Assembly: GCA_945882615.1 (NCBI GenBank)
Contig: CAMCWK010000003.1
Coordinates: forward strand, 1 to 64,000
Length of the DNA: 64,000 bases
Reading direction: 5' to 3'
From: Rhizobium sp. Q54
Lineage (GTDB): Bacteria > Pseudomonadota > Alphaproteobacteria > Micropepsales > Micropepsaceae
Both the position numbers and the translations under genes were made by a program. Of this stretch, positions 1 through 64,000 are shown piece by piece; position 1 is the first letter of the stretch; each line of letters starts with the position of its first letter. The notes beneath the pieces are model-generated. The model saw only the letters and a program-made list of their open reading frames with translations. It made no database searches and was not told the origin of the DNA.

Positions 1-69
1 GCCCTTGGCTTGCTTCAGGACCTTGTTGCGGCGGGCGCGGGACGGTACGGCGCGGGGTGAACGGCTCAT
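1..69 (-). CDS. rplT: 50S ribosomal protein L20, N-terminal part (cut by window edge)
   Basis: Only the first 23 codons lie in the window, reading MSRSPRAVPSRARRNKVLKQ and then AKG. The block RARRNKVLKQAKG matches the conserved start of L20, a 23S rRNA-binding protein needed for early assembly of the large subunit. It begins 2 nt after the rpmI stop, giving the conserved rpmI-rplT order, so the two are almost certainly co-transcribed. No infC is present upstream of rpmI here. Confidence 0.93.
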   Translation of the reverse strand, partial: MSRSPRAVPSRARRNKVLKQAKG

Positions 70-71
70 GG

Positions 72-278
72 TTAGATTCCTCCGCCATAGGGCATCCAGC
101 GCTTCACGCGCTGGGTTTCAGACTTGGACAGGAGGTCCATGCCGCGCAGGTCGCGGGTGCGGGCGGGCGAATTGTTGATCAGGCGATGGCGCTTGCCGAC
201 CTGATGGGTCTTGATCTTGCCCTTGGCAGTGATTTTGAAGCGCTTTTTGGCGCCCGATTTGGTCTTCATCTTGGACAT
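72..278 (-). CDS. rpmI: 50S ribosomal protein L35
   Basis: This 68-residue basic protein starts MSKMKTKSGAKKRFKITAKG and contains the L35 signature KRHRLINNSPARTRDLRG. It is a component of the large ribosomal subunit. The start at 278 is preceded by an AAGGA Shine-Dalgarno; a longer in-frame start at 392 would add a non-conserved leader and is rejected. It is followed after 2 nt by rplT. A second Met two residues on (MKTKSG) is an equally plausible start in family terms. In many bacteria infC precedes this pair; here the upstream gene on the same strand is a small ribbon-helix-helix protein. Confidence 0.96.
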   Translation of the reverse strand: MSKMKTKSGAKKRFKITAKGKIKTHQVGKRHRLINNSPARTRDLRGMDLLSKSETQRVKRWMPYGGGI

Positions 279-440
279 TTTGCTATCCTTCACGGCACCC
301 GGATAAATCCGGTCCCCCTTGGTGGAGTGTACGCCTGGGCGCACGGGGGTCGCATTTGGGGTCGCCACGGCATGTCCGGCCGGGCCACCCAAGAGGGGCG
401 CGTTTAAGAGGAAATCCGGTCCAGAATCAAGCCAAGCGCT

Positions 441-539
441 GGTCTTTTCACCCCTGGGTTCGTCGCGCGTCGTTCATGGGCTTTAAGCCCACATCGCTCC
501 TTGCTCCTGCCCAGGAGCAAAAACCCTGCGCGCCGCTGG
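441..539. repeat. Palindromic intergenic repeat, family A copy 1
   Basis: The segment between rpmI and the ribbon-helix-helix gene closely matches the spacer at 36512-36607. Shared blocks include the GTTCGTCGC-type start and a central hairpin GGGCTTTAAGCCC (478-490). An outer stem CCTGGG (453-458) pairs with CCCAGG (510-515). The second copy keeps this pairing with different bases. The 279-440 stretch holds the rpmI leader; no gene is seen in it. Confidence 0.75.
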
Positions 540-559
540 TTTTATTGTTCGAATGAACC

Positions 560-796
560 CTATTCGCGGTTCTGGCGGTCGCGGGTGGAGGATGTGTCGG
601 TGACGCCGAAATCCCCGGATTTGCTGCCCCCGTCCGCCACTTCAAAGCCTTCAGCGCTCAGGCCGCGCTTCAAAAGCTCGCGGATGGCGGCGGCCCGGCT
701 GGGCATGCGCTTGTTAAAGCGCCAATTGTCCACCGCCTCCAGTTCCTCTCCCGTCAGCATGATCTGGAGGCGCTCACCGCGCGTCAAATCATTCAT
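560..796 (-). CDS. Small ribbon-helix-helix-like protein
   Basis: A 78-residue protein. Residues about 8-45 (RLQIMLTGEELEAVDNWRFN, then KRMPSRAAAIRELLKRGL) have the form of a MetJ/Arc-type ribbon-helix-helix: a short strand followed by two helices. The remaining C-terminus is polar and probably disordered. Such proteins usually bind DNA as dimers. The start ATG at 796 has a GGGCGAG element a few bases upstream. A perfect 8-bp inverted repeat lies at 850-870, just upstream, and is a possible autoregulatory operator (inference). Its target genes are unknown. It could also be an antitoxin-like protein, but no partner toxin is adjacent. Confidence 0.72.
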   Translation of the reverse strand: MNDLTRGERLQIMLTGEELEAVDNWRFNKRMPSRAAAIRELLKRGLSAEGFEVADGGSKSGDFGVTDTSSTRDRQNRE

Positions 797-849
797 AACT
801 CGCCCTACCTTCGATTATGCCTTTTAAAACAATAGGATATAAAGGCTCA

Positions 850-870
850 GAATGAGTGGGTTACTCATTC
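850..870. promoter_or_regulatory. Inverted repeat GAATGAGT-N5-ACTCATTC, candidate operator
   Basis: A perfect 8-bp inverted repeat with a 5-nt spacer lies in the 247-nt divergent gap (797-1043) between the ribbon-helix-helix gene (minus) and the histidine kinase gene (plus). The gap is visibly more AT-rich than its surroundings, as expected for promoters. A role as operator for either gene is inference from position and symmetry. Confidence 0.5.
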
Positions 871-1043
871 ACCCCGGAACCCTATGAGTACGCGATTTTG
901 GGTGGATTAGTTCCATCCGGCAAGGCCGTTATTGGTACCAAAACAGTCGCTTACTAACTTAAGTCATTGAAATATAACGATAAAACTACTTGCCAACCCT
1001 TTGGGCCGGGGGCATGGTCAGCGCTGAAAGGAGGGATGCTCTC

Positions 1044-1736
1044 ATGGACGCAGTCCTCAACCGCTCATCTCTCGAATCCCCTCTGCCGACCGACCTGGTC
1101 GCCGAAGCCAACCACCGCATTGCCAACAGCCTGACCCTCCTGGTCAGCATGGTGCGGATGCAGTCGGTTTCGGTGAAGAAGAAGCCGGAGCCCCTGAGCA
1201 ATGCCGATGTCCGGATGATGCTGGATGGCATCGCGGCGCGCATCAACACCATCAGCCAGCTCCACCGCATCCTCTCGCGCTCTGGCGCCGATGGCGTGGT
1301 CAACTTGAAACCGCATCTGGAAGAAGTCTCAAGCGCGCTGGTCGCGGCCCTGTCCTCGCCGGAACAACAAGTGCGGGTGGTGCATACCGGCACCGATTGC
1401 ATGGTGCTGATGCGCCATGTGCAGCCGATCGTGCTGATCCTCTGCGAAGCCTTCATCAACGCCATGAAATATGCCCATCCCGCCAGCGTGCCCCTGATCA
1501 TGACGGTGGACTGCAGCGTTGCGGGTGACGGGCGCCTGGTGCTGGCCGTCAGCGACGACGGCGTTGGCCTGCCCGAAGGTTTTGATGCCGAAAAGAGCGG
1601 CGGCCTGGGCTTTCGCGTGATGCGCAGCCTGGCGGCCGAAATCGGCGGCGAACTGCAGATGCAATCCACACATCTGGGCCTGACGTTCCGCGTCGCGCTG
1701 CCCGCAGGCGCCATGGCGGGGGCCAAGCCTTCCTGA
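1044..1736 (+). CDS. Soluble HisKA_2/HWE-like histidine kinase without sensor domain
   Basis: A 230-residue protein. EANHRIANSLTLLVSM (H at about residue 24) is the dimerisation/phosphoacceptor helix of HisKA_2-type kinases. An HATPase domain follows, with an N-box (CEAFINAMKYAHP), a G1 box (SDDGVGLPEGFD) and a G2 box (GGLGFRVM). There is no membrane segment, PAS domain or receiver, so input must come from a partner protein or another domain supplied in trans. The start at 1044 is chosen because AAAGGAGGG sits about 9 nt upstream; the frame is open from 990. Kinases of this class in Alphaproteobacteria often feed PhyR-type stress regulators, but no phyR or ecfG is nearby, so the pathway is unassigned. 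Confidence 0.85.
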   Translation: MDAVLNRSSLESPLPTDLVAEANHRIANSLTLLVSMVRMQSVSVKKKPEPLSNADVRMMLDGIAARINTISQLHRILSRSGADGVVNLKPHLEEVSSALVAALSSPEQQVRVVHTGTDCMVLMRHVQPIVLILCEAFINAMKYAHPASVPLIMTVDCSVAGDGRLVLAVSDDGVGLPEGFDAEKSGGLGFRVMRSLAAEIGGELQMQSTHLGLTFRVALPAGAMAGAKPS

Positions 1737-1792
1737 GCCTGAATACATTTTAAGGCGGACGCGCCAGGGCTTTTGCGCTATTGGCGCTTGCT

Positions 1793-2185
1793 ATGTTCTT
1801 CCAGGGAAAATTCCTGCCATGGCTTCGTCGCGCCGGACTATGGCTGTTCTGGCCGGCGGTCCTGGTTGTGGCATGGGGCGAGCTGACACCGCAGCCGCCA
1901 TCGGTGGTGGAAGGTCATTGGGACAAGGCCCAGCATTTCACCGCCTATTTCGGGTTGGCGCTGCTGGCGACTTTGGCCTGGGGCCGGCGGCGCGGGCTGT
2001 TCTGGATCGTGTTGGGCGTGATTGCGCTGGGTGGTGTGATGGAAATCCTGCAGGGCATTGTCGGGCGCGATGCGGCCTGGCTGGACCAGCTGGCCAACAC
2101 GCTGGGCGCGCTGGCGGGCATGGGCGTGGCCCTGGCATATCTCGCCATTCCACGCCGCCTTGTTGGCGGCGCCAAGCGCGATTAG
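1793..2185 (+). CDS. VanZ-like family membrane protein
   Basis: A protein of about 130 residues with roughly three to four hydrophobic segments. It carries the VanZ-type pattern of a conserved DKAQHFTAYFGLALL block and a late ...MEILQGIVGRDAAWLDQLAN motif. The function of most VanZ-like proteins is unknown; the name comes from a teicoplanin-resistance accessory gene. I took ATG 1793 (MFFQGKFLPW); a TTG at 1781 would add four residues and neither has a strong Shine-Dalgarno. It precedes mscL by about 33 nt on the same strand, so the two may share a transcript. Confidence 0.75.
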   Translation: MFFQGKFLPWLRRAGLWLFWPAVLVVAWGELTPQPPSVVEGHWDKAQHFTAYFGLALLATLAWGRRRGLFWIVLGVIALGGVMEILQGIVGRDAAWLDQLANTLGALAGMGVALAYLAIPRRLVGGAKRD

Positions 2186-2218
2186 CTTTCATATCGGTAT
2201 TTCGGGGAAGGGTTGTTC

Positions 2219-2629
2219 ATGTCCATGCTGGACGAATTCAAGAAATTTGCGATGCGCGGCAACGTGCTGGATCTGGCCATCGGCGTGATCATCGGCGCGT
2301 CCTTCACCGGCATCGTCAATTCGCTGGTCAATGACATCATCATGCCGCCTATCGGCCTGGCGCTGGGTGGGGTGGATTTCTCCAACTTCTTCTGGACGCT
2401 CAAGGGCCCTGCCGCCGATACGCTGGCCGCCGCCAAGGCCGCCAAGGCCGTCACCATCAATTACGGCCTGTTCGTCAATGCGGTGATCAACTTCATGATC
2501 GTCGCCTTCGCCCTGTTCCTGCTGATCCGCCAGATCAACCGGCTGGCCGCGCCCAAGCCCGCCGAAGTCGCGGTGACGCCGGAAGACGTGCTGTTGCTGC
2601 GCGAAATCCGTGACTCGCTGAAGAAATGA
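2219..2629 (+). CDS. mscL: Large-conductance mechanosensitive channel MscL
   Basis: A 136-residue inner-membrane channel that opens under high membrane tension to release solutes on osmotic downshock. The N-terminus [20 protein letters not shown] and the first transmembrane helix [18 protein letters not shown] are the family signature. A second helix ([20 protein letters not shown]) and a C-terminal bundle ([12 protein letters not shown]) follow. The start at 2219 is supported by GGGGAAGGG just upstream. Its stop overlaps the ATG of the next gene by 4 nt, implying translational coupling. Confidence 0.96.
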
Positions 2630-3195
2630 AACGCATAGCCCTGCTTCTTGCCTTGATCCTGGCGGCGCCCGCCGCCGCCCAGGCACAGGCGGTAACGGCG
2701 CCCGCAGGCGATCCGGCCGCGGCGACCAATGCCTTTTATGCGGTGTATGGCCCGCAGGTGGGCAAGGGTGGCGGCATTCCCGATACCGCCGCCCGCCTGC
2801 GCTATGCCGCGGTGCTTTCGCCGCGCCTCAACAAGCAGCTTGCCGACGCCGCCGCGGCGCAGGCGCGTTTGACCGCCAAGGTGAAGAATGCGGTGCCGCC
2901 CATGCTGGAAGGCGATATTTTTTCCTCCCTGTTTGAAGGCGCCACCGGCTGGAAGGTCGGCGCCTGCCAAAGCGACGGCAACACTGCCCGCTGCCCGGTG
3001 ACACTGACGCATGTCTCGCCGGCGATCGCGGGCCGTCCGCCGGTCAAGCCGGCGCAATGGAACGACATGGTGCTTCTCACCAACGGGCCCGGGGGGTGGA
3101 AAGTGGATGATGTGATCTATGACGCGGGTTTTGCCTTCGGCAATACCGGGCGGCTGAGCGCCATGCTGCGCATGGTCATCGCCGCAACCCCTTAA
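2626..3195 (+). CDS. Secreted hypothetical protein (DUF3828-like)
   Basis: A 189-residue protein beginning with a clear signal peptide ([20 protein letters not shown]). The mature part contains two cysteines that could form a periplasmic disulfide, and a C-terminal pattern ([20 protein letters not shown]) seen in DUF3828-like or NTF2-like periplasmic proteins. I recognise no enzyme motif. ATGA overlap with mscL suggests co-expression. The assignment to DUF3828 is by general resemblance only. Confidence 0.8.
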
Positions 3196-3239
3196 AAGCC
3201 GTTCGGCCGGTTCCCACATAGGGAAGGAAAGGAAACGCC

Positions 3240-3614
3240 ATGAGCCAGACCAAAGACCTGACCCCCGAACAGCACCGGGTGCTGCGCGAGCACGGCACCG
3301 AACGCCCGGGTTCCAGCCCGCTGAATCAGGAGAAGCGCCCCGGCGAGTTCGAATGCGCCGGCTGCGGCGCCCAGCTGTTCGACGCCAGCACCAAGTTTGA
3401 GAGCGGCACCGGCTGGCCCAGTTTCTGGGACACCCTGCCCGGAGCGGTGAAAACCACCACCGACACCAGCCATGGCATGGTGCGTACGGAATTTCATTGC
3501 GCCAATTGTGGCGGCCATCTGGGCCATGTCTTCAATGACGGTCCCGGCCCGACCGGCCTGCGCTATTGCACGAATGGGTGCGCTCTGGACTTCAAGCCGG
3601 AAGACCAGAAGTAA
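3240..3614 (+). CDS. msrB: Peptide-methionine (R)-S-oxide reductase MsrB
   Basis: A 124-residue protein that reduces methionine-R-sulfoxide in oxidised proteins with thioredoxin as the usual reductant. The structural zinc site is visible as two CxxC pairs (CAGCG and CANCGGHLGHVF). The catalytic cysteine is in LRYCTNG, and FESGTGWPSFW is the substrate-binding block. The length is normal for a single-domain MsrB, and there is no signal peptide, so it is cytoplasmic. AAGGAAAGGAAA precedes the ATG. The gene ends in a bidirectional terminator shared with the convergent H1-like gene. Confidence 0.95.
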   Translation: MSQTKDLTPEQHRVLREHGTERPGSSPLNQEKRPGEFECAGCGAQLFDASTKFESGTGWPSFWDTLPGAVKTTTDTSHGMVRTEFHCANCGGHLGHVFNDGPGPTGLRYCTNGCALDFKPEDQK

Positions 3615-3646
3615 AAACCCGCGCTCTTTGAGGGCGCGGGCTTTTC
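3615..3646. terminator. Bidirectional intrinsic terminator between msrB and the H1-like gene
   Basis: Stem CCCGCGC (3618-3624) pairs with GCGCGGG (3634-3640), flanked by an A-run on the left and CTTTT on the right. It can therefore terminate transcription from both sides, which fits the convergent gene pair. Confidence 0.85.
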
Positions 3647-3653
3647 ATGGTTC

Positions 3654-4037
3654 TTACGTCAGGTTTTCGCGCGCGTGCGAGGCCGCTTCGGTTTCGGCCT
3701 GGCGCAGGGCATCGCCCTCGGGGCCTTCCAGCGCCCGGCTTGCTTCCCGGCCCATGGCGGGAATTGCGGACTTGTTCTTCTTCACAAAGCTCGACTGGTC
3801 TTTCAGGAAGGTGCGCGAGGCCTGATAATCGCCTTCGCCCACAATCTGTTTCTTCTTCGCCGCTTTTTTCGCCGGCTTGCGCGCGGCGGGCTTCACGCGC
3901 TTGGCGGATTTCTTGCTGGCCTTTTTGGCGGGCTTCTTCACGGACTTCTTCGCCTTGCGGGCAGGCGCCTTCTTGGCCTTTGCGGCGCGGACCGGCGATT
4001 TCTTCTTGCTCGCCTTCTTCTTTTTCTTCGCTGCCAT
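3654..4037 (-). CDS. Lysine/alanine-rich histone H1-like protein
   Basis: A 127-residue protein. The first 62 residues are almost entirely Lys, Ala, Pro, Ser and Arg in KKA/AKKP repeats (MAAKKKKKASKKKSPVRAAK), resembling the C-terminal tail of eukaryotic H1 and bacterial H1-like proteins. A short conserved domain follows (GEGDYQASRTFLKDQSSFVK, then an acidic, amphipathic tail). The basic half should bind DNA or RNA without sequence specificity. The role of the GEGDYQASR domain is unknown to me, though similar tails occur in other alphaproteobacterial proteins. Low-complexity composition makes exact homology claims weak. Confidence 0.78.
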   Translation of the reverse strand: MAAKKKKKASKKKSPVRAAKAKKAPARKAKKSVKKPAKKASKKSAKRVKPAARKPAKKAAKKKQIVGEGDYQASRTFLKDQSSFVKKNKSAIPAMGREASRALEGPEGDALRQAETEAASHARENLT

Positions 4038-4138
4038 GTCTTTTACTCCATTATTTCGATGCGACGCGGATTCATGCGCACCTTCGACGGAATGGTCGAG
4101 GGTTCCGTTCGTTCCAAAATGATTTTCTTTTGTGACGC

Positions 4139-5029
4139 TTATGCGCGCGCCAGGCGCGCCATCAGCCAGGATGCGGCCGGTCCCGGCGGCGTGTCGCTGC
4201 GATGAACAGAATGAAACGGATAAAGCAGGCCGCCGGGCGTTTCGATGTTCAGCGCCACCAGCCGGCCGCGCCTGATATCCTCCTCCACCATCGGCTCGGG
4301 CATGTTGCCCCAGCCCAGACCCGCCAGCAGCAGGGCATGCTTGGCGCCCAGATCGGCCAGCCGCCAGCTCTTGACCGCAAGCACGCCGAAATCGCGATCG
4401 GCGGTCAGCCGCGAACGATCCGTCAGCACCAGCTGGATGTGATCGCGCGCCGCGCTGGCGCTGATGAGGCCGGTCATCTGCGCCAGCGGATGTCCCGGCG
4501 CCGCCACCGGCAGCAGCCGCACCGATCCCGCCGGACCGCGGGCGAGCAGATCGCTGGCCAGCTCCAGCGGCCCACTGATGCCGAAGGCCGCCGCGCCCTC
4601 GATCACCGCCTGGGTCACGGCGCCCAAGGCTTCCACCCGCAAGCGCAGCGCGACGGTGGGAAACTTGCGCGAAAATTCGTCCAGCGCCTCCACCACCAGA
4701 CAGGCGGGCAGCATCACATCCACCACCAGGCTGACTTCGGCCTCCAGTCCCTGGGTCAGGCCGCGCGCCTTGGCCAGCAAACCGTCCAGCGCGATGGCCA
4801 GGCCCCGGCTGTCCGACAGGATGGCGCGCCCTGCCTCGGTCAATTTGGGCTTGGCGGTGCCGGCCCGGACGAACAGGCTGAGACCCAGCTGATTTTCCAG
4901 ATTGGAAATGGCGTAGCTGATCACCGAGGTGGCGCGGCCAAGCTTGCGCCCCGCACCGGCGAAACTGCCTGTCTCCACGATCGCCAGGAAGACGGCGATC
5001 TGGTCGAGGGTCGGGGCTTTCGGCTCCAG
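4139..5029 (-). CDS. LysR-family transcriptional regulator, start codon unclear
   Basis: The winged HTH is visible (LDQIAVFLAIVETGSFAGAG, then RKLGRATSVISYAISNLENQLGLSLFVR), followed by a substrate-binding domain. It is divergent from the WrbA-like gene and probably controls it. The first canonical start in frame is GTG at 4978, which would cut off the beginning of helix 1. The reading frame stays open 17 codons further to a stop at 5030-5032, and those codons encode the expected LDQIAVFLAI block. The true start is therefore probably a non-canonical codon such as CTG at 5029; alternatively a start has been lost. The region upstream contains a 16-bp perfect palindrome. Confidence 0.82.
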   Translation of the reverse strand: MEPKAPTLDQIAVFLAIVETGSFAGAGRKLGRATSVISYAISNLENQLGLSLFVRAGTAKPKLTEAGRAILSDSRGLAIALDGLLAKARGLTQGLEAEVSLVVDVMLPACLVVEALDEFSRKFPTVALRLRVEALGAVTQAVIEGAAAFGISGPLELASDLLARGPAGSVRLLPVAAPGHPLAQMTGLISASAARDHIQLVLTDRSRLTADRDFGVLAVKSWRLADLGAKHALLLAGLGWGNMPEPMVEEDIRRGRLVALNIETPGGLLYPFHSVHRSDTPPGPAASWLMARLARA

Positions 5030-5035
5030 CTATTC

Positions 5036-5051
5036 AACGTTCTAGAACGTT
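5036..5051. promoter_or_regulatory. Perfect 16-bp palindrome in the LysR/wrbA divergent region
   Basis: AACGTTCTAGAACGTT is fully self-complementary. It lies only 4-7 nt upstream of the probable LysR coding start and about 75 nt before the divergent quinone reductase gene. LysR proteins usually bind interrupted palindromes at such places, so this is a good operator candidate (inference). Confidence 0.6.
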
Positions 5052-5126
5052 ATGATAGATATTATGCCAGTTTTCAGAACAAGGCTAGGTGTCCATCTGT
5101 GAGGGAGATCATCACGGAGACTTTCC

Positions 5127-5741
5127 ATGGCCGCCCCCAAAATCCTGATTCCCTTTTATTCCCGCACTGGCACCGTCGAAGCGCTGGCACTGGCGGTGGC
5201 CGAAGGCGCCCGCAGCGCAGGCGCCGAGGTCCGCCTGCGCCGGGCGCGCGAAGTGGTGAGCCCCGAGATCATCGCGAGCGTCCCCGGCTGGAAGCAAAGC
5301 GCCGAGGCCATGAACGCCAAGTATGAAGCTCCCACCGCCGATGACGCGGTCTGGGCCGACGGCGTCATCTTCGGCACCCCGACCCGTTTCGGATCGATGA
5401 CGTCGGAACTCAAAGCTTATATCGACAGTCTCGGCGGGCTCTGGGCGGAAGGAAAGCTGAACGGCAAGGCGGGATCGGCGTTTGCCGGCTCTTCCCAGAT
5501 GCATGGCGGCAATGAGTCCACCGTGATCTCACTGTGGAATCCCCTGGCGCATCTGGGCTTCATCATCGTGCCCACCGGCTATGCCGATGGCGTGATGTTC
5601 GCGGGCGCCGGTTCGCCCTATGGCGCCAGTGTGATTTCGGGCCATCCGCCGGCGGGGCCCAGCGAAGCCGAGATCGCGGTGGCGCGATTCCAGGGCAGGC
5701 GCGTGACGCAGGTGGCCGCAAAGTTGATGGCTGCCGCGTAA
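5127..5741 (+). CDS. wrbA: WrbA-like NAD(P)H:quinone oxidoreductase
   Basis: A 204-residue flavodoxin-fold protein. The FMN phosphate loop is YSRTGTVEAL near the start. Other WrbA blocks are FGTPTRFGSMTSELKAYID, GSAFAGSSQMHGGNE and the late P-loop-distal PYGASVISG. WrbA enzymes carry out two-electron reduction of quinones with NAD(P)H and FMN, limiting semiquinone and oxidative damage. The length matches the family. It is divergent from a LysR regulator, an arrangement typical of quinone- or redox-responsive control. GGAGACTTTCC precedes the ATG. Confidence 0.92.
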   Translation: MAAPKILIPFYSRTGTVEALALAVAEGARSAGAEVRLRRAREVVSPEIIASVPGWKQSAEAMNAKYEAPTADDAVWADGVIFGTPTRFGSMTSELKAYIDSLGGLWAEGKLNGKAGSAFAGSSQMHGGNESTVISLWNPLAHLGFIIVPTGYADGVMFAGAGSPYGASVISGHPPAGPSEAEIAVARFQGRRVTQVAAKLMAAA

Positions 5742-5809
5742 GTGCGCTTGTGGCGCGCTGCGCCGCCCGCCGTTAGATTGCGCCATCGACCGGCTGTGAG
5801 AGGATCGGA

Positions 5810-7654
5810 GTGGCGCAGGACGTGCAAAACAATTGGCTGGACCGCCCGGTAGACAGCCGCCTGGACCACACGCTGGGCCCGGAGCAGGCCGAGATCACGC
5901 TGGTCGAGTATGGCAGCTATGACTGCCCGCATTGCCGCGCGGCGAATGAGCGGATCATCCAGGTCCGCGACCAGCTGGGCGACCGGCTGCGCTATGTCTT
6001 TCGCCACCGTCCCGTCACCGGCAGCGACATTGCGCGCCGCGCCGCCGAACTGGCCGAGCATGCCCGCGACGCGCAACATTTCTGGGAAGCCCATGTCGCG
6101 CTGATGTCGCGCTCGGCCAGGCTAACCGAAGAGGATCTGCAGACCGTCGCCCGCGATCTGGGGCTGCAGCATGAAGCGCCCGCAGAGGCCGAGGAGGGCA
6201 ACCGCGTCGCCCAGGCGCGCGTCAATGCCGATATCGCCAGCGCGCGGGCCAGCGGCGTGCTGGTGACGCCGACCTTCTTCATCAATGGGCGCCGCTATGA
6301 CGGGCCGTGGGACGAGACATCCTTCTCCGACGCCATGCTGGGGCGGCTGGGTCACCGGGTGCGCGCGGCGGCGCTGGACTTTGCGGGCTGGGCGCCGTCG
6401 GCGGGCATCCTGCTGTTGGTCGCGGCGCTGCTGGCGGTCGCGCTGACCAATTCCCCGGCCGGTCCTGCCTTTCCGGCCATGTGGCATCAGTATCTGGGCG
6501 TCAGCCTGGGCGATGCGGCGTTCCGCATGTCGGCGCTGCACTGGATCAATGACGGCCTGCTGACGATCTTTTTCCTGGTGGTGGGGCTGGAGATCAAGCG
6601 CGAATTCACCATCGGCCATCTCGCCAGCCCGCGCGCCGCCGCGCTGCCCATCGCCGCGGCCATCGGCGGCATGGCGGTGCCGGCGCTGCTTTATTCGCTG
6701 GTCATCCCGGACGGAAATCTCGCCCATGGCTGGGGCGTGCCGATGGCCACCGACACCGCCTTCGCCGTCGCGCTGATCGTGATGATGGGCAGCCGCGTGC
6801 CGGTCGAGCTGCGCATCTTTCTGACCGCCGCCGCCATCGTGGACGATATCGGCGCCATTGCCGTGGTGGCGGCCTTCTATTCCGGCGCGCTCAATCTTTT
6901 CTATCTGGCGGGTGCGGCCGGCATCACCCTGGTGCTGGCGCTGCTGAATCGCGCCCGCGTTTACAGCGTGGTGCCGTATGCGTTTCTGGGGTTGGGGCTA
7001 TGGGCCTGTGTTTACGGTGGAGGGCTCCACGCCACGCTGGCCGGCGTGATCCTGGCGATCTTCATTCCCACCCGTCCGCCGCCGAACATGAAGGCGTTGA
7101 TGATCCAGGCCAACACAATCATTGCCGCCGAAGCGCTTCACCGGGACGAAGTGCTGCGTGGGGGCCCCTCGACGCCGGCCCTGCGCGCGCTGGATGCCAT
7201 TCACGATCGGCTGGAATCGCCGGCCGACCGGCTGCTGCGCCATGCCGGCGCGCGCTCCAGCTATCTCGTCCTGCCGCTTTTTGCCTTCGCCAATGCGGGC
7301 GTGGTTCTGGGGATGCAGGCGCTGCAAGGCCATCAGCCGCTGATGCTTGCCATCATGGCAGGACTGGTGATCGGCAAGCCCCTGGGACTGGTTGGTGCGT
7401 CCGCGCTGGCGGTGTGGCTGGGCATTGCGGCAAAGCCGCTGGCCTATTCCTGGCGGCAGATGGCCGGCGCCGGCGCACTGGCGGGCATCGGCTTCACCAT
7501 GTCGCTGTTCATCGCGGGGCAGGCTTTCGCGGACCCGGCGGATTTCGCCGCCGCAAAGATCGCGGTGTTCGCGGCCTCGGTGCTGTCGGCGCTGATCGGC
7601 GTGGCGGTGCTGTGGAATGCCAAGCGGCCGGAGGGATCCGAAGAGGCGGGGTGA
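5810..7654 (+). CDS. nhaA: DsbA/thioredoxin domain fused to Na+/H+ antiporter NhaA
   Basis: A 614-residue fusion. Residues about 1-180 are a DsbA-like thioredoxin fold with active-site C39-P-H-C42 and the cis-proline block [16 protein letters not shown]. Residues about 190-605 are an NhaA antiporter with about 12 membrane segments, including the ion-binding Asp pair in [19 protein letters not shown] (D345-D346) and [12 protein letters not shown]. NhaA exchanges Na+ or Li+ for protons at alkaline pH. No signal peptide precedes the thioredoxin domain, so it should be cytoplasmic if the antiporter keeps its normal topology. GTG start at 5810 follows AGAGGATCGGA. Redox control of transport is inference. 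Confidence 0.92.
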
Positions 7655-7722
7655 GGGGGGTAGCGAGAGAGCTTGTTTCACCGCTGTCTGGCGGCCGCCC
7701 TCGCTTCGCTCGGTGCGGCGCT

Positions 7723-7761
7723 CAGTTTTCGTAAGCGCGCTTCGCGCGCTAACGAAAACTG
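7723..7761. repeat. Long inverted repeat abutting the tRNA-Arg 3' end
   Basis: CAGTTTTCGT (7723-7732) pairs with ACGAAAACTG (7752-7761). After one A:A mismatch, AGCGCGC pairs with GCGCGCT around a TTC loop, giving a stem of about 17 pairs. On the tRNA strand it begins at the CCA end. It may act in 3'-end formation or be a mobile palindromic element; there is no clear T-tract. Confidence 0.6.
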
Positions 7762-7836
7762 GCGCACCCGATAGGATTCGAACCTATGACCTTCGCCTTC
7801 GGAGGGCGACACTCTATCCAGCTGAGCTACGGGTGC
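7760..7836 (-). tRNA. tRNA-Arg (anticodon CCG)
   Basis: On the minus strand the 77-nt gene folds as a standard cloverleaf. The acceptor is GCACCCG/CGGGTGC, the anticodon loop CTCCGAA has anticodon CCG (reads CGG, Arg), and the T-loop is TTCGAAT. The 3' CCA is encoded (7760-7762). The start at 7836 is set by the acceptor stem. Confidence 0.95.
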
Positions 7837-7873
7837 CTGGTCCCGCGACCCTATAGCCCAGACGCTCCAAAAG

Positions 7874-8950
7874 CTAAAGCGCCGCCAGCGCCTGGGCGAC
7901 GGTCCGCTGCGCCAGGGCCCAGGCCGCCTGCTTCCAGGCCGGATTGTCGCCGTAAAATGCGTCCCGCATGACTTTCGAAATCTCGGCCGCGCGGCGGTCG
8001 TCCGGGGCGAAGTGGTCCTGCCAGTTGGCCAGCCGCAGGGCCCGTACCATCTGGTCCAGCGGAACCGTGCCCACTTCCAGCGCTGCAAACGTCAGCTCCG
8101 CGGCCGGCAGGAACCGGGCAATGCCGTCATCGATGGTGCCGTTCAGCGGCGCGGACAGCGACTCTCCCGCGCTGGTGGAGGCGGCCATCGCGCCCCAGAT
8201 CGCCTTTGCGCGCTGATGTGCGGGGCTGCCGACAGCGGCTTCCAGAATCACTTCGCCGCTGCCCGATTCCCCAAGGCCGGTGTGGAAATCCACCACAAGG
8301 ACGTTTTTCGCGCGCGACAGGTCCTCGCGCAGAACCGCCTGCAGCATTTGCGACGACCAGCTTTCCTTGTTGCCGCCGTAAAAAAGTCCATCCCGATGCT
8401 TGTACTGGCCGGCGCTGACCGCCTGCTGCCATGCGCCGCGGCCGTGCCTCGCCGCATAAGCAGCCATTGCAGCGTCCGCCTTGGCGAAGCCGGCATCGCT
8501 GACATCGCGCAGCGCAATCGCTTCTGCCAATTCGTCATAGCCGGGATTGGCCGGAGGATGGGCGTAGTCGACAAAATTGCGGTTGATGTCGACATTGTTC
8601 TCGTCCACCCGCCGATTCCAGGCGAAGCCGAAGGGATTGAGGGCATGGATCATCACCAGCCGGGCGCCTTGCGGCGGCGCCGCGCCACTGGCGACCAGCC
8701 CGGTCAGAACGCCGGAGCCGAAATACCCTTCCACCCCATGGGTGCCGCAGATCAGCAGCAGCGCCTTATGTGCGGTGCGCGGTCCCATGGCGCAGACGTC
8801 CAGGAAGAGCGGCTTGCCGTCCGGGCCTTTGGCGCAAGGATGCACGCGGCTAATCACATCCACGCCGCGCAACGCGCAGGCGGCGATGAAGGCCTTGCGC
8901 GCGCCGCGATAGTCTTGCGGGAAATAGCTTTCCGGAGATGTGCTCATCAT
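7874..8950 (-). CDS. DUF2817 family M14-like zinc carboxypeptidase
   Basis: A 358-residue protein. [17 protein letters not shown] supplies the His and Glu of an HxxE zinc site. [11 protein letters not shown] and [12 protein letters not shown] (third metal His) are in the order expected of M14-type carboxypeptidases of the DUF2817 group. The substrate is not known. There is no evident signal peptide. The ATG lies only 14 nt from the start of the divergent VanX-like dipeptidase, so both promoters must overlap the opposite coding regions; the pairing of two peptidases suggests a shared peptide-catabolic role (inference). Confidence 0.86.
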
Positions 8951-8964
8951 CCTAGTCTAGCGGC

Positions 8965-9750
8965 ATGACCCCCTTCGGCGCATTGGAAGAATTGCGAAAC
9001 CGCCCCATCGGCGACCAGGCGCCGCCGCGCGCCGCCCGGCAAGGCTTTCGCCAGCGCATCGCGCTTGCTTCGGATAACGCCCTGTTCGGCGAGCCGGTGG
9101 TGGAAGCGCGCGCCCTGGGCCTGGCGGGCGAGAATTTCTATGCCAGCAGCCGCAACCCGCCCTATTGGCAGCCCATAAATGGTGCGACCGAAAAATTGTG
9201 GTTGCGCCGCACGGCGGCCGAAAAACTGGCGCGGGTCAATGCCCGCGCCGGCGCGGTTGGCCTGGAGCTGTTCCTGTTCGACGCCTGGCGGCCACGCAGC
9301 GTTCAGGCCTATTTCCATGACGTGTGGATGCCGCAGGAATTGAAGCGGCGCGGCAGCACGCTGTCCGGCGCCGCGCTGAACGAAGAGGTGGAACGCTATT
9401 GGGCCGCGCCCACCGATGATCCGGGTTCGCCCGCGCCCCATGCCACCGGCGCGGCGACGGATCTCACTTTAAGATGGAAGAATGGCGAGGCGCTGTGGAT
9501 GGGCTCGCTGTTCGACGATGTCACCGCGCTGGCGCATCGCGACCGCTTTGAATCGCTCAGCAGCGAAAACTTTTCCTTCTCCGACCAGGAAGCGCGCGCC
9601 AATCGCCGCCTGCTGCACTGGTTGATGACCGAGGAAGGCTTTGCCGGCCACCCCGATGAATGGTGGCACTTTTCCTGGGGCGACCAATTGTGGGCGGCGC
9701 TGACCGGCGCGCCCGCCGCGCATTACGGGCTGGCGGTTATTCCCGAATAG
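8965..9750 (+). CDS. M15 family D-alanyl-D-alanine dipeptidase (VanX/DdpX-like)
   Basis: A 261-residue protein with the VanX-type zinc site: PHATGAATDLTL supplies His and Asp, and EWWHFSWG supplies the catalytic Glu and third His ligand. The substrate-binding Arg is in LFLFDAWRPRSVQAYFHD. These enzymes hydrolyse D-Ala-D-Ala; chromosomal copies serve peptidoglycan-dipeptide recycling rather than glycopeptide resistance. No vanHA-type genes are present. It is divergent from the DUF2817 peptidase, and its stop abuts the convergent cyclase-like gene with no spacer. Confidence 0.88.
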   Translation: MTPFGALEELRNRPIGDQAPPRAARQGFRQRIALASDNALFGEPVVEARALGLAGENFYASSRNPPYWQPINGATEKLWLRRTAAEKLARVNARAGAVGLELFLFDAWRPRSVQAYFHDVWMPQELKRRGSTLSGAALNEEVERYWAAPTDDPGSPAPHATGAATDLTLRWKNGEALWMGSLFDDVTALAHRDRFESLSSENFSFSDQEARANRRLLHWLMTEEGFAGHPDEWWHFSWGDQLWAALTGAPAAHYGLAVIPE

Positions 9751-11889
9751 CTATTCCAATATTGGACGAAAAGCACCGTCCCAGTCGGAGCCGGGCGGAT
9801 GTTTTTCGAAATAGGCGATCCGCGTCAGATGCAGGTCGTACAGCTTCTGGCTGGCGCCCGACAGGCGGCGGCACTGCGCGATCAGTTCGCGCGCCATTTG
9901 CCATTGCTGCTTGCGGATGGCCTGGAAGATATGATCGTGAAACACGGTCAAGGCGCGGAACTTGGGCGAGGCGCGATACACCGATGAGCCCATGATGGCG
10001 TAAAGCGTGGAGGGCGCGTCCTTGGCGCCCTGCGCGATGGCGTCGACCTCCAGAAAGGCAAAGCCACGCTCGGCGGCGCGCTTTGTTTCGTCGGCCACGA
10101 TCAGCGCCGGGCCATACTGATGCGACAGCGCCTGGATATGGCCCGCCATCGTCACCGCGCCGCCATGAACGCTGTAGCCCATCCGGCCATAGCCGCCGAA
10201 CCCGCCGGCAATGACCTGGCCGCTGGCGATGCCGATGCCGATCTCCACCAGTGGCGGCGCATCGGGCCCGCGATATTCCTGCGCCAGCTCTTCGTTGACG
10301 CGCGCCGCCATGATCGCCATGCCATTGGCCGCCTCGCAGGCATGCAGCGCATGATCGGCCTCATCCAGCGGCGCGTTCCAGAAGGCGGCGAAACCATCGG
10401 CGGTCAGCCGGTCGATGGTTCCGCCATGCGCCAGCGCCTGGTCGATCAGCGGCGTCAGCACCTTCTGCATCAGGCGCGTAAAACCGGCGGCGTCGTTGTG
10501 ATAATCCGCCGCCAGCCCCGAAAGGCCGCGCACGCCGCACACCAGATAGGTCACGGTGCGGATTTCGCCGTCGAGATTGAGCAGGGCCGGGCGGCGCGCG
10601 ATCTTTTCGATGGTGGCGCGCGGCAGGGAATCGGAAAACGCCATGCGCAAGCCGGCATAGGCCATGCGCTGATCCTGGATATAGGCCGCCGCGCCTGCGC
10701 CAAAGGCCAGCATCAGCCCCAGCGCCGGGCTGGCCGCATCCATCAACAGCCCCTGCTGCATGAAGAGATACCAGGACAGTGCGAACAGCGCGGCGCCGCC
10801 GCCCATCGCCAGGCCGGCCGCCCAGCCCAGGCCAAACCGCAGCAGGAAAATCATGCCCGCGCCCAGCACCAGCAGAGCTGCGGCTTCGGCCACCACCATC
10901 CAACCCGGACGCCGCAACACATCGCGCCCCAGAAGATTCTCGATCGCTTCGGCCGTCACGCTGGCAAGGCTGGCGGCGCCGAAAGGCGTCTGCACCATCG
11001 CGCCCTGCTGTCCCACCACCACGATCATGTCCTTCAGCGTTACGGGGTTCAGCGCATTGGGATTGAGGATTTGCGCGGACATGTTGGCCGCATAGCGCAG
11101 CCAGAAGCGTCCGTCGCTGCCGGTGGCAATGGCGCCGCCCTCCGTCTCCAGCGCGGCGATACCGACGCCGGCAAAGAAGCTCAGCGGGTTGCGCTCATCG
11201 CTGATGACGGTGATGTCGGGCTTGTCCTGCGCCACCCGCAAGGCTTCCGCCGTCATTCCCGGCACCAGCATCGTGTCCACCCGCACCGCCAAAGCGGCGC
11301 GGCGCACCACACCGTCGGCATCGGGCATCAGGCCGGCAGCGGCCGACCCCGCCGCATGATTCTCCAGCAGAGCCAGCGGCGCGGCGGCGGTGTCAAAGCG
11401 CGGAACCTTGGAAAACGGATCGCGGCTGCCGCGATAGACGAAGCGCGCCTTGACGCGGGGCGCGCGGCCCTCCGCCCCCAGCGTTACCGGCACGATGCCA
11501 GCAACGTCCTGCAGCGCCACGGCAAGCGCGTGTCCGGGTTCGGGCAGCTGGGCCAGTGCGGCGCGCGCCGCCTTGTCTCCGGGCGGCAGTTTGGCGGAAA
11601 GGCTTTGCGGTGAGGGCCCGTGTTGCAGCGGGGCGGTGAACACCACAAGCCGCGCGCCGGCCAGAAGGCGCGTCACCCGGACCAGGCTGTCCTCATCCAT
11701 GGAAGGCAGGTCGAGCACCCGGACCGGCAGGGCGGACGGCGCGCGCGGGGCATGGCGCTGATAGGCGTCGAACAGCCGGTTGCCGAGGGCGGATGGAAGG
11801 CCGAATCCGTCCAGCACAATCATGCCCACACCCAGCGCCAGAAACAGCGCGGGCGCCAGCAGCACGCTGATGGGCCGGGACCAGGTCAT
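9751..11889 (-). CDS. CHASE2 domain protein with degenerate class III cyclase domain
   Basis: A 712-residue protein from ATG 11889 (a GTG at 11928 adds 13). It has an N-terminal membrane helix, an extracytoplasmic CHASE2 sensor region, three C-terminal membrane helices (about residues 340-410), and a class III nucleotide-cyclase-like domain. Key catalytic residues are changed. The first metal Asp of the usual F-x-D-I motif is Gly (YLVCGVRG, G452). The base-specifying and transition-state motif reads MGYSVHGGAVTMAGHI, without the usual Asp, Asn and Arg. The second metal Asp is kept (TADGF, D498). It is therefore probably catalytically inactive and acts as a sensor or partner subunit (inference). 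Confidence 0.85.
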   Translation of the reverse strand: MTWSRPISVLLAPALFLALGVGMIVLDGFGLPSALGNRLFDAYQRHAPRAPSALPVRVLDLPSMDEDSLVRVTRLLAGARLVVFTAPLQHGPSPQSLSAKLPPGDKAARAALAQLPEPGHALAVALQDVAGIVPVTLGAEGRAPRVKARFVYRGSRDPFSKVPRFDTAAAPLALLENHAAGSAAAGLMPDADGVVRRAALAVRVDTMLVPGMTAEALRVAQDKPDITVISDERNPLSFFAGVGIAALETEGGAIATGSDGRFWLRYAANMSAQILNPNALNPVTLKDMIVVVGQQGAMVQTPFGAASLASVTAEAIENLLGRDVLRRPGWMVVAEAAALLVLGAGMIFLLRFGLGWAAGLAMGGGAALFALSWYLFMQQGLLMDAASPALGLMLAFGAGAAAYIQDQRMAYAGLRMAFSDSLPRATIEKIARRPALLNLDGEIRTVTYLVCGVRGLSGLAADYHNDAAGFTRLMQKVLTPLIDQALAHGGTIDRLTADGFAAFWNAPLDEADHALHACEAANGMAIMAARVNEELAQEYRGPDAPPLVEIGIGIASGQVIAGGFGGYGRMGYSVHGGAVTMAGHIQALSHQYGPALIVADETKRAAERGFAFLEVDAIAQGAKDAPSTLYAIMGSSVYRASPKFRALTVFHDHIFQAIRKQQWQMARELIAQCRRLSGASQKLYDLHLTRIAYFEKHPPGSDWDGAFRPILE

Positions 11890-11960
11890 GAAGCACCCAA
11901 GCGGCGGGAAAAGCCCCGCGCCAGGCACCCTATTATCGTTAATGGGACGCGGCTAGGCCG

Positions 11961-12395
11961 CTACTTCGCCGTAACCCGGATTGCCACTTGGGCCAGCAGA
12001 ATTCTCGCGCCTTTTTTCTTCAGGGCGCGGTCCGTGACCGCCTGCAGGCGGTCGGCGATGGCCCCGACATCGGGCTGGGTATCGGTGCGCACCACATTGG
12101 CGGTGAAGGCCATCAGGTTGCGGATATAGGCGTCGCGCAGCACCGGCAACGAGCGGGTCACGATCTCGCGCATTTTCTCGTCCGGCACATCGATGCCCGC
12201 GCCCACCATCAGCATTCCGCTGGCGCGGTTGTCGGCCACGATGGTGGTGTAGATCGGGTCCACCATGATGTAGCTCTTGGACTGGGTGGTTTTATGCTCG
12301 GGCGCCTTCTGGGCCTTGTCGCCACTGTCGGCGGCACGCACCGGCGAAACAGCCAGGGCGGCGAACAGCATAGCGGTCAGGGGCAGCTTCATCAT
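11961..12395 (-). CDS. Secreted hypothetical protein, FliL-like
   Basis: About 144 residues with a signal peptide (MMKLPLTAMLFAALAVSPVR, then AA). The mature part, with SYIMVDPIYTTIVADNRASG and regularly spaced hydrophobics through RSLPVLRDAYIRNLM, resembles the periplasmic part of FliL-type proteins. No flagellar genes are nearby, so the resemblance does not establish a flagellar role. A start at 12446 would place the signal sequence internally and is less likely. It is transcribed toward the cyclase-like gene, 71 nt upstream of it on the same strand. Confidence 0.72.
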   Translation of the reverse strand: MMKLPLTAMLFAALAVSPVRAADSGDKAQKAPEHKTTQSKSYIMVDPIYTTIVADNRASGMLMVGAGIDVPDEKMREIVTRSLPVLRDAYIRNLMAFTANVVRTDTQPDVGAIADRLQAVTDRALKKKGARILLAQVAIRVTAK

Positions 12396-12542
12396 GGCCG
12401 CCAGTAAGCGCGCGATTGGTAAATCGAATTTTAACGGGGCGCGCAAAAGGCCGAAATGGCCGGGTGAGGGCCGGTTTGCGGGCTGCTGGCAGGCCGAGGC
12501 GCGGTGACGTTAAGGTCGGTCCGGAGCGCCATCCTGAGAGGA

Positions 12543-12618
12543 TGGTGGAGCTGAGCGGAATCGAACCGCTGACCTCCTCATTGCGAACGAGGCGCTCTCC
12601 CAACTGAGCTACAGCCCC
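12543..12618 (-). tRNA. tRNA-Ala (anticodon CGC)
   Basis: The minus-strand 76-nt cloverleaf has acceptor GGGGCTG/CAGCTCC, which includes the G3:U70 wobble pair that defines alanine tRNAs. The anticodon loop TTCGCAA gives CGC (reads GCG). The 3' CCA is encoded at 12543-12545. Confidence 0.96.
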
Positions 12619-12718
12619 GAACCGAGCGCGGTTTTTAGGGATGGGGGCTGGGGCCGTCAAGCCAGCCCAGATTTTCAGGCTTTTCGGACCAAGTTCCTGC
12701 CGCTACAAGGGAATCACC

Positions 12719-13015
12719 ATGATGATGAACCCAATCGCCGCCCTGCTGATCCAGGTCCTGGAAATCTACAAGTGGATCCTGATCGCCTCCGTGATCGTGA
12801 GCTGGCTCACCGCCTTCAACGTCATCAATGTCCATAACAATTTCGTCCGCAGCCTGCTGCGCATCCTGCTGGCGCTGACCGAACCGGTGCTGGCGCCCAT
12901 CCGCCGCATCCTGCCCGCAATGGGGGGGCTGGACCTGTCGCCCATCGTGGTTTTCGTGCTGATCTGGTTCCTGCAATATACGATCCGCTGGGCGTCGTTT
13001 AACTACGGGCTATAG
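12719..13015 (+). CDS. YggT family membrane protein
   Basis: A 98-residue protein with two hydrophobic spans (ALLIQVLEIYKWILIASVIV and LSPIVVFVLIWFLQYTI). Between them lies the YggT block SWLTAFNVINVHNNFVRSLLRILLALTEPVLAPIRRILP. YggT proteins are linked to septum or cell-shape maintenance and osmotic tolerance, but the mechanism is unclear. ATG 12719 follows AAGGGAATCACC and is preferred over an upstream start at 12641, which would overlap tRNA-Ala leader sequence. It ends 4 nt before folD, so the two form an operon. Confidence 0.9.
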   Translation: MMMNPIAALLIQVLEIYKWILIASVIVSWLTAFNVINVHNNFVRSLLRILLALTEPVLAPIRRILPAMGGLDLSPIVVFVLIWFLQYTIRWASFNYGL

Positions 13016-13019
13016 CGCC

Positions 13020-13907
13020 ATGACCGCCACGGTGATCGACGGCAAGGCCAGCGCCGCCAGGCTGCGCGAGAAGATCGCGGCCTATACCGCCGAGCTCAAG
13101 GCCAAGCACAATCTGCAGCCCGGGCTGGCCACTGTGCTGGTCGGCAAAGACCCGGCCTCGGAAGTCTATGTCCGCAACAAGCGCAAGACGGCCGAAGCCA
13201 TCGGCTTCAAGTCGGTGCATGTCGAACTGCCCGCCGATGTCACGCAAGCCGAACTCTTGTCCCATGTGAAGGCGCTGTGCGCCGATACGAGCGTGCACGG
13301 CATCCTGGTGCAATTGCCGCTGCCCAAGCATCTCGACGAGGCCGCGGTGCTGGACGCGCTGGACCCGGCCAAGGATGTCGATGCGCTGACGCCGACCAAT
13401 GCCGGGCTGCTGCTGTCGGGCCGCGCCCATCTGGTGTCCTGCACGCCCGCCGGCGTGATGCTGCTGTTGAAAGAATATGCCGGCGACATCGCCGGCAAGG
13501 AAGCGCTGGTGATCGGTCGCTCGCTCTTGTTCGGCAAGCCGGCGGCGCAGTTGCTGCTGGCGGCCAATGCCACCGTGACCATGGCCCATTCGCGTTCCAG
13601 GGATTTGCCTGGACTGGCGCGCCGCGCCGATATTCTGGTGGCGGCGATCGGCAAGCCGGAATTCGTCAAGGGCGACTGGGTCAAGCCGGGCGCGACTGTA
13701 ATCGATGTCGGCATCAACCGGGTCGATGCGGGCGAAGGCAAAACCAAGCTGGTCGGCGACGTGGATTATGAATCCGCGAAGGCTGTTGCTGGCGCCATCA
13801 CGCCGGTGCCCGGCGGGGTGGGCGCCATGACCATCATCTGCCTGATGCACAACACGCTGATTGCGGCGTGCGCGCAGCACGGCCTGCCACTGCCCAAGGC
13901 TCTCTAA
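13020..13907 (+). CDS. folD: Bifunctional methylenetetrahydrofolate dehydrogenase/cyclohydrolase FolD
   Basis: A 295-residue enzyme that converts 5,10-methylene-THF to 10-formyl-THF using NADP+, supplying formyl groups for purines and initiator tRNA. The signatures are VGKDPASEVYVRNKRKTAEA (catalytic Lys region), VHGILVQLPLP, KDVDALTPTN, the NADP-binding VIGRSLLFGKPAA, and the C-terminal PVPGGVGAMT. The usual FolD wording is G-R-S-x-I-V-G; here LLFG replaces it, a modest variation. It starts 4 nt after yggT. Confidence 0.97.
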   Translation: MTATVIDGKASAARLREKIAAYTAELKAKHNLQPGLATVLVGKDPASEVYVRNKRKTAEAIGFKSVHVELPADVTQAELLSHVKALCADTSVHGILVQLPLPKHLDEAAVLDALDPAKDVDALTPTNAGLLLSGRAHLVSCTPAGVMLLLKEYAGDIAGKEALVIGRSLLFGKPAAQLLLAANATVTMAHSRSRDLPGLARRADILVAAIGKPEFVKGDWVKPGATVIDVGINRVDAGEGKTKLVGDVDYESAKAVAGAITPVPGGVGAMTIICLMHNTLIAACAQHGLPLPKAL

Positions 13908-13908
13908 C

Positions 13909-14037
13909 TCACCATGGTCGGGCTGGACCCGGCCATCCATCTTGATTGTCGTGCTGGCGCGCGACGCTGGATGGGCGGCTCGTGAAGTTTACCCTCCGAC
14001 CGCGCTTCGCGCGGTTCGGGGGGCCGCCCATGGTGAG
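13909..14037. repeat. Palindromic intergenic element with terminal 10-bp inverted repeats
   Basis: CTCACCATGG (13909-13918) and CCATGGTGAG (14028-14037) are perfect inverted ends. Inside are GGTCGGGCTGGACCCGGCC-type and CGCGCTTCGCGCG hairpins. It fills the gap between the convergent folD and senC genes, so it may also act in transcription termination. It has no coding content. Confidence 0.65.
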
Positions 14038-14041
14038 GAGG

Positions 14042-14653
14042 TCAGGTCTTCGCTTTCAGGTCTTTGGCCAGATCGTCAGGCGAGATCGCTTCGGTGTAGA
14101 AGTGGATCACCTTGCCGTCTGGCCCCACCAGATACATCACATTGGAATGGTCGACGCCGTAGTTGCCACCCTTCGGCGCTTCGCCCTGTGGCTGCTTGAC
14201 GGCATAGACGCGGAATTTCTTCTCGACTTCCTTTATCTCCGCCACGCTCCCGGTCAGGCCGACGAAACTGGGGCCGAAGGCTTTCACATACTCCGCCAGG
14301 ACCTCGGGCGTGTCGCGTTCCGGGTCGACGGTAATGAGGACCGGCACGATCTTCTTGGCATCGGGCCCCAACTGGTCCAGCGCCTCGGCCATCACCGCCA
14401 AAGTGGTGGGACAGATATCCGGACAGTAAGTGAAGCCGAAATAGATCAGCATGTAGCGGCCGCGGAAATCACTATCGCCGCGCGGCTTGCCGGTATGGTC
14501 GGTCAGGCGGAACGGTCCGCCCACTTCCATCTTGCCGGTCGAGACGACGCGGCCCAGCCGCGGCACCTGCTCGCTCTGATACCACAGCAGGCCCCCCGCC
14601 AGCGCGGCGACCAGCAGCAGGTAAGGAATCAGGGCTTGCTTGTTGCGCAGCAT
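14042..14653 (-). CDS. senC: SCO1/SenC/PrrC family copper-binding protein
   Basis: About 203 residues, with an N-terminal membrane anchor (ALIPYLLLVAALAGGLLWY) and a thioredoxin fold. The copper ligands are visible: TYCPDICPTT (CxxxC) and the distal His in VDHSNVMYLVGPDG. SCO proteins deliver copper to the CuA site of cytochrome oxidase or act as thiol oxidoreductases. The gene is divergent from regB, and in Rhodobacter-type loci the same protein (SenC/PrrC) links oxidase status to the RegB/RegA system. ATG 14653 puts the anchor at the N-terminus; a start at 14719 would run into regB. Confidence 0.94.
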   Translation of the reverse strand: MLRNKQALIPYLLLVAALAGGLLWYQSEQVPRLGRVVSTGKMEVGGPFRLTDHTGKPRGDSDFRGRYMLIYFGFTYCPDICPTTLAVMAEALDQLGPDAKKIVPVLITVDPERDTPEVLAEYVKAFGPSFVGLTGSVAEIKEVEKKFRVYAVKQPQGEAPKGGNYGVDHSNVMYLVGPDGKVIHFYTEAISPDDLAKDLKAKT

Positions 14654-14712
14654 GCTTTTTCCGTTCGGCTGGCCATGCTCTAATCCGGATTGCCTTTCCA
14701 GGGAAGCATTCA

Positions 14713-16101
14713 GTGGCACGCAAGGAAATGACCCGGGGCTTTGCCCAGGGTGCGGGCGGTGGCCGCCGGGTGCGCCTGCGCACCTTGTCCAACCTGCGCT
14801 GGCTGGCGATTGTCGGCCAGTCGGTTGCCTTGTTCCTTGTCTATTTCGCGCTCGGCTATCCCTTGCCGATTGTCCATTGCGCTCTTGCCATCGCTGTCAG
14901 CGCCGCGCTCAACATCGTGCTGGCGCTGCGCTATCCCGCGGCCCATCGCCTGACCAATCGCGAAGCCACATTCTATCTGGCCTTTGACGTGCTGCAGCTG
15001 GCGGCGCTGCTGTATCTCACCGGCGGCCTGGCCAATCCCTTCGCCCTGATGTTTTTGGGGCCGGTGGTGATCGCCGCCACCACCCTCAATCTGGGCAATG
15101 TGCTGATCCTGGCCTTCATCGCCTTTGCCTCGGTGTCGGTGATCGCCATCGAGCATCAACCGCTGCCCTGGCCGGCAGGTGACGTCCTGTTGTTGCCCCA
15201 GCTTTACCAGGCAGGCATCTGGACCGCGCTGGTGATCGGCATTGGCTTCACGTCTGTTTATGCCTGGCGCATCGCATCGGAATCGGCGCGCATGTCGGCG
15301 GGTCTTGCCGCCACCCAACTGGCGCTGTCGCGTGAACACCGGCTGGCGGCGCTGGGCGCGCTGGCCACGGCGGCGGCGCATGAACTGGGCACGCCGCTCG
15401 GAACCATCGCGGTGGTGGCGCGCGAGCTGGAACGCGCCCTGCCGGAAAACTCCGCCGAGATTGAGGATGTGCGCCTTCTGCGCGCCCAGGCCGAACGCTG
15501 CCGCGCCATCATCGCGCGCCTGGCCAATCCCGAAGAGGCGCTGCTGGGCGCCACCGCGCGGCTGCCGCTGGGCGCGCTGCTGGACGATATCGCCGCGCCC
15601 CATCGCGGCGAGGATCTGGAAATCCTCGTCACCGTCGCCGCTCCCCCCTCTTCCGAAACAAAGGCCGACGCGCCGGTGCCGCAAGTTTGGCGGGCGCCCG
15701 AACTGCTGCACGGACTGGGGAACATCATCGAGAATGCCGCCGACTTCGCGCATTCCCTGGTGGCGGTACATGCCGAGTGGGACGACCAGCAACTGCGCAT
15801 TTCGGTGACCGATGACGGCCCGGGTTTCGCGCCGGAAATCTTCGAGGCGCTGGGCGAACCCTACATCACCTCGCGTCCCGGCCATCATGCGCTGTCCGAA
15901 ACCGAGATCGGCCCGCAGGGCGCGCTGGACGAACATGAAGGCATGGGCCTGGGCTTCTTTATCGCCAAAATCCTGCTGGAACAGACCGGCGGCGTGGTTA
16001 AGGCCGACAATCCGCCGGGTGGGGGGGCGCAGGTTTCGGTGCGTTGGCCCCGGGGGGTGATCGACGGGGTGCAGCCTCCGGCCCAGAGCGAACCGGCCTG
16101 A
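14713..16101 (+). CDS. regB: Redox sensor histidine kinase RegB/PrrB/ActS
   Basis: A 462-residue kinase with six N-terminal membrane segments. The quinone-binding heptapeptide GGLANPF (residues 104-110) is intact. The H-box AAAHELGTPLGTIAVVAREL carries phosphoacceptor H223, and the redox-active cysteine lies in AERCRAII (C263). These match RegB numbering closely. HATPase motifs follow (NIIENAADFA, DDGPGFAPEIFE, GMGLGFFIAKILLE). It senses ubiquinone redox state and phosphorylates RegA. GTG start at 14713 follows CCAGGGAAGC. The order senC-regB-regA is the classical alphaproteobacterial one. Confidence 0.97.
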   Translation: MARKEMTRGFAQGAGGGRRVRLRTLSNLRWLAIVGQSVALFLVYFALGYPLPIVHCALAIAVSAALNIVLALRYPAAHRLTNREATFYLAFDVLQLAALLYLTGGLANPFALMFLGPVVIAATTLNLGNVLILAFIAFASVSVIAIEHQPLPWPAGDVLLLPQLYQAGIWTALVIGIGFTSVYAWRIASESARMSAGLAATQLALSREHRLAALGALATAAAHELGTPLGTIAVVARELERALPENSAEIEDVRLLRAQAERCRAIIARLANPEEALLGATARLPLGALLDDIAAPHRGEDLEILVTVAAPPSSETKADAPVPQVWRAPELLHGLGNIIENAADFAHSLVAVHAEWDDQQLRISVTDDGPGFAPEIFEALGEPYITSRPGHHALSETEIGPQGALDEHEGMGLGFFIAKILLEQTGGVVKADNPPGGGAQVSVRWPRGVIDGVQPPAQSEPA

Positions 16102-16142
16102 AAGTTTGACGGTTTGGAAAAAGGGTACTAAAGGCCCCCGCA

Positions 16143-16676
16143 ATGACCGGCGAAGACAAGACACTGCTTCTGGTCGAAGATGACCGCCCGCTTCGGGAAC
16201 GCTTGGCCCGAGCGCTGGAAACCCGTGGTTTTACCGTTTTCCAGGCGGAGTCGGTTGCGGAGGGCAAGGCCCACGCCAAGGACACGCCGCCGGCCTATGC
16301 CGTGGTCGATCTCAAGCTGGACGATGGCAATGGGCTGGACGTGGTGGAGACGTTGCACACCACCCGCCCTGACAGCCGGGTGGTGGTGCTGACCGGCTTC
16401 GGCAACATCGCCACCGCGGTCGCCGCCGTGAAATATGGCGCGATTGATTACCTGCCCAAGCCCGCCGATGCCGATGATATCCTGGCGGCGCTGATGGCGG
16501 TGCCGGGCTCCAAGCCCAAGCCGCCGGAAAATCCCATGTCGGCCGACCGCGTGCGCTGGGAACATATCCAACGGGTCTATGAACTGTGCGGCCACAATGT
16601 TTCGGAAACGGCGCGCCGGCTCAACATGCATCGCCGCACCTTGCAGCGCATTCTGGCGAAACGCTCGCCGCGCTAA
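16143..16676 (+). CDS. regA: Redox response regulator RegA/PrrA/ActR
   Basis: A 177-residue response regulator. The receiver domain has the acidic pocket (VEDD), phosphoacceptor D56 in VVDLKLDDGNG, and the conserved Thr and Lys (VLTGFG, YLPKPAD). A short proline-rich linker and a Fis-type HTH follow (GHNVSETARRLNMHRRTLQR), almost invariant among RegA homologues. It controls respiration, redox metabolism and often carbon or nitrogen fixation genes in response to RegB. Its stop overlaps the convergent PAP2 gene stop by 4 nt. Confidence 0.97.
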   Translation: MTGEDKTLLLVEDDRPLRERLARALETRGFTVFQAESVAEGKAHAKDTPPAYAVVDLKLDDGNGLDVVETLHTTRPDSRVVVLTGFGNIATAVAAVKYGAIDYLPKPADADDILAALMAVPGSKPKPPENPMSADRVRWEHIQRVYELCGHNVSETARRLNMHRRTLQRILAKRSPR

Positions 16677-17581
16677 GCGTTCGCTGGTACCGGCTGCGCA
16701 ATCCGCGACGGCTTTTTCCACAAAGCGGGCACACCCCGGATGAGTCCCAGCGCCAGAAGCATAGTCGCGGCGCCCGCGATCATATCCATCAGATAGTGCC
16801 CGCCAAAGAAAGGCACTGATGCCAGCATCACCAGATTGAGCGCGGCGATCATCCAGCCTGCGGGACCGGTGCCGCGGAAGGCCCAGATGTAAGCCAGCGC
16901 CATGGCGGTGTGGAAAGACGGGAAACTCACCACGCCTGTCATGCCTGACAAGGCAAAGCGCAGATTCTCCCCGCTCAGGATATGCTCCATCACCGGCACG
17001 AAGCCAGTATGGGTTGCGATATTGTAGAGTTTCGACGGTCCCAGCGCGGGCAACAGCAAGGTGCCGGCGCAGGCCATCAGACCGCACAGCCCGAACATCC
17101 AGAACATCTCGCGCAGACGATCCTTGCGCCCCATCAGGGCCAGCAGCACGCCGAAATACAGCCCCTGATAGACCAGGCTGTGATAGGCAAAGCCCAGCAC
17201 GCTCTTGAGCGCGGGATGCTGTTCCACTAAGCGATAGCCGGCCAGCCAGTCGAACCCCAGCAGGCGATCCATCGCCATCAGCCGCGCGTCCACCAGCGGC
17301 CCCGCGGACGCCAGGCAGAGGTAAGACAATGCACATATGGCGGTCGAGGAGATCAGCGTCAGCACGAAATATTCGGCCATCAGGGCGCCTTTGGCCAGAC
17401 GTGAAAGCTGCAGGCCCAGCGTGATGGCGAAAATCAGCGACGGCAGCAGGAAATCGTTACGGGTGACGGTAAATTCCAGGGGGATGCGCAACGCCCAGAC
17501 GGCGTCCAGCACAACGAGCGCACTGACTGCGCACCATTCTGGCACAAATTCGCTTGTAAGCCTGTGTTTCAGCCCCGTCAT
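16673..17581 (-). CDS. PAP2 superfamily (inositolphosphotransferase-like) membrane phosphatase
   Basis: A 302-residue integral membrane protein with about six to eight hydrophobic segments. The PAP2 catalytic blocks are VSFPSFHTAMALAYIW (SFPSFH, catalytic His) and VPFFGGHYLMDMIAG (GGHYxxD). This arrangement is that of the PAP2_3 group, which includes Aur1/Ipt1-like phosphotransferases. The expected activity is on lipid phosphates at the membrane; the substrate is unknown. The gene is convergent with regA, overlapping it by 4 nt. Confidence 0.87.
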   Translation of the reverse strand: MTGLKHRLTSEFVPEWCAVSALVVLDAVWALRIPLEFTVTRNDFLLPSLIFAITLGLQLSRLAKGALMAEYFVLTLISSTAICALSYLCLASAGPLVDARLMAMDRLLGFDWLAGYRLVEQHPALKSVLGFAYHSLVYQGLYFGVLLALMGRKDRLREMFWMFGLCGLMACAGTLLLPALGPSKLYNIATHTGFVPVMEHILSGENLRFALSGMTGVVSFPSFHTAMALAYIWAFRGTGPAGWMIAALNLVMLASVPFFGGHYLMDMIAGAATMLLALGLIRGVPALWKKPSRIAQPVPANA

Positions 17582-17613
17582 GGGCGGGGCATTGCAAGCC
17601 CGTCACCAGAAAC

Positions 17614-17991
17614 TCAGCGTTTAACCGTCTTTGCGAATTTCTTCTTGGCGGAGACTTTTTTCGCTTTGCGCCTGGGCTTGTCCGCAAGCTGGGCGGCGCG
17701 GCCCACCAGCATGTCCTTGAGCGTCTTTCTGTCGAGCGCGGCCAGCCGCGCCAGTACATAGGGAAAATTCTTATAGTGATCGGTGATGTAGAAAAGCCTG
17801 GGCTCGGCCTCCAGCATCATGTCGCGCATTTCCATCGAGCCGATGTGGAGCACCATCGCCTCTTCTTTGTCATGCACCTTGGTCAGGAACTGGTCATGGA
17901 TGAAGACGGCGGGCTTGTTGAACCACAGCCGCTCTTCGCTGCCGGGCAGCGACAGCGCAATTTTCCACCCGTCTTTGCGGCTAATCGGCAT
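17614..17991 (-). CDS. MmcQ/YjbR family protein
   Basis: A 125-residue protein with the YjbR fold pattern. W-F/N-K-P-A-V-F near residue 25 and the block HIGSMEMRDMMLEAEPRLFY, followed by ITDHYKNFPYVLARL, match the MmcQ/YjbR group of unknown function, named partly for a mitomycin-related gene. The C-terminus is strongly basic (KPRRKAKKVSAKKKFAKTVK) and may contact nucleic acid. It overlaps the end of mmcB by 11 nt, so the two are translationally coupled. Confidence 0.85.
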   Translation of the reverse strand: MPISRKDGWKIALSLPGSEERLWFNKPAVFIHDQFLTKVHDKEEAMVLHIGSMEMRDMMLEAEPRLFYITDHYKNFPYVLARLAALDRKTLKDMLVGRAAQLADKPRRKAKKVSAKKKFAKTVKR

Positions 17992-18448
17992 CGGGAATGA
18001 CCAGATTGGGATTTTGCGCCAGGGCGATGGCTTCCAGGTTGCGCGACAGCCGCTCGGCGGCGCAGCGCGCGAAGCTGACGGTCACCGCCTTGCGCCGGCT
18101 GGCATGTAAGGACTGGGCCTCGGCCTCCTTCACAATCGCGCCGCCATAGCGGTCGGCCACGATCAATCCGGTCTGGTGCGGCACATGCTCATCGGGAAAG
18201 TCCGGCGGAATGGCGAAATAAAACAGGTCGCAATAATCCAGATATTCCGGCCACTTTGTGTCGCAACGCAGATCAGCCAGCGCCACTTTTATTTCCACCC
18301 CCAGCATCTCGCCACCCGGCCCGATGGCGGCGACGTCCAGCCGCCGGCCGTTGGGCAGGGTGAATTCCAGGATGGGGGAATAGCCTTCTTCCAGCAGAAG
18401 ACGGCTGACGCCCCGCGCGACATCCATCGCGGTGGAAGAAGAGATCAT
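17981..18448 (-). CDS. mmcB: DNA repair protein MmcB
   Basis: A 155-residue protein typical of Alphaproteobacteria. The block NGRRLDVAAIGPGGEMLGVE, followed by IKVALADLRCDTKWPEYLDYCD, has the D-x(n)-E-x-K arrangement of PD-(D/E)xK nuclease-like folds. In Caulobacter, mmcB is an SOS gene needed for tolerance of mitomycin C; that knowledge comes from the family, not from this sequence. I did not identify a clear LexA box upstream because a palindromic element begins just 21 nt before the start. Confidence 0.87.
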   Translation of the reverse strand: MISSSTAMDVARGVSRLLLEEGYSPILEFTLPNGRRLDVAAIGPGGEMLGVEIKVALADLRCDTKWPEYLDYCDLFYFAIPPDFPDEHVPHQTGLIVADRYGGAIVKEAEAQSLHASRRKAVTVSFARCAAERLSRNLEAIALAQNPNLVIPDAD

Positions 18449-18468
18449 GCCGTGATGCTAACCCGTCT

Positions 18469-18604
18469 TGTCATTCCCGGCGAGCATCGCATCGAACGAT
18501 GCGATGTGAGGGAAGGGAATCCAGGATCGAAAAATGTGAACGCCTGAAAGATGGATTCCCTTCCCCTCACATCCGCTGGCGCGGATGTTCGGCCGGGAAT
18601 GACA
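18469..18604. repeat. Nested palindromic element, GTCATTCC family copy 1
   Basis: Perfect 12-bp ends TGTCATTCCCGG (18469-18480) and CCGGGAATGACA (18593-18604) enclose a second inverted pair, GATGTGAGGG... with ...CCCCTCACATC, plus GGGAATCCA/TGGATTCCC. It would fold into one long imperfect hairpin. It lies between mmcB and hisB. The ends match the element at 55162-55224. Confidence 0.8.
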
Positions 18605-18610
18605 GGTGTT

Positions 18611-19198
18611 TTACAGGCTGCCCTTGGAAGAGGGCGACGCGCCGTCCAAACGTTCATCCGGCGTAATGGCTTGGCGCAAAGCCCGCGCCAGACCCTTGAA
18701 GCAGGTCTCCACGATGTGATGGCTGTTGTCGGCGTAGAGATTCTCGATGTGCAGGCAGGCGCCGGAATTCTGGGCGAAGGCCTGGAACCATTCCTTGAAC
18801 AGTTCGGTGTCCATCTCGCCCAGCTTGGGCTTGGGGATGGTCACCTTCCAGATCAGGTAGGGGCGATTGGACAGGTCCAGCGCCACGCGGGTCAGCGCCT
18901 CGTCCATCGGGATCAGGGCCGAGCCGAAACGGGTGATGCCGGAAAAATCGCCCAGCGCCTGTTTCACCGCACTGCCGATGACGATCGCGGTGTCCTCGGT
19001 GGTGTGGTGATAGTCGACATGCAGGTCGCCGCTGGCGCGCACTTTCAGGTCGATCATGGAATGGCGCGCGAAGCTTTCCAGCATATGGTCCAGGAAACCG
19101 ATGCCGGTATCGATGTCGGCCTCGCCGGCCCCGTCCAGGTCGAGGGAGACGACGATCTCGGTCTCGCGGGTTTTGCGTTCGACGGTGGCGGTGCGCAT
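18611..19198 (-). CDS. hisB: Imidazoleglycerol-phosphate dehydratase
   Basis: A 195-residue monofunctional HisB, step six of histidine biosynthesis. The metal-binding His-rich motifs are intact: [31 protein letters not shown] and [21 protein letters not shown] 19198 gives the standard N-terminus [15 protein letters not shown]; longer in-frame starts would run into the palindromic element upstream. No other his genes are adjacent, although hisB commonly heads hisBHAF clusters. The gene is flanked on both sides by palindromic repeats. Confidence 0.96.
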
Positions 19199-19226
19199 GC
19201 AGGTTTCTTTCAACGGCTCAGGCCCG

Positions 19227-19318
19227 CCTCCCCTGCGCGCGCGGTAGCGCGCTGGTGGGGGAGGTGGTTTCAGCGATCGAGGCGCCTTGGCGCCGAGAGG
19301 AAGCTGAAACCGGAGGGG
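19227..19318. repeat. Double palindromic element between hisB and metK
   Basis: First hairpin: CCTCCCC (19227-19233) with GGGGAGG (19258-19264), enclosing GCGCGC pairs. Second hairpin: GGTTTCAGC (19266-19274) with GCTGAAACC (19303-19311), enclosing GGCGCCTTGGCGCC. It lies in the divergent spacer, upstream of both genes. Confidence 0.7.
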
Positions 19319-19380
19319 GAAAATCAAACAAGTGGCTGTATAGCACGTGTTCCGCGGTGGGGAATCCCCCGCAACGCCAG

Positions 19381-19435
19381 AGGATATGTCATTTTTGGCA
19401 TATCCTGTTGACCCCCCCGCCAAACCCTGTAAAGA
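19381..19435 (+). promoter_or_regulatory. Candidate metK promoter with overlapping palindrome
   Basis: AGGATATGTC (19381-19390) pairs with GGCATATCCT (19397-19406) around ATTTTT, with one G:T pair. Immediately after it are TTGACC (19408-19413) and, 16 nt on, TAAAGA, a plausible sigma-70 -35/-10 pair. The palindrome abuts the -35 box and could be an operator. I do not see the conserved features of a SAM riboswitch. Confidence 0.45.
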
Positions 19436-19467
19436 GAGGCCCGCTTCCCGAATTAAGGACCTCCCGA

Positions 19468-20658
19468 ATGGCGCGTTCCGACTATCTGTTCACCTCCGAA
19501 AGCGTTTCGGAAGGTCATCCCGACAAGGTCAGCGACCGCATCTCCGACGAAGTGGTGGATCTGTTCTTCCGCGAAGGCCCCAAGGAAGGCATGAGCCCCT
19601 GGGACATCCGCGCCGCCTGCGAAACCCTCTGCACCACCAACCGCGTCATCATCGCCGGCGAAACCCGCGGCCCCAAATCGGTCGGCCCCAAGGAAGTGGA
19701 AGAGGTGGCGCGCGCCGCCATCAAGGACATCGGTTACGAGCAGGATGGCTTTCACTGGAAGAATGCCCAGGTCGAAGTGTTGCTGCACGCCCAGTCGGCG
19801 CATATCGCCCAGGGCGTTGACGCCAGCGGTAACAAGGATGAAGGCGCGGGCGACCAGGGCATCATGTTCGGCTATGCCTGCCGCGAAACCCCGGCCCTGA
19901 TGCCGGCGCCGCTGTTCTACAGCCACAAGATTCTGGAACTGCTGGCCAAGGTTCGCCATTCCGGCAAGGAACCGACCCTGCTGCCGGACGCCAAATCGCA
20001 GGTCACGCTGCGTTATGTGGGCGGCAAGCCGGTGGAAGCGACCCAGATCGTGCTCTCCACCCAGCACGCCGATGAATCCCAGACCAGCGCCGACATCCGC
20101 AAGATCGTGGAGCCTTACATCCGCGAAGCGCTGCCGAAGGAATGGATCAACGAAAAGACCGTCTGGCACATCAATCCCACCGGCTCCTTCGTGATCGGCG
20201 GTCCGGACGGCGACTGCGGCCTGACCGGGCGCAAGATCATCGTCGACACCTATGGCGGCGCGGCCCCACATGGCGGCGGCGCGTTCAGCGGCAAGGACTC
20301 CACCAAGGTTGACCGTTCGGCTGCCTATGCCGCGCGCTATCTGGCCAAGAACGTCGTGGCCTCGGGCGTTGCCGACCGCTGCACCCTTCAGCTGGCTTAT
20401 GCGATCGGCGTTGCCGAACCCTTGAGCGTCTATGTCGACCTGCATGGCACCGGCAAGGTGGACGAAGCCAAGCTGGAGCTGATCCTGCCGCAGCTGATGA
20501 ACCTCAAGCCGCGCGGGATCCGCGAGCATCTGGACCTCAACAAGCCGATCTTCGCCCGCACCGCCGCCTATGGCCATTTCGGCCGCGAGCCCGATGCCGA
20601 GGGCGGCTTCTCCTGGGAGAAGACGGACCTCGCCGATAAAATCAAAGCTGCGCTTTGA
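19468..20658 (+). CDS. metK: S-adenosylmethionine synthetase
   Basis: A 396-residue enzyme making S-adenosylmethionine from methionine and ATP. Conserved blocks include the N-terminal [20 protein letters not shown], the ATP loop [12 protein letters not shown], the flexible-loop region, [20 protein letters not shown] and [22 protein letters not shown] 19468 is preceded by TTAAGGACC; the frame opens earlier at 19255, but that part is repeat DNA. It is followed by a palindromic repeat and then trmB, which uses its product. Confidence 0.98.
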
Positions 20659-20675
20659 TTTTATTTCTCTGATTG

Positions 20676-20762
20676 CCCCCATCTGTCTGCCACGCGGGCA
20701 AGCCCGCTGGCAGACATCTTCCCCCGCCGAAGGCTCCGCCTTGCGGGGGAAGAAAGCCGGTG
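20676..20762. repeat. Palindromic repeat, family B copy 1 (before trmB)
   Basis: Two hairpins: TGTCTGCC...GGCAGACA enclosing GCGGGC/GCCCGC, then CCCCCGC...GCGGGGG. The element ends with GAAAGCCGGTG, 12 nt before the trmB ATG. The same element, with the same last 11 bases, occurs at 27843-27927 before truB. One stem pair has changed from T:A here to C:G there. Confidence 0.85.
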
Positions 20763-20774
20763 TTTTCGTTGGGC

Positions 20775-21557
20775 ATGAATGAGACTCCACATCCCGACCG
20801 CAACCGGCGCAAGCTTTATGGCCGGCGCAAGGGTCCCAAGCTGTCCCCGCGGCAATCGGGCCTGCGCCGGACCCTGCTGGAGGAGCTTGCCTGGCAGATC
20901 GGCCCTGACCCCAAAACCCAGTTCCCGAACAGTGTTCAGACCTCCCCCTTGCGCGAAGCGCAGAAGGGGGAGGGTGCCGTAGCTGGCGCTTGCGCCAGCG
21001 AAGGCGGGAGGGGGTCAATCGAAGACGTGTGGCTGGAGGTCGGTTTTGGCGCCGGCGAGCATCTGGTGTGGCAGGCCACCCACCATCCCCATGTCGGTCT
21101 GATCGGCGCCGAGCCCTATGAGATGGGCGTCGCCAAGCTATTGACAAAGCTGGAAGAAACGCCGCTGAACACTGTTCGCATCCATGAAGGGGACGGCCGG
21201 GACATCATCGAAGCGCTACCGGATTCCAGCCTGGGGCGCTTTTTTCTGCTGTTCCCCGATCCCTGGCCCAAGAGCCGGCATCACAAGCGCCGTTTCCTGC
21301 AGATGGAGATGCTGGACCAGCTTGCCCGGGTGCTCAAAGACGGCGCGGAACTTCGCTTTGCCACCGACGACAAAAGCTATCTGCCCTATGCGTTGGAGCG
21401 GTTGATGGCCCATCCCGCCTTTGAATGGCTGGCGACCCGGCCCTCAGACTGGAAAAGCCGGCCCGCCGACTGGCCGCCAACCCGTTATGAAACCAAGGCA
21501 ATCAAGGGGCCGCCGACCTTTCTAAGGTTTCGGCGCAGGGATAGGCTCGCCGCATGA
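20775..21557 (+). CDS. trmB: tRNA (guanine-N7-)-methyltransferase TrmB, with repeat-encoded insert
   Basis: About 260 residues; it forms m7G46 in tRNAs using SAM. Family blocks are RKLYGRRKGPKLSPRQ, the SAM-binding VWLEVGFGAGEHLVWQA, GAEPYEMGVAKLL and the catalytic LFPDPWPKSRHHKRRF. Between the N-terminal block and the SAM motif lies an unusual Gly/Ala/Ser-rich segment of about 35 residues (QTSPLREAQKGEGAVAGACA, then SEGGRGS). It coincides with two DNA hairpins at 20941-21015 and is not typical of the family. The core is intact, so the enzyme is probably active. Its stop overlaps the next gene's ATG by 4 nt. Confidence 0.95.
   Translation: MNETPHPDRNRRKLYGRRKGPKLSPRQSGLRRTLLEELAWQIGPDPKTQFPNSVQTSPLREAQKGEGAVAGACASEGGRGSIEDVWLEVGFGAGEHLVWQATHHPHVGLIGAEPYEMGVAKLLTKLEETPLNTVRIHEGDGRDIIEALPDSSLGRFFLLFPDPWPKSRHHKRRFLQMEMLDQLARVLKDGAELRFATDDKSYLPYALERLMAHPAFEWLATRPSDWKSRPADWPPTRYETKAIKGPPTFLRFRRRDRLAA
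20941..21015. repeat. Palindromic element inserted in frame within trmB
   Basis: CCTCCCCCTT (20941-20950) pairs perfectly with AAGGGGGAGG (20964-20973), with an inner GCGC/GCGC pair. It is followed by GCTGGCGC/GCGCCAGC (20982-20999). The trailing GGCGGGAGGGGG resembles the end of similar intergenic elements. The reading frame passes through without a stop. Confidence 0.75.
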
Positions 21558-21799
21558 TTTTTCGCAAAAAAAACCGCGAGCCCAAAGAACGCGAGGTTTT
21601 CGGCATGCATCCGGGCGATCTGGGGATCGTGGCGGTGGCCGCCCTCATCACCGTGGTTTTTGTCTATATGCTTCTGACACCAAAGGATTTCGACGCAATC
21701 AACCGGGCACTTGCCCCCGTGAAACCGCCCGCGCCCAAGGCCCAGGCCGGCACGCCGGGGATCACCCAGATGCAGATCTACGACGCCAAAAAGAAGTAA
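21554..21799 (+). CDS. Small single-pass membrane protein, unknown function
   Basis: An 81-residue protein. A basic N-terminus (MIFRKKNREPKEREVFGMHP) is followed by one hydrophobic helix (LGIVAVAALITVVFVYMLL) and a Pro/Ala-rich tail. The charge distribution suggests the N-terminus is cytoplasmic. ATGA overlap with trmB indicates coupled translation. I do not recognise a family. Confidence 0.75.
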   Translation: MIFRKKNREPKEREVFGMHPGDLGIVAVAALITVVFVYMLLTPKDFDAINRALAPVKPPAPKAQAGTPGITQMQIYDAKKK

Positions 21800-21865
21800 C
21801 GCGGCTTGAATTAACGCTGCGCGGGGCGTAAATAGCGCCCATTCCCTTACAACAAGACGTGTTGT

Positions 21866-22459
21866 GTGGCGGTCGCAAGATCGCCGCGGGCAAAAGGCTT
21901 TGGAAATTTGGCAGTCGCCGCGGCAGTACATCTCGAACCGATCTTTGAACCCGTCATTGAAAAGGCGGGGTTCAAGCTCGTGCGCCTGCGCATGATCGGC
22001 GGCGCCGCCAGGACGCTGCAGGTGATGGCCGAGCGCCCGGACGGCAGCATGGATGTCGAAGGCTGCGCCACCCTCAGCCATGCGCTGCTGGATTTCATCG
22101 AGGCGGAAGATCCCGTCGAAGGCGAGTATGAGATCGAAGTCTCTTCGCCCGGCATCGACCGCCCGCTGACCCGGTTGATGGATTTTGCCCGCTGGTCGGG
22201 TCACGAGGCCAAGATCGAATTGAACGCGCCGGTGCGCAGCGTCACGGGCGAAGATCCGCGCGATCACGCAGGCGAAGGGCGCAAGCGTTTCCGCGCCATC
22301 CTGATGGGCCTGGATGGTCAGGATGTCATGATTCGCGCCGACAATCTGGATTACCGCTTTGCGTTTCGCAATCTCGCCAACGCGAAACTCGTGCTCACCG
22401 ACAAGCTCATCAACGAAGATTTAAGGACGCGCAAAGCGTCCGAAGCTCAGGAGAAGTAA
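21866..22459 (+). CDS. rimP: Ribosome maturation factor RimP
   Basis: A 197-residue factor for 30S subunit maturation. Blocks include EPVIEKAGFKLVRLRMIGG, the family signature DVEGCATLSHALLD and YEIEVSSPGIDRPLTR, followed by an Sm-like C-terminal domain. The GTG start at 21866 gives a leader slightly longer than usual; TTG at 21908 (MAVAAAVHLEPIFEP) is an alternative. It is the first gene of the rimP-nusA-ylxR-infB-rbfA-truB-rpsO-pnp cluster and ends 1 nt before the nusA ATG. Confidence 0.95.
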   Translation: MAVARSPRAKGFGNLAVAAAVHLEPIFEPVIEKAGFKLVRLRMIGGAARTLQVMAERPDGSMDVEGCATLSHALLDFIEAEDPVEGEYEIEVSSPGIDRPLTRLMDFARWSGHEAKIELNAPVRSVTGEDPRDHAGEGRKRFRAILMGLDGQDVMIRADNLDYRFAFRNLANAKLVLTDKLINEDLRTRKASEAQEK

Positions 22460-22460
22460 A

Positions 22461-24077
22461 ATGGCCACCGCAATTTCCGCCAACCGGCTTGAACTGCTGC
22501 AGATCGCCGACGCTGTTGCGCGCGACAAGTCCATCGACAAGCAGGTCGTGCTGGCCGCGATGGAAGAAGCCATGCAGCGCGCCGCCAAGGCCCATTACGG
22601 CACCGAGAATGACATCAAGGTCGATATCGACCCCAAGACCGGCGAGACCCATGTCTCGCGCTACCTGCATGTCATCGAGCAGGTCGAGAACGACAAGACC
22701 GAGATCAGCCTCGCCGATGCGCGCAAGCGCAATCCCGACGCCCAGATCGGCGACATCATCGCCGAGACCCTGCCGCCGGTGGATTTCAACCGCATCAATG
22801 CCCAGAACGCCAAGCAGGTGATCGTGCAGAAGGTGCGCGACGCCGAGCGCGAGCGCCAGTATGACGAATACAAGGACCGCATCGGCGAAGTGGTGCATGG
22901 CGTGGTCAAGCGCTCCGAGTTCGGCTCGGTGGTGGTTGATCTCGGCAAGGCCGAAGGGGTTGTGCGCCGCGACGAGATGATCCCGCGCGAATCCTTCCGC
23001 GCCGGCGACCGCATCCGCGCCTATATCTACGATGTGCGCCGCGAAGCCCGCGGCCCGCAGATTTTCCTGTCGCGTTCCCATCCCCAGTTCATGGTGCGCC
23101 TGTTCGCCCAGGAAGTGCCGGAAATCTATGACGGTGTGATCGAAATCCGCGCCGTCGCCCGCGACCCGGGCAGCCGCGCCAAGATCGCCGTCATCAGCAA
23201 GGATTCCTCGATCGATCCCGTGGGCGCCTGTGTCGGCATGCGCGGCGTGCGCGTGCAGGCGGTGGTGCAGGAACTGCAGGGCGAGCGCATCGACATCATC
23301 CCGTGGAACGGGGAAGCGGCGACCTTCATCGTCAATGCGCTGGCCCCGGCCGAAGTCACCAAGGTGGTGCTGGACGAAGACACCCACCGCGTCGAAGTGG
23401 TGGTGCCGGACGAACAGCTCAGCCTGGGCATCGGCCGCCGCGGCCAGAATGTGCGCCTGGCCAGCCAGCTCACCGGCTGGCAGATCGACATCCTGACGGA
23501 AGCCGAGGAATCGGAACGCCGCCAGAAGGAGTTCACCACCCGCACCGCCCTCTTCATGGAATCGCTGGACGTGGACGAAACCGTTGCCCAGCTGCTGGCT
23601 TCGGAAGGCTTCGCCACCATCGAAGATGTCGCCTATGTCGATCTGGGCGAGCTGGCGCAGATCGAAGCGTTCGACGAGGAAACCGCGCAGGAACTGCAGA
23701 GCCGCGCGGTGGAGTTCATCGAAGCCCGCAACAAGGAAATGGACGACAAGCGCTTGGCGCTGGGCGTCACCGACGACCTGTTGGAAGTCGATGGCGTCAC
23801 CCCGGCCATGGCGGTCGCGCTGGGTGAGCACGAGGTCAAGACACTGGAAGACCTGGCGGGCTGCGCCACCGACGACCTGATCGGCTATTACGAAGTGAAC
23901 AAGGAAAAGGAGCGCGTGCGCGTTCCGGGCGCCCTGGACGGCTTCAACCTCACCAGCGACGACGCCAACGCCATCATCATGAAGGCGCGCGTCAAGATCG
24001 GCTGGATCGAAGAAGAGCCAGTCGTGGAAGAAGTGGCCGAAGAAGAAGTTGAAGGCGAGGAGAAGACCGAAGCCTGA
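22461..24077 (+). CDS. nusA: Transcription termination/antitermination factor NusA
   Basis: A 538-residue protein with all NusA domains: N-terminal RNA-polymerase-binding domain, S1 ([20 protein letters not shown]), two KH domains ([39 protein letters not shown]), and two C-terminal helix-hairpin-helix acidic repeats ([15 protein letters not shown]...). The C-terminus is very acidic ([18 protein letters not shown]), as in other Alphaproteobacteria. NusA controls pausing, termination and antitermination. Its TGA overlaps the ATG of ylxR. Confidence 0.98.
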
Positions 24078-24826
24078 TGATCGTCGAAACGCACAAAATG
24101 GAAGAGGCGAACGAGAACGCCCCGGTCGCGCGCAAAGCGCGTGACCAGGAGTCCTCCCGCGCCCCGGTCACGGCCGCCATCGGCGGCCGCGACCAGGATT
24201 CTTCTAAAGAATCGCGCGCTGAAGCGCGCGAGAGGCGCGATATCGTGTCGGGCGAAGTGATGCCCGACAGCCGCCTCATGCGTTTTGCCGCGGACCCCGA
24301 TGGCAATGTTGTGCCCGATGCGTCGGCCAAGCTGCCGGGCCGGGGGCTTTGGGTGGCGTCCACCCGCGCCGCGATCAAAACGGCGGTGGAAAAAAAGCTG
24401 TTCGCCCGCGCCGCCAAGGCCCAGGTCACGGCGACCGCCGATCTCGCCGACCGCGCCGAAAAGGCGCTGGTGACGCGGATGCTGGGCGATCTGGGGATCG
24501 CACGGCGCAGTGGCCAGCTTCTTCTGGGTTTCGACAATGTGCTCAGGGGACTGGAAAGCCCCAAGCCGCCCAAGGTTTTGATCGAGGCCTTTGACGGCGC
24601 CGCCGATGGCAAGCGCAAATTGTACGCCGCTGCGCACCGCATGGAACTGAATTGCGTGGTGATCGAGAGCCTGACCAGCGCCGAATTGGGCTTGGCGCTG
24701 GGACGCGAGAATGTGATACATGCCGCCGTCCAGCCGGGCGGTCTTGCCGAACGTTTGACCTTTGATGCGGAACGCCTTTCGGGCTTTCGCGAGCGGCCCC
24801 TGGCCCGGAACGAAAGAGACTTATGA
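24077..24826 (+). CDS. ylxR: YlxR (DUF448) and L7Ae-like RNA-binding fusion protein
   Basis: A 249-residue protein. The DUF448/YlxR domain is [20 protein letters not shown], then [21 protein letters not shown]; an L7Ae-type domain follows ([40 protein letters not shown]). YlxR proteins usually read R-x-C-I at the start of the motif; here it is RRDI, with Asp for Cys. The 45 or so residues before the domain are polar and are encoded by a run of DNA hairpins (24124-24229). It lies between nusA and infB, with TGATG and ATGA overlaps on its two sides. Confidence 0.9.
24124..24229. repeat. Cluster of four hairpins in the ylxR 5' coding region
   Basis: GGTCgcgcgcaaagcgcgtGACC (24124-24146) and GGTC...GACC (24166-24194, enclosing GGCCGCC/GGCGGCC) are each followed by CCAGGA(g/t)TC(c/t)TC, so they look like two diverged tandem copies. 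GATTCTT/AAGAATC (24197-24213) and GCGCGCT/AGCGCGC follow. All are read through in frame. Confidence 0.65.
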
Positions 24827-27354
24827 GCGATACCGACGAAACCAAGCGCCCGGCCAAAACCCTGTCGCTGAAGAAGACGGAAACTTCCACCGTCAAGCAG
24901 AGCTTCAGCCATGGCCGCACCAAGGCCGTGGTGGTGGAAAAGAAGCGCTCCGCCGCGCCGCCCGCCGCTGTCGCCAAGCCCGTCAAGGCGGCTGAAAAGC
25001 CCGCCGAAAAGCCGGTAGCTGCCGCGCCGCCCGCCGCTGCCGCCAAGCCTGCCGCCGCCGCGCCGCGCGGCGTGGTGCTGCGCCAGCTTTCCGACGAGGA
25101 AAAGGCCCGCCGCACCGCTGCGCTGGCCGATGCCCGTGTCTCCGACACCGAAGCGCGCCGCATGGCCGATGCCGAAGCGCGCCGCCGCGCCCAGGAAGAA
25201 GAACAGCTCAAGATCGAGCGCGCCGCTGCCGAAAAGCGCAAGACCGAAGAAGAAGCGCGCAAGGTCGCCGACGATCTGGCCAAGAAGCGCGCCGAGCAGG
25301 AAGCCGCCCGTCGCTTTGAAGCGCCCAAGCCGGGCGAAGTCGCCCCTGGCGAAGCCCCGCGCCGCCGCCTGGAAAACGAAGAAGAAGAAGAAAATGCCAG
25401 CAAGAAAATCGGTGGCAAGCTCGTTCCGGTAAAGGCGCCCGCGCCCAAGAAGGCCGAAGGCGAACGCCGCCGCGGCAAGCTGACCGTCACCCGCGCGCTG
25501 TCCGATGATGACGAGCGCGTGCGTTCGGTCGCCTCCTACAAGCGTCACCTGCAGCGCGTGAACAAGGGCCATCAGCAGCAGCCCGCCGGCCCCGCCGGTC
25601 CGCGCGACATCATCGTGCCCGAAACCATCACCGTGGCCGACCTGGCCAACCGCATGGCCCGCCGCACCGTGGACGTTATCAAGGTGCTGATGAAGAACGG
25701 CATGATGGCGACGCCCAGCGATGTCATCGACGCCGACACCGCCGAACTGGTGGCCGCCGAATACGGGCATGTGGTCAAGCGCGTTGCCGAAAGCGACGTG
25801 CTGGAAGGCCTCACCGGCGAAAAGGACGCGGACGAACATCTGGTCTCGCGCCCGCCGGTGGTGACCGTCATGGGCCATGTCGACCATGGCAAGACCTCGC
25901 TGCTGGACGCGCTGCGCAAGACCGATGTGGTCGCGGGCGAAGCCGGCGGCATCACCCAGCATATCGGCGCCTATCAGGTGCATCTGAAGTCGGGCGCCAA
26001 GATCACCTTCCTGGACACGCCGGGCCATGCCGCCTTTACCCATATGCGCGCTCGCGGCGCCAAGGTCACCGACCTGATCATCCTGGTGGTGGCGGCCGAT
26101 GACGGCGTCATGCCCCAGACGGTGGAAGCCATCGCCCATGCCAAGGCGGCGGGCGTGCCGATGATCGTGGCGGTCAACAAGATCGACAAGGGCGACTCCA
26201 ATCCGACCCGCGTGAAGACCGAATTGCTGCAGTATGAAATCCAGGTGGAAGACATGGGCGGCGAAGTGCAGGTGGTGGAAGTCTCCGCCACCAAGGGCAT
26301 CGGCCTGGACAAGCTAGAAGAAGCCATTCTGCTGCAATCCGAACTTCTGGACCTCAAGGCCAATCCCGACCGCGCCGCCGAAGGCGCCGTGGTCGAAGCC
26401 AAGCTGGACAAGGGCCGCGGCCCGGTCGCAACCGTTCTGGTTCAGCGCGGCACGCTCAAGGTCGGCGATATTGTGGTCGCCGGCGCCGAATGGGGCCGGG
26501 TGCGCCTGCTCGTCAACGAACGCGGCGAAACCGTACAGTCCGCAGGTCCCTCCACCCCCATCGAAGTGCTGGGTCTTTCGGCGGCGCCGGAAGCCGGTGA
26601 TGAAATGGTGGTGGTCGAAAATGAAGCCCGCGCCCGCGAAGTGGCGGAATATCGCGGCCGCAAGCGCCGGGAATCGCGTCAGGCCTCCAATTCGCGCCAG
26701 ACCCTGGACCAACTGCTCAAGACCCGCGAAGCCGGCGAAAAGCGCCTGCTGCCGCTGGTGATGAAGACCGACGTGCAGGGCTCCAGCGAAGCCATTCAGG
26801 GCGCGCTGGCCAAGCTGGGCACCGACGAAGTGGGCGCCCAGATCCTGCAATCGGGCGTCGGCGGCATCACCGAAAGCGACGTCATCCTGGCCCATGCTTC
26901 GGGCGCGGCGGTGATCGGCTTTAACGTGCGCGCCAACAACCAGGCGCGCGATCGCGCCAAGCGCGATGGCGTGGAAATCCGCTACTACAACATCATCTAC
27001 AATCTGGTGGATGACGTGAAGGCGGCGCTGTCGGGCATGCTGACGCCGGAAACCCGCGAGAAGTTCCTGGGCAATGCCGAAATCCTGGAAGTGTTCAACA
27101 TCTCCAAGGTCGGCAAGGTGGCGGGCTGCAAGGTCACCGAAGGCGTGATGCGCCGCGGTTCCAAGGTGCGCCTGATCCGCGACAATGTCGTGATCCATGA
27201 AGGCGAACTGTCCACCCTCAAGCGCTTCAAGGACGAAGTGAAGGAGGTGCAGAACGGGCAGGAATGCGGCATGGCCTTCACCAACTATCAGGACATGCAG
27301 AAGGGCGACGTCATTGAATGTTTCGATGTCGAAACCATTCAGCGCGCGCTGTAA
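24823..27354 (+). CDS. infB: Translation initiation factor IF-2
   Basis: An 843-residue GTPase that places fMet-tRNA on the 30S subunit. The N-terminus begins with an IF2_N-type block ([20 protein letters not shown]) and a long Ala/Lys/Glu-rich linker with coiled-coil character. A second IF2_N region ([20 protein letters not shown]) precedes the G domain: G1 [11 protein letters not shown]3 DTPGHAAF, G4 NKID, G5 SATKG. Domains II-IV follow, ending in [20 protein letters not shown]. Length and order are normal for Alphaproteobacteria. ATGA overlap with ylxR. Confidence 0.98.
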
Positions 27355-27380
27355 TCCTCGCTGCTCTGAGGATCGTGTAA

Positions 27381-27842
27381 ATGTCGTCTCGTCGTCCGCC
27401 TGGCCGTCCCGATCAATCCTCCAGCCGCCGCACCGGCCGCGCGGACGGACCGCTGGGCCCGTCGCAGCGCCAGTTGCGCGTGGGCGAGGCGCTGCGTCAT
27501 GCCCTGGCCGAAGTGCTGAACCGCAATGAAATCCGCGATCCCGATCTGGACGGCGTCTCGGTGACCATCACCCAGGTCAAGCCGTCGCCCGACATGCGCT
27601 ATGCCACGGTCTATTGCGAACCGCTCGGCGGCCAGAATGCCAAGGAGATCGTGGCGGCGCTGAACCGGCATAAAGGATTTTTGCGCGGCGAGATGGGTCA
27701 TCGCATCACCATGAAATTCACCCCCGAGCTGCGCTTTGTCGAAGACGAGAGCTTCGCCGAAGCCCAGAAGATCGAGGACATCCTCAGGTCCGAGCGCGTC
27801 GCGCGCGATCTGGCGGCGTCGCGCGACGACTCTGATGAATAA
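27381..27842 (+). CDS. rbfA: Ribosome-binding factor A
   Basis: A 153-residue KH-fold protein assisting 16S rRNA 5' end processing and cold adaptation. The family pattern is RQLRVGEALRHALAEVLNRN, VSVTITQVKPSPDMRYATVY and MGHRITMKFTPELRFVEDES. The N-terminal 30 residues are Arg/Pro/Ser-rich and probably flexible. It follows infB by 26 nt, with the palindromic family B element separating it from truB. Confidence 0.96.
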   Translation: MSSRRPPGRPDQSSSRRTGRADGPLGPSQRQLRVGEALRHALAEVLNRNEIRDPDLDGVSVTITQVKPSPDMRYATVYCEPLGGQNAKEIVAALNRHKGFLRGEMGHRITMKFTPELRFVEDESFAEAQKIEDILRSERVARDLAASRDDSDE

Positions 27843-27927
27843 CCCCCCTCTGTCCGCCACGCGGGCAAGCCCGCTAGCGGACATCTCCCCCCGCCTGCGC
27901 TTCGCGCGCAGGGGGAGAAAGCCGGTG
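27843..27927. repeat. Palindromic repeat, family B copy 2 (before truB)
   Basis: Same layout as 20676-20762: TGTCCGC/GCGGACA enclosing GCGGGC/GCCCGC, then CCCCCCGC with a GGGGG arm, and the closing GAAAGCCGGTG. It starts directly at the rbfA stop and ends 4 nt before the truB ATG. The GGGGGAGAAAG part is in the right place to act as the truB ribosome binding site. Confidence 0.85.
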
Positions 27928-27931
27928 CGTG

Positions 27932-28879
27932 ATGGGTCGACGTAAAAAAGGTAACGCCGTCCATGGATGGGTCATCCTGGACAAACCGCTGGGCATGACC
28001 TCAACCCAGGCGGTCGGCGCGGTGCGCCGCATCTTCGATGCCCAGAAGGCCGGCCATGCCGGCACCCTCGATCCCATGGCCACCGGCATTCTGGCGATTG
28101 CGCTGGGGGAGGCGACCAAGACCGTGCCCTATGCCATGGACGCGGAAAAAACCTATCGCTTCACCGCCAGCTGGGGCGAAAGCCGCGATACCGACGATGC
28201 CGAAGGCAAGGTCACCGGCACCTGCGACAAGCGCCCTTCCCAAGCCGAGATTGAGGCGATGCTGCCTCGCTTCACCGGCCCCTTAAACCAGACCCCCCCG
28301 GCCTATTCGGCCATCAAGGTCGCTGGCGAGCGCGCCTATGACCTGGCCCGGGACGGGGAAGAGGTGGTGCTGGAACCCCGCACGGTCCAGGTGTTCGAGG
28401 CCCGGCTTTTGAACGCCCAGCCAGAGGCGGCCGAGTTCGAAATCCGTTGTGGTAAAGGCACTTACGTGCGGTCCTGGGTTCGGGATATCGCGGTGGCTCT
28501 GGGGACTTTGGGCCATGTCAGCGCCCTGCGCCGGACCCGGCTGGGCGGGTGGGACGAAAAAGACGCGGTTGGGCTGGATACCCTGACCCCTTTTATGCAT
28601 AGTCCCGCCGCTTTTGGGTATTTGAGACCCCTTTCGACCGCGCTGGACGGCATCCCGGCACTGGCCGTCAGTGGTCCCGATACGGTTCGCATCCGATCCG
28701 GCAACCCCATCCTCATCCGCAGCGCACTCTTCGCCAAGATGAAGGACGGTTTTGGTGACGGCGAACTCTCCGGTCTGACCGTCTTTCTCAAGGAAGAGGA
28801 CGGTTCGCCCGTAGCATTGGCCGAAATCGCCGAAGGTGAGCTTCGTCCGTTTCGCGTCTTCAATTTTTCAATCGTCTGA
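27932..28879 (+). CDS. truB: tRNA pseudouridine-55 synthase TruB
   Basis: A 315-residue enzyme forming pseudouridine 55 in the T-loop of tRNAs. The catalytic Asp lies in [15 protein letters not shown], and the [20 protein letters not shown] and [15 protein letters not shown] motifs are conserved. N-terminal [17 protein letters not shown] is typical. ATG 27932 is chosen over GTG 27929, which would add one residue. Ribosome-binding sequence appears to come from the end of the upstream repeat. Confidence 0.97.
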
Positions 28880-28898
28880 TGTCCGGAAAAAGAAAACC

Positions 28899-29165
28899 AT
28901 GATTACGCCTGAACGCAAAAAAGAAGTCGTCGCCGAACACGCGACGGGCAAGAACGACACCGGCTCGCCGGAAGTGCAGATCGCGATCCTGTCGGAACGC
29001 ATCACCAACCTCACCGAACATTTCAAGACCCACGCCAAGGACAATCATTCGCGCCGCGGCATGATCAAGATGGTGTCGTTGCGCCGCAACCTGCTGGACT
29101 ATGTGAAGTCCCGCGACGTGAAGCGCTACGAAGGCATCATCGCCAAGCTGGGCCTGCGCCGCTGA
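28899..29165 (+). CDS. rpsO: 30S ribosomal protein S15
   Basis: An 88-residue 16S rRNA-binding protein. The signature is [20 protein letters not shown], then [32 protein letters not shown] 28899 gives the standard N-terminus [11 protein letters not shown]; the frame is open from inside truB but that part is not conserved. Gene order truB-rpsO-pnp is the classical arrangement, in which S15 often represses its own translation through the mRNA leader. A terminator follows. Confidence 0.98.
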
Positions 29166-29186
29166 GTTCGCGGCAACCAGAATAGG

Positions 29187-29224
29187 ACACGGCCTCGCGC
29201 AAAAGCGTGGGGCCGTGTTTTGCT
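29187..29224 (+). terminator. Intrinsic terminator after rpsO
   Basis: ACACGGCC (29187-29194) pairs with GGCCGTGT (29211-29218), with a smaller CGC/GCG stem inside, and is followed by TTTGCTTTTG. It separates rpsO from pnp, where read-through would be needed for co-transcription. Confidence 0.75.
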
Positions 29225-29363
29225 TTTGCGGGGGATGAGCCCCTGCGAAAGCGGGTCCCATAGGGGGATCACCGGGAGCGCCCCAAACCCAAAGGGTACG
29301 GGCGCAACCAAAAGAGGACGGCTCGGGCGCAATATGGCGCACGCGCATGACGAAAGAAAACCA

Positions 29364-31493
29364 ATGTTCAATATCGTGAAAGAAACCTTCGAATGGGGCG
29401 GCCGCGAGCTGACCCTTGAGACCGGCAAGATTGCCCGCCAGGCGGATGGCTCCGTGCTGGCCACCTATGGCGAAACCGTTGTCCTGGCCACCGTGGTCGG
29501 CGCGGCGAACCCGAAAGAGGGCGTGGACTTCTTCCCGCTCACCGTGAATTACCAGGAACGCTATTACGCCGCCGGCAAGATCCCGGGCGGCTATTTCAAG
29601 CGCGAGCGCGGCCTGACCGAGCGCGAGACGCTGATTTCGCGCCTGATCGACCGTCCCATCCGCCCCCTGTTCGCCGATGGCTATCGCAACGAAACCCTGG
29701 TGGTGGCGCAGGTCCTGAGCCACGACCTGGAAAATGATCCCGACATCATCGCGATGATCGCGGTCAGCGCCGCCCTGACGATTTCGGGCCTGCCCTTCAA
29801 GGGCCCGATCGGCGCGGCCCGCGTCGGTTATATCGATGGCGAATATAAGCTGAACCCGCCGATCGACGACATGGCCAATTCCAAGCTGGAACTGGTGGTC
29901 GCCGGCACCCATGACGCCGTGATGATGGTGGAATCCGAAGCCCAGGAACTCAGCGAAGACGTGATGCTGGGCGCCGTGATGTTCGGTCACCGCGAAATGC
30001 AACACGCCATCAAGGCCATCATCCGCCTGGCGGAAAAGGCGGCCAAGGCGCCGCGCACCGTGCCGGAGGACATCCATGCCCCGATGCGCGCCAAGCTGAA
30101 GGCGGCGACGTCGGGCGAACTCGCCAAGGCGTTCCAGCTTCCGATCAAGTTCGAGCGCCGCGATGCGCTCAGCGCCGTGAAGAAGAAGTTCGCCGCCGAT
30201 TTCGTCGGCGAAGGCGAAGGCAAGGTTGCGGCCAATGTCTATTCCGGCCTGCTGCATGAGGTCGAAGCCGATGTGATGCGCAATGCGGTGCTGGACACCA
30301 AGAAGCGCGTTGACGGCCGCGACCTGACCACGGTTCGCCCCATCGTGGCGGAAGTCGGCATCCTGCCGCGCACCCATGGTTCGGCGCTGTTCACCCGCGG
30401 CGAAACCCAGGCCCTGGTGGTCTGCACGCTCGGTACCGCCGAGGACGAGCAGTTTGTCGACAGCCTGGAAGGCACCGGCAAGCAGACCTTCATGCTGCAC
30501 TACAACTTCCCTCCCTACAGTGTCGGCGAAACCGGCCGCATGGGCGCTCCCGGGCGCCGCGAAATCGGCCATGGCAAGCTCGCCTGGCGCGCCATCCATC
30601 CGATGCTGCCCAAGAAGGACGAGTTCCCCTACACGATCCGCGTGGTGTCCGAGATCACGGAATCCAACGGCTCCTCCTCGATGGCCTCGGTGTGCGGCAC
30701 ATCGCTGGCGCTGATGGATGCGGGCGTTCCCTTGAAGCGTCCGACGGCGGGTATCGCCATGGGCCTCATCCTGGAAGGTGACCGCTACGCGGTTCTGTCG
30801 GACATTCTGGGTGACGAAGATCACCTGGGCGACATGGACTTCAAGGTGGCCGGCACCGAAGAAGGCATCACCAGCCTTCAGATGGACATCAAGATCGCCG
30901 GCATCACCGAGGAGATCATGAAGGTCGCGCTGGCACAGGCCCAGGGCGGGCGCATGCATATCCTGGGCGAGATGAACAAGGCCCTGACCGGCGCCCGCGC
31001 CGAGCTGGGCGAACACGCCCCGCGCATCGAGCAGATCAAGATTCCGACCGACAAGATCCGCGATGTGATCGGCACCGGCGGCAAGGTGATCCGCGAGATC
31101 GTGGAAAAGACCGGCGCCAAGATCAATGTCGAGGATGACGGCACCGTGAAGGTCGCTTCCAGCGACCATGAAGCGATCAAGGCGGCAATCAAGTGGATCC
31201 GCGGCCTGACGGCGGAACCGGAAATCGGCCAGATCTATGACGGCAAGATCGTCAAGGTGATGGACTTCGGCGCCTTTGTGAACTTCTTCGGGCCCAAGGA
31301 CGGCTTGGTGCATGTCAGCGAACTGGCCTCCAGCCGCGTCGCGAACCCGAAGGACGTGGTCAAGGAAGGCCAGGCCGTGAAGGTCAAGCTTTTGGGCTTT
31401 GACGATCGCGGCAAGGTGCGCCTGTCGATGAAGCAGGTGGACCAGACCACCGGCGAAGAAATCGCCAAGAAGGCCGACGCGCCCCAGGCCTGA
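29364..31493 (+). CDS. pnp: Polyribonucleotide nucleotidyltransferase (PNPase)
   Basis: A 709-residue 3'-5' phosphorolytic exoribonuclease and degradosome component. Two RNase PH-like domains are visible ([20 protein letters not shown]; the active-site block [20 protein letters not shown]). A KH domain ([20 protein letters not shown]) and an S1 domain ([20 protein letters not shown]) follow. ATG 29364 gives [20 protein letters not shown], the normal N-terminus; the earlier in-frame start at 29220 overlaps the terminator. The gene ends in a strong terminator. Confidence 0.98.
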
Positions 31494-31518
31494 TCGCCTG
31501 ATCCGCGAAAAATGAACC

Positions 31519-31546
31519 AGCCGCCCGCGCAAGCGGGCGGCTTTTT
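31519..31546 (+). terminator. Intrinsic terminator after pnp
   Basis: AGCCGCCCGC (31519-31528) pairs perfectly with GCGGGCGGCT (31533-31542) around GCAA, followed by TTTTC. It also marks the end of the convergent 2OG oxygenase gene, whose stop begins at 31546. Confidence 0.9.
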
Positions 31547-32184
31547 CATGACATGTTCAGCCGGACATTGAAGGCGATGCAGATGCGCTCGCCTTCACCT
31601 TCAAACGCCGCCACCGAATGTTCCAGCCAGCTGGGGAACAGCAGCAGATCGCCTTCCGCCGGCATTTCGGAATGGCGCGTGATCTGGGTGAAAAGCTGGT
31701 TCATGTTGGCGCGCGGGCGCGGGTCGTAAAAACGGATCTTGCCGTTGGTGCTGGTTTCGCCCTTCGCGCCCGGGGGCACGGCGACGTAATAGACGCCGCT
31801 GATATGGGCGGTGGGATGGACATGCAGTTCCTGATTGTGTCCGGCCTTCAGCGACACGCCCCAGCCCCACAGCATGAAATCGACATTGGTGGGATTGCGC
31901 ATGCACTCCTGCTCGAACAAGAGCTTGGCGTAATCCTGGATGGCGCGGATGAAATGGCTGCGCAGCGTCACCATGGCCGGGTGCTGGGCAAAGCGGTTGT
32001 TCTCCGCCAGCAGGTCTTCGCGGGTCTGAAAGCCCCCGACATTCGAGGTGCCGGCGACCATGTTGGGGCCGGTGGCGGCCAGCTCGGCGATGATGCCGGC
32101 AAGCTGCCGGTTGACCTCGTCCATGTTCGGCAGATGCCGGCGCAGGAGCGTGGTCGGATAAAGCGAAGTCAGTTGATCTGGCAT
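31546..32184 (-). CDS. 2-oxoglutarate/Fe(II) oxygenase-like protein (TIGR02466 type)
   Basis: A 212-residue protein. A cupin-like core has LHVHPTAHISGVYYVAVPPG (candidate first iron ligands), IRFYDPRPRAN, and the distal His plus 2OG-binding region LLLFPSWLEHSVAAFEGEGE, then RICIAFNVRL. This is the pattern of the small 2OG-Fe(II) oxygenase family sometimes found in phage and marine bacteria. The substrate is unknown. ATG 32184 follows GGGGAGACGCC; a longer in-frame start is rejected. It is convergent with pnp. Confidence 0.85.
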   Translation of the reverse strand: MPDQLTSLYPTTLLRRHLPNMDEVNRQLAGIIAELAATGPNMVAGTSNVGGFQTREDLLAENNRFAQHPAMVTLRSHFIRAIQDYAKLLFEQECMRNPTNVDFMLWGWGVSLKAGHNQELHVHPTAHISGVYYVAVPPGAKGETSTNGKIRFYDPRPRANMNQLFTQITRHSEMPAEGDLLLFPSWLEHSVAAFEGEGERICIAFNVRLNMS

Positions 32185-32319
32185 TGGCGTCTCCCCGGAG
32201 CGAAATTGCTCTGGGCCGCGAGGAAGGTCAACCAGCAGCCTTTTGCGGGTGCGAACGAAACTTAACCACACCGAGCCGCCATTCTTGTGCGGATTGGGCG
32301 CGCGCGATATTCCTGCGCC

Positions 32320-32619
32320 ATGGCCGTTTTCATGCGTCTTGTCAGCCTGATCCTGATCGTCATCGCCCTGATGCTGCTGGGCGCGGACGCCATTTCCAGC
32401 CTGGAACGCGGCGGTGCGCTGACCGTGCGCAGCCTGGGCACGATATGGGGCATGTTCGATCAACCCCATCTCGACGCGTTCAAGAGCTGGGTCCAGAACA
32501 ACCAACCCGCCATGGCGCAAGGCGTCTATTCGTTTCTTGCCTTGCCGGGCTGGGCCGCGACTGGCGTTCTTGGCGTAATTCTGGCGTTCATCTTCGGCCG
32601 CAAGACCGGACCGGAATAG
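32320..32619 (+). CDS. Small membrane protein, unknown function
   Basis: A 99-residue protein with an N-terminal hydrophobic helix (MRLVSLILIVIALMLLGADA) and a C-terminal one (PGWAATGVLGVILAFIFG), joined by a soluble loop. No motif is recognised. ATG 32320 is chosen; ATG 32332 (MRLVSL) is also possible. Codon usage and reading direction fit a real gene, and it is divergent from the 2OG oxygenase. Confidence 0.68.
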   Translation: MAVFMRLVSLILIVIALMLLGADAISSLERGGALTVRSLGTIWGMFDQPHLDAFKSWVQNNQPAMAQGVYSFLALPGWAATGVLGVILAFIFGRKTGPE

Positions 32620-32627
32620 CTCTCAGT

Positions 32628-32793
32628 TGTCATGGCCCGCCACCCCGGTCCGCGCGAAGCGCGGCCGGAGTGTAAACTCCGTGCGGGCCACCCAGTTGGG
32701 GACGATTACAATTCTCAAAGATTGAGATATCGCTGTGTACTGGTGAAGCTGGTGCAGCATCACCTGGGTGGCCCGCATTTGCGGGCCATGACA
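32628..32793. repeat. Palindromic element with 13-bp inverted ends
   Basis: TGTCATGGCCCGC (32628-32640) and GCGGGCCATGACA (32781-32793) are perfect inverted ends. A second inner pair, CGGGCCACCCA with TGGGTGGCCCG, and a CCGCGCGAAGCGCGG hairpin lie inside. The central 40 nt are more AT-rich. It fills the spacer between convergent genes and has no coding content. Confidence 0.75.
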
Positions 32794-32799
32794 CCGTCC

Positions 32800-33363
32800 C
32801 TACCTATTCTTTCCTGGCACCCAAAGCACATCGCCCTTGCCGCCGTCATTGGCGGCGCGGGCCATCACGAACAGGTGATCCGACAGCCGGTTGGCATAAT
32901 GCAGCGCCGCCGGATTGATGTCCTCCTGCGCGGCCAGGGCGGCGATCGCTGCTTCCGCCCGCCGCGCGATGGCGCGGGCCAGATGCAGGTGCGCCGAAAG
33001 CGGCGTGCCGCCCGGCAGCACGAATGACGTGAGCGGCGACAGATTCTCATTCATCGTGTCGATCTCGCGCTCCAGCCGCTCCACCTGAACCGGCGCGATA
33101 CGAAGGCGGCTTTCGCCCTTGCGGCCATCCTCGGGGGCGGAGAGGTCGGCACCCAGATCGAACATGTCGTTCTGGATGCGCGCCAGCATGACGTCGAAAT
33201 GCCCATGCGCTTGGAGGCGCGCCACCCCGATGGCGCTGTTGGCTTCATCCACCGCGCCGATGGCCGTTATCCGCAGGGATGCCTTGGAAACCCGGCTGCC
33301 GTCGGACAGCCCGGTTTGCCCGGAATCGCCTGCTTTTGTGTAGATTCTATCGAGTCTAACCAC
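32800..33363 (-). CDS. Cob(I)alamin adenosyltransferase, PduO type
   Basis: A 187-residue enzyme that transfers adenosine from ATP to cob(I)alamin to form coenzyme B12. The ATP-binding N-terminus is RLDRIYTKAGDSGQTGLSDG. The conserved LPGGTPLSAHLHLARAIARR and NRLSDHLFVMAR helices, which place the active-site Arg, Asp and Phe, are present. GTG 33363 gives MVRLDRIYTK; an earlier start at 33387 adds a non-conserved leader. No other cobalamin genes are adjacent. Confidence 0.94.
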   Translation of the reverse strand: MVRLDRIYTKAGDSGQTGLSDGSRVSKASLRITAIGAVDEANSAIGVARLQAHGHFDVMLARIQNDMFDLGADLSAPEDGRKGESRLRIAPVQVERLEREIDTMNENLSPLTSFVLPGGTPLSAHLHLARAIARRAEAAIAALAAQEDINPAALHYANRLSDHLFVMARAANDGGKGDVLWVPGKNR

Positions 33364-33446
33364 CGAAAATCCGCCCTTGCCGAGCAAATCTTAGCTTGTA
33401 TGATCCCGCCAATCTTCCCCAATTTGCGCGCTTTAGGTTCTTTCGC

Positions 33447-33632
33447 ATGTCTGTCGATGCCCCCGAAATCGTTGAAACCGAGAATACCCGCGTCGCCTGC
33501 GATGGCGGCGGCGGCGCCCTGGGCCATCCGCGCGTCTATCTCGAAATGGGCGACGAAACCTCGGTCGAGTGCCCCTATTGCGACAAGCGCTTCGTGCTCA
33601 AGGCTGGGGCACACGGGACCGGCCATCATTGA
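33447..33632 (+). CDS. Small zinc-finger protein (NDUFS6/zf-CHCC type)
   Basis: A 61-residue protein with the CHCC pattern: Cys in TRVACDGGGGALGHPRVYLE plus its His, and ECPYCDKRFVLKAG with CxxC. This is the form of the bacterial NDUFS6-like zinc domain, an accessory of complex I in Alphaproteobacteria and mitochondria. Its stop overlaps the TTG start of polA (TTGA), so the two are coupled. ATG 33447 is preceded by a weak ribosome binding site. Confidence 0.88.
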   Translation: MSVDAPEIVETENTRVACDGGGGALGHPRVYLEMGDETSVECPYCDKRFVLKAGAHGTGHH

Positions 33633-36505
33633 CCGCTCTTAAAAAGGGCGACCATCTCTATCTGGTGGACGGATCGGGCTATCTGTTCCGGGCCTATCAC
33701 GCCCTGCCGCCTCTGACCCGCAAGTCCGACGGCCTGCCGACCGGCGCGGTGGCGGGTTACTGCAACATGCTGTGGAAGCTGCTGGCCGACATCAAGGGCC
33801 CAGAACAGCCCACCCATCTGGCGGTGATCTTCGACGCCAGCGAGAAAACCTTCCGCAACGAAATCTACAAGGAATACAAGGCGCACCGCCCGCCGGCGCC
33901 CGAAGACCTGATCCCGCAATTCCCGCTGGTGCGCGATGCCACCCGCGCCTTCGGCGTCTCCTGTGTCGAGATGAACGGCTACGAGGCCGACGACCTGATC
34001 GCCACCTATGCGCGGCTGGCGCGCGAAGCCGGCGCCCGCTGCACCATCATCTCTTCCGACAAGGACCTGATGCAGCTGGTGGTGGACGGCCAGGTCGAGC
34101 TACTCGACACGATGAAGAACCGGCGTCTGGCATCCGCCGAAGTAATGGAAAAGTTCGGCGTCGCGCCGGGCAAGGTGGTGCAGGTGCAGGCGCTGGCCGG
34201 GGATTCCACCGACAACGTGCCGGGCGTGCGCGGCATCGGCGTCAAGACCGCGGCCGAGCTGATAAACCTGTATGGCGACATCGAGAATCTGCTCGCCAAG
34301 GTGAACGAGATCAAGCAGCCCAAGCGCCGCGAAACCCTGATCGAAAATGCGCAAAATGCCCGCATCTCGCTCAAGCTGGTGACGCTGGATGACAAGGTGC
34401 CGCTGAAGGAAAAGCCCGACGAATTTGCGGTGCACGAGCCCGATTGCAAGGAGCTGATCGCGTTTCTGAAGGCAATGGAGTTCGGCTCCATCACCAAGCG
34501 GGTGGCGGCCCATTTCGAAGTGCAAGACCTCGACCTGATCGCCGCCGCGCCGACGGTGGCCAATGTGCTGCCGCCAAAGCCCGAACTGCCGCCCATCGAA
34601 GGCGAAACGCCTGCCGATACCTCAGCCCTGCGCGCCCCGATCGATCGCGATGCCTATGTTACGGTGACGACGGTTAAGGACTTGGACAAGTGGATCGCGC
34701 GGGCGTTTGAAACGGGCACTGTCTGTGTCGATACCGAAACCACCTCGCTGGATGCGATGGTGGCGGGTCTTTGCGGTGTCGCTCTTGCGGTCGCGCCGGG
34801 GGAAGCCTGTTACGTTCCTTGCGGCCATCGCAAGGGTGACGGCCTGTCGCTGGACCTGTCCCAGGCGCAGGATGGTGGCGATGCCGTGGTGCAACTGACC
34901 GAGGCTGATGTGCTGGCCCGGCTTAAGCCGCTGCTGGAAGACGACAGTATCCTGAAGGTCGGTCAGAACCTGAAATATGACGCGCTGGTTTTCCTGCAGC
35001 GCGGCATTCGCCTCGATCCCATCGATGACACCATGCTGATGTCCTATGTGCTGGAAGGCGGACTGCACGGCCACGGCATGGACGAATTGTCCACGCTGCA
35101 TCTCTCCCATACGCCGATCACCTTCAGCGAAGTCACCGGCAAGGGCAAAGACAAGATCGGGTTTGACTGCGTGCCCGTGGCGGAAGCCACCAGATATTCC
35201 GCCGAGGATGCCGACGTCACCCTGCGCCTGCACATGCTGTTCAAGCCGCAACTGCGTGAAAAAACCAAGCGCTGCGTCTATGAGACTTTGGAGCGGCCGT
35301 TGGTGATGGTGCTGGCCGATATGGAGCGCGCCGGCGTCAGCATCGATCCTGACCTTTTGCGCAAGCTGTCCAATGATTTCGCCAAGCAGCAGGTGCTGCT
35401 GGAGGGCGAGATTCATAAGCTGGCGGGCAGCGATTTCAATATCGGCTCGCCCAAGCAGCTGGGCGAAATCCTGTTCGACCGCATGAAACTGGAGGGCGGG
35501 CGCAAGACCAAGACCGGCGCCTGGTCCACCGACAGCGACGTGCTGGAAGATGTCGCGGCCCAGGGCCATCCCATCGCCACCAAGGTTCTGGAATGGCGCG
35601 GCCTGGCCAAGCTGCGCGGCACCTATACCGACGCGCTGCCCACTTACATCAATGCCAAAACCGGCCGGGTGCATACATCCTACGCCATGGCCTCGACCAC
35701 AACCGGGCGGCTGGCTTCGACCGATCCCAACTTGCAGAACATCCCGGTGCGCACCGAGGAAGGCCGCCGCATCCGCCAGGCCTTTATCGCGCCCAAGGGC
35801 AGCAAGCTTATCAGCGCCGACTACAGCCAGATAGAGCTGAGGCTGCTGGCCCATATCGCCGACATCCCGGAACTGAAAAAGGCCTTTGCCGACAATCTCG
35901 ACATTCACGCCATGACGGCATCGGAAATCTTTGGCGTCCCGCTCAAGGACATGACCGCCGAAGTGCGCCGGAAAGCCAAAGCGATCAATTTCGGCATCGT
36001 CTACGGCATTTCCGGCTTTGGCCTGGCCAACCAGCTGGGCATCCCGCAGGGCGAGGCCTCCGATTACATCAAGAAATACTTCACCCGCTTCCCGGGCATC
36101 CGCGACTATATGGAGGATACCAAACAGTTCGCCCGCACCCATGGCTATGTCGAAACCCTGTTCGGGCGGCGTATCCATATCCGTGAGATCAATTCCAAGG
36201 TCCAGGGCTTCCGCGCCGGAGCCGAGCGCGCCGCCATCAATGCCCCCATCCAGGGCGCTGCCGCCGACATCATCCGCCGCGCCATGGTGCGCATGCCGGG
36301 CGCACTGGAAGAAGCGAAGGTGAAAGCCACCATGCTGCTGCAGGTGCATGACGAACTGATCTTCGAAGCCCCCGACAGGGATGTCGACAAGGCGTCGAAA
36401 CTGATCCGGTCGGTGATGGAAAAGGCGGCGCTGCCGGCGGTGGAAATCTCGGTACCGCTGGTGGTGGACGCGCGGGCAGCCGACAACTGGGACGCGGCGC
36501 ACTAA
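33629..36505 (+). CDS. polA: DNA polymerase I
   Basis: A 958-residue enzyme for Okazaki fragment processing and repair. Domains: 5'-3' exonuclease (about 1-295; GSGYLFRAYHALPP, SSDKDLMQLV), 3'-5' proofreading exonuclease (about 345-540; VDTETTSLDAM with both acidic residues, VGQNLKYDALVF, YSAEDADVT), and polymerase with motif A SADYSQIELRLLAH, motif B RRKAKAINFGIVYGISGFGL and motif C LLQVHDELIFEA. All catalytic residues look intact. TTG 33629 is the likely start: it overlaps the previous stop and no ATG occurs before the first conserved block. Confidence 0.96.
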   Translation: MTALKKGDHLYLVDGSGYLFRAYHALPPLTRKSDGLPTGAVAGYCNMLWKLLADIKGPEQPTHLAVIFDASEKTFRNEIYKEYKAHRPPAPEDLIPQFPLVRDATRAFGVSCVEMNGYEADDLIATYARLAREAGARCTIISSDKDLMQLVVDGQVELLDTMKNRRLASAEVMEKFGVAPGKVVQVQALAGDSTDNVPGVRGIGVKTAAELINLYGDIENLLAKVNEIKQPKRRETLIENAQNARISLKLVTLDDKVPLKEKPDEFAVHEPDCKELIAFLKAMEFGSITKRVAAHFEVQDLDLIAAAPTVANVLPPKPELPPIEGETPADTSALRAPIDRDAYVTVTTVKDLDKWIARAFETGTVCVDTETTSLDAMVAGLCGVALAVAPGEACYVPCGHRKGDGLSLDLSQAQDGGDAVVQLTEADVLARLKPLLEDDSILKVGQNLKYDALVFLQRGIRLDPIDDTMLMSYVLEGGLHGHGMDELSTLHLSHTPITFSEVTGKGKDKIGFDCVPVAEATRYSAEDADVTLRLHMLFKPQLREKTKRCVYETLERPLVMVLADMERAGVSIDPDLLRKLSNDFAKQQVLLEGEIHKLAGSDFNIGSPKQLGEILFDRMKLEGGRKTKTGAWSTDSDVLEDVAAQGHPIATKVLEWRGLAKLRGTYTDALPTYINAKTGRVHTSYAMASTTTGRLASTDPNLQNIPVRTEEGRRIRQAFIAPKGSKLISADYSQIELRLLAHIADIPELKKAFADNLDIHAMTASEIFGVPLKDMTAEVRRKAKAINFGIVYGISGFGLANQLGIPQGEASDYIKKYFTRFPGIRDYMEDTKQFARTHGYVETLFGRRIHIREINSKVQGFRAGAERAAINAPIQGAAADIIRRAMVRMPGALEEAKVKATMLLQVHDELIFEAPDRDVDKASKLIRSVMEKAALPAVEISVPLVVDARAADNWDAAH

Positions 36506-36511
36506 CGGCGC

Positions 36512-36607
36512 GGTTCTTTTGCGCTCTGAGTTCGTCGCTCGTCGCTCATGGGCTTAAGCCCACATCGCTCCTCGCTCCTGCTCAGATCGCAAAACTCCTC
36601 GCGCCGG
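36512..36607. repeat. Palindromic intergenic repeat, family A copy 2
   Basis: Matches 441-539. A central hairpin GGGCTTAAGCCC (36550-36561) is flanked by an outer stem TCTGAG (36525-36530) with CTCAGA (36581-36586). Relative to copy 1, two of the six outer pairs have changed on both sides, which keeps the pairing. It lies between the convergent polA and the unknown gene. Confidence 0.8.
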
Positions 36608-36609
36608 AA

Positions 36610-38343
36610 TCAGGCGGCGATAGACTTCAATCCGGTTTCCGGCGTAATCCCGGCTTTGCCCAGGGTTTCCATCAGCTCGGCCATCATCTTTTCGCTGTTG
36701 GGCGTCTCGCCGGCTTTGGCTTCCTTTGTCTGGGCGGCGATATAGCCGCTGAGGAAGCCGGGCTGGGACAGATAGCCCAGGATCATTTCCCGCGCCCGTG
36801 CCGATAGCACGCCTTCGGTCAAGACGCCGCCGGTCGCCAGCCGCAGCAGCGTCTGGGCCTTTTCCACCGGGCTGGTGGTGCGGGCTGCGATGGACTCGAA
36901 CAGCTTGCCGCGCGCTTCCATCGTCACCGCCAGCGCATCCATCTTCCCCGAAATCTCCTCGCGGGTGACATCGACGAAGCCGCTGCGGCGCACCCGCGCC
37001 TGCAACTGCGCCAACCGCTGCAGCCGCGACAGAAGCGGCAGCTTGGGATTCTGGAAATGACTGTCGAATTGGGCCGAGGTCAGGATCGGCATCACATAGC
37101 TGGCCAGCTGGCGCTTGTTTTCGACCCCGATGATATTGTCTTCGACGAACAGGATGCGCTCGATCTTTTCATCAGGCCCGGCCTCGATGATGTAGCTGCC
37201 CAGCGATTCCTGGGTGACCAGCCGTTTGGAGCGCAGGGTGAAAGCCGCCACCAGGTCCTCATGGCTGAGATATTTTCCGACCCCCATCACGATGCGGTTG
37301 GCGATGCTGCGCAGCGCCTTCAGCTCGTCCACGATGGACTCGGGACACAGCCGCTTGTTGCTCTTGAATTCCGCGACAATGCGGTTGGCGACCGCGGTGC
37401 GCGCCTCGGGCAGGCTGTCGGTGGCGAAATTCTGGGTCAGCGCCGCCAGCCCGTCCTTGGCGTCTTCCGGCGCCTTGCCCAAGAACAGGGCGACAAGCTT
37501 GCTGAGGGCGCCCGCCAGATTCTCGGACTTGCCGATCAGTTCATGCAGGGCCGCGGAGCCGCCCAGGATTTCCGCCAGGATGGCATCGACCGATGACAAT
37601 ACCAGCTTGCGCGGCAGGTCCTCGGTGGGGGCGCTGCTCATGATGGTGATCAGCATCAGGACCTTCTGGTCCCAGCCCTGCGCCTCTTTCAGATGCTGGG
37701 CCAGCGCGCCATTGAAGATGTAGGCGGCGTCTCCCTTGCCCGACAGCGTCCGGGCCAGCTCGGCGAACTGTTCGGGATGGGGGTTGGGGAACAGGCCCTT
37801 TCTCTGATCGCGATAGACGCGGTTGAAGGCCTGGGTGGAGAGCTCATTCAGGCTCTTGACGATCTGCTGCACCGGCGTGGTGGTGGACGAGGCCTGGGCC
37901 ACCGCGATCTTCTGGATCGCGTGCTGATAGACCGTGCCGGTGGCTTCCAGCCTTTCCAGCATGTCGGCGCGGTGGATCAGCTCGGTGATGGTGATCCTGT
38001 TGCGCGCCAGATAGTCGCCCAGCAGCCGGCTCATGGTGGCGCGTGCGTGATAGGAATAGAGGTCGTCCGGCTTGAAGCAGGGAATGGCGTGCGGCGCGTC
38101 TTCCTGCGCCGGCTCCACCTTCATCTGGTTGTGGCCCTCTTCGAAAATCTTGAGGGTGAGATAGTCGCCGGTATCGTCGTTGTAGGTTTCCTTGACCACC
38201 TTGACGCCGGTGGCCTTCTCCGACGCCATCAGCTCCTGCGCCATGGTAATGGCCAGTTCGCGCGTCGAGGTGACCTCATGCATGGTCCAGCCGCCCTTGG
38301 CGCCGACCCTGCGGAATACTTCGTAATGAATTTCTCGTCCCAT
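36610..38343 (-). CDS. Large conserved-looking protein of unknown function
   Basis: A 577-residue soluble protein. The N-terminus (MGREIHYEVFRRVGAKGGWT, then MHEVTSTRELAITMAQELMA) looks like a small alpha/beta domain. The rest is helical, with Leu/Ala-rich repeats reminiscent of HEAT-like or effector-type helical bundles; no enzyme motif, signal peptide or membrane segment is visible. ATG 38343 is preferred over TTG 38361. Similar proteins without assigned function probably exist across Alphaproteobacteria, but I cannot name the family. It is next to, and on the same strand as, the MoeB-like gene. Confidence 0.8.
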   Translation of the reverse strand: MGREIHYEVFRRVGAKGGWTMHEVTSTRELAITMAQELMASEKATGVKVVKETYNDDTGDYLTLKIFEEGHNQMKVEPAQEDAPHAIPCFKPDDLYSYHARATMSRLLGDYLARNRITITELIHRADMLERLEATGTVYQHAIQKIAVAQASSTTTPVQQIVKSLNELSTQAFNRVYRDQRKGLFPNPHPEQFAELARTLSGKGDAAYIFNGALAQHLKEAQGWDQKVLMLITIMSSAPTEDLPRKLVLSSVDAILAEILGGSAALHELIGKSENLAGALSKLVALFLGKAPEDAKDGLAALTQNFATDSLPEARTAVANRIVAEFKSNKRLCPESIVDELKALRSIANRIVMGVGKYLSHEDLVAAFTLRSKRLVTQESLGSYIIEAGPDEKIERILFVEDNIIGVENKRQLASYVMPILTSAQFDSHFQNPKLPLLSRLQRLAQLQARVRRSGFVDVTREEISGKMDALAVTMEARGKLFESIAARTTSPVEKAQTLLRLATGGVLTEGVLSARAREMILGYLSQPGFLSGYIAAQTKEAKAGETPNSEKMMAELMETLGKAGITPETGLKSIAA

Positions 38344-38377
38344 CCGGACATGCTGCCGCAAACGGCCTAAACGGCGG

Positions 38378-39169
38378 TTAACCGTGGCTGTTCAGGCCGT
38401 GAATTGTCGCTGCGGTGCCACACAAGGGGCAGGCGGGGTCCGGGGCCAGCCGGGCAGTGCGAAATTCGCCGCTAAGCGCTTTGAAAGTCAGGATTTTTCC
38501 GGCCAGTCCCGTGCCCAGGCTTGCCGCCTCTTTCAGCACTTCCAGGGCCTGCAGCGACCCCATCACCCCGGCGGCGGCCCCCAGTACCCCGGTTTGCGAA
38601 CAGGACGCCACCGTGCCGGGCGGCGGGGGGCTGGGGAACAGACAGCGATAGCAGGGGTAGGGCTGGCTGCGGTCGAACGCCTTGTAGGTGGCAAGCTGGC
38701 CTTCGAATTCGGTCACCGCCGCCGACACCAGAATCTTCTTTGCGAAGAAGCAGGCATCGTTGAGCAGGAAGCGGGTGGCGAAATTGTCCGATCCATCCGC
38801 CACGATGTCATAGCCGCCGAGCAGTTCCATGACATTGGCGGCGTTCAGTCGTGTGTGATGAGCATCGATCTGGACCCCGGGATTCAAGGCTTTCAGCGCT
38901 TCGTGACCGGCTTCGACTTTGGAGCGACCGACATCGGCTGTGCGAAACAGGATCTGGCGCTGCAGGTTGGAAAGGCTGACCGCATCGTCATCCACCAGGC
39001 CGATGGCGCCGATCCCGGCGGCGGCCAGATACAGCGCCGCCGGGCTGCCCAGCCCGCCCGCGCCCACGATCAAGACGCGGCTCTTGCGAATCTTCGCCTG
39101 ACCGACGCCGCCGACCTCCCGCAAGACCAGATGGCGGGCATAGCGGTCGAGGTCTTCATCCGAAAGCAT
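38378..39169 (-). CDS. HesA/MoeB/ThiF family adenylyltransferase
   Basis: A 263-residue E1-like enzyme. Signatures: DLDRYARHLVLREVGGVGQA, the nucleotide loop VLIVGAGGLGSPAALYL, VSLSNLQRQILF (Arg finger) and the GSDNFATRFLLND motif with the adenylate-attacking Asp. Two CxxC zinc pairs (CYRCLFP and CPLCGT) are present. It adenylates the C-terminal Gly of MoaD or ThiS-type sulfur carriers for molybdopterin or thiamine synthesis. There is no rhodanese domain. ATG 39169 follows TAAGGAACC. It is divergent from pckA. Confidence 0.92.
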   Translation of the reverse strand: MLSDEDLDRYARHLVLREVGGVGQAKIRKSRVLIVGAGGLGSPAALYLAAAGIGAIGLVDDDAVSLSNLQRQILFRTADVGRSKVEAGHEALKALNPGVQIDAHHTRLNAANVMELLGGYDIVADGSDNFATRFLLNDACFFAKKILVSAAVTEFEGQLATYKAFDRSQPYPCYRCLFPSPPPPGTVASCSQTGVLGAAAGVMGSLQALEVLKEAASLGTGLAGKILTFKALSGEFRTARLAPDPACPLCGTAATIHGLNSHG

Positions 39170-39225
39170 CAGGTTCCTTACGGCCAAAGACGCGATGCTG
39201 ACAACGCCGTGACAACACGTCACCC

Positions 39226-39299
39226 ATGTATACAGTGAGTGTCTTTCTAAAGGATTGAATATAATATGAATTCTGGCATGAGTTCCGCCCTGTATACAT
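39226..39299 (+). promoter_or_regulatory. pckA promoter flanked by two TGTATACA operators
   Basis: ATGTATACAG (39226-39235) and CTGTATACAT (39290-39299) are perfect inverted copies, each containing the 8-bp palindrome TGTATACA. Their centres are 64 bp apart, about six DNA turns. A consensus -10, TATAAT (39260-39265), lies between them; the left site covers the -35 region. This is the layout of a repressor acting by looping or dual blocking. The gap also serves the divergent MoeB-like gene. Confidence 0.7.
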
Positions 39300-39357
39300 T
39301 TGAGGCCGGTGCCCCGGGCCGCTATGACAAACGTGAGAATTCCGCTGGAGTATTTCT

Positions 39358-40959
39358 ATGTCCGACACCGCGCACGGTCTTGGCCGTCATGGCTTTCGCA
39401 ACCTCAAATCCGTGAACTGGAATCTGGGCGCCGCCGCGCTCTACGAGGAAGCGGTGCGCCGCGGCGAAGGCCATGTCGCCAAGAACGGCCCGCTGGTGGT
39501 GCGTACCGGCGTCCATACCGGCCGCTCGGCATCCGACAAGTTCGTGGTGCGCGATGCCAGCACCGAAGATCAGGTGTGGTGGGACAATAACAAGGCGATG
39601 AGCCCGGCGCATTTCGATGCCCTTTATGCCGACATGATGGCCCATGCCGAAGGGCGCGAACTGTTCGCCAAGGACCTGTTCGGGGGGGCCGACCTGACCC
39701 ATCGCATCAGCGTGCGCGTGGTGACCGAATATGCCTGGCACTCGCTGTTCGTGCACCAGCTGCTGATCCGCCCGACGGCAGAGGAGCTGAAGAGCTTCGA
39801 TCCGGAATTCACCATCATCGATCTGCCCAGTTTCAACGCCGATCCGGCAAAGCATGGCTGCGCCTCGCAGACCGTGATTGCGGTGAACTTTGCCAAGAAG
39901 CTGATCCTGATCGGCGGCACGTCTTACGCCGGCGAGATGAAGAAGTCGGTCTTCACCATCATGAATTATCTTTTGCCCTCCAAGCGGGTGATGAGCATGC
40001 ATTGCTCGGCGAATGTCGCGGCGAGCGGCGAATCAGCCATATTTTTCGGCCTTTCCGGCACCGGCAAGACCACGCTGTCGGCCGATGCCTCGCGCACCCT
40101 GATCGGCGATGACGAGCATGGCTGGAGCGAGAACGGCATCTTCAATATCGAAGGCGGCTGTTATGCCAAGGTGATCCGCCTGTCGCGCGAAGCCGAGCCG
40201 GAAATCTTCTCCACCACCCAGCGCTTCGGCACCGTGCTGGAGAATGTGGTGATGGACGAAAGCACCCGCGAGCTGGACCTGGATGACGCGACTTATGCGG
40301 AAAATACCCGCGCCGCCTATCCGATAGATTACATCCCCAATGCCAGCGCCACGGGCCGCGCCGGTCATCCCAAGAATGTGATCATGCTGACAGCGGATGC
40401 CTTTGGCGTGCTGCCGCCGATCGCCAAGCTGACCCCGTCCCAGGCCATGTACCACTTCCTGTCGGGCTTCACCGCCAAGGTGGCCGGCACGGAAAAAGGC
40501 CTGGGCAAGGAGCCGCAGCCCACTTTCTCGACCTGCTTCGGCGCGCCCTTCATGCCGCGCCATCCGTCGGAATATGGCAACCTGCTGCGCGCCCTGATCG
40601 CCGAGCATCAGGCCGATTGCTGGCTGGTCAATACGGGCTGGACCGGCGGCGCCTTCGGCACCGGCAGCCGCATGCCGATCAAGGCGACCCGCGCCCTGCT
40701 GAATGCGGCGCTGGACGGCAGCCTGGGCAATGCCGAAATGCGGATCGATCCGCACTTCAAGTTCCGGGTGCCGGTAGCGGTCCCGGGCGTGGACCCGGCC
40801 ATCCTCAACCCGCGCGATACCTGGGCCGACAGGAACGCCTATGACACCCAGGCCAGGAAGCTGGTCGGCATGTTCCGGGATAACTTCAAGAAGTTCGAAG
40901 CCCATGTCGGGCAAGACGTGCTGCAGGCCGCGCCCGGTTTGGCCGAAGCAGCTGAGTGA
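39358..40959 (+). CDS. pckA: Phosphoenolpyruvate carboxykinase (ATP)
   Basis: A 533-residue gluconeogenic enzyme converting oxaloacetate and ATP to phosphoenolpyruvate. Conserved blocks are [16 protein letters not shown], the kinase-1a P-loop [18 protein letters not shown], the metal-binding [10 protein letters not shown] and [12 protein letters not shown], and [15 protein letters not shown]. The length fits the ATP-dependent family. The promoter region carries two palindromic operators, suggesting carbon-source control. A short perfect terminator hairpin follows. Confidence 0.97.
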
Positions 40960-40970
40960 GGGCGATCAGT

Positions 40971-40991
40971 AAAAGGTCCAGTGGACCTTTT
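40971..40991 (+). terminator. Intrinsic terminator after pckA
   Basis: AAAAGGTCC (40971-40979) and GGACCTTTT (40983-40991) form a perfect 9-bp stem with an AGT loop, ending in TTTT. It starts 12 nt after the pckA stop. Confidence 0.7.
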
Positions 40992-41058
40992 GCCGCCCGA
41001 ACGCCGTAGCCGCATCGCGGCGAATGCCATGAAAATCAAGTACTTACCGCGCAACATG

Positions 41059-41116
41059 GGGTGCAGCATGGATGCCTATGCTGCACCCTTTTGCTGCAGC
41101 ATAAGCCGCAGCAAAA
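41059..41116. other. Two mutually exclusive hairpins downstream of pckA
   Basis: GGGTGCAGCAT (41059-41069) pairs with ATGCTGCACCC (41078-41088) and is followed by TTTTGC, like a terminator. TTTTGCTGC (41089-41097) pairs with GCAGCAAAA (41108-41116). The ATGCTGC arm can also pair with a third GCAGCAT at 41096-41102, so alternative folds compete. No gene lies between the pckA terminator and this point, so it may end a small RNA. Confidence 0.4.
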
Positions 41117-41147
41117 CCGTCCTTTCGGCAAGGATTGGGACGCCTGA

Positions 41148-41771
41148 TCAGAGCTTGCGGTAAACCCACACCCGCGCGGGCGGGATGTTGGCCCAGACCA
41201 ACGCGGCGCGGCTGACCGCGCAGCCTGGCGGCGCTTCCACCGGCGCCTGGGTGCCGTAGGAGAATTGGATCACCGGTGCGCCATGTTCCAGTCGGTCGAT
41301 CAGGCCCGCCATGTAGCTGTTGCGCAGGGCCACCGGGAAATTGAGCAGCGGCAGGCCGGAGACAATGGCGCTGAAGGGTTCGCCATGGCGGCCCCCCAGC
41401 GTGCGCTCCAGATCGAAAGCATCGCCCTGCACCACATGAACACGCGGGAAACGATGCGCCAGATGCGCCGCCATCTCGGCGTCATACTCGATCAGCGTCA
41501 GCCGCTCCGGCGCGATGCCGCGTTCCAGAATCGATTGGGTGATGACGCCGGTGCCGGGACCCAATTCCAGGATGGGCCCGGTGCGATTGAGGTCGATGCC
41601 GGCGGCGATGGCGCGGGTCAGCGCCGGGCTGGACGGCACAATGGCGCCGACATTCTTGGGCCGGGTGATCAGCGCCTTGAGAAAACGCAGATTGTCGGCA
41701 AGGGCGAAGGTCTGGTCGGTCAAGGCGGCTACACCGTGAGGAGAGGGCGGGACTTTAAGCTGAAAAGACAA
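41148..41771 (-). CDS. pmtA: Phospholipid N-methyltransferase PmtA-like
   Basis: A 207-residue class I SAM methyltransferase. The SAM motif is GPILELGPGTGVITQSILER, with IEYDAEMAAHL as the acidic adenosine-binding loop and VVQGDAFDLE after it. N-terminal FALADNLRFLKALITRPKNV and GAIVPSSPALTRAIA are typical of PmtA, which methylates phosphatidylethanolamine toward phosphatidylcholine. The motif SGLPLLNFP fits the DxxF-type catalytic loop position. TTG 41771 is the longest start; TTG 41723 is an alternative. It lies upstream of dnaJ's end on the same strand but behind a terminator. Confidence 0.85.
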   Translation of the reverse strand: MSFQLKVPPSPHGVAALTDQTFALADNLRFLKALITRPKNVGAIVPSSPALTRAIAAGIDLNRTGPILELGPGTGVITQSILERGIAPERLTLIEYDAEMAAHLAHRFPRVHVVQGDAFDLERTLGGRHGEPFSAIVSGLPLLNFPVALRNSYMAGLIDRLEHGAPVIQFSYGTQAPVEAPPGCAVSRAALVWANIPPARVWVYRKL

Positions 41772-41795
41772 CCGGGCGAAACACTTGACTTGGCG

Positions 41796-41819
41796 AAAAA
41801 TACCCCGGTTTTTGGGGGT
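41796..41819 (-). terminator. Terminator after dnaJ (minus strand)
   Basis: On the minus strand ACCCC (41815-41819) pairs with GGGGT (41802-41806) across an A-rich loop and is followed by ATTTTT. It begins 2 nt after the dnaJ stop. Confidence 0.6.
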
Positions 41820-41820
41820 T

Positions 41821-42954
41821 TTATGCCTGCGGGCCGCCGCTCCAGAACTCCTTCAGCCGGGCCAGGAAGCCTTCGGCTTCGGGGTGGGTCCCGGCCTGGC
41901 TTTCGGCGTCGAATTCCCGCAGCAATTCCTTCTGCCGCTTGGTCAGCCGCACCGGGGTTTCCACCGCCAGTTCGACATACAGGTCGCCCCTCTGGGCGCT
42001 GCGCAGCACCGGCATGCCCTTGGCCTTGAGGCGGAACTGCCGCCCCGGCTGGGTGCCTTCGGGTATGGCCACCTTGGCGCGGCCGCCATCCAGGGTCGGC
42101 ACTTCGATGCTGCCGCCCATCGCGGCGGTGACAAAGGAGACCGGGGCGCGGCAATGCAAGTCGTGGCCGTCGCGCTGGAAGATGGGATGTTCGGCGACTT
42201 CCAGGAAAATATAGAGATCGCCGGGCGGGCCGCCATTGGCCCCGGCGGCGCCTTCGCCAGACAGGCGGATGCGCGTGCCCTCCTCGACGCCCGGCGGCAC
42301 ATCGACCGTCAGGGTGCGTTCCTTCTGCACAAGGCCCGCGCCGCGGCAGGTCTTGCAGGGATGGCGCACGATCTTGCCGCTGCCCCGGCACGATGAGCAG
42401 GTGCGCTCGATGGTGAAGAAGCCCTGGGTGGCGCGCACCTTGCCGTGACCGGCGCAAGCGGGACAGGTTTCGGGGCTGTGGCCGGGCTCCGCGCCGCTGC
42501 CCGAACAATCCTCGCAGGCGATCTGGGTCGGCACCCGGATCTCGGCGCTGCGTCCCCGGAACGCTTCTTCCAGGGAGATATCCAGATTGTAGCGCAGGTC
42601 CGCGCCGCGATTCTGGCGCTTGCCGCGCCCGCCCATCATCTGGCCGAAAAAATCCTCAAACACGTCGCCGAAGCCGCCGGCGAAATCGCCGAACGGATTG
42701 CCGCCGCGCGCCCCCGCCGCCCCGGTGCCGCCTTCAAAGGCGGCATGGCCGAAACGGTCATAGGCGGCGCGCTTCTGATCATCCTTCAGGATGTCATAGG
42801 CCTCGCTGATTTCCTTGAATTTGACTTCGGCGGTGTGGTCGCCGGGATTCTTGTCGGGATGAAACTTCATCGCCAGCTTGCGGTAAGCCGACTTCAGGAC
42901 ATCGCCGCTCGCGCCCTTCTGGACTTCCAGACATTCATAATAACAGCGCTTCAT
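41821..42954 (-). CDS. dnaJ: Chaperone DnaJ (Hsp40)
   Basis: A 377-residue co-chaperone that stimulates DnaK ATPase. The J domain has the HPD motif ([13 protein letters not shown]). A Gly/Phe region ([20 protein letters not shown]) follows, then four CxxCxGxG zinc motifs ([32 protein letters not shown]) and two substrate-binding domains. ATG 42954 gives [20 protein letters not shown]; the first residues read CYYECLEV, as in other alphaproteobacterial DnaJ. It follows dnaK by 68 nt on the same strand and is likely transcribed from the same heat-shock promoter. Confidence 0.95.
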
Positions 42955-43022
42955 CGACACATCCGCCCCCGGATACAAAAGCAAAAGGCCCTCCACGCTT
43001 CACGCGCGAAGGGCCATACTGG

Positions 43023-44960
<1,938 letters not shown>

Positions 44961-45075
44961 TGCAGTTCCTCTTATCGGGCATGGGTTGCGAGACCCCGAA
45001 GGCGTCTAAGCCCCATCCCATTGAATTCTTTGACAAAATCAGGCCTAAGCGAAAGCCCATGCTGACCTATGGGGG

Positions 45076-45105
45076 TATATAGGGACGCGCTCCCGACTTG
45101 CCAAG
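45076..45105 (-). promoter_or_regulatory. RpoH (sigma-32) promoter of dnaK-dnaJ
   Basis: On the minus strand, CTTG (45102-45105) is followed after 18 nt by CCTATATA (45076-45083). This matches the alphaproteobacterial RpoH consensus CTTG-N17/18-CYTATNT. It lies about 115 nt upstream of the dnaK start, just after the tspO stop, and nothing else occupies the spacer. Confidence 0.75.
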
Positions 45106-45118
45106 CCTATGGCCGGAT

Positions 45119-45604
45119 TCAGGGATTGAGCACCCAGAAGCGCCAGGTCAGGAGGGTGGCGAAACTGGTCCAGGCCAGATAGGGCACCATCAGCCAACCG
45201 GCGATCTTGTCCCGCCGCCAGAACAGCAGCAGCGTGCAGAGGATGGCCAGGTCGAGGAGCACGATCTCGACAAAGGCAGCATCGATCCGGTGCATCGCAA
45301 AGAAGATCGCGCTCCAGGCGAAGTTCAGCGCCAGCTGGATGCCCCAGGCCGCCATCTCGATCGATGCAAGGCCCGTGATCCGCCACACCCGCCAGGCCGC
45401 CACCGCCATCATGACGTAAAGCGTGCTCCAGACCGGGGCGAACACCCAGTTGGGCGGGGTGATGGAAGGGTGGTTCAGCTGGGCATACCAGGTGGGGATG
45501 TTGGGCTGGGTGAAAAAGCTGCCCAAAGCCCCGATCGCCACCGTCACCAACACGAAAATCAGCAGGGCGCGGCGATTCTTTCCTTCGATCTGGTCGAGGA
45601 TCAT
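45119..45604 (-). CDS. TspO/MBR family protein
   Basis: A 161-residue membrane protein with five predicted helices. Conserved residues: PNIPTWYAQLNHPSITPPNW, VFAPVWSTLYVMMAVAAWRVW, and QLALNFAWSAIFF, the signature of tryptophan-rich sensory protein/peripheral benzodiazepine receptor. TspO binds tetrapyrroles and, in Rhodobacter, tunes photosynthesis-related gene expression with oxygen. A redox link to RegB/RegA is only thematic. ATG 45604 gives MILDQIEGKNRR. The next gene on the minus strand is dnaK. Confidence 0.93.
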   Translation of the reverse strand: MILDQIEGKNRRALLIFVLVTVAIGALGSFFTQPNIPTWYAQLNHPSITPPNWVFAPVWSTLYVMMAVAAWRVWRITGLASIEMAAWGIQLALNFAWSAIFFAMHRIDAAFVEIVLLDLAILCTLLLFWRRDKIAGWLMVPYLAWTSFATLLTWRFWVLNP

Positions 45605-45696
45605 GGGCTCTCCACACAATTGCCTAACAATGACCCCAGCTTAGGCCCGGCGGTGATTTGCCGCCAGATAACAATAAGAAGGGCGGGGGCGCTGGA

Positions 45697-46299
45697 ATGG
45701 AACGGATCAAGGAGCTGGCGCGCGGCCTTGTTTTTGGGCTGACCGGCTATCGTCCGCAACAGGTGTCGGCGGAGACCTGGGACCGGGAATATCGCGATGG
45801 CCAGTGGGAATACTTGCGCAAGATGGACAGCCTGGCGGGGCTGGTCTCGATCCTGGGTTATTGCCAGTTCTTGAATCCGGCTTCGATTCTGGATGCGGGT
45901 TGCGGCGAAGGCCTGCTGGCGGAGAAACTCAAGATCCTGCCTTACAAGTCCTATCTCGGCATGGATGTCTCCCGGGAGGCGATCGCGATTGCCACAAGCC
46001 GGCTGGGCGATGATCGCAGCCGCTTCACGGTCGCCGATGCCTGGGCCTTCGAGACCGATGAACGCTTCGACGTCATCGTCTTCAACCAGAGCCTTTACTA
46101 CCTGACCGATCCGGCCGGCATTTTGAAAAAGTATCGCGCGATGCTGAATCCGGGCGGGCGCATCATCGTCTCCATGGTCGACAATGCCCGCACCCGCAGC
46201 GTTTGGCGCCTGATCGATCCGGTGTTCGGGACCGAAGACGCCATGACCACCATGCAGGGCAAGGGCACCGTCGTCACCAAGGTGATGCAGCCCGCTTAA
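45697..46299 (+). CDS. Class I SAM-dependent methyltransferase
   Basis: A 200-residue protein. Motif I is SILDAGCGEGLLAEKLK, motif II-like YLGMDVSREAIAIA, and motif III-like ADAWAFETDERFDVIVFNQS, followed by MLNPGGRIIVSM. This is the pattern of small-molecule methyltransferases of the Methyltransf_11/UbiE type. The substrate is not recognisable. ATG 45697 is used; an in-frame start at 45658 adds an odd leader. It is divergent from tspO. Confidence 0.86.
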   Translation: MERIKELARGLVFGLTGYRPQQVSAETWDREYRDGQWEYLRKMDSLAGLVSILGYCQFLNPASILDAGCGEGLLAEKLKILPYKSYLGMDVSREAIAIATSRLGDDRSRFTVADAWAFETDERFDVIVFNQSLYYLTDPAGILKKYRAMLNPGGRIIVSMVDNARTRSVWRLIDPVFGTEDAMTTMQGKGTVVTKVMQPA

Positions 46300-46329
46300 G
46301 CGCGGCCTCAATCCAAATGTTTTCGCGCT

Positions 46330-46400
46330 CCTCATGCTTCGACAAGCTCAGCATGAGGAATTTAACGGATTTCCTCACCCTGAGCTTGTCGAAGGGTGAT
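46330..46400. repeat. Palindromic element with 15-bp inverted repeat (CTTCGACAAGCTCAG type)
   Basis: CTTCGACAAGCTCAG (46337-46351) and CTGAGCTTGTCGAAG (46380-46394) are perfect inverted copies. The local hairpin CCTCATGC/GCATGAGG (46330-46358) competes with it. This motif is common in intergenic regions of several proteobacterial genomes. It sits between convergent genes. Confidence 0.8.
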
Positions 46401-46429
46401 GAAAAACGATCCGTTTTGCCGCACTTGAT

Positions 46430-47848
46430 CTAGCGTGCCGCGTGATCGGCCAGCACCTGGGCGATGGATGCCGCCAGCTTCTTGGCAAAGGGGATGTGCA
46501 GGAATTCATTGGGGCCATGGGCGTTGGAATGTGGTCCCAGCAATCCGGTGACCACGAACTGCGTGCCGGGGAATTTCTCGCCCAGCATGGCCATGAAGGG
46601 AATCGAGCCGCCTTCGCCCTGATAGGCGACCGGCTTGCCGAAGGCGCACATGCTAGCCTTGTTCAAGGAGGCTTCCAGCCAAGGCGCCAGCGTGGGCGCG
46701 TTCCAGCCATTCTCGCCGCGCGGCGCGTTGAAGGTCACTTCGGCGTCATAGGGGGGACTATCTTCCAGCACTTTCTTGACGGCGGCGCGCGCTTTTTCGG
46801 CGTCGCCGGTGGGCGGTACGCGCAAGGAAAGCTTGGCGGTGGAATAAGGCAGCAGAACGTTGCCGCCATCGGCGGGCAGCGGATAACCGGCCATCCCCGT
46901 CACCGCCAGTTGCGGCCGCCAGGTTTTCTGCAGGATCAGCTCGGCGCCATCGTCGCCGGTGGGCTTGGTCGTTCCGGCAAAGGGCAGTTCCGACCAGACT
47001 TCATCACCCAGAATCTGCGCCGCCTGTTTGGCCTGGGTCTGGCGGTCCTGCGGAATCTCGACGAACAGCTCGGGCAGGGTCATGCGGCCGGTGGCTTCGT
47101 CCTCGATGCGCGACAATAGGCTGCGCAGGATGCGGAACGACGATGGCACGATGCCGCTGGCAGCGCCCGAATGTACGCCCTCGGTCAACACCCGCACCGT
47201 CAGGTTGCCGATCACCATGCCGCGCAGCGACGTGGTCAGCCACAACTGCTCATAATTGCCGCTGCCCGAATCCAGGCAGACGACAAGATCGGGCGTGCCG
47301 ATCCGCGCCGCCAGATGGTCGATATAGAAAGGCAGGTCGGGCGAACCGGATTCTTCCGAGGCCTCAATGATGATGACGGCGCGGCCATGTTTTACTTTTA
47401 CGCCCTGTTCCTTCAGCGCCAGCAGCGCGGCGAGGCTGGCGAACATGGCATAGCCGTCATCGGCGCCGCCGCGACCGTAAAGCTGGTCGTCTTTCCTCAC
47501 CGGCAGCCAGGGGCCGGTGCCCTCGGTCCAGCCGTGCATTTCCGGCTGCTTGTCGAGATGGCCGTACATGAGAACGGTGCCGGATGCGTCCCCCGGTACT
47601 TCGATGAATATCAGTGGCGTGCGGCCGGGAAGCCGCACCACCTCCAGCTTGCTGCCGGGAAGCTGGCCCAGCTTTGCCTTCGCCCAATCGGCGAACATGG
47701 TCACGGCCTTTTCCATATGGCCGTGCTTTTCCCAGTCCGCGTCGAAGGCGGGGCTCTTGTTGGGAATGCGGATGTAATCGGCGAGGACCGGGATGATCTC
47801 GTCTTCCCAGATCTTCTCCATGAATGACGTAACGCGCGGGAAATCCAT
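46430..47848 (-). CDS. M20 family metallopeptidase (dipeptidase-like)
   Basis: A 472-residue cytoplasmic peptidase. Zinc-site motifs are LMYGHLDKQPEMHGWTEG (first His and Asp), GRGGADDGYAMFASLAALLA (bridging Asp), EASEESGSPDLPFY (catalytic Glu) and VVCLDSGSGNYEQ. The dimerisation insert is present. The family includes CNDP-like dipeptidases; the specific substrate is unknown. Its ATG overlaps the stop of maeB (TAATG), so the two are coupled, and maeB is upstream. Confidence 0.93.
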   Translation of the reverse strand: MDFPRVTSFMEKIWEDEIIPVLADYIRIPNKSPAFDADWEKHGHMEKAVTMFADWAKAKLGQLPGSKLEVVRLPGRTPLIFIEVPGDASGTVLMYGHLDKQPEMHGWTEGTGPWLPVRKDDQLYGRGGADDGYAMFASLAALLALKEQGVKVKHGRAVIIIEASEESGSPDLPFYIDHLAARIGTPDLVVCLDSGSGNYEQLWLTTSLRGMVIGNLTVRVLTEGVHSGAASGIVPSSFRILRSLLSRIEDEATGRMTLPELFVEIPQDRQTQAKQAAQILGDEVWSELPFAGTTKPTGDDGAELILQKTWRPQLAVTGMAGYPLPADGGNVLLPYSTAKLSLRVPPTGDAEKARAAVKKVLEDSPPYDAEVTFNAPRGENGWNAPTLAPWLEASLNKASMCAFGKPVAYQGEGGSIPFMAMLGEKFPGTQFVVTGLLGPHSNAHGPNEFLHIPFAKKLAASIAQVLADHAAR

Positions 47849-50103
47849 TACCGGTTGATATCATAGGCCGCGATCACCGCGGCGTTATAAATCTCGCTCA
47901 TCTTGGCGCCAAGCGGCGCGATCTGAACCGATTTCTCCAGTCCCACCAGCATCGGGCCCATCACGCTGGCCCCGCCCATCTGTTGCAGCAGCTTGGTGGA
48001 AATCGAGGCGGAATGAACCGCCGGCATGATCAGCACATTGGCGGTTTCGGTGATGCGGGCAAACGGATAAAGCGCCAGCCGGTCCTTATCCAGGGCGACG
48101 TCGACCGCCATTTCCCCGTCATACTCGAAATCCACGCCGCGATTTTCCAGGATCTGCACCGCTTCGATGATGCGCTCGCTGCGTTCGCTGCGGGGAAAGC
48201 CGAAGGTGGAAGACGCCAGCAGCGCCACGCGCGGCGTCAGGCCGAAGCGGGTGGCCACGGCGGCGCCCTGCACCGCGATATCGGCAAGCTGGTCGGCGGT
48301 GGGCATTTCGGTCACCGAGGTGTCGGCAATCAGCACCACTCGACCCTTGGCGAAGATCACCTGCATGCCCATGGGGCGCTGGCCCGGCGGCGGGTCCAGC
48401 ACGGTGCGCACATCGGCCAGGGCGTTGGCGTAATTGCGCGTCACACCCGTCACCATGGCGTCGGCATCGCCCGCCTTGAGCATGGAGGCGGCATAGATGT
48501 TGCGGTCATTGGTCACCATGCGCACGGCGTCGCGGTGCAGACCGCCGCGGCGCTGGATGCGCTTGTACAGCGCGTCGATATAGGCGGCGGCGTCCTGCGC
48601 CGAATGCGGCACGCGAATCTCCAGCAGATTCTCGTCCAGCCCGGCGCGCTTCAGACCCTGCTTCACGATATCGGTGCGGCCCACCAGGATCGCTTTGCCC
48701 ATGCCGGAATTCTGGAAGGCGGCGGCGGCGCGGATCACCGAGTCTTCCTCGCCCTCGGCGAACACCACCCGCTTGGGTTTGGCGCGCACCGCATTGGTCA
48801 CCATCTGGAACAGGCCAGCCGACGGGTCCAGCCGCGCCGACAGCTCATACTGATAGGCGTTGAGGTCCGCGATCTGGCGCTTGGCGACGCCCGATTTCAT
48901 TGCCGCCTCTGCGACAGCCGCCGACACGCGGGAAATCAGACGCGGATCGAAGGGCGAGGGGATGATATATTCCGGACCATAGACCGGGCGCGCCCCGCGA
49001 TAGGCGACCGCCACTTCGTCAGGCACGTCCTCGCGCGCCAGTGCCGCAATGGCTTCGGCGGCGGCGATTTTCATTTCCTCATTGATGGTGGTGGCGCGCA
49101 CGTCCAGCGCGCCGCGGAAGATATAAGGGAAGCCCAGCACATTGTTGACCTGGTTGGGATAGTCGCTGCGCCCGGTGGCGACAATGACATCGCCGCGCAC
49201 CGCCTTGGCATCCTCCGGGGTGATTTCCGGATCGGGATTGGCCATGGCGAAAATGATCGGAGACGACGCCATGCTACGCACCATGTCGGGCGTCAGCGCC
49301 CCCTTGGCGGACAGGCCCAGGAAGACGTCGCAGCCCACCATGGCATCGGTGAGGGTGCGGGCCTTGGTGTCCACCGCATGGGCCGATTTCCACTGGTTCA
49401 TGCCTTCGGTGCGGCCGCGATAGACCACGCCCTTGGTGTCGCACAACACGATGTTCTCGCCCTTCACGCCCATGGATTTGAGAAGCTCCAGGCAGGCGAT
49501 GCCGGCGGCGCCGGCGCCGTTCACCACCACCTTGATGTCGGCCAGCTTGCGGCCCGTGAGATGGGCGGCGTTGATCACGCCGGCGGCGGAAATGATCGCG
49601 GTGCCATGCTGGTCGTCATGGAACACCGGAATGTCCATCAGCTCGCGCAGGCGCTGCTCGATGATGAAACAGTCCGGCGCCTTGATGTCTTCCAGGTTGA
49701 TGCCGCCAAAGCTGGGGCCGAGATAGCGCACCGCGCCGATGAACTCCTCGACATTCTTGGTGTCGACTTCCAGGTCGATGGCATTGACGTCAGCAAAACG
49801 CTTGAACAGAACGGCCTTGCCTTCCATCACCGGCTTGGATGCCAGGGCGCCCAGGTCGCCAAGCCCCAGGATGGCGGTGCCGTTGGTGATGACGGCCACC
49901 AGGTTGCCGCGGGTGGTGTAGTCCCAGGCGAGCTCGGGGTTTTCGGCGATGCGCAGCACCGGCACCGCCACGCCCGGCGAATAGGCGAGGGAGAGATCGC
50001 GCTGGGTCGCCATCGGCTTGGTGGGATTGATTTCGAACTTGCCGGGCTTGGCACCGGCATGAAAGGCAAGGGCTTCGTCGTCGGTGAAAGTCGGGCGTGA
50101 CAT
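47848..50103 (-). CDS. maeB: NADP-dependent malic enzyme with phosphotransacetylase-like domain
   Basis: A 751-residue enzyme converting malate to pyruvate and CO2. The malic domain has [15 protein letters not shown] and [20 protein letters not shown], and the Tyr/Lys catalytic region is followed by the NADP-binding [20 protein letters not shown]. The C-terminal 330 residues ([20 protein letters not shown] ... [20 protein letters not shown]) resemble phosphate acetyltransferase. This domain is regulatory in MaeB enzymes and usually lacks transferase activity. The ATG is 50103; the much longer upstream frame is an artefact of the opposite mutS gene. Divergent from mutS. Confidence 0.94.
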
Positions 50104-50226
50104 CTGTTTCCCCTGCTGCGCGGTTTTCTTGGTTCTGGATGGATTTTCCACAGAATAACAACTCGCCGGCGCTTTGCACGAAGCTTCGGTGACGCGCCGC
50201 CTTTTGGGCTCTGCTAGGGTTGCCGC

Positions 50227-52902
50227 ATGAGCGAGATGGATTTCGGTATACAGCCAGATGTCAGTGGGGCGGGCGAGGCCACCCCCATGATGGCGCAATA
50301 TCTCGCGCTCAAAGCTGCGCATACGGACTATTTGCTGTTCTACCGCATGGGCGACTTTTACGAGCTCTTCTTCGCGGACGCAGCAAAAGCCGCCGAAGCG
50401 TTGGACATCGCGCTGACCAAACGCGGCAAGCATCAGGGCGAGGACATCCCCATGTGCGGCGTTCCGGTGCATGCCGCCGAGTCCTATCTGGAAAAACTGA
50501 TCCGCAAGGGCCATCGGGTGGCGGTGTGCGAGCAGGTCGAAGATCCGGCCGAGGCCAAGAAGCGCGGCGCCAAATCGGTGGTCAGGCGCGAGGTGGTGCG
50601 GCTGGTGACGCCCGGCACCCTGACCGAGGATTCGCTGCTGGAAGCGCGCAGTTCCAACCTGCTGGCGGCGCTGGGGCGCAGCGGCGCCGATTTCGCGCTC
50701 GCCAGCGCCGACATGTCCACCGGCGAATTTTCCGTCGCCGCCATGGGGCAGGGCGAAGTCGCCACCGAGCTGGCGCGGCTGTCCCCACGCGAGCTTCTGA
50801 TCCCCGACGCGCTGCTGGCACAGGAAGAGTTCGCGGCGCTGTTCAAGTCGCTGGGCGCGGCGCTGTCGCCGCTGCCGGGCAGCCGCTTCGATTCCACCAA
50901 TGGTGAACGCGCGCTCAAGGCGCATTACAACATGCTGTCGCTGGACGGGCTTGGCGCGTTCTCCCGAGCCGAATTGTCGGCGGCGGGCGCGCTGATCGCC
51001 TATCTGGAACTGACCCAGAAGGGCCGCAAGGTCGCGCTGCAGCGCATCGCCCGGGTTTCGCCGTCGCATTTCATGGGCATCGATGCCGCCACGCGGCGCA
51101 ACCTGGAACTGACCCAGACCCTGTCGGGCCAGCGCGGCGGTTCGCTGCTGGCCGGGATCGACCGCACCGTGACCGCCTGCGGCGCGCGGCTGTTGGCGGG
51201 AAGGCTGGCCGCGCCGCTCACAGATGTCGGCGCCATCACTGCAAGGCATGACGCGGTCGAAGCATTTTCCAAGGATTCCGAATTGCGCCGCAAGGCGCGC
51301 GAAGCGCTGCGGGCCGCGCCCGATATCGCCCGCGCGCTGGGGCGGCTGTCGGTGGCGCGGGGCGGTCCGCGTGATCTTGCCAATTTGCGCGACGGCGTGA
51401 AAGCGGCGCGGGGCCTCGCGCATGGCTTGAAAAAAGAATCGCTGGGCGGGGAAGCGCTGAGCGCGCACGAAGCGCTGACCCAGAATATCGCCGCGGTGTC
51501 GCGCCTGTCCGACCGGCTGGAATTTTTGCTGGTGGACGAGCCGCCTTATCTGGCGCGCGATGGCGGCTTCATCAAGACCGGGGCCCATGCGCCGCTGGAT
51601 GAGCATCGCGCCCTGCGCGATGAATCCCGTCGCGTCATCGCCGGCCTCGAAGGCAAGTACCGCCAAACCTGCGGCGTGGCACAGCTCAAGATCAAGCATA
51701 ACGGCGTCTTGGGCTATTTCATCGAGGTCAGCCAGCAACATGCCGACAAGCTGCTGATCGACAAGGAAACCTTCCGCCATCGCCAGACCATGGCGGGCGC
51801 GGTGCGCTTTTCCACCGACGAACTGGCCTCGCTGGCGTCGCGCATTTCCGAAGCGGGTGAAGCCGCGCTGGCGCTGGAATCCGCTTTGTTCGACGAAATG
51901 GCGATGCTGGCGATTGAACATGGCGAAGCGTTGTCGGCGATCTCCGACGCGTTGGGCACGCTGGATGTTGCCGCGTCGCTCGGTGAACTGGCGGTTGCGG
52001 CGCGCTATGTGCGGCCCAAAATGGATGGCGGTCTGTCCTTCGACATTCAGCGCGGCCGCCATCCGGTGGTCGAAGCGGCGCTTGCCGCCGCCAATGCCGG
52101 GCCTTTCGTGCCCAATGATTGCGATCTGGGGCCGAAAGCCAAAGGGCGGCTGTGGCTGGTGACGGGTCCCAACATGGCGGGCAAATCCACCTTCCTGCGC
52201 CAGAATGCGCTGATCGCCATTCTTGCCCAGATGGGCTCATTCGTTCCGGCGGAAGCGGCGCATATCGGCGTGGTGGACCGGCTGTTCAGCCGTGTCGGCG
52301 CCGGCGACGACCTGGCGGCGGGGCGCTCTACCTTCATGGTCGAGATGGTCGAGACCGCGGCGATCCTCAACCAGGCGACGGCGCGCTCGCTGGTGATATT
52401 GGACGAGATTGGGCGCGGCACCGCCACTTATGACGGTCTGGCCATTGCCTGGGCGGCGGCCGAGCATCTGCACGAGACCAACAAGAGCCGCGCCCTGTTC
52501 GCCACCCATTATCACGAGATGGTGGCGCTGTGCGAAAGGCTCAAGACCATGGCGCCCTACACCATGAAGGTGCGCGAATGGAATGACACCATCGTCTTCC
52601 TGCATGAAGTGGTGCCGGGCATCGCCGACCGTTCCTACGGCATCCATGTCGCCAAGCTGGCGGGGTTGCCCGATGCGGTGGTCACCCGCGCCGAGGAAGT
52701 GTTGCGCGCTCTGGAAGAGGGGCGCGAAGGCCACAAGCCGCTGGCCAAGATCGATGACCTGCCTCTTTTTGGCGCTAGCGCGCCAGATTCCAAAAAAAGT
52801 GAAGTGGAAGAAGCATTGAAGTCCATTGAGCCGGACGCCCTGACACCCAAGCAGGCGCTGGAAGCGCTTTATGATCTGAAAAGAAAACTACCCTCCCCTT
52901 GA
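50227..52902 (+). CDS. mutS: DNA mismatch repair protein MutS
   Basis: An 891-residue mismatch-recognition ATPase. The N-terminal mismatch-binding motif [15 protein letters not shown] contains the Phe-x-Glu wedge. The Walker A loop [15 protein letters not shown], the Walker [16 protein letters not shown] and the signature FATHYHEM are all intact. The length is standard. It starts 124 nt from the divergent maeB, with no obvious regulatory palindrome. No mutL is adjacent. Confidence 0.98.
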
Positions 52903-52943
52903 GGGAGGGTGAAATAATGTCCGCGATAAGCTAGCCTGTTGCC

Positions 52944-53417
52944 ATGAGCAGCCCCGCCTCCCGCGCGCCCAGAAAATTCCTGGTGGTGGTCGACAAGACG
53001 CCGGAATGCGCCGTGGCCCTGCGCTTTGCCGCGCGCCGCGCCCAGCATACCGGCGGCCGCGTCACCCTGATGTGCGCCGCGACCCTTCCCGATTTCCAGC
53101 AATGGCGCGGCGTGGAAGAGATCATGCGCGACGAGGCCCATGCCGAGGCCGAGGCCCTGCTGCACGAAGCCGCCAAGACGGTGAACGAGCTGGCCGGCAT
53201 CCTGCCCGAGCTGGTGATCCCGTATGGCCTGGTGACGGACTGCCTGTTGCAGCTTTTGAAGGAAGACAAGGACATCTCCATCCTGGTGCTGGCCTCCGCC
53301 GCTGGCAAGGAAGGCCCCGGTCCGCTGGTCTCCATGTTCGGGGCGGCCGTGCAGGCGATTCCCGTCACCATCGTGCCGGGCAATTTTACCAATGAGCAGA
53401 TTGACGCTCTGGCCTAG
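52944..53417 (+). CDS. Universal stress protein family (UspA-like)
   Basis: A 157-residue protein with the Usp fold: FLVVVDKTPECAVALRFAARRAQ, a helical arm with EEIMRDEAHAEAEALLHEAA, and the C-terminal VLASAAGKEGPGPLVSMFG, which lies at the nucleotide-loop position. The canonical G-x2-G-x9-G-S/T nucleotide signature is weak, so ATP binding is uncertain. It follows mutS by 41 nt on the same strand, with a likely shared transcript. Confidence 0.82.
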   Translation: MSSPASRAPRKFLVVVDKTPECAVALRFAARRAQHTGGRVTLMCAATLPDFQQWRGVEEIMRDEAHAEAEALLHEAAKTVNELAGILPELVIPYGLVTDCLLQLLKEDKDISILVLASAAGKEGPGPLVSMFGAAVQAIPVTIVPGNFTNEQIDALA

Positions 53418-53513
53418 GCGGGTCTTTTGCGTCCCTACGCTGCCGCTATGAACCGGCCAAAATCCCTCGCCTAGGTGCTTGCGGCCAAACCTAAGCGGGC
53501 CGATAAACCCGCC

Positions 53514-53702
53514 ATGGGAAACTTTCTTGTCGCCGTGGCCGTCGGGATTGTCTTTGTCGTCCTGTGCCTGGGCCTCTACACCCTGATGAAGGGCGGCCAA
53601 ACCTCCGCCACATGGTCGAATAAACTGATGCGAATCAGGGTGTTAGCCCAATTCGTCGCCATCGTGATCATCATGATCGTGGTGTATATTTCCCAACGTT
53701 GA
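53514..53702 (+). CDS. Twin-transmembrane HIG1-domain-like small protein
   Basis: A 62-residue protein with two hydrophobic helices ([20 protein letters not shown] and [19 protein letters not shown]) joined by a loop [19 protein letters not shown]. The [12 protein letters not shown]-type loop is characteristic of HIG_1_N-like proteins, which associate with respiratory complexes in mitochondria and Alphaproteobacteria. ATG 53514 is chosen over the TTG/ATG-free leader at 53475. It lies 55 nt before leuC. Confidence 0.8.
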
Positions 53703-53757
53703 AGATTTGGGCCCCGGCTTATATGTAAGCCGCCTTCTAACCCCACAAAGCAGAGCC

Positions 53758-55155
53758 ATGGCCAAGACGCTGTACGACAAGATCTGGGACGCCCATCTGG
53801 TGGATTCCACCCCGGGCGAGACCCCCGTCATCTATATCGACCGTCACCTGGTCCATGAGGTCACCAGCCCCCAGGCCTTTGAGGGCCTGCGCCTGGCCGG
53901 CCGGGCGGTGCGCCGCCCGGAGCTGACCCTGGCGGTGGCCGACCACAATGTCCCCACCAAGGACCGCGACCAGGGCATCACCGATCCGGAAAGCCGCGCC
54001 CAGGTCGAAGCCCTGAAGAAGAACACCAGCGATTTCGGCGTCAAATATTTCGCGATGGACGATGTGCGCGCCGGCATCGTGCACATCATCGGGCCGGAAC
54101 AGGGCTGGACCTTGCCGGGCACCACCATTGTCTGCGGCGACAGCCACACCTCGACCCATGGCGCGTTCGGCGCTCTGGCCTTCGGCATCGGCACTTCGGA
54201 AGTCGAGCATGTGCTGGCGACCCAGACCCTGCGCGCCCAGCCCTCCAAGAACATGCGCGTCAACGTCAATGGCAAGCTGCCCGAAGGCGTGACGGCCAAG
54301 GACATCGCGCTGGCAGTGATCGCCAAGATCGGCACCGCCGGCGGCACCGGCTATGTCATCGAATATGCCGGCGACGCCATCCGCGCGCTGTCGATGGAAG
54401 GGCGCATGACCCTGTGCAACCTGACCATCGAGGGCGGCGCTCGCGCCGGACTCATTGCCGTCGATGACGTGACGCTGGATTACGTCAAGGGCAAGCCCCG
54501 CGCCCCCAAGGGCGCGGCCTTCGAAGCTGCCGCCCTGTACTGGCGCACCCTGAAGTCCGATCCCGACGCCAAGTTCGATGCCGAAGTGACGCTGGACGCG
54601 CGCGACATCGTGCCGATGGTGACCTGGGGCACCTCGCCAGAGCAGGCGCTCCCCATCACCGCCAACGTGCCGGACCCGGCTTTGATGACCGATGCGCACA
54701 AGCGCGACGCCGCTGAGCGCGCTTTGGCCTATATGGGCCTGACCGCCAACATGAAGCTCACCGACATCCCGGTGGATCACGTCTTTATCGGCTCCTGCAC
54801 CAACGGACGCATTGAAGATCTGCGCGCCGCCGCGGCGGTGGCCAAGGGCCGCAAGGTTTCGGCCGGCGTGAATGCCATCGTGGTGCCGGGCTCCGGCCTG
54901 GTGAAGGAACAGGCCGAGGAAGAAGGCCTGGATAAGGTGTTTCTCGAAGCCGGTTTTGAATGGCGCGATCCGGGCTGTTCCATGTGCCTGGCGATGAACG
55001 CCGACAAGCTGCAGGAAGGCGAGCGCTGCGCCTCCACCTCCAACCGCAATTTCGAAGGCCGCCAGGGCCGGGGCGGGCGCACGCACCTTGTCTCGCCCGC
55101 GATGGCGGCGGCGGCGGCGGTTACCGGTCACCTGACGGACTGGCGCACACTGTAA
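53758..55155 (+). CDS. leuC: 3-isopropylmalate dehydratase large subunit
   Basis: A 465-residue subunit of the [4Fe-4S] enzyme that isomerises isopropylmalate in leucine biosynthesis. The aconitase-type motifs are [36 protein letters not shown] (first Fe-S Cys) and GCSMCLAMN (second and third Cys). ATG 53758 gives [20 protein letters not shown]. The small subunit LeuD, usually downstream, is not here; the next genes are a repeat and an oppositely oriented glycosyltransferase, so leuD must lie elsewhere. Confidence 0.97.
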
Positions 55156-55161
55156 TCTTGC

Positions 55162-55224
55162 TTGTCATGCCCGCGAAAGCGGGCATCCATCTGGCATGGA
55201 TTCCCGCTTGCGCGGGAATGACAA
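55162..55224. repeat. Palindromic repeat, GTCATTCC family copy 2
   Basis: TTGTCATGCCCGCGAAAGCG with GGGCATCCAT, then CTGGC, then ATGGATTCCCGC... ...GGGAATGACAA, forming one long hairpin with sub-hairpins CCCGCGAAAGCGGG and CCCGCTTGCGCGGG. It lies directly after leuC, before the convergent glycosyltransferase. The ends match the 18469-18604 element. Confidence 0.85.
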
Positions 55225-55227
55225 AGG

Positions 55228-56169
55228 TTAGTTGCGATAGAGCTCGGCGCGATCACCCATGATCGCCAGCCAGGTCTCGCGCAGTTCGTTTTCAAACACG
55301 GCTTGGGAGAACTGCGCCGCCGTGGCGCGGCCCGCTGCGATTTTCGGGTTGGGCTGCTTGCTCTCATAGAGCTTGCAGGCATCGCGCAGCTTTCCGACGA
55401 AGGCATCATGGTCGCCATCGGCGATCCAGTCGCCATTGGCGGGCGTCGCATACTCCGCGCCGCCATGGCCGGTATAGCCCACCACATGACAGCCTGACGC
55501 CATCGCTTCCAGGTTCATCAGCCCCAGGCTTTCCAGATGGGGCAGGGCGGCATAAACGCAGACCTGCGCCATCGCGCCCGCGCAATCGGTGCGCGTCATG
55601 TTGTTCAGCGCCACCCAGGGGACATGGGCATATTCGGGTGCGCGGGCCTGGAAATAGCCTTTCAGGAACAGCGCCTCGATCATGCGCTTGCGCGGCGAAA
55701 AAGCGATCTGCAGGCGCTTCTCGGCTGGCGCGAAATAATCTGGCACTGCGGGGCGCACCCGGCTGATGGGCTGGGTCATGCCGATGGCCTTCAGCCGGTC
55801 GGCGCAGAATGTGCTGGGCACGATCACGTGCGCCAGGGGGTAGGATATGAGATCGGCGGCGCTGTCGAAGCCGGCAAAGGTGTAATAGGGATTCTGATTG
55901 TGCAGCACCCGAATACAGGACATGGATTTGAGCTGTTGCAGCAGCGGCTTGTGATCCTCGCCCACCACGATGATGTCGTCGGCGGCAAGTGGCGCGCCGG
56001 CACGCACGGCGGGCACGGTGAATTTGGCAAAGCCGTCCGGCGGGCCGACATAATAGACCTTGGCATTGAAGCCCATCGCATTCAGGGCGGCGATATGTTC
56101 CAGCGATACGAAGTGCCCGCCGCTGACCGGCGGCAGGGTGAAGACGTAATAGATCGAATGTTTCGCCAT
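55228..56169 (-). CDS. GT4-like glycosyltransferase
   Basis: A 313-residue protein. The N-terminal half (MAKHSIYYVFTLPPVSGGHF) resembles the acceptor-binding domain of GT-B enzymes. The C-terminal LPHLESLGLMNLEAMASGCH, then VVGYTGHGGAEYATPANGDW, has the E-x7-E pattern of GT4 donor sites. The middle Rossmann part is rather divergent. The sugar and acceptor are unknown; no other polysaccharide genes are near. It ends 5 nt downstream of priA's stop region, on the same strand as priA. Confidence 0.82.
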   Translation of the reverse strand: MAKHSIYYVFTLPPVSGGHFVSLEHIAALNAMGFNAKVYYVGPPDGFAKFTVPAVRAGAPLAADDIIVVGEDHKPLLQQLKSMSCIRVLHNQNPYYTFAGFDSAADLISYPLAHVIVPSTFCADRLKAIGMTQPISRVRPAVPDYFAPAEKRLQIAFSPRKRMIEALFLKGYFQARAPEYAHVPWVALNNMTRTDCAGAMAQVCVYAALPHLESLGLMNLEAMASGCHVVGYTGHGGAEYATPANGDWIADGDHDAFVGKLRDACKLYESKQPNPKIAAGRATAAQFSQAVFENELRETWLAIMGDRAELYRN

Positions 56170-56174
56170 GGGCC

Positions 56175-58427
56175 CTAGAAAAAGCTCACCGGATCAACGT
56201 CCACCGCGACGCGCACGGAGGCCGGCACTTTTCTACCGGCCAGCCAGCTTTTCAGATAGGCCTGCACGTCCACGCTCTTGGCCGCCTGCACCAGCAGCCT
56301 CTCGCGGGTCTGGCCGCGCAGCAGCGCATAAAAGGCCGGCGTCGGCCCCCACACTTTCACGTCCCGGGCATTGGGCGCGCACTTGCCCAGCTGGCGGGCG
56401 ATCTCGCGCACCGCTTCGCCGTCATAGCCGCTGACCACCAAGGCCGCCAACCGGCCATAGGGCGGCGCGGCATAGGCTTCGCGCGAACTGCGCTCCTGTT
56501 CATAGAAGCCGTCGCGATCCCCGCGCGCCAGCGCCTGCATCACCGCATCTTCGGGATTGCGGGTTTGCAGCAGCACCAATCCCGGCTTTTCGGCGCGTCC
56601 GGCGCGGCCCGATACCTGATGCAGCAATTGGAATGTGCGCTCGCGGGCGCGCAGGTCGCCGTCACTGCCGCCCAGATCGGCATCCACCACCCCAACCAAA
56701 GTCAGCTGCGGAAAATGATGGCCCTTGGCGACGATCTGGGTGCCGATCAGCACGTCGATCTCGCGCCTGGCCATGGCGCGGATCGCGCCTTGGGTTTCGG
56801 CGGGGCCCTGCAGGATGTCGGACGAGGCGATGGCAAAGCGCGCCTCGGGAAAGAACAGTGCGAACTCCTCCGCCACCCGTTCCACGCCCGGCCCGCAAGC
56901 GATCAGCGTGCCCGTCTCGTGGCATTGCGGACAACTGGACGGCATCGGCAGCTGATAGCCGCATTGATGACAGGCCAGGCGCTTTTTGTATTTGTGCTCA
57001 ACCAGCCAGGCCGAACAATGCGGGCAGGTGAATTTGTGGCCGCAGGCTTCGCACAGAGTGAGCGGGGCATAGCCGCGGCGGTTGAGGAACAGCATCGCCT
57101 GCTCGCCCGCCGCCAAGGTGGTTTCCAGCGCCGCGCGCAGCGGCGGCGACAGCCATTGCGCTTTCTTTTCGGCATCGGGCGCGTCGTGCCCCGCGAGCGT
57201 CAGCGAGCCATTATCAACACTTCGCCGGAGATCTATCAGCCGGACTTCGGGCATCTGCGCCACGCCATGGCGCGATACCAGTTTCAAATGGCTGTAGCGG
57301 CCCTGCCCGGCATTGACGAAGCTTTCCAGCGACGGGGTGGCGCTGGCCAGCACCACCGGACAGTTCTCGATGCGGGCGCGCACCACCGCCATGTCGCGGG
57401 CGTGATAGATGGCGCCTTCCTGCTGCTTGAAGGCCTGTTCATGTTCTTCATCGACAATGATCAGGCCCAGCTCGGGGAAGGGCAGGAATAGCGAGGAGCG
57501 CGCGCCCACAATCACCCGCGCCTCGCCATTCATCACAGCTCTGTAAGTGCGGCGGCGTTCTTTCTGCGAAAGATCGCTGTGCCATTCGGCGGGTCGCACC
57601 CCGAAACGCGCGGCGAAGCGTTCCAGGAACTGCACCGTCAGCGCGATCTCGGGCAGCAGGATCATCACCTGCTTGCCACTTTCCAGCGCCGCCGCGATGG
57701 CTTCGAAATAGACTTCGGTCTTGCCCGATCCGGTGACGCCGTCCAGCAGATGGGCGGAGAATTTCGCGTCCGTCACCGCGTCGCGCAACGATGTCGCGGC
57801 GGCGGATTGATCCTCACTGAGCTTTGGTGCGGCGAAAGATGCTTCCGGTTGCTTGAAGGGCGCGAACTCCGGCAACTCGGTCGGAATCAGCGCGCCGGCG
57901 GTGACCAGCCCGCGCACCACCGCGGCCGAGACATTGGCGTCCTCCGCCAATCCCGTAACGCTGCGCGCCAGCCCGTCGCTCGCCACTTCCAGCGCCCGCA
58001 CCCGCGCCGCCGACATGCGTGGCGGCGTCACGCTGCCGCGTACATAGGCGATGCGCTTGGTTTCCGGCTCGAACGCGCCGCGCGACCGAAGCGCCATCGC
58101 CAAAATCGCGCCGGGCGGGTTCAGGGTGTAGTCGGCCACCCAATCAATGAAGTCGCACAGTTTTCCCGGCAGACGCGGTGCGCCATCCAGTGGCACCGCC
58201 TCCTTCAACCGGTTGTCGCCGACCGTGCCCTCGGCCTTGCCCCACACCGCGCCCAGAACTTCGCGGTTCCCCAGCGGCGCCGCCACCAGCGTGCCGCGCG
58301 GTGCGTCCACGCCCGGCGGCAGTTTGTAGTCATAGGCGCCGGCCAGCGGCAGCGGCAGCAGCACGCCGACGGTCCTTTTGGGCTGGATTTCCGCATGCGA
58401 AGCGGGGTTTAAGCGGGCGCGTATCAT
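56175..58427 (-). CDS. priA: Primosomal replication protein N' (helicase PriA)
   Basis: A 750-residue 3'-5' helicase that restarts stalled replication forks. The N-terminal DNA-binding domain ([20 protein letters not shown]) is present. The Walker A loop is [20 protein letters not shown] and Walker B is [11 protein letters not shown]. The zinc module has four CxxC pairs ([30 protein letters not shown]). Helicase motifs V and VI ([25 protein letters not shown]) follow. Length and order are normal. Confidence 0.97.
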
Positions 58428-58487
58428 GGGTTAGAATGGGGTACGCCCCGAGTTTCCCCAAGGTCAATAAATAAGGTCCGCTGTCCC

Positions 58488-59141
58488 ATGAAAATCTTCC
58501 TCGACACCGCCGATGTGGCCGAAATCCGCGAATATGCCGCCAGCGGCCTGGTGGATGGCGTCACCACGAACCCTTCGCTGGCCGCCAAGACGGGCCGCGA
58601 CTATGTCGAATCGCTGAAGGAAATCTGTTCGGTGGTGCCCGGCGCGGTAAGCGGCGAGGTGCTGGCCACCGACTATGACGGCATGATGAAGGAAGCGGCG
58701 ATCCTGACCAAGATCGCCAAGAACATCGCCGTGAAAGTGCCGTTGACCTGGGACGGGCTGAAGGCCTGCGCCGCGCTGGCCAAGGACGGCACCATGGTCA
58801 ATGTCACGCTGTGCTTCTCGCCGGTGCAGGCCTGGATGGCCGCCAAGGCCGGCGCGACGTTCATCTCGCCCTTCATCGGCCGCGTCGACGATGCGGGCGA
58901 AGACGGCATGGGGCTGATCCGCGACATCCGCACCGTCTATGACAATTACGGTTTCAAGACCGAAATCCTTGCGGCTTCGATCCGCAGCATCAGCCATGTG
59001 CGCGAGTCGCTGTTGGCGGGCGCCGATGTCGGCACCATGCCCAGCGACATCTTCAAGAAGCTGATCAGCCATCCCTTGACCGACAAGGGCCTGGCCGCCT
59101 TTGTCGCCGATGCCAAAAAGGCCAACGTCGTCATAAAGTGA
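58488..59141 (+). CDS. tal: Transaldolase (small, TalC/fructose-6-phosphate aldolase-like)
   Basis: A 217-residue class I aldolase of the pentose phosphate pathway. N-terminal [34 protein letters not shown] and [16 protein letters not shown] (Schiff-base Lys in the VKVP motif) are characteristic, as are [15 protein letters not shown] and [15 protein letters not shown]. The short form (about 220 residues) is the TalC type. It starts 60 nt from the divergent priA, and its stop overlaps the GTG of xerC. Confidence 0.95.
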
Positions 59142-60055
59142 GCGAAAGCGCCGACGCTCTTCGCAAAAGCTGGCTGCAAATGCTGGCGCATGAGCGCCGC
59201 GCCTCGCCCAACACCTTGCGCGCTTACGGTGATGACGTGGCGCGCTTTATCGGTTTCCAGGCCCAACATGTCGGCGGCGCGGTGACGGCCAAGGCGCTGG
59301 CCAAGCTGAAGCCCGCCGACATTCGCGCCTTTGTTTCCAGCCGCCGCAGCGAAGGGCTGGGCGCGGGCGGGGTGCAGCGGGCGCTGGCGGCGGTGCGCAG
59401 CTTTTACAAATTCCTCGCCCGCGAAGGCATTCTGGAAAATGCTGCCGCCCGCTCCATCCGCACCCCGCGCGTGCGCCGTCCGCTGCCGCGCCCGCTGACG
59501 GCGGTGGATGCGGTACGGGCGATTCAAGAAGCCGGCGAACACAATGTCGAATGGCTGGGGGCGCGCGATGCCGCCCTGCTGACGCTGCTCTATGGCGCAG
59601 GGCTTCGCATTTCCGAGGCGCTGGGCCTGAAGCGCGGCGACGTGCCGCTGGGCGAAAGTCTGACCGTGGTCGGCAAGGGCCGCAAGGAACGCAGCGTGCC
59701 GATGCTGCCTTTGCTGCGCGAAGCGCTACAGACTTATGCCGACAAAATCCCCTTTACCGGCGCGCCGTCCTCGCCGCTGTTCCTGTCGCGGCGGGGCCTG
59801 CCGATGAGCGCGCGCGAAGCCCAGGCCCTGATGCAGAAACTGCGCGGGCGGCTGGGTCTGCCTGAAAAAGCGACACCTCATGCCCTGCGCCATTCCTTCG
59901 CCACCCATATCCTGCAGGGCGGCGGCGATCTTCGCAGCGTGCAGGAATTGCTGGGCCATTCCTCCCTCTCCACCACCCAGATTTACACGGCCATCGAGAC
60001 CAGCCAGTTGCTGAAAACCTATGAAAATGCGCATCCGCGCGCCAGACGTGGTTGA
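59138..60055 (+). CDS. xerC: Tyrosine recombinase XerC
   Basis: A 305-residue recombinase of the XerCD system that resolves chromosome dimers at dif. The core-binding N-domain ([20 protein letters not shown]) precedes the catalytic domain. The catalytic Arg is in [10 protein letters not shown], Lys in [10 protein letters not shown], the HxxR in [11 protein letters not shown], the His in LLGHSSL, and the nucleophilic Tyr in [11 protein letters not shown] 59138 overlaps the tal stop. It could be XerD by sequence alone, but XerC-like [20 protein letters not shown] fits better. Confidence 0.9.
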
Positions 60056-60152
60056 GGGCGTGGTTGAGGGCGCGGCTGATATTGCGCGCGGTTTGCGCCG
60101 CAGCTAGGCTTCCGGCGGCTGTAAATGGGCGTTCGCCCGCTGGGGAGTATTC

Positions 60153-61403
60153 ATGAAAAAGTTGATCTGTGCCGCCGCGCTGTTGTGCGGCGCCGTGCCG
60201 GCATTCGCGCAGCAGCCCGATGGGTTGATCCTGCCCAAGGGCTTCCACGCCCAGGTGGTGGCCGACAATCTGGGCCCCATCCGCCACATGGCGCTGCGCG
60301 GCAACGATATCTATGTCTCGACCCGCCACGGCGCGAAGGCCCCTTCGGTCGGCATCATCGCGCTGCGCCTGGCCCCCGATCACACCGTGCTGCAAAAGGC
60401 CAATTTCGGCGTGGGCACCGCCGACCAGGGCACCGGCATCAAGGTGTGGAAGGGCCACCTCTATGCCGCCTCCGGCACCCAGGTTCAGCGTTTCGCGCTG
60501 GACGACATGCTGGTCCCTACCAAATCTGAAGTGATCGTGGACGGCATCACCCCCAGCAATCATCCGCTCGCCTTTGACGGCAAGGGGAGCCTGTATGTCT
60601 CGATCGATGGCGGCGGCGGCGCCAACAACTGCCCCGACCCGAAAAATCCCAAGGAAGCCAAGCCCAAGGGCCTGATGCCCTGTCCGCTGCTGGCCTTCCG
60701 CGGCGGCATCTGGCGCTTTGACGAGGCCAAAGCGGGGCAGAAGCCGGCCGACGGCGAACATTTCGCCACCGGCATCCGCAATTCCAGCGCGATGGACTGG
60801 CGCCAAGGCGACGGCCTCTATCTGACCAATCACGGCCGCGACGGCACCTTCAAGGGCTGGCCCGAACTTCTGACCCAGGCCGATGACGATGCGATTCCCG
60901 ACGAGATGTTCAAGGTGACCAAGGGCACCGACATGGGCTGGCCCTATACCTATTGGGACGGCGTGAAAAAGGCGCGCCTGACCGCGCCCGAATATGGCGG
61001 CGACGGCAAGGCGGTGGTGAGCGATGCGAAGTACGCCAAGCCGGTGGCGGCCTTCCACCAGCTGCGCCCCGCCACCCTGGACATGACCTTCTATAGCGGC
61101 ACCCAGTTTCCGCGTTCGTATCGCGGCGGCGCGTTCCTGGCCATGCATGGCGGCAACGATCCGGTGGCGGTGCCGGGCGGGCGCAAGGGCTATAACGTGA
61201 TGTTCGTGCCGTTCGCGGGCGGCAAGGCGGGAACCCCCATCGCCTTCGCCGAAGGCTTTGCCGGCCCCACGCCCGAGCACAAGCATATCAAGCAGGCCAC
61301 CTACCGCCCGGTGGGCGTGGCGGTGGCCCCCGACGGCGCGCTGTTCGTCGCTGATTCCAACAAGGGCCGGATTTGGCGGATTTCCTATACCGGCAAGCCC
61401 TGA
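60153..61403 (+). CDS. Sorbosone/soluble glucose dehydrogenase-like beta-propeller protein
   Basis: A 416-residue periplasmic protein with a signal peptide (MKKLICAAALLCGAVPAFAQ). The repeats LAFDGKGSLYVSIDGGGGAN, EHFATGIRNSSAMDWRQGDG and VGVAVAPDGALFVADSNKGR are typical of the six-bladed propeller of PQQ-dependent sugar dehydrogenases (GDH-type/sorbosone). Several catalytic and PQQ-contact positions (GIRN, DMGWPY) look conserved. The substrate is unknown and PQQ use is not certain. The gene is followed by tRNA-Thr. Confidence 0.88.
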   Translation: MKKLICAAALLCGAVPAFAQQPDGLILPKGFHAQVVADNLGPIRHMALRGNDIYVSTRHGAKAPSVGIIALRLAPDHTVLQKANFGVGTADQGTGIKVWKGHLYAASGTQVQRFALDDMLVPTKSEVIVDGITPSNHPLAFDGKGSLYVSIDGGGGANNCPDPKNPKEAKPKGLMPCPLLAFRGGIWRFDEAKAGQKPADGEHFATGIRNSSAMDWRQGDGLYLTNHGRDGTFKGWPELLTQADDDAIPDEMFKVTKGTDMGWPYTYWDGVKKARLTAPEYGGDGKAVVSDAKYAKPVAAFHQLRPATLDMTFYSGTQFPRSYRGGAFLAMHGGNDPVAVPGGRKGYNVMFVPFAGGKAGTPIAFAEGFAGPTPEHKHIKQATYRPVGVAVAPDGALFVADSNKGRIWRISYTGKP

Positions 61404-61475
61404 TTAAGGGGTTTGGGGCTAGCTTAGGCGTTGCGCCGGGGGGGCGGGATCAGTAGTTTCCGCCACCAACCGGAA

Positions 61476-61551
61476 GCCGCCTTAGCTCAGTCGGTAGAGC
61501 ATCGCATTCGTAATGCGGGGGTCGCGTGTTCGAGTCACGCAGGCGGCACCA
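61476..61551 (+). tRNA. tRNA-Thr (anticodon CGT)
   Basis: A 76-nt cloverleaf: acceptor GCCGCCT/AGGCGGC, D-arm GCTC...GAGC, anticodon loop TTCGTAA with anticodon CGT (reads ACG, Thr), and T-loop TTCGAGT. The 3' CCA is encoded (61549-61551). It lies at the boundary between conserved chromosomal genes and AT-rich accessory DNA. Confidence 0.97.
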
Positions 61552-61587
61552 TTAAAAAAGCCCGCGCGGAAGCGCGGGCTTTTTTAA
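61552..61587 (+). terminator. Intrinsic terminator after tRNA-Thr
   Basis: TTAAAAAAGCCCGCGC pairs perfectly with GCGCGGGCTTTTTTAA around GGAA. It has a six-T tract on the plus strand and a matching one on the minus, so it can act in both directions. Confidence 0.95.
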
Positions 61588-61588
61588 T

Positions 61589-62106
61589 GCGTGGCTAGCG
61601 TCAGCGTAGCCACCCCTGAAGCCAATACTAAATGGCGCCGCAGTCCTAGGGAGACGTCCGCAGTTTGAAGCGCGACGATGTAGCAGCCCGCATCACAGCC
61701 TAAAGAATTCGGGAGCTTGGAAAACTCGTTATGCGAAGTGAACCGTACTGAGGAAACGATTCGAACGATCCTCACTCAGTCAACTACTCGGGCCAGTTCT
61801 CTTTCACGACGTACCTCTCAAAAGATGCCCTCGCATCTAATAACGCCCGAATTAACACTCCTCTAACACCCACATACAACAGATTTATAAGCCTTTGTTA
61901 ACAATCACCTATTTTAACGTTTTCGGCCGGCATCGAAAACCCACGCCGCTCCGATGGAACTTTTAAGGCCTCGAGAGCTTGACTATGACATATCATATGA
62001 TATGTAGATGCAGGCGGGGTCCGGGGGATGGGCGACCACAGTGATCATATGATTAAAAATTTGCCGGGGAAGCTGAAGCGGCCGCCCCACCCAAGTGACG
62101 GTCTGA
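61589..62106. other. AT-rich intergenic stretch at start of an accessory region
   Basis: About 500 nt without a convincing gene. Base composition shifts clearly toward AT from about 61.8 kb (runs such as AACAGATTTATAAGCC and TTTTAACG), unlike the GC-rich DNA to the left. A minus-strand frame of 63 codons at 61584-61775 has no recognisable features. The right end holds the promoter and operators for the downstream operon. Confidence 0.6.
61979..62053 (+). promoter_or_regulatory. Promoter with paired ATCATATGAT operators before the toxin-antitoxin-like operon
   Basis: TTGACT (61979-61984) and TATGTA (62001-62006), 16 nt apart, form a good promoter. A perfect 18-bp palindrome ACATATCATATGATATGT (61988-62005) covers the spacer and -10. 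The core ATCATATGAT recurs at 62044-62053, 52 bp away, about five helical turns. Autorepression by the downstream HTH protein is inferred from the layout. Confidence 0.65.
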
Positions 62107-62469
62107 ATGCTCTCCTACCTAACGGATCCAGCGGAATGTGAACTTTTGGCGGCCCTTTGTGAGGAGCCTTCCAAACGCCGCGTGTTTATCAACGACGCCA
62201 TTCAGCGTTGTCGCTGGCACTACCACTTGGTGTTCGTACCCGGCACCGACCAAAAGTTCACCGAACCGGAAAGTTGGGATTACGTTTCAGGTCTCATTCG
62301 AAGGAAAGAAGCTATCCGCGTGGTCAAACTGGATACCCCGTATGGAGACATCGGGTTTCAAATGAAAATCGCTTTAGAAAAAAACCGACCTGAACTTTAC
62401 ATCAAGCTGGCGCTCAATAAAAAGCGCACATTCATCATCGGGCGCAGCTTCCACTACAACGACGAATAA
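62107..62469 (+). CDS. Putative toxin of MqsR/BECR-like type (tentative)
   Basis: A 120-residue protein. The C-terminal block ELYIKLALNKKRTFIIGRSF, then HYNDE, resembles the closing strand of MqsR (VYLKITVIHDVLIVSFKEK) and related small toxins. The rest (VFINDAIQRCRWHYHLVFVP) is unfamiliar. It is followed after 27 nt by an MqsA-like antitoxin gene, and toxin-first order is that of mqsRA. MqsR toxins are mRNA interferases cutting at GCU; whether this one is active is unknown. Codon use is less GC-biased than in the window's core genes. The ribosome binding site is weak. Confidence 0.5.
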   Translation: MLSYLTDPAECELLAALCEEPSKRRVFINDAIQRCRWHYHLVFVPGTDQKFTEPESWDYVSGLIRRKEAIRVVKLDTPYGDIGFQMKIALEKNRPELYIKLALNKKRTFIIGRSFHYNDE

Positions 62470-62496
62470 TCGCGTACCATGCGCGGGAGAGTTCCA

Positions 62497-63048
62497 ATGA
62501 AAGATAAAATTTCCAACGTAACTGAATGCCCAAACTGCGGGGAGAACTCGGTAAAATTTAGAGACGACACACAGCTTTTCCCTTTCGATAGTGATGGGAA
62601 GCTTATCGAGTTGAGCGCCGTTGTACCGGTTGGACATTGCGAAAACTGTGGCATCGACTTTACTGATGAGCGGGGCGAAGTTCTTCGTCACGAAGCTGTT
62701 TGCGCGCACTTAGGAATATTTTCGCCACGAGAGATCGTTGCTATCCGGAAGCGCCTGAATCTAACGCGCAGCGCAATGGCAGAAATAACAAAAATCGGTG
62801 AGGCATCTCTTGCGCGTTGGGAGCGTGGCGTCGGCATCCAAAATGGCGCGATGGACCAGTTGTTGTACCTGCTCAGCAAGGAAGGAAACCTAAATAGGTT
62901 GCGCGCCCGAAATTGTCAGGCAGAAGTCGACCAAGGTCCCAAGCCTGCCAGCTCCGCGTTGATATATCGCTTTCCACATCTGAAAGGGCGGCTAGAAGCT
63001 GCCGAAGCTGAAGCAAAAGGCTTCACGCTAAACGTTAAGACTGGGTAG
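62497..63048 (+). CDS. MqsA-like antitoxin: zinc finger plus HTH
   Basis: A 183-residue protein. Two CxxC pairs (C11/C14 in TECPNCGEN and C48/C51 in HCENCGIDF) make a YgiT/MqsA-type zinc finger. A helix-turn-helix follows (IFSPREIVAIRKRLNLTRSA, then MAEITKIGEASLARWERG), close to the MqsA DNA-binding region. The C-terminal 55 residues are additional to MqsA. ATG 62497 has GGGAGAGTTCC upstream and is preferred over ATG 62479. It ends 4 nt before the next ATG, so the ATPase is in the same operon. It is the natural candidate to bind the upstream palindromes. Confidence 0.85.
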   Translation: MKDKISNVTECPNCGENSVKFRDDTQLFPFDSDGKLIELSAVVPVGHCENCGIDFTDERGEVLRHEAVCAHLGIFSPREIVAIRKRLNLTRSAMAEITKIGEASLARWERGVGIQNGAMDQLLYLLSKEGNLNRLRARNCQAEVDQGPKPASSALIYRFPHLKGRLEAAEAEAKGFTLNVKTG

Positions 63049-63052
63049 CCGG

Positions 63053-64000
63053 ATGTATTCAACTACATTCTATTCCTATAAAGGCGGCGTTGGCAGAACG
63101 ACGGCTCTCATTAATGTTGCCGCCGAACTATCGCGGCGTGGGCGTAAAGTTCTTGTCGTGGACTTTGACCTCGAGGCACCAGGCATTACTTCGTATGATT
63201 TTTGTGCAAAGGCGGCCACAACCCCTGGTGTGGTGGACTATATTTGCGAGTACATCAAAACTTCGACAGCCCCTTCGATCGATAGATTTATTCATAAATG
63301 CTCTTTGGCATTTGAAGGCGATGCTCTGGATTTGTGGGTGATGCCCGCTGGTCTCCAAGATAAAAAATACAAAGCGCGGCTTCATAGTATCAATTGGGCG
63401 CGGTTGTATGCTGAGCAATCAGGCTACCTACTCTTGGAAAATCTCAAGGCTCAGTGGGCTGAAACGATTGAGCCAGATTATGTGCTGATTGATTCTCGAA
63501 CCGGCCACACAGATGTTAGCGGGATTTGCACTCGTCAACTCCCTGACGCCGTAGTCTTTACTTTTAAACCCAACCGCCAGAATTTGACCGGTCTCAAGCA
63601 GATTGTTGAAGAGGTTAGCTCGGAAAAAGAGGGGCCCCGAAAGAAAAATATTTATAAGCACTTCGTCGCTTCTGATGTGCCGCGTGTCGACGATGAGCAC
63701 AAAATCCTAGAGAACACTCTTGCGTTGTTTAAAGCCGAGCTCGGCTACAAGAAGCGAAATACCGTCTACCATTCAGACAGTCTAGATCTCGTGGATCAGG
63801 TTATATTCACTCTGGGTCACCGTCGTACTCGTCTGGCGCAAGATTACGTCAAACTTACAGACGCAATTATAATGCAGAACGCGGAAGATGCGGATGGCGC
63901 GCGCGCCTATCTGTTAGATATTCGGAAAAACCGCACTCAGCATTCGTGGTTGAGCATCACCGGTCGCCTCACTGTCATTGAAGAAAATCATCCGACTGAT
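63053..64000 (+). CDS. MinD/ParA-type ATPase, 5' part (runs off window)
   Basis: Open for 316 codons to the last base, with no stop, so the gene continues beyond the window. The N-terminus FYSYKGGVGRTTALINVAAE is a deviant Walker A (KGGVGR-T-T), followed by VLVVDFDLEAPGI (switch/Walker A' region), and YVLIDSRTGHTDVSG (Walker B-type). Residues up to about 280 fit one MinD/ParA fold; the last 35 residues start another region. ParA-like ATPases with the VDxDLEAPG block often sit at the N-terminus of larger multidomain proteins. It is not a plasmid partition locus on present evidence: no parB or parS-like sequence is seen. Its role with the two upstream genes is unknown. Confidence 0.83.
   Translation, partial: MYSTTFYSYKGGVGRTTALINVAAELSRRGRKVLVVDFDLEAPGITSYDFCAKAATTPGVVDYICEYIKTSTAPSIDRFIHKCSLAFEGDALDLWVMPAGLQDKKYKARLHSINWARLYAEQSGYLLLENLKAQWAETIEPDYVLIDSRTGHTDVSGICTRQLPDAVVFTFKPNRQNLTGLKQIVEEVSSEKEGPRKKNIYKHFVASDVPRVDDEHKILENTLALFKAELGYKKRNTVYHSDSLDLVDQVIFTLGHRRTRLAQDYVKLTDAIIMQNAEDADGARAYLLDIRKNRTQHSWLSITGRLTVIEENHPTD

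Follow-up and report, generated by a model that had tools for sequence, protein, structure and literature searches.

A CHASE2 receptor with an apparently dead class III cyclase domain, retained in Rhizomicrobium with its constraint shifted towards the C-terminal tail

The gene considered here lies in a 64,000-nucleotide stretch of DNA, referred to below as the window (contig CAMCWK010000003.1, positions 1 to 64,000), which belongs to a genome of 2.85 Mb that I will call G000. Its genus is Rhizomicrobium, assigned by NCBI to the Micropepsaceae (Micropepsales). The gene is on the minus strand, within a block flanked by two tRNA genes. The features of the block are as follows, with the basis of each assignment in parentheses where there is one to give.

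7760-7836, minus strand: tRNA-Arg (ccg), flanking the block
7874-8950, minus strand: DUF2817 protein, a neighbor common to dead and active orthologues (PF10994, E 1.3e-100)
8965-9750, plus strand: peptidase M15 (D-Ala-D-Ala dipeptidase family), convergent neighbor (PF01427, E 3.6e-22)
9751-11889, minus strand: protein of 712 aa with CHASE2, transmembrane, apparently dead class III cyclase and C-terminal tail regions (open reading frame, Pfam, alignment, model)
9763-9969, minus strand: C-terminal helical tail, residues 641-709, where conservation within the dead clade is highest (conservation, dN/dS, model)
9988-10578, minus strand: apparently dead class III cyclase domain, residues 438-634, limits approximate (phmmer, alignment with CyaB, column comparison, Foldseek)
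10810-11727, minus strand: CHASE2 region, residues 55-360 from the ATG, limits approximate, extending into the second transmembrane helix (Pfam, model)
11961-12437, minus strand: small secreted-looking protein, weakly FliL-like, with several possible starts (NCBIfam PRK07021 FliL, E 3.5e-4, far below cut-off)
12543-12618, minus strand: tRNA-Ala (cgc), flanking the block

The open reading frame of the receptor begins with ATG at 11889 and reaches the end of its stop codon at 9751; an alternative GTG start at 11928 would give a protein of 725 aa. From its N-terminus, the protein runs through one membrane helix, CHASE2, three more membrane helices and a class III cyclase fold, and it ends in a helical tail. 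The AlphaFold2 model (mean pLDDT 91.4, pTM 0.76) places helices at residues 7-26, 331-352, 354-379 and 386-418, with CHASE2 between the first and the further transmembrane helices, and gives the tail helices at 642-659, 663-675 and 681-696. CHASE2 is matched above cut-off by Pfam PF05226 (E 1.2e-15; residues 91-356 of the 725-aa form, or 78-343 counted from the ATG). The match to the cyclase model PF00211 (Guanylate_cyc) is above cut-off in the genome search and slightly below it in the protein's own Pfam search (E 0.001, 19.1 bits against a cut-off of 21.9). The first-pass annotation had called the class III fold recognizable, and this is borne out by phmmer, which aligns the protein with solved class III cyclases, by the model, and by Foldseek, in which the model matches chains of Cya2, CyaB and CyaC with TM-scores (by target) of 0.80-0.88.

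The same annotation held that the first metal Asp, the base-selecting Asp and the transition-state Asn and Arg had all been substituted, leaving the second metal Asp as the sole survivor. Aligned with CyaB (3r5g), the window protein indeed has Gly in place of both the first metal Asp and the base-selecting Asp, Thr for Asn and His for Arg, and keeps the second metal Asp; the base-selecting Lys, a loss that had gone unmentioned, is replaced by Arg. The six positions are Gly452, Arg494, Asp498, Gly571, Thr580 and His584, so that one canonical catalytic residue in six is kept. Misalignment of the motifs was considered and rejected: phmmer and MAFFT give identical residues, and the model, which is confident and finds Cya2, CyaB and CyaC in Foldseek, confirms the fold and argues that the motifs are not misplaced. 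With the protein aligned to active cyclases and its fold modeled, the substitutions stand, and no catalytic residues are placed elsewhere.

The loss extends far beyond the window. A family-wide alignment, which omits G075 and G102 from the genus and G097, G108, G109 and G112 from elsewhere in the family, has no first metal Asp in any of the 61 rows of the dead clade (51 have Gly there) and has it in all 24 rows called active, a class assigned by sequence only. The dead rows comprise 58 from Rhizomicrobium and three from the sister genus g26; fragmentary copies in G025 and G065 were excluded from the residue tallies and from the tree. None, zero to be exact, of the six catalytic residues is kept in eight dead rows, one in 21, two in 26 and three in six, with no row above three, while active rows keep five (3 rows) or six (21 rows), the base-selecting Asp being missing in three of the 24. 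Of the 61 dead rows, 49 have an acidic residue at the second metal site and 40 have the transition-state Arg, although the window protein has His there. The first metal position, for its part, is Gly in 41 of the 42 full-length dead rows. In the family's other genera, all 13 copies have the full set of six. A scan of named-species genomes, for which the best 80 among 570 confirmed stretches were kept, gave 12 loci that belong to the dead type; the remaining 68 have the first metal Asp.

On the tree, a single clade (SH-aLRT 100 in a quick search) unites the dead rows and stands beside the orthologues of other genera; the placement of the long rows G087, G090 and G003 is flagged as unsure. A private mutation or sequencing error was rejected as the source of the substitutions, since the loss is found in 61 rows. 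To judge from the aligned residues, then, the catalytic set is missing throughout Rhizomicrobium and g26 and intact in the sister genera, and the description "apparently dead" holds for the whole clade at the level of sequence. Two CHASE2 cyclases of other families, L044 (G044) and L046 (G039), also lack several catalytic residues; when added to the tree they fall with the dead clade (SH-aLRT 85, long branches), and they may or may not share the same loss. The copies in sister genera look orthologous to the dead receptor by sequence and by the position of DUF2817, and since all of them have the six residues and 8 of the 11 with enough flank have DUF2817 within 4.5 kb, the ancestor of the dead clade was probably a working enzyme.

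In order to assess selection on the domain, pooled Nei-Gojobori dN/dS was calculated for eight close dead pairs and three active pairs. The dead pairs give 0.17 for CHASE2, 0.13 for the transmembrane part and linker, 0.069 for the cyclase domain and 0.039 for the tail; the active pairs give 0.10 (with dS saturated at 2.4), 0.18, 0.067 and 0.164, respectively. The dead domain is therefore about as constrained as the intact one (0.069 versus 0.067), and these ratios show that purifying selection has continued on the apparently dead fold. In the closest pair that includes the window, G000/G063, the cyclase domain has a ratio of 0.20, as compared with a range of 0.03-0.11 across the seven others, and the tail one of 0.04, from which it appears that the window's lineage may be relaxing further.

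The pattern of constraint along the protein differs between the two classes. Mean pairwise identity among the 42 full-length dead rows is 42% in CHASE2, 64% in the cyclase domain and 78% in the tail, whereas the 13 active sisters give 49%, 67% and 42%; the tail is thus the least conserved part in the active sisters and the most conserved in the dead rows. A wider control, drawn from the best 80 of 570 stretches, gives 61% for the cyclase domain and 38% for the tail in 68 active loci, as opposed to 64% and 77% in 12 dead loci. On a fixed tree, the ratio of tail to cyclase branch length is 0.74 for the 42 full-length dead rows, 0.53 for 15 dead rows lacking CHASE2, and 3.59 for the 13 active sisters. 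A homologous C-terminal tail is present in the aligned active loci.

Individual positions were compared over residues 410-712 in 42 dead and 20 active rows, with gained constraint defined as a single residue in at least 95% of dead rows and in fewer than 60% of active rows. Constraint was gained at 34 positions, 22 of them within the 68-residue tail (Fisher p 1.7e-8, positions treated as independent). It was lost at 25, including the pocket positions 494 (Lys), 497 (Gly of the metal loop), 498 (Asp), 571 (Asp) and 580 (Asn), and position 452 went from Asp in active rows to a nearly fixed Gly in dead rows. These comparisons show the predicted helical tail to have become the most constrained part of the protein in the dead clade. 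Since the dS of the tail in dead pairs (0.45) equals that of the cyclase domain (0.46), the signal is mainly at the level of protein, though both values are lower than those of CHASE2 (0.62) and the transmembrane part (0.60). A DNA or RNA element or an antisense reading frame is accordingly not favored by the rates as the cause of tail conservation, and some DNA or RNA constraint on the tail is a lesser possibility, given a dS below that of CHASE2 and the transmembrane part.

The tail is matched in 62 of 69 genomes of the genus. No match came from G008, G018, G036, G068, G073, G099 and G103; two of these seven, G008 and G099, exceed 90% completeness. Several tail residues have been lost in G020 and G024. 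A profile search of the tail against the PDB gave no match up to E 10, and Pfam gave sub-threshold matches only (TPR_14 in 2 of 22 members, best E 0.095). No binding partner of the tail was found. Two candidates for stand-alone tail genes were rejected: a match of 126 aa in G075 stops at the end of its contig, and one of 128 aa in G102 starts 144 bases from the start of its contig. The notion that the tail was remodeled before catalysis was lost was also dropped, as the tail of G093, the nearest active row on the tree, is 45% identical to the dead consensus, no higher than several distant active rows. In G031, a partial second copy of 34 tail codons lies downstream of the dead gene (L007/L050).

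Other parts of the protein come and go. CHASE2 presence, which was set by length (with G088, which begins at the start of its contig, and G090, which has no hydrophobic segment, excluded), changes state seven times on the tree among the counted dead rows, and this distribution shows the presumed sensor to be dispensable, lost in about seven lineages. Fourteen genus rows without CHASE2 have their own N-terminus, with three to five hydrophobic segments by Kyte-Doolittle, a crude count that in the window protein finds two of the four model helices plus one segment inside CHASE2. Mean identity in the cyclase domain is 40% over 14 rows that lack CHASE2. The version in G090 is 298 aa long with no hydrophobic segments, and the copy in G025 is frameshifted. 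In L051 (G015), the small gene upstream is fused in frame to the dead cyclase domain, and in L218 (G065) to the tail alone, at a different junction. Both fusions look like deletions between neighbors, and may represent decay.

The small gene in question, the weakly FliL-like one, lies no more than 1 kb upstream at 18 of 38 dead loci and at none of 12 active sisters; its protein differs from the one on contig C19 that is this genome's own FliL match. The small gene was rejected as an obligate partner, because in G013, G021, G022, G027, G033, G062 and G100 it stands 3-6 kb off, and because none was found in the vicinity of active copies. On the other side, 24 of 38 dead loci have the M15 peptidase no more than 2 kb downstream, as do 0 of 11 active sisters; DUF2817 occurs up to 4.5 kb downstream in both classes, at 30 of the 38 dead loci and at 8 of the 11 active ones. 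For FolD, with a limit of 8 kb upstream, the figures are 21 of 36 dead loci and 0 of 11 active. Each count covers the loci with enough flanking sequence: of the 60 dead loci 38 (36 for FolD), and of the 13 active ones 11 (12 for the small gene). The peptidase and DUF2817 offer a hint of a connection with the cell envelope. Upstream of the receptor (window 12641-16676) are genes for YggT, FolD, SCO1/SenC, a sensor kinase and a response regulator, the last two presumably RegB/RegA-like. Beyond the tRNA-Arg gene, a single frame of 614 aa at 5810-7654 on the plus strand joins a DsbA-like thioredoxin domain to an NhaA-type Na+/H+ antiporter.

I consider the best explanation of these observations, with a probability of about 0.6, to be a fixed, still-selected pseudo-cyclase receptor whose output has moved to the tail, probably by way of protein binding. 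Catalysis would have been lost once, before Rhizomicrobium and g26 split. The dead domain, as a dimer or platform anchored in the membrane, may then present the tail, which may carry the output by binding a putative cytoplasmic protein, and CHASE2, where present, may tune that binding. Of the three roles offered in the first-pass annotation, the signaling scaffold fits best, given a fold under purifying selection and a constraint shifted to the tail, and its interpretation was in this part upheld; the other two, heterodimer partner and nucleotide sensor, fare less well, as described below. A broader version, in which a transmembrane second-messenger receptor came to bind protein instead, its tail becoming the output once catalysis was lost, and in which several lineages have discarded the sensor, the membrane part or the enzyme domain while the tail persisted, I put forward as tentative, at somewhat less than even odds.

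The shortened versions could also be read as stages of a slowly dying relic, which lost catalysis, then shed its sensor, membrane helices and dead domain, leaving a remnant with no function of its own. The seven changes of CHASE2 state, the frameshift in G025, the fusion stubs in G015 and G065, the 298-aa version in G090, the seven genomes with no tail match and the low identity (40%) of the cyclase domain in CHASE2-less rows are all what one would expect of decay. A relic is nevertheless unlikely in the face of dN/dS values near 0.07 (dead domain) and 0.04 (tail), a tail found in 62 of 69 genomes, and a tail better conserved in the dead clade than in intact enzymes. Equally unlikely is a sensor in which the dead pocket binds a nucleotide or other small ligand and the tail conveys the result. 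Such a sensor would account for a fold that is kept and models well, for conservation of the cyclase domain close to that of active sisters, and for the acidic second metal site (49 of 61), the transition-state Arg (40 of 61) and the near-fixed Gly at the first metal position (41 of 42). It is not supported by the pocket as a whole, however, where Lys, the base-selecting Asp, Asn, the metal-loop Gly and the second metal Asp have lost constraint (positions 494, 571, 580, 497 and 498).

Class III catalysis uses two subunits, and the protein might be the non-catalytic half of a heterodimeric cyclase that activates an intact partner. Retention of the transition-state Arg in 40 of 61 dead rows is in keeping with this idea, as is a PF00211 match away from the dead locus in 21 of 60 genus genomes. 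The window genome, estimated to be 100% complete, has no PF00211 match besides the dead gene, however, nor was a CYTH or class I cyclase found in it, and 39 of the 60 genus genomes, 37 of them with the tail, have no second PF00211 match (both figures are hand counts, and some of the genomes are incomplete). With no such potential partner found here or in much of the genus, and with the metal, base and Asn positions lost together, so that no complementary half-site is kept as a set, a heterodimer is improbable here, though it may apply in the other 21 genomes. Least probable of all is a cyclase still active through some unusual chemistry. Class III enzymes can tolerate single substitutions, and three of 24 active-type rows do without the base-selecting Asp, but the first metal Asp is missing from every one of the 61 dead rows and none retains more than three of the six residues. 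On the receiving side of a cAMP signal, the window genome has three proteins with a cNMP-binding domain. One is its sole Crp/Fnr-type regulator, nearest to FixK (NCBIfam, below the model cut-off) with CRP far behind, and the other two I take, by eye, to be patatin-like and thioredoxin-reductase-like; no CRP-like cAMP receptor was found in this genome.

The pseudo-cyclase receptor thus proposed is of interest on several counts. Among the genomes examined, most of those in Rhizomicrobium and some of those in g26 have kept a dead class III cyclase, intact orthologues in neighboring genera allow direct comparison, and the natural series of shortened versions shows which parts the new function may need. 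The shift of constraint from active site to tail offers a concrete place to seek that function. The version in related bacteria should make cAMP or cGMP, and retention of the dead receptor suggests signaling by another route.

Pseudoenzymes are a known kind of protein, and for bacterial second messengers the best-known examples are c-di-GMP proteins. No clade-wide dead CHASE2 cyclase with its constraint shifted to the tail appeared in the literature searched (open-licence full text, judged by titles and the openings of abstracts). Degenerate GGDEF/EAL proteins serve as receptors or scaffolds and are likewise members of a second-messenger enzyme family retained after loss of catalysis; they belong to a different enzyme class and often keep the ligand site, whereas the pocket positions vary in the dead cyclases. 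The C1 and C2 halves of mammalian adenylyl cyclase and the alpha subunit of soluble guanylate cyclase are, as here, class III folds without part of the catalytic set, but they pair with a complementary half, and none was found in the window genome. Closest in architecture are the CHASE2-domain adenylate/guanylate cyclases, such as CyaD1, CyaD2 and CyaK of Sinorhizobium meliloti (PMC13001267). These share with the window protein a CHASE2 receptor joined to a class III cyclase domain; the alignment itself covers the intact copies of sister genera. The protein of the window's clade differs from them in a setting where, in the window genome, no CRP-like receptor accompanies it, in the loss of its catalytic residues, in the repeated deletion of CHASE2, and in having the tail as its most conserved part.
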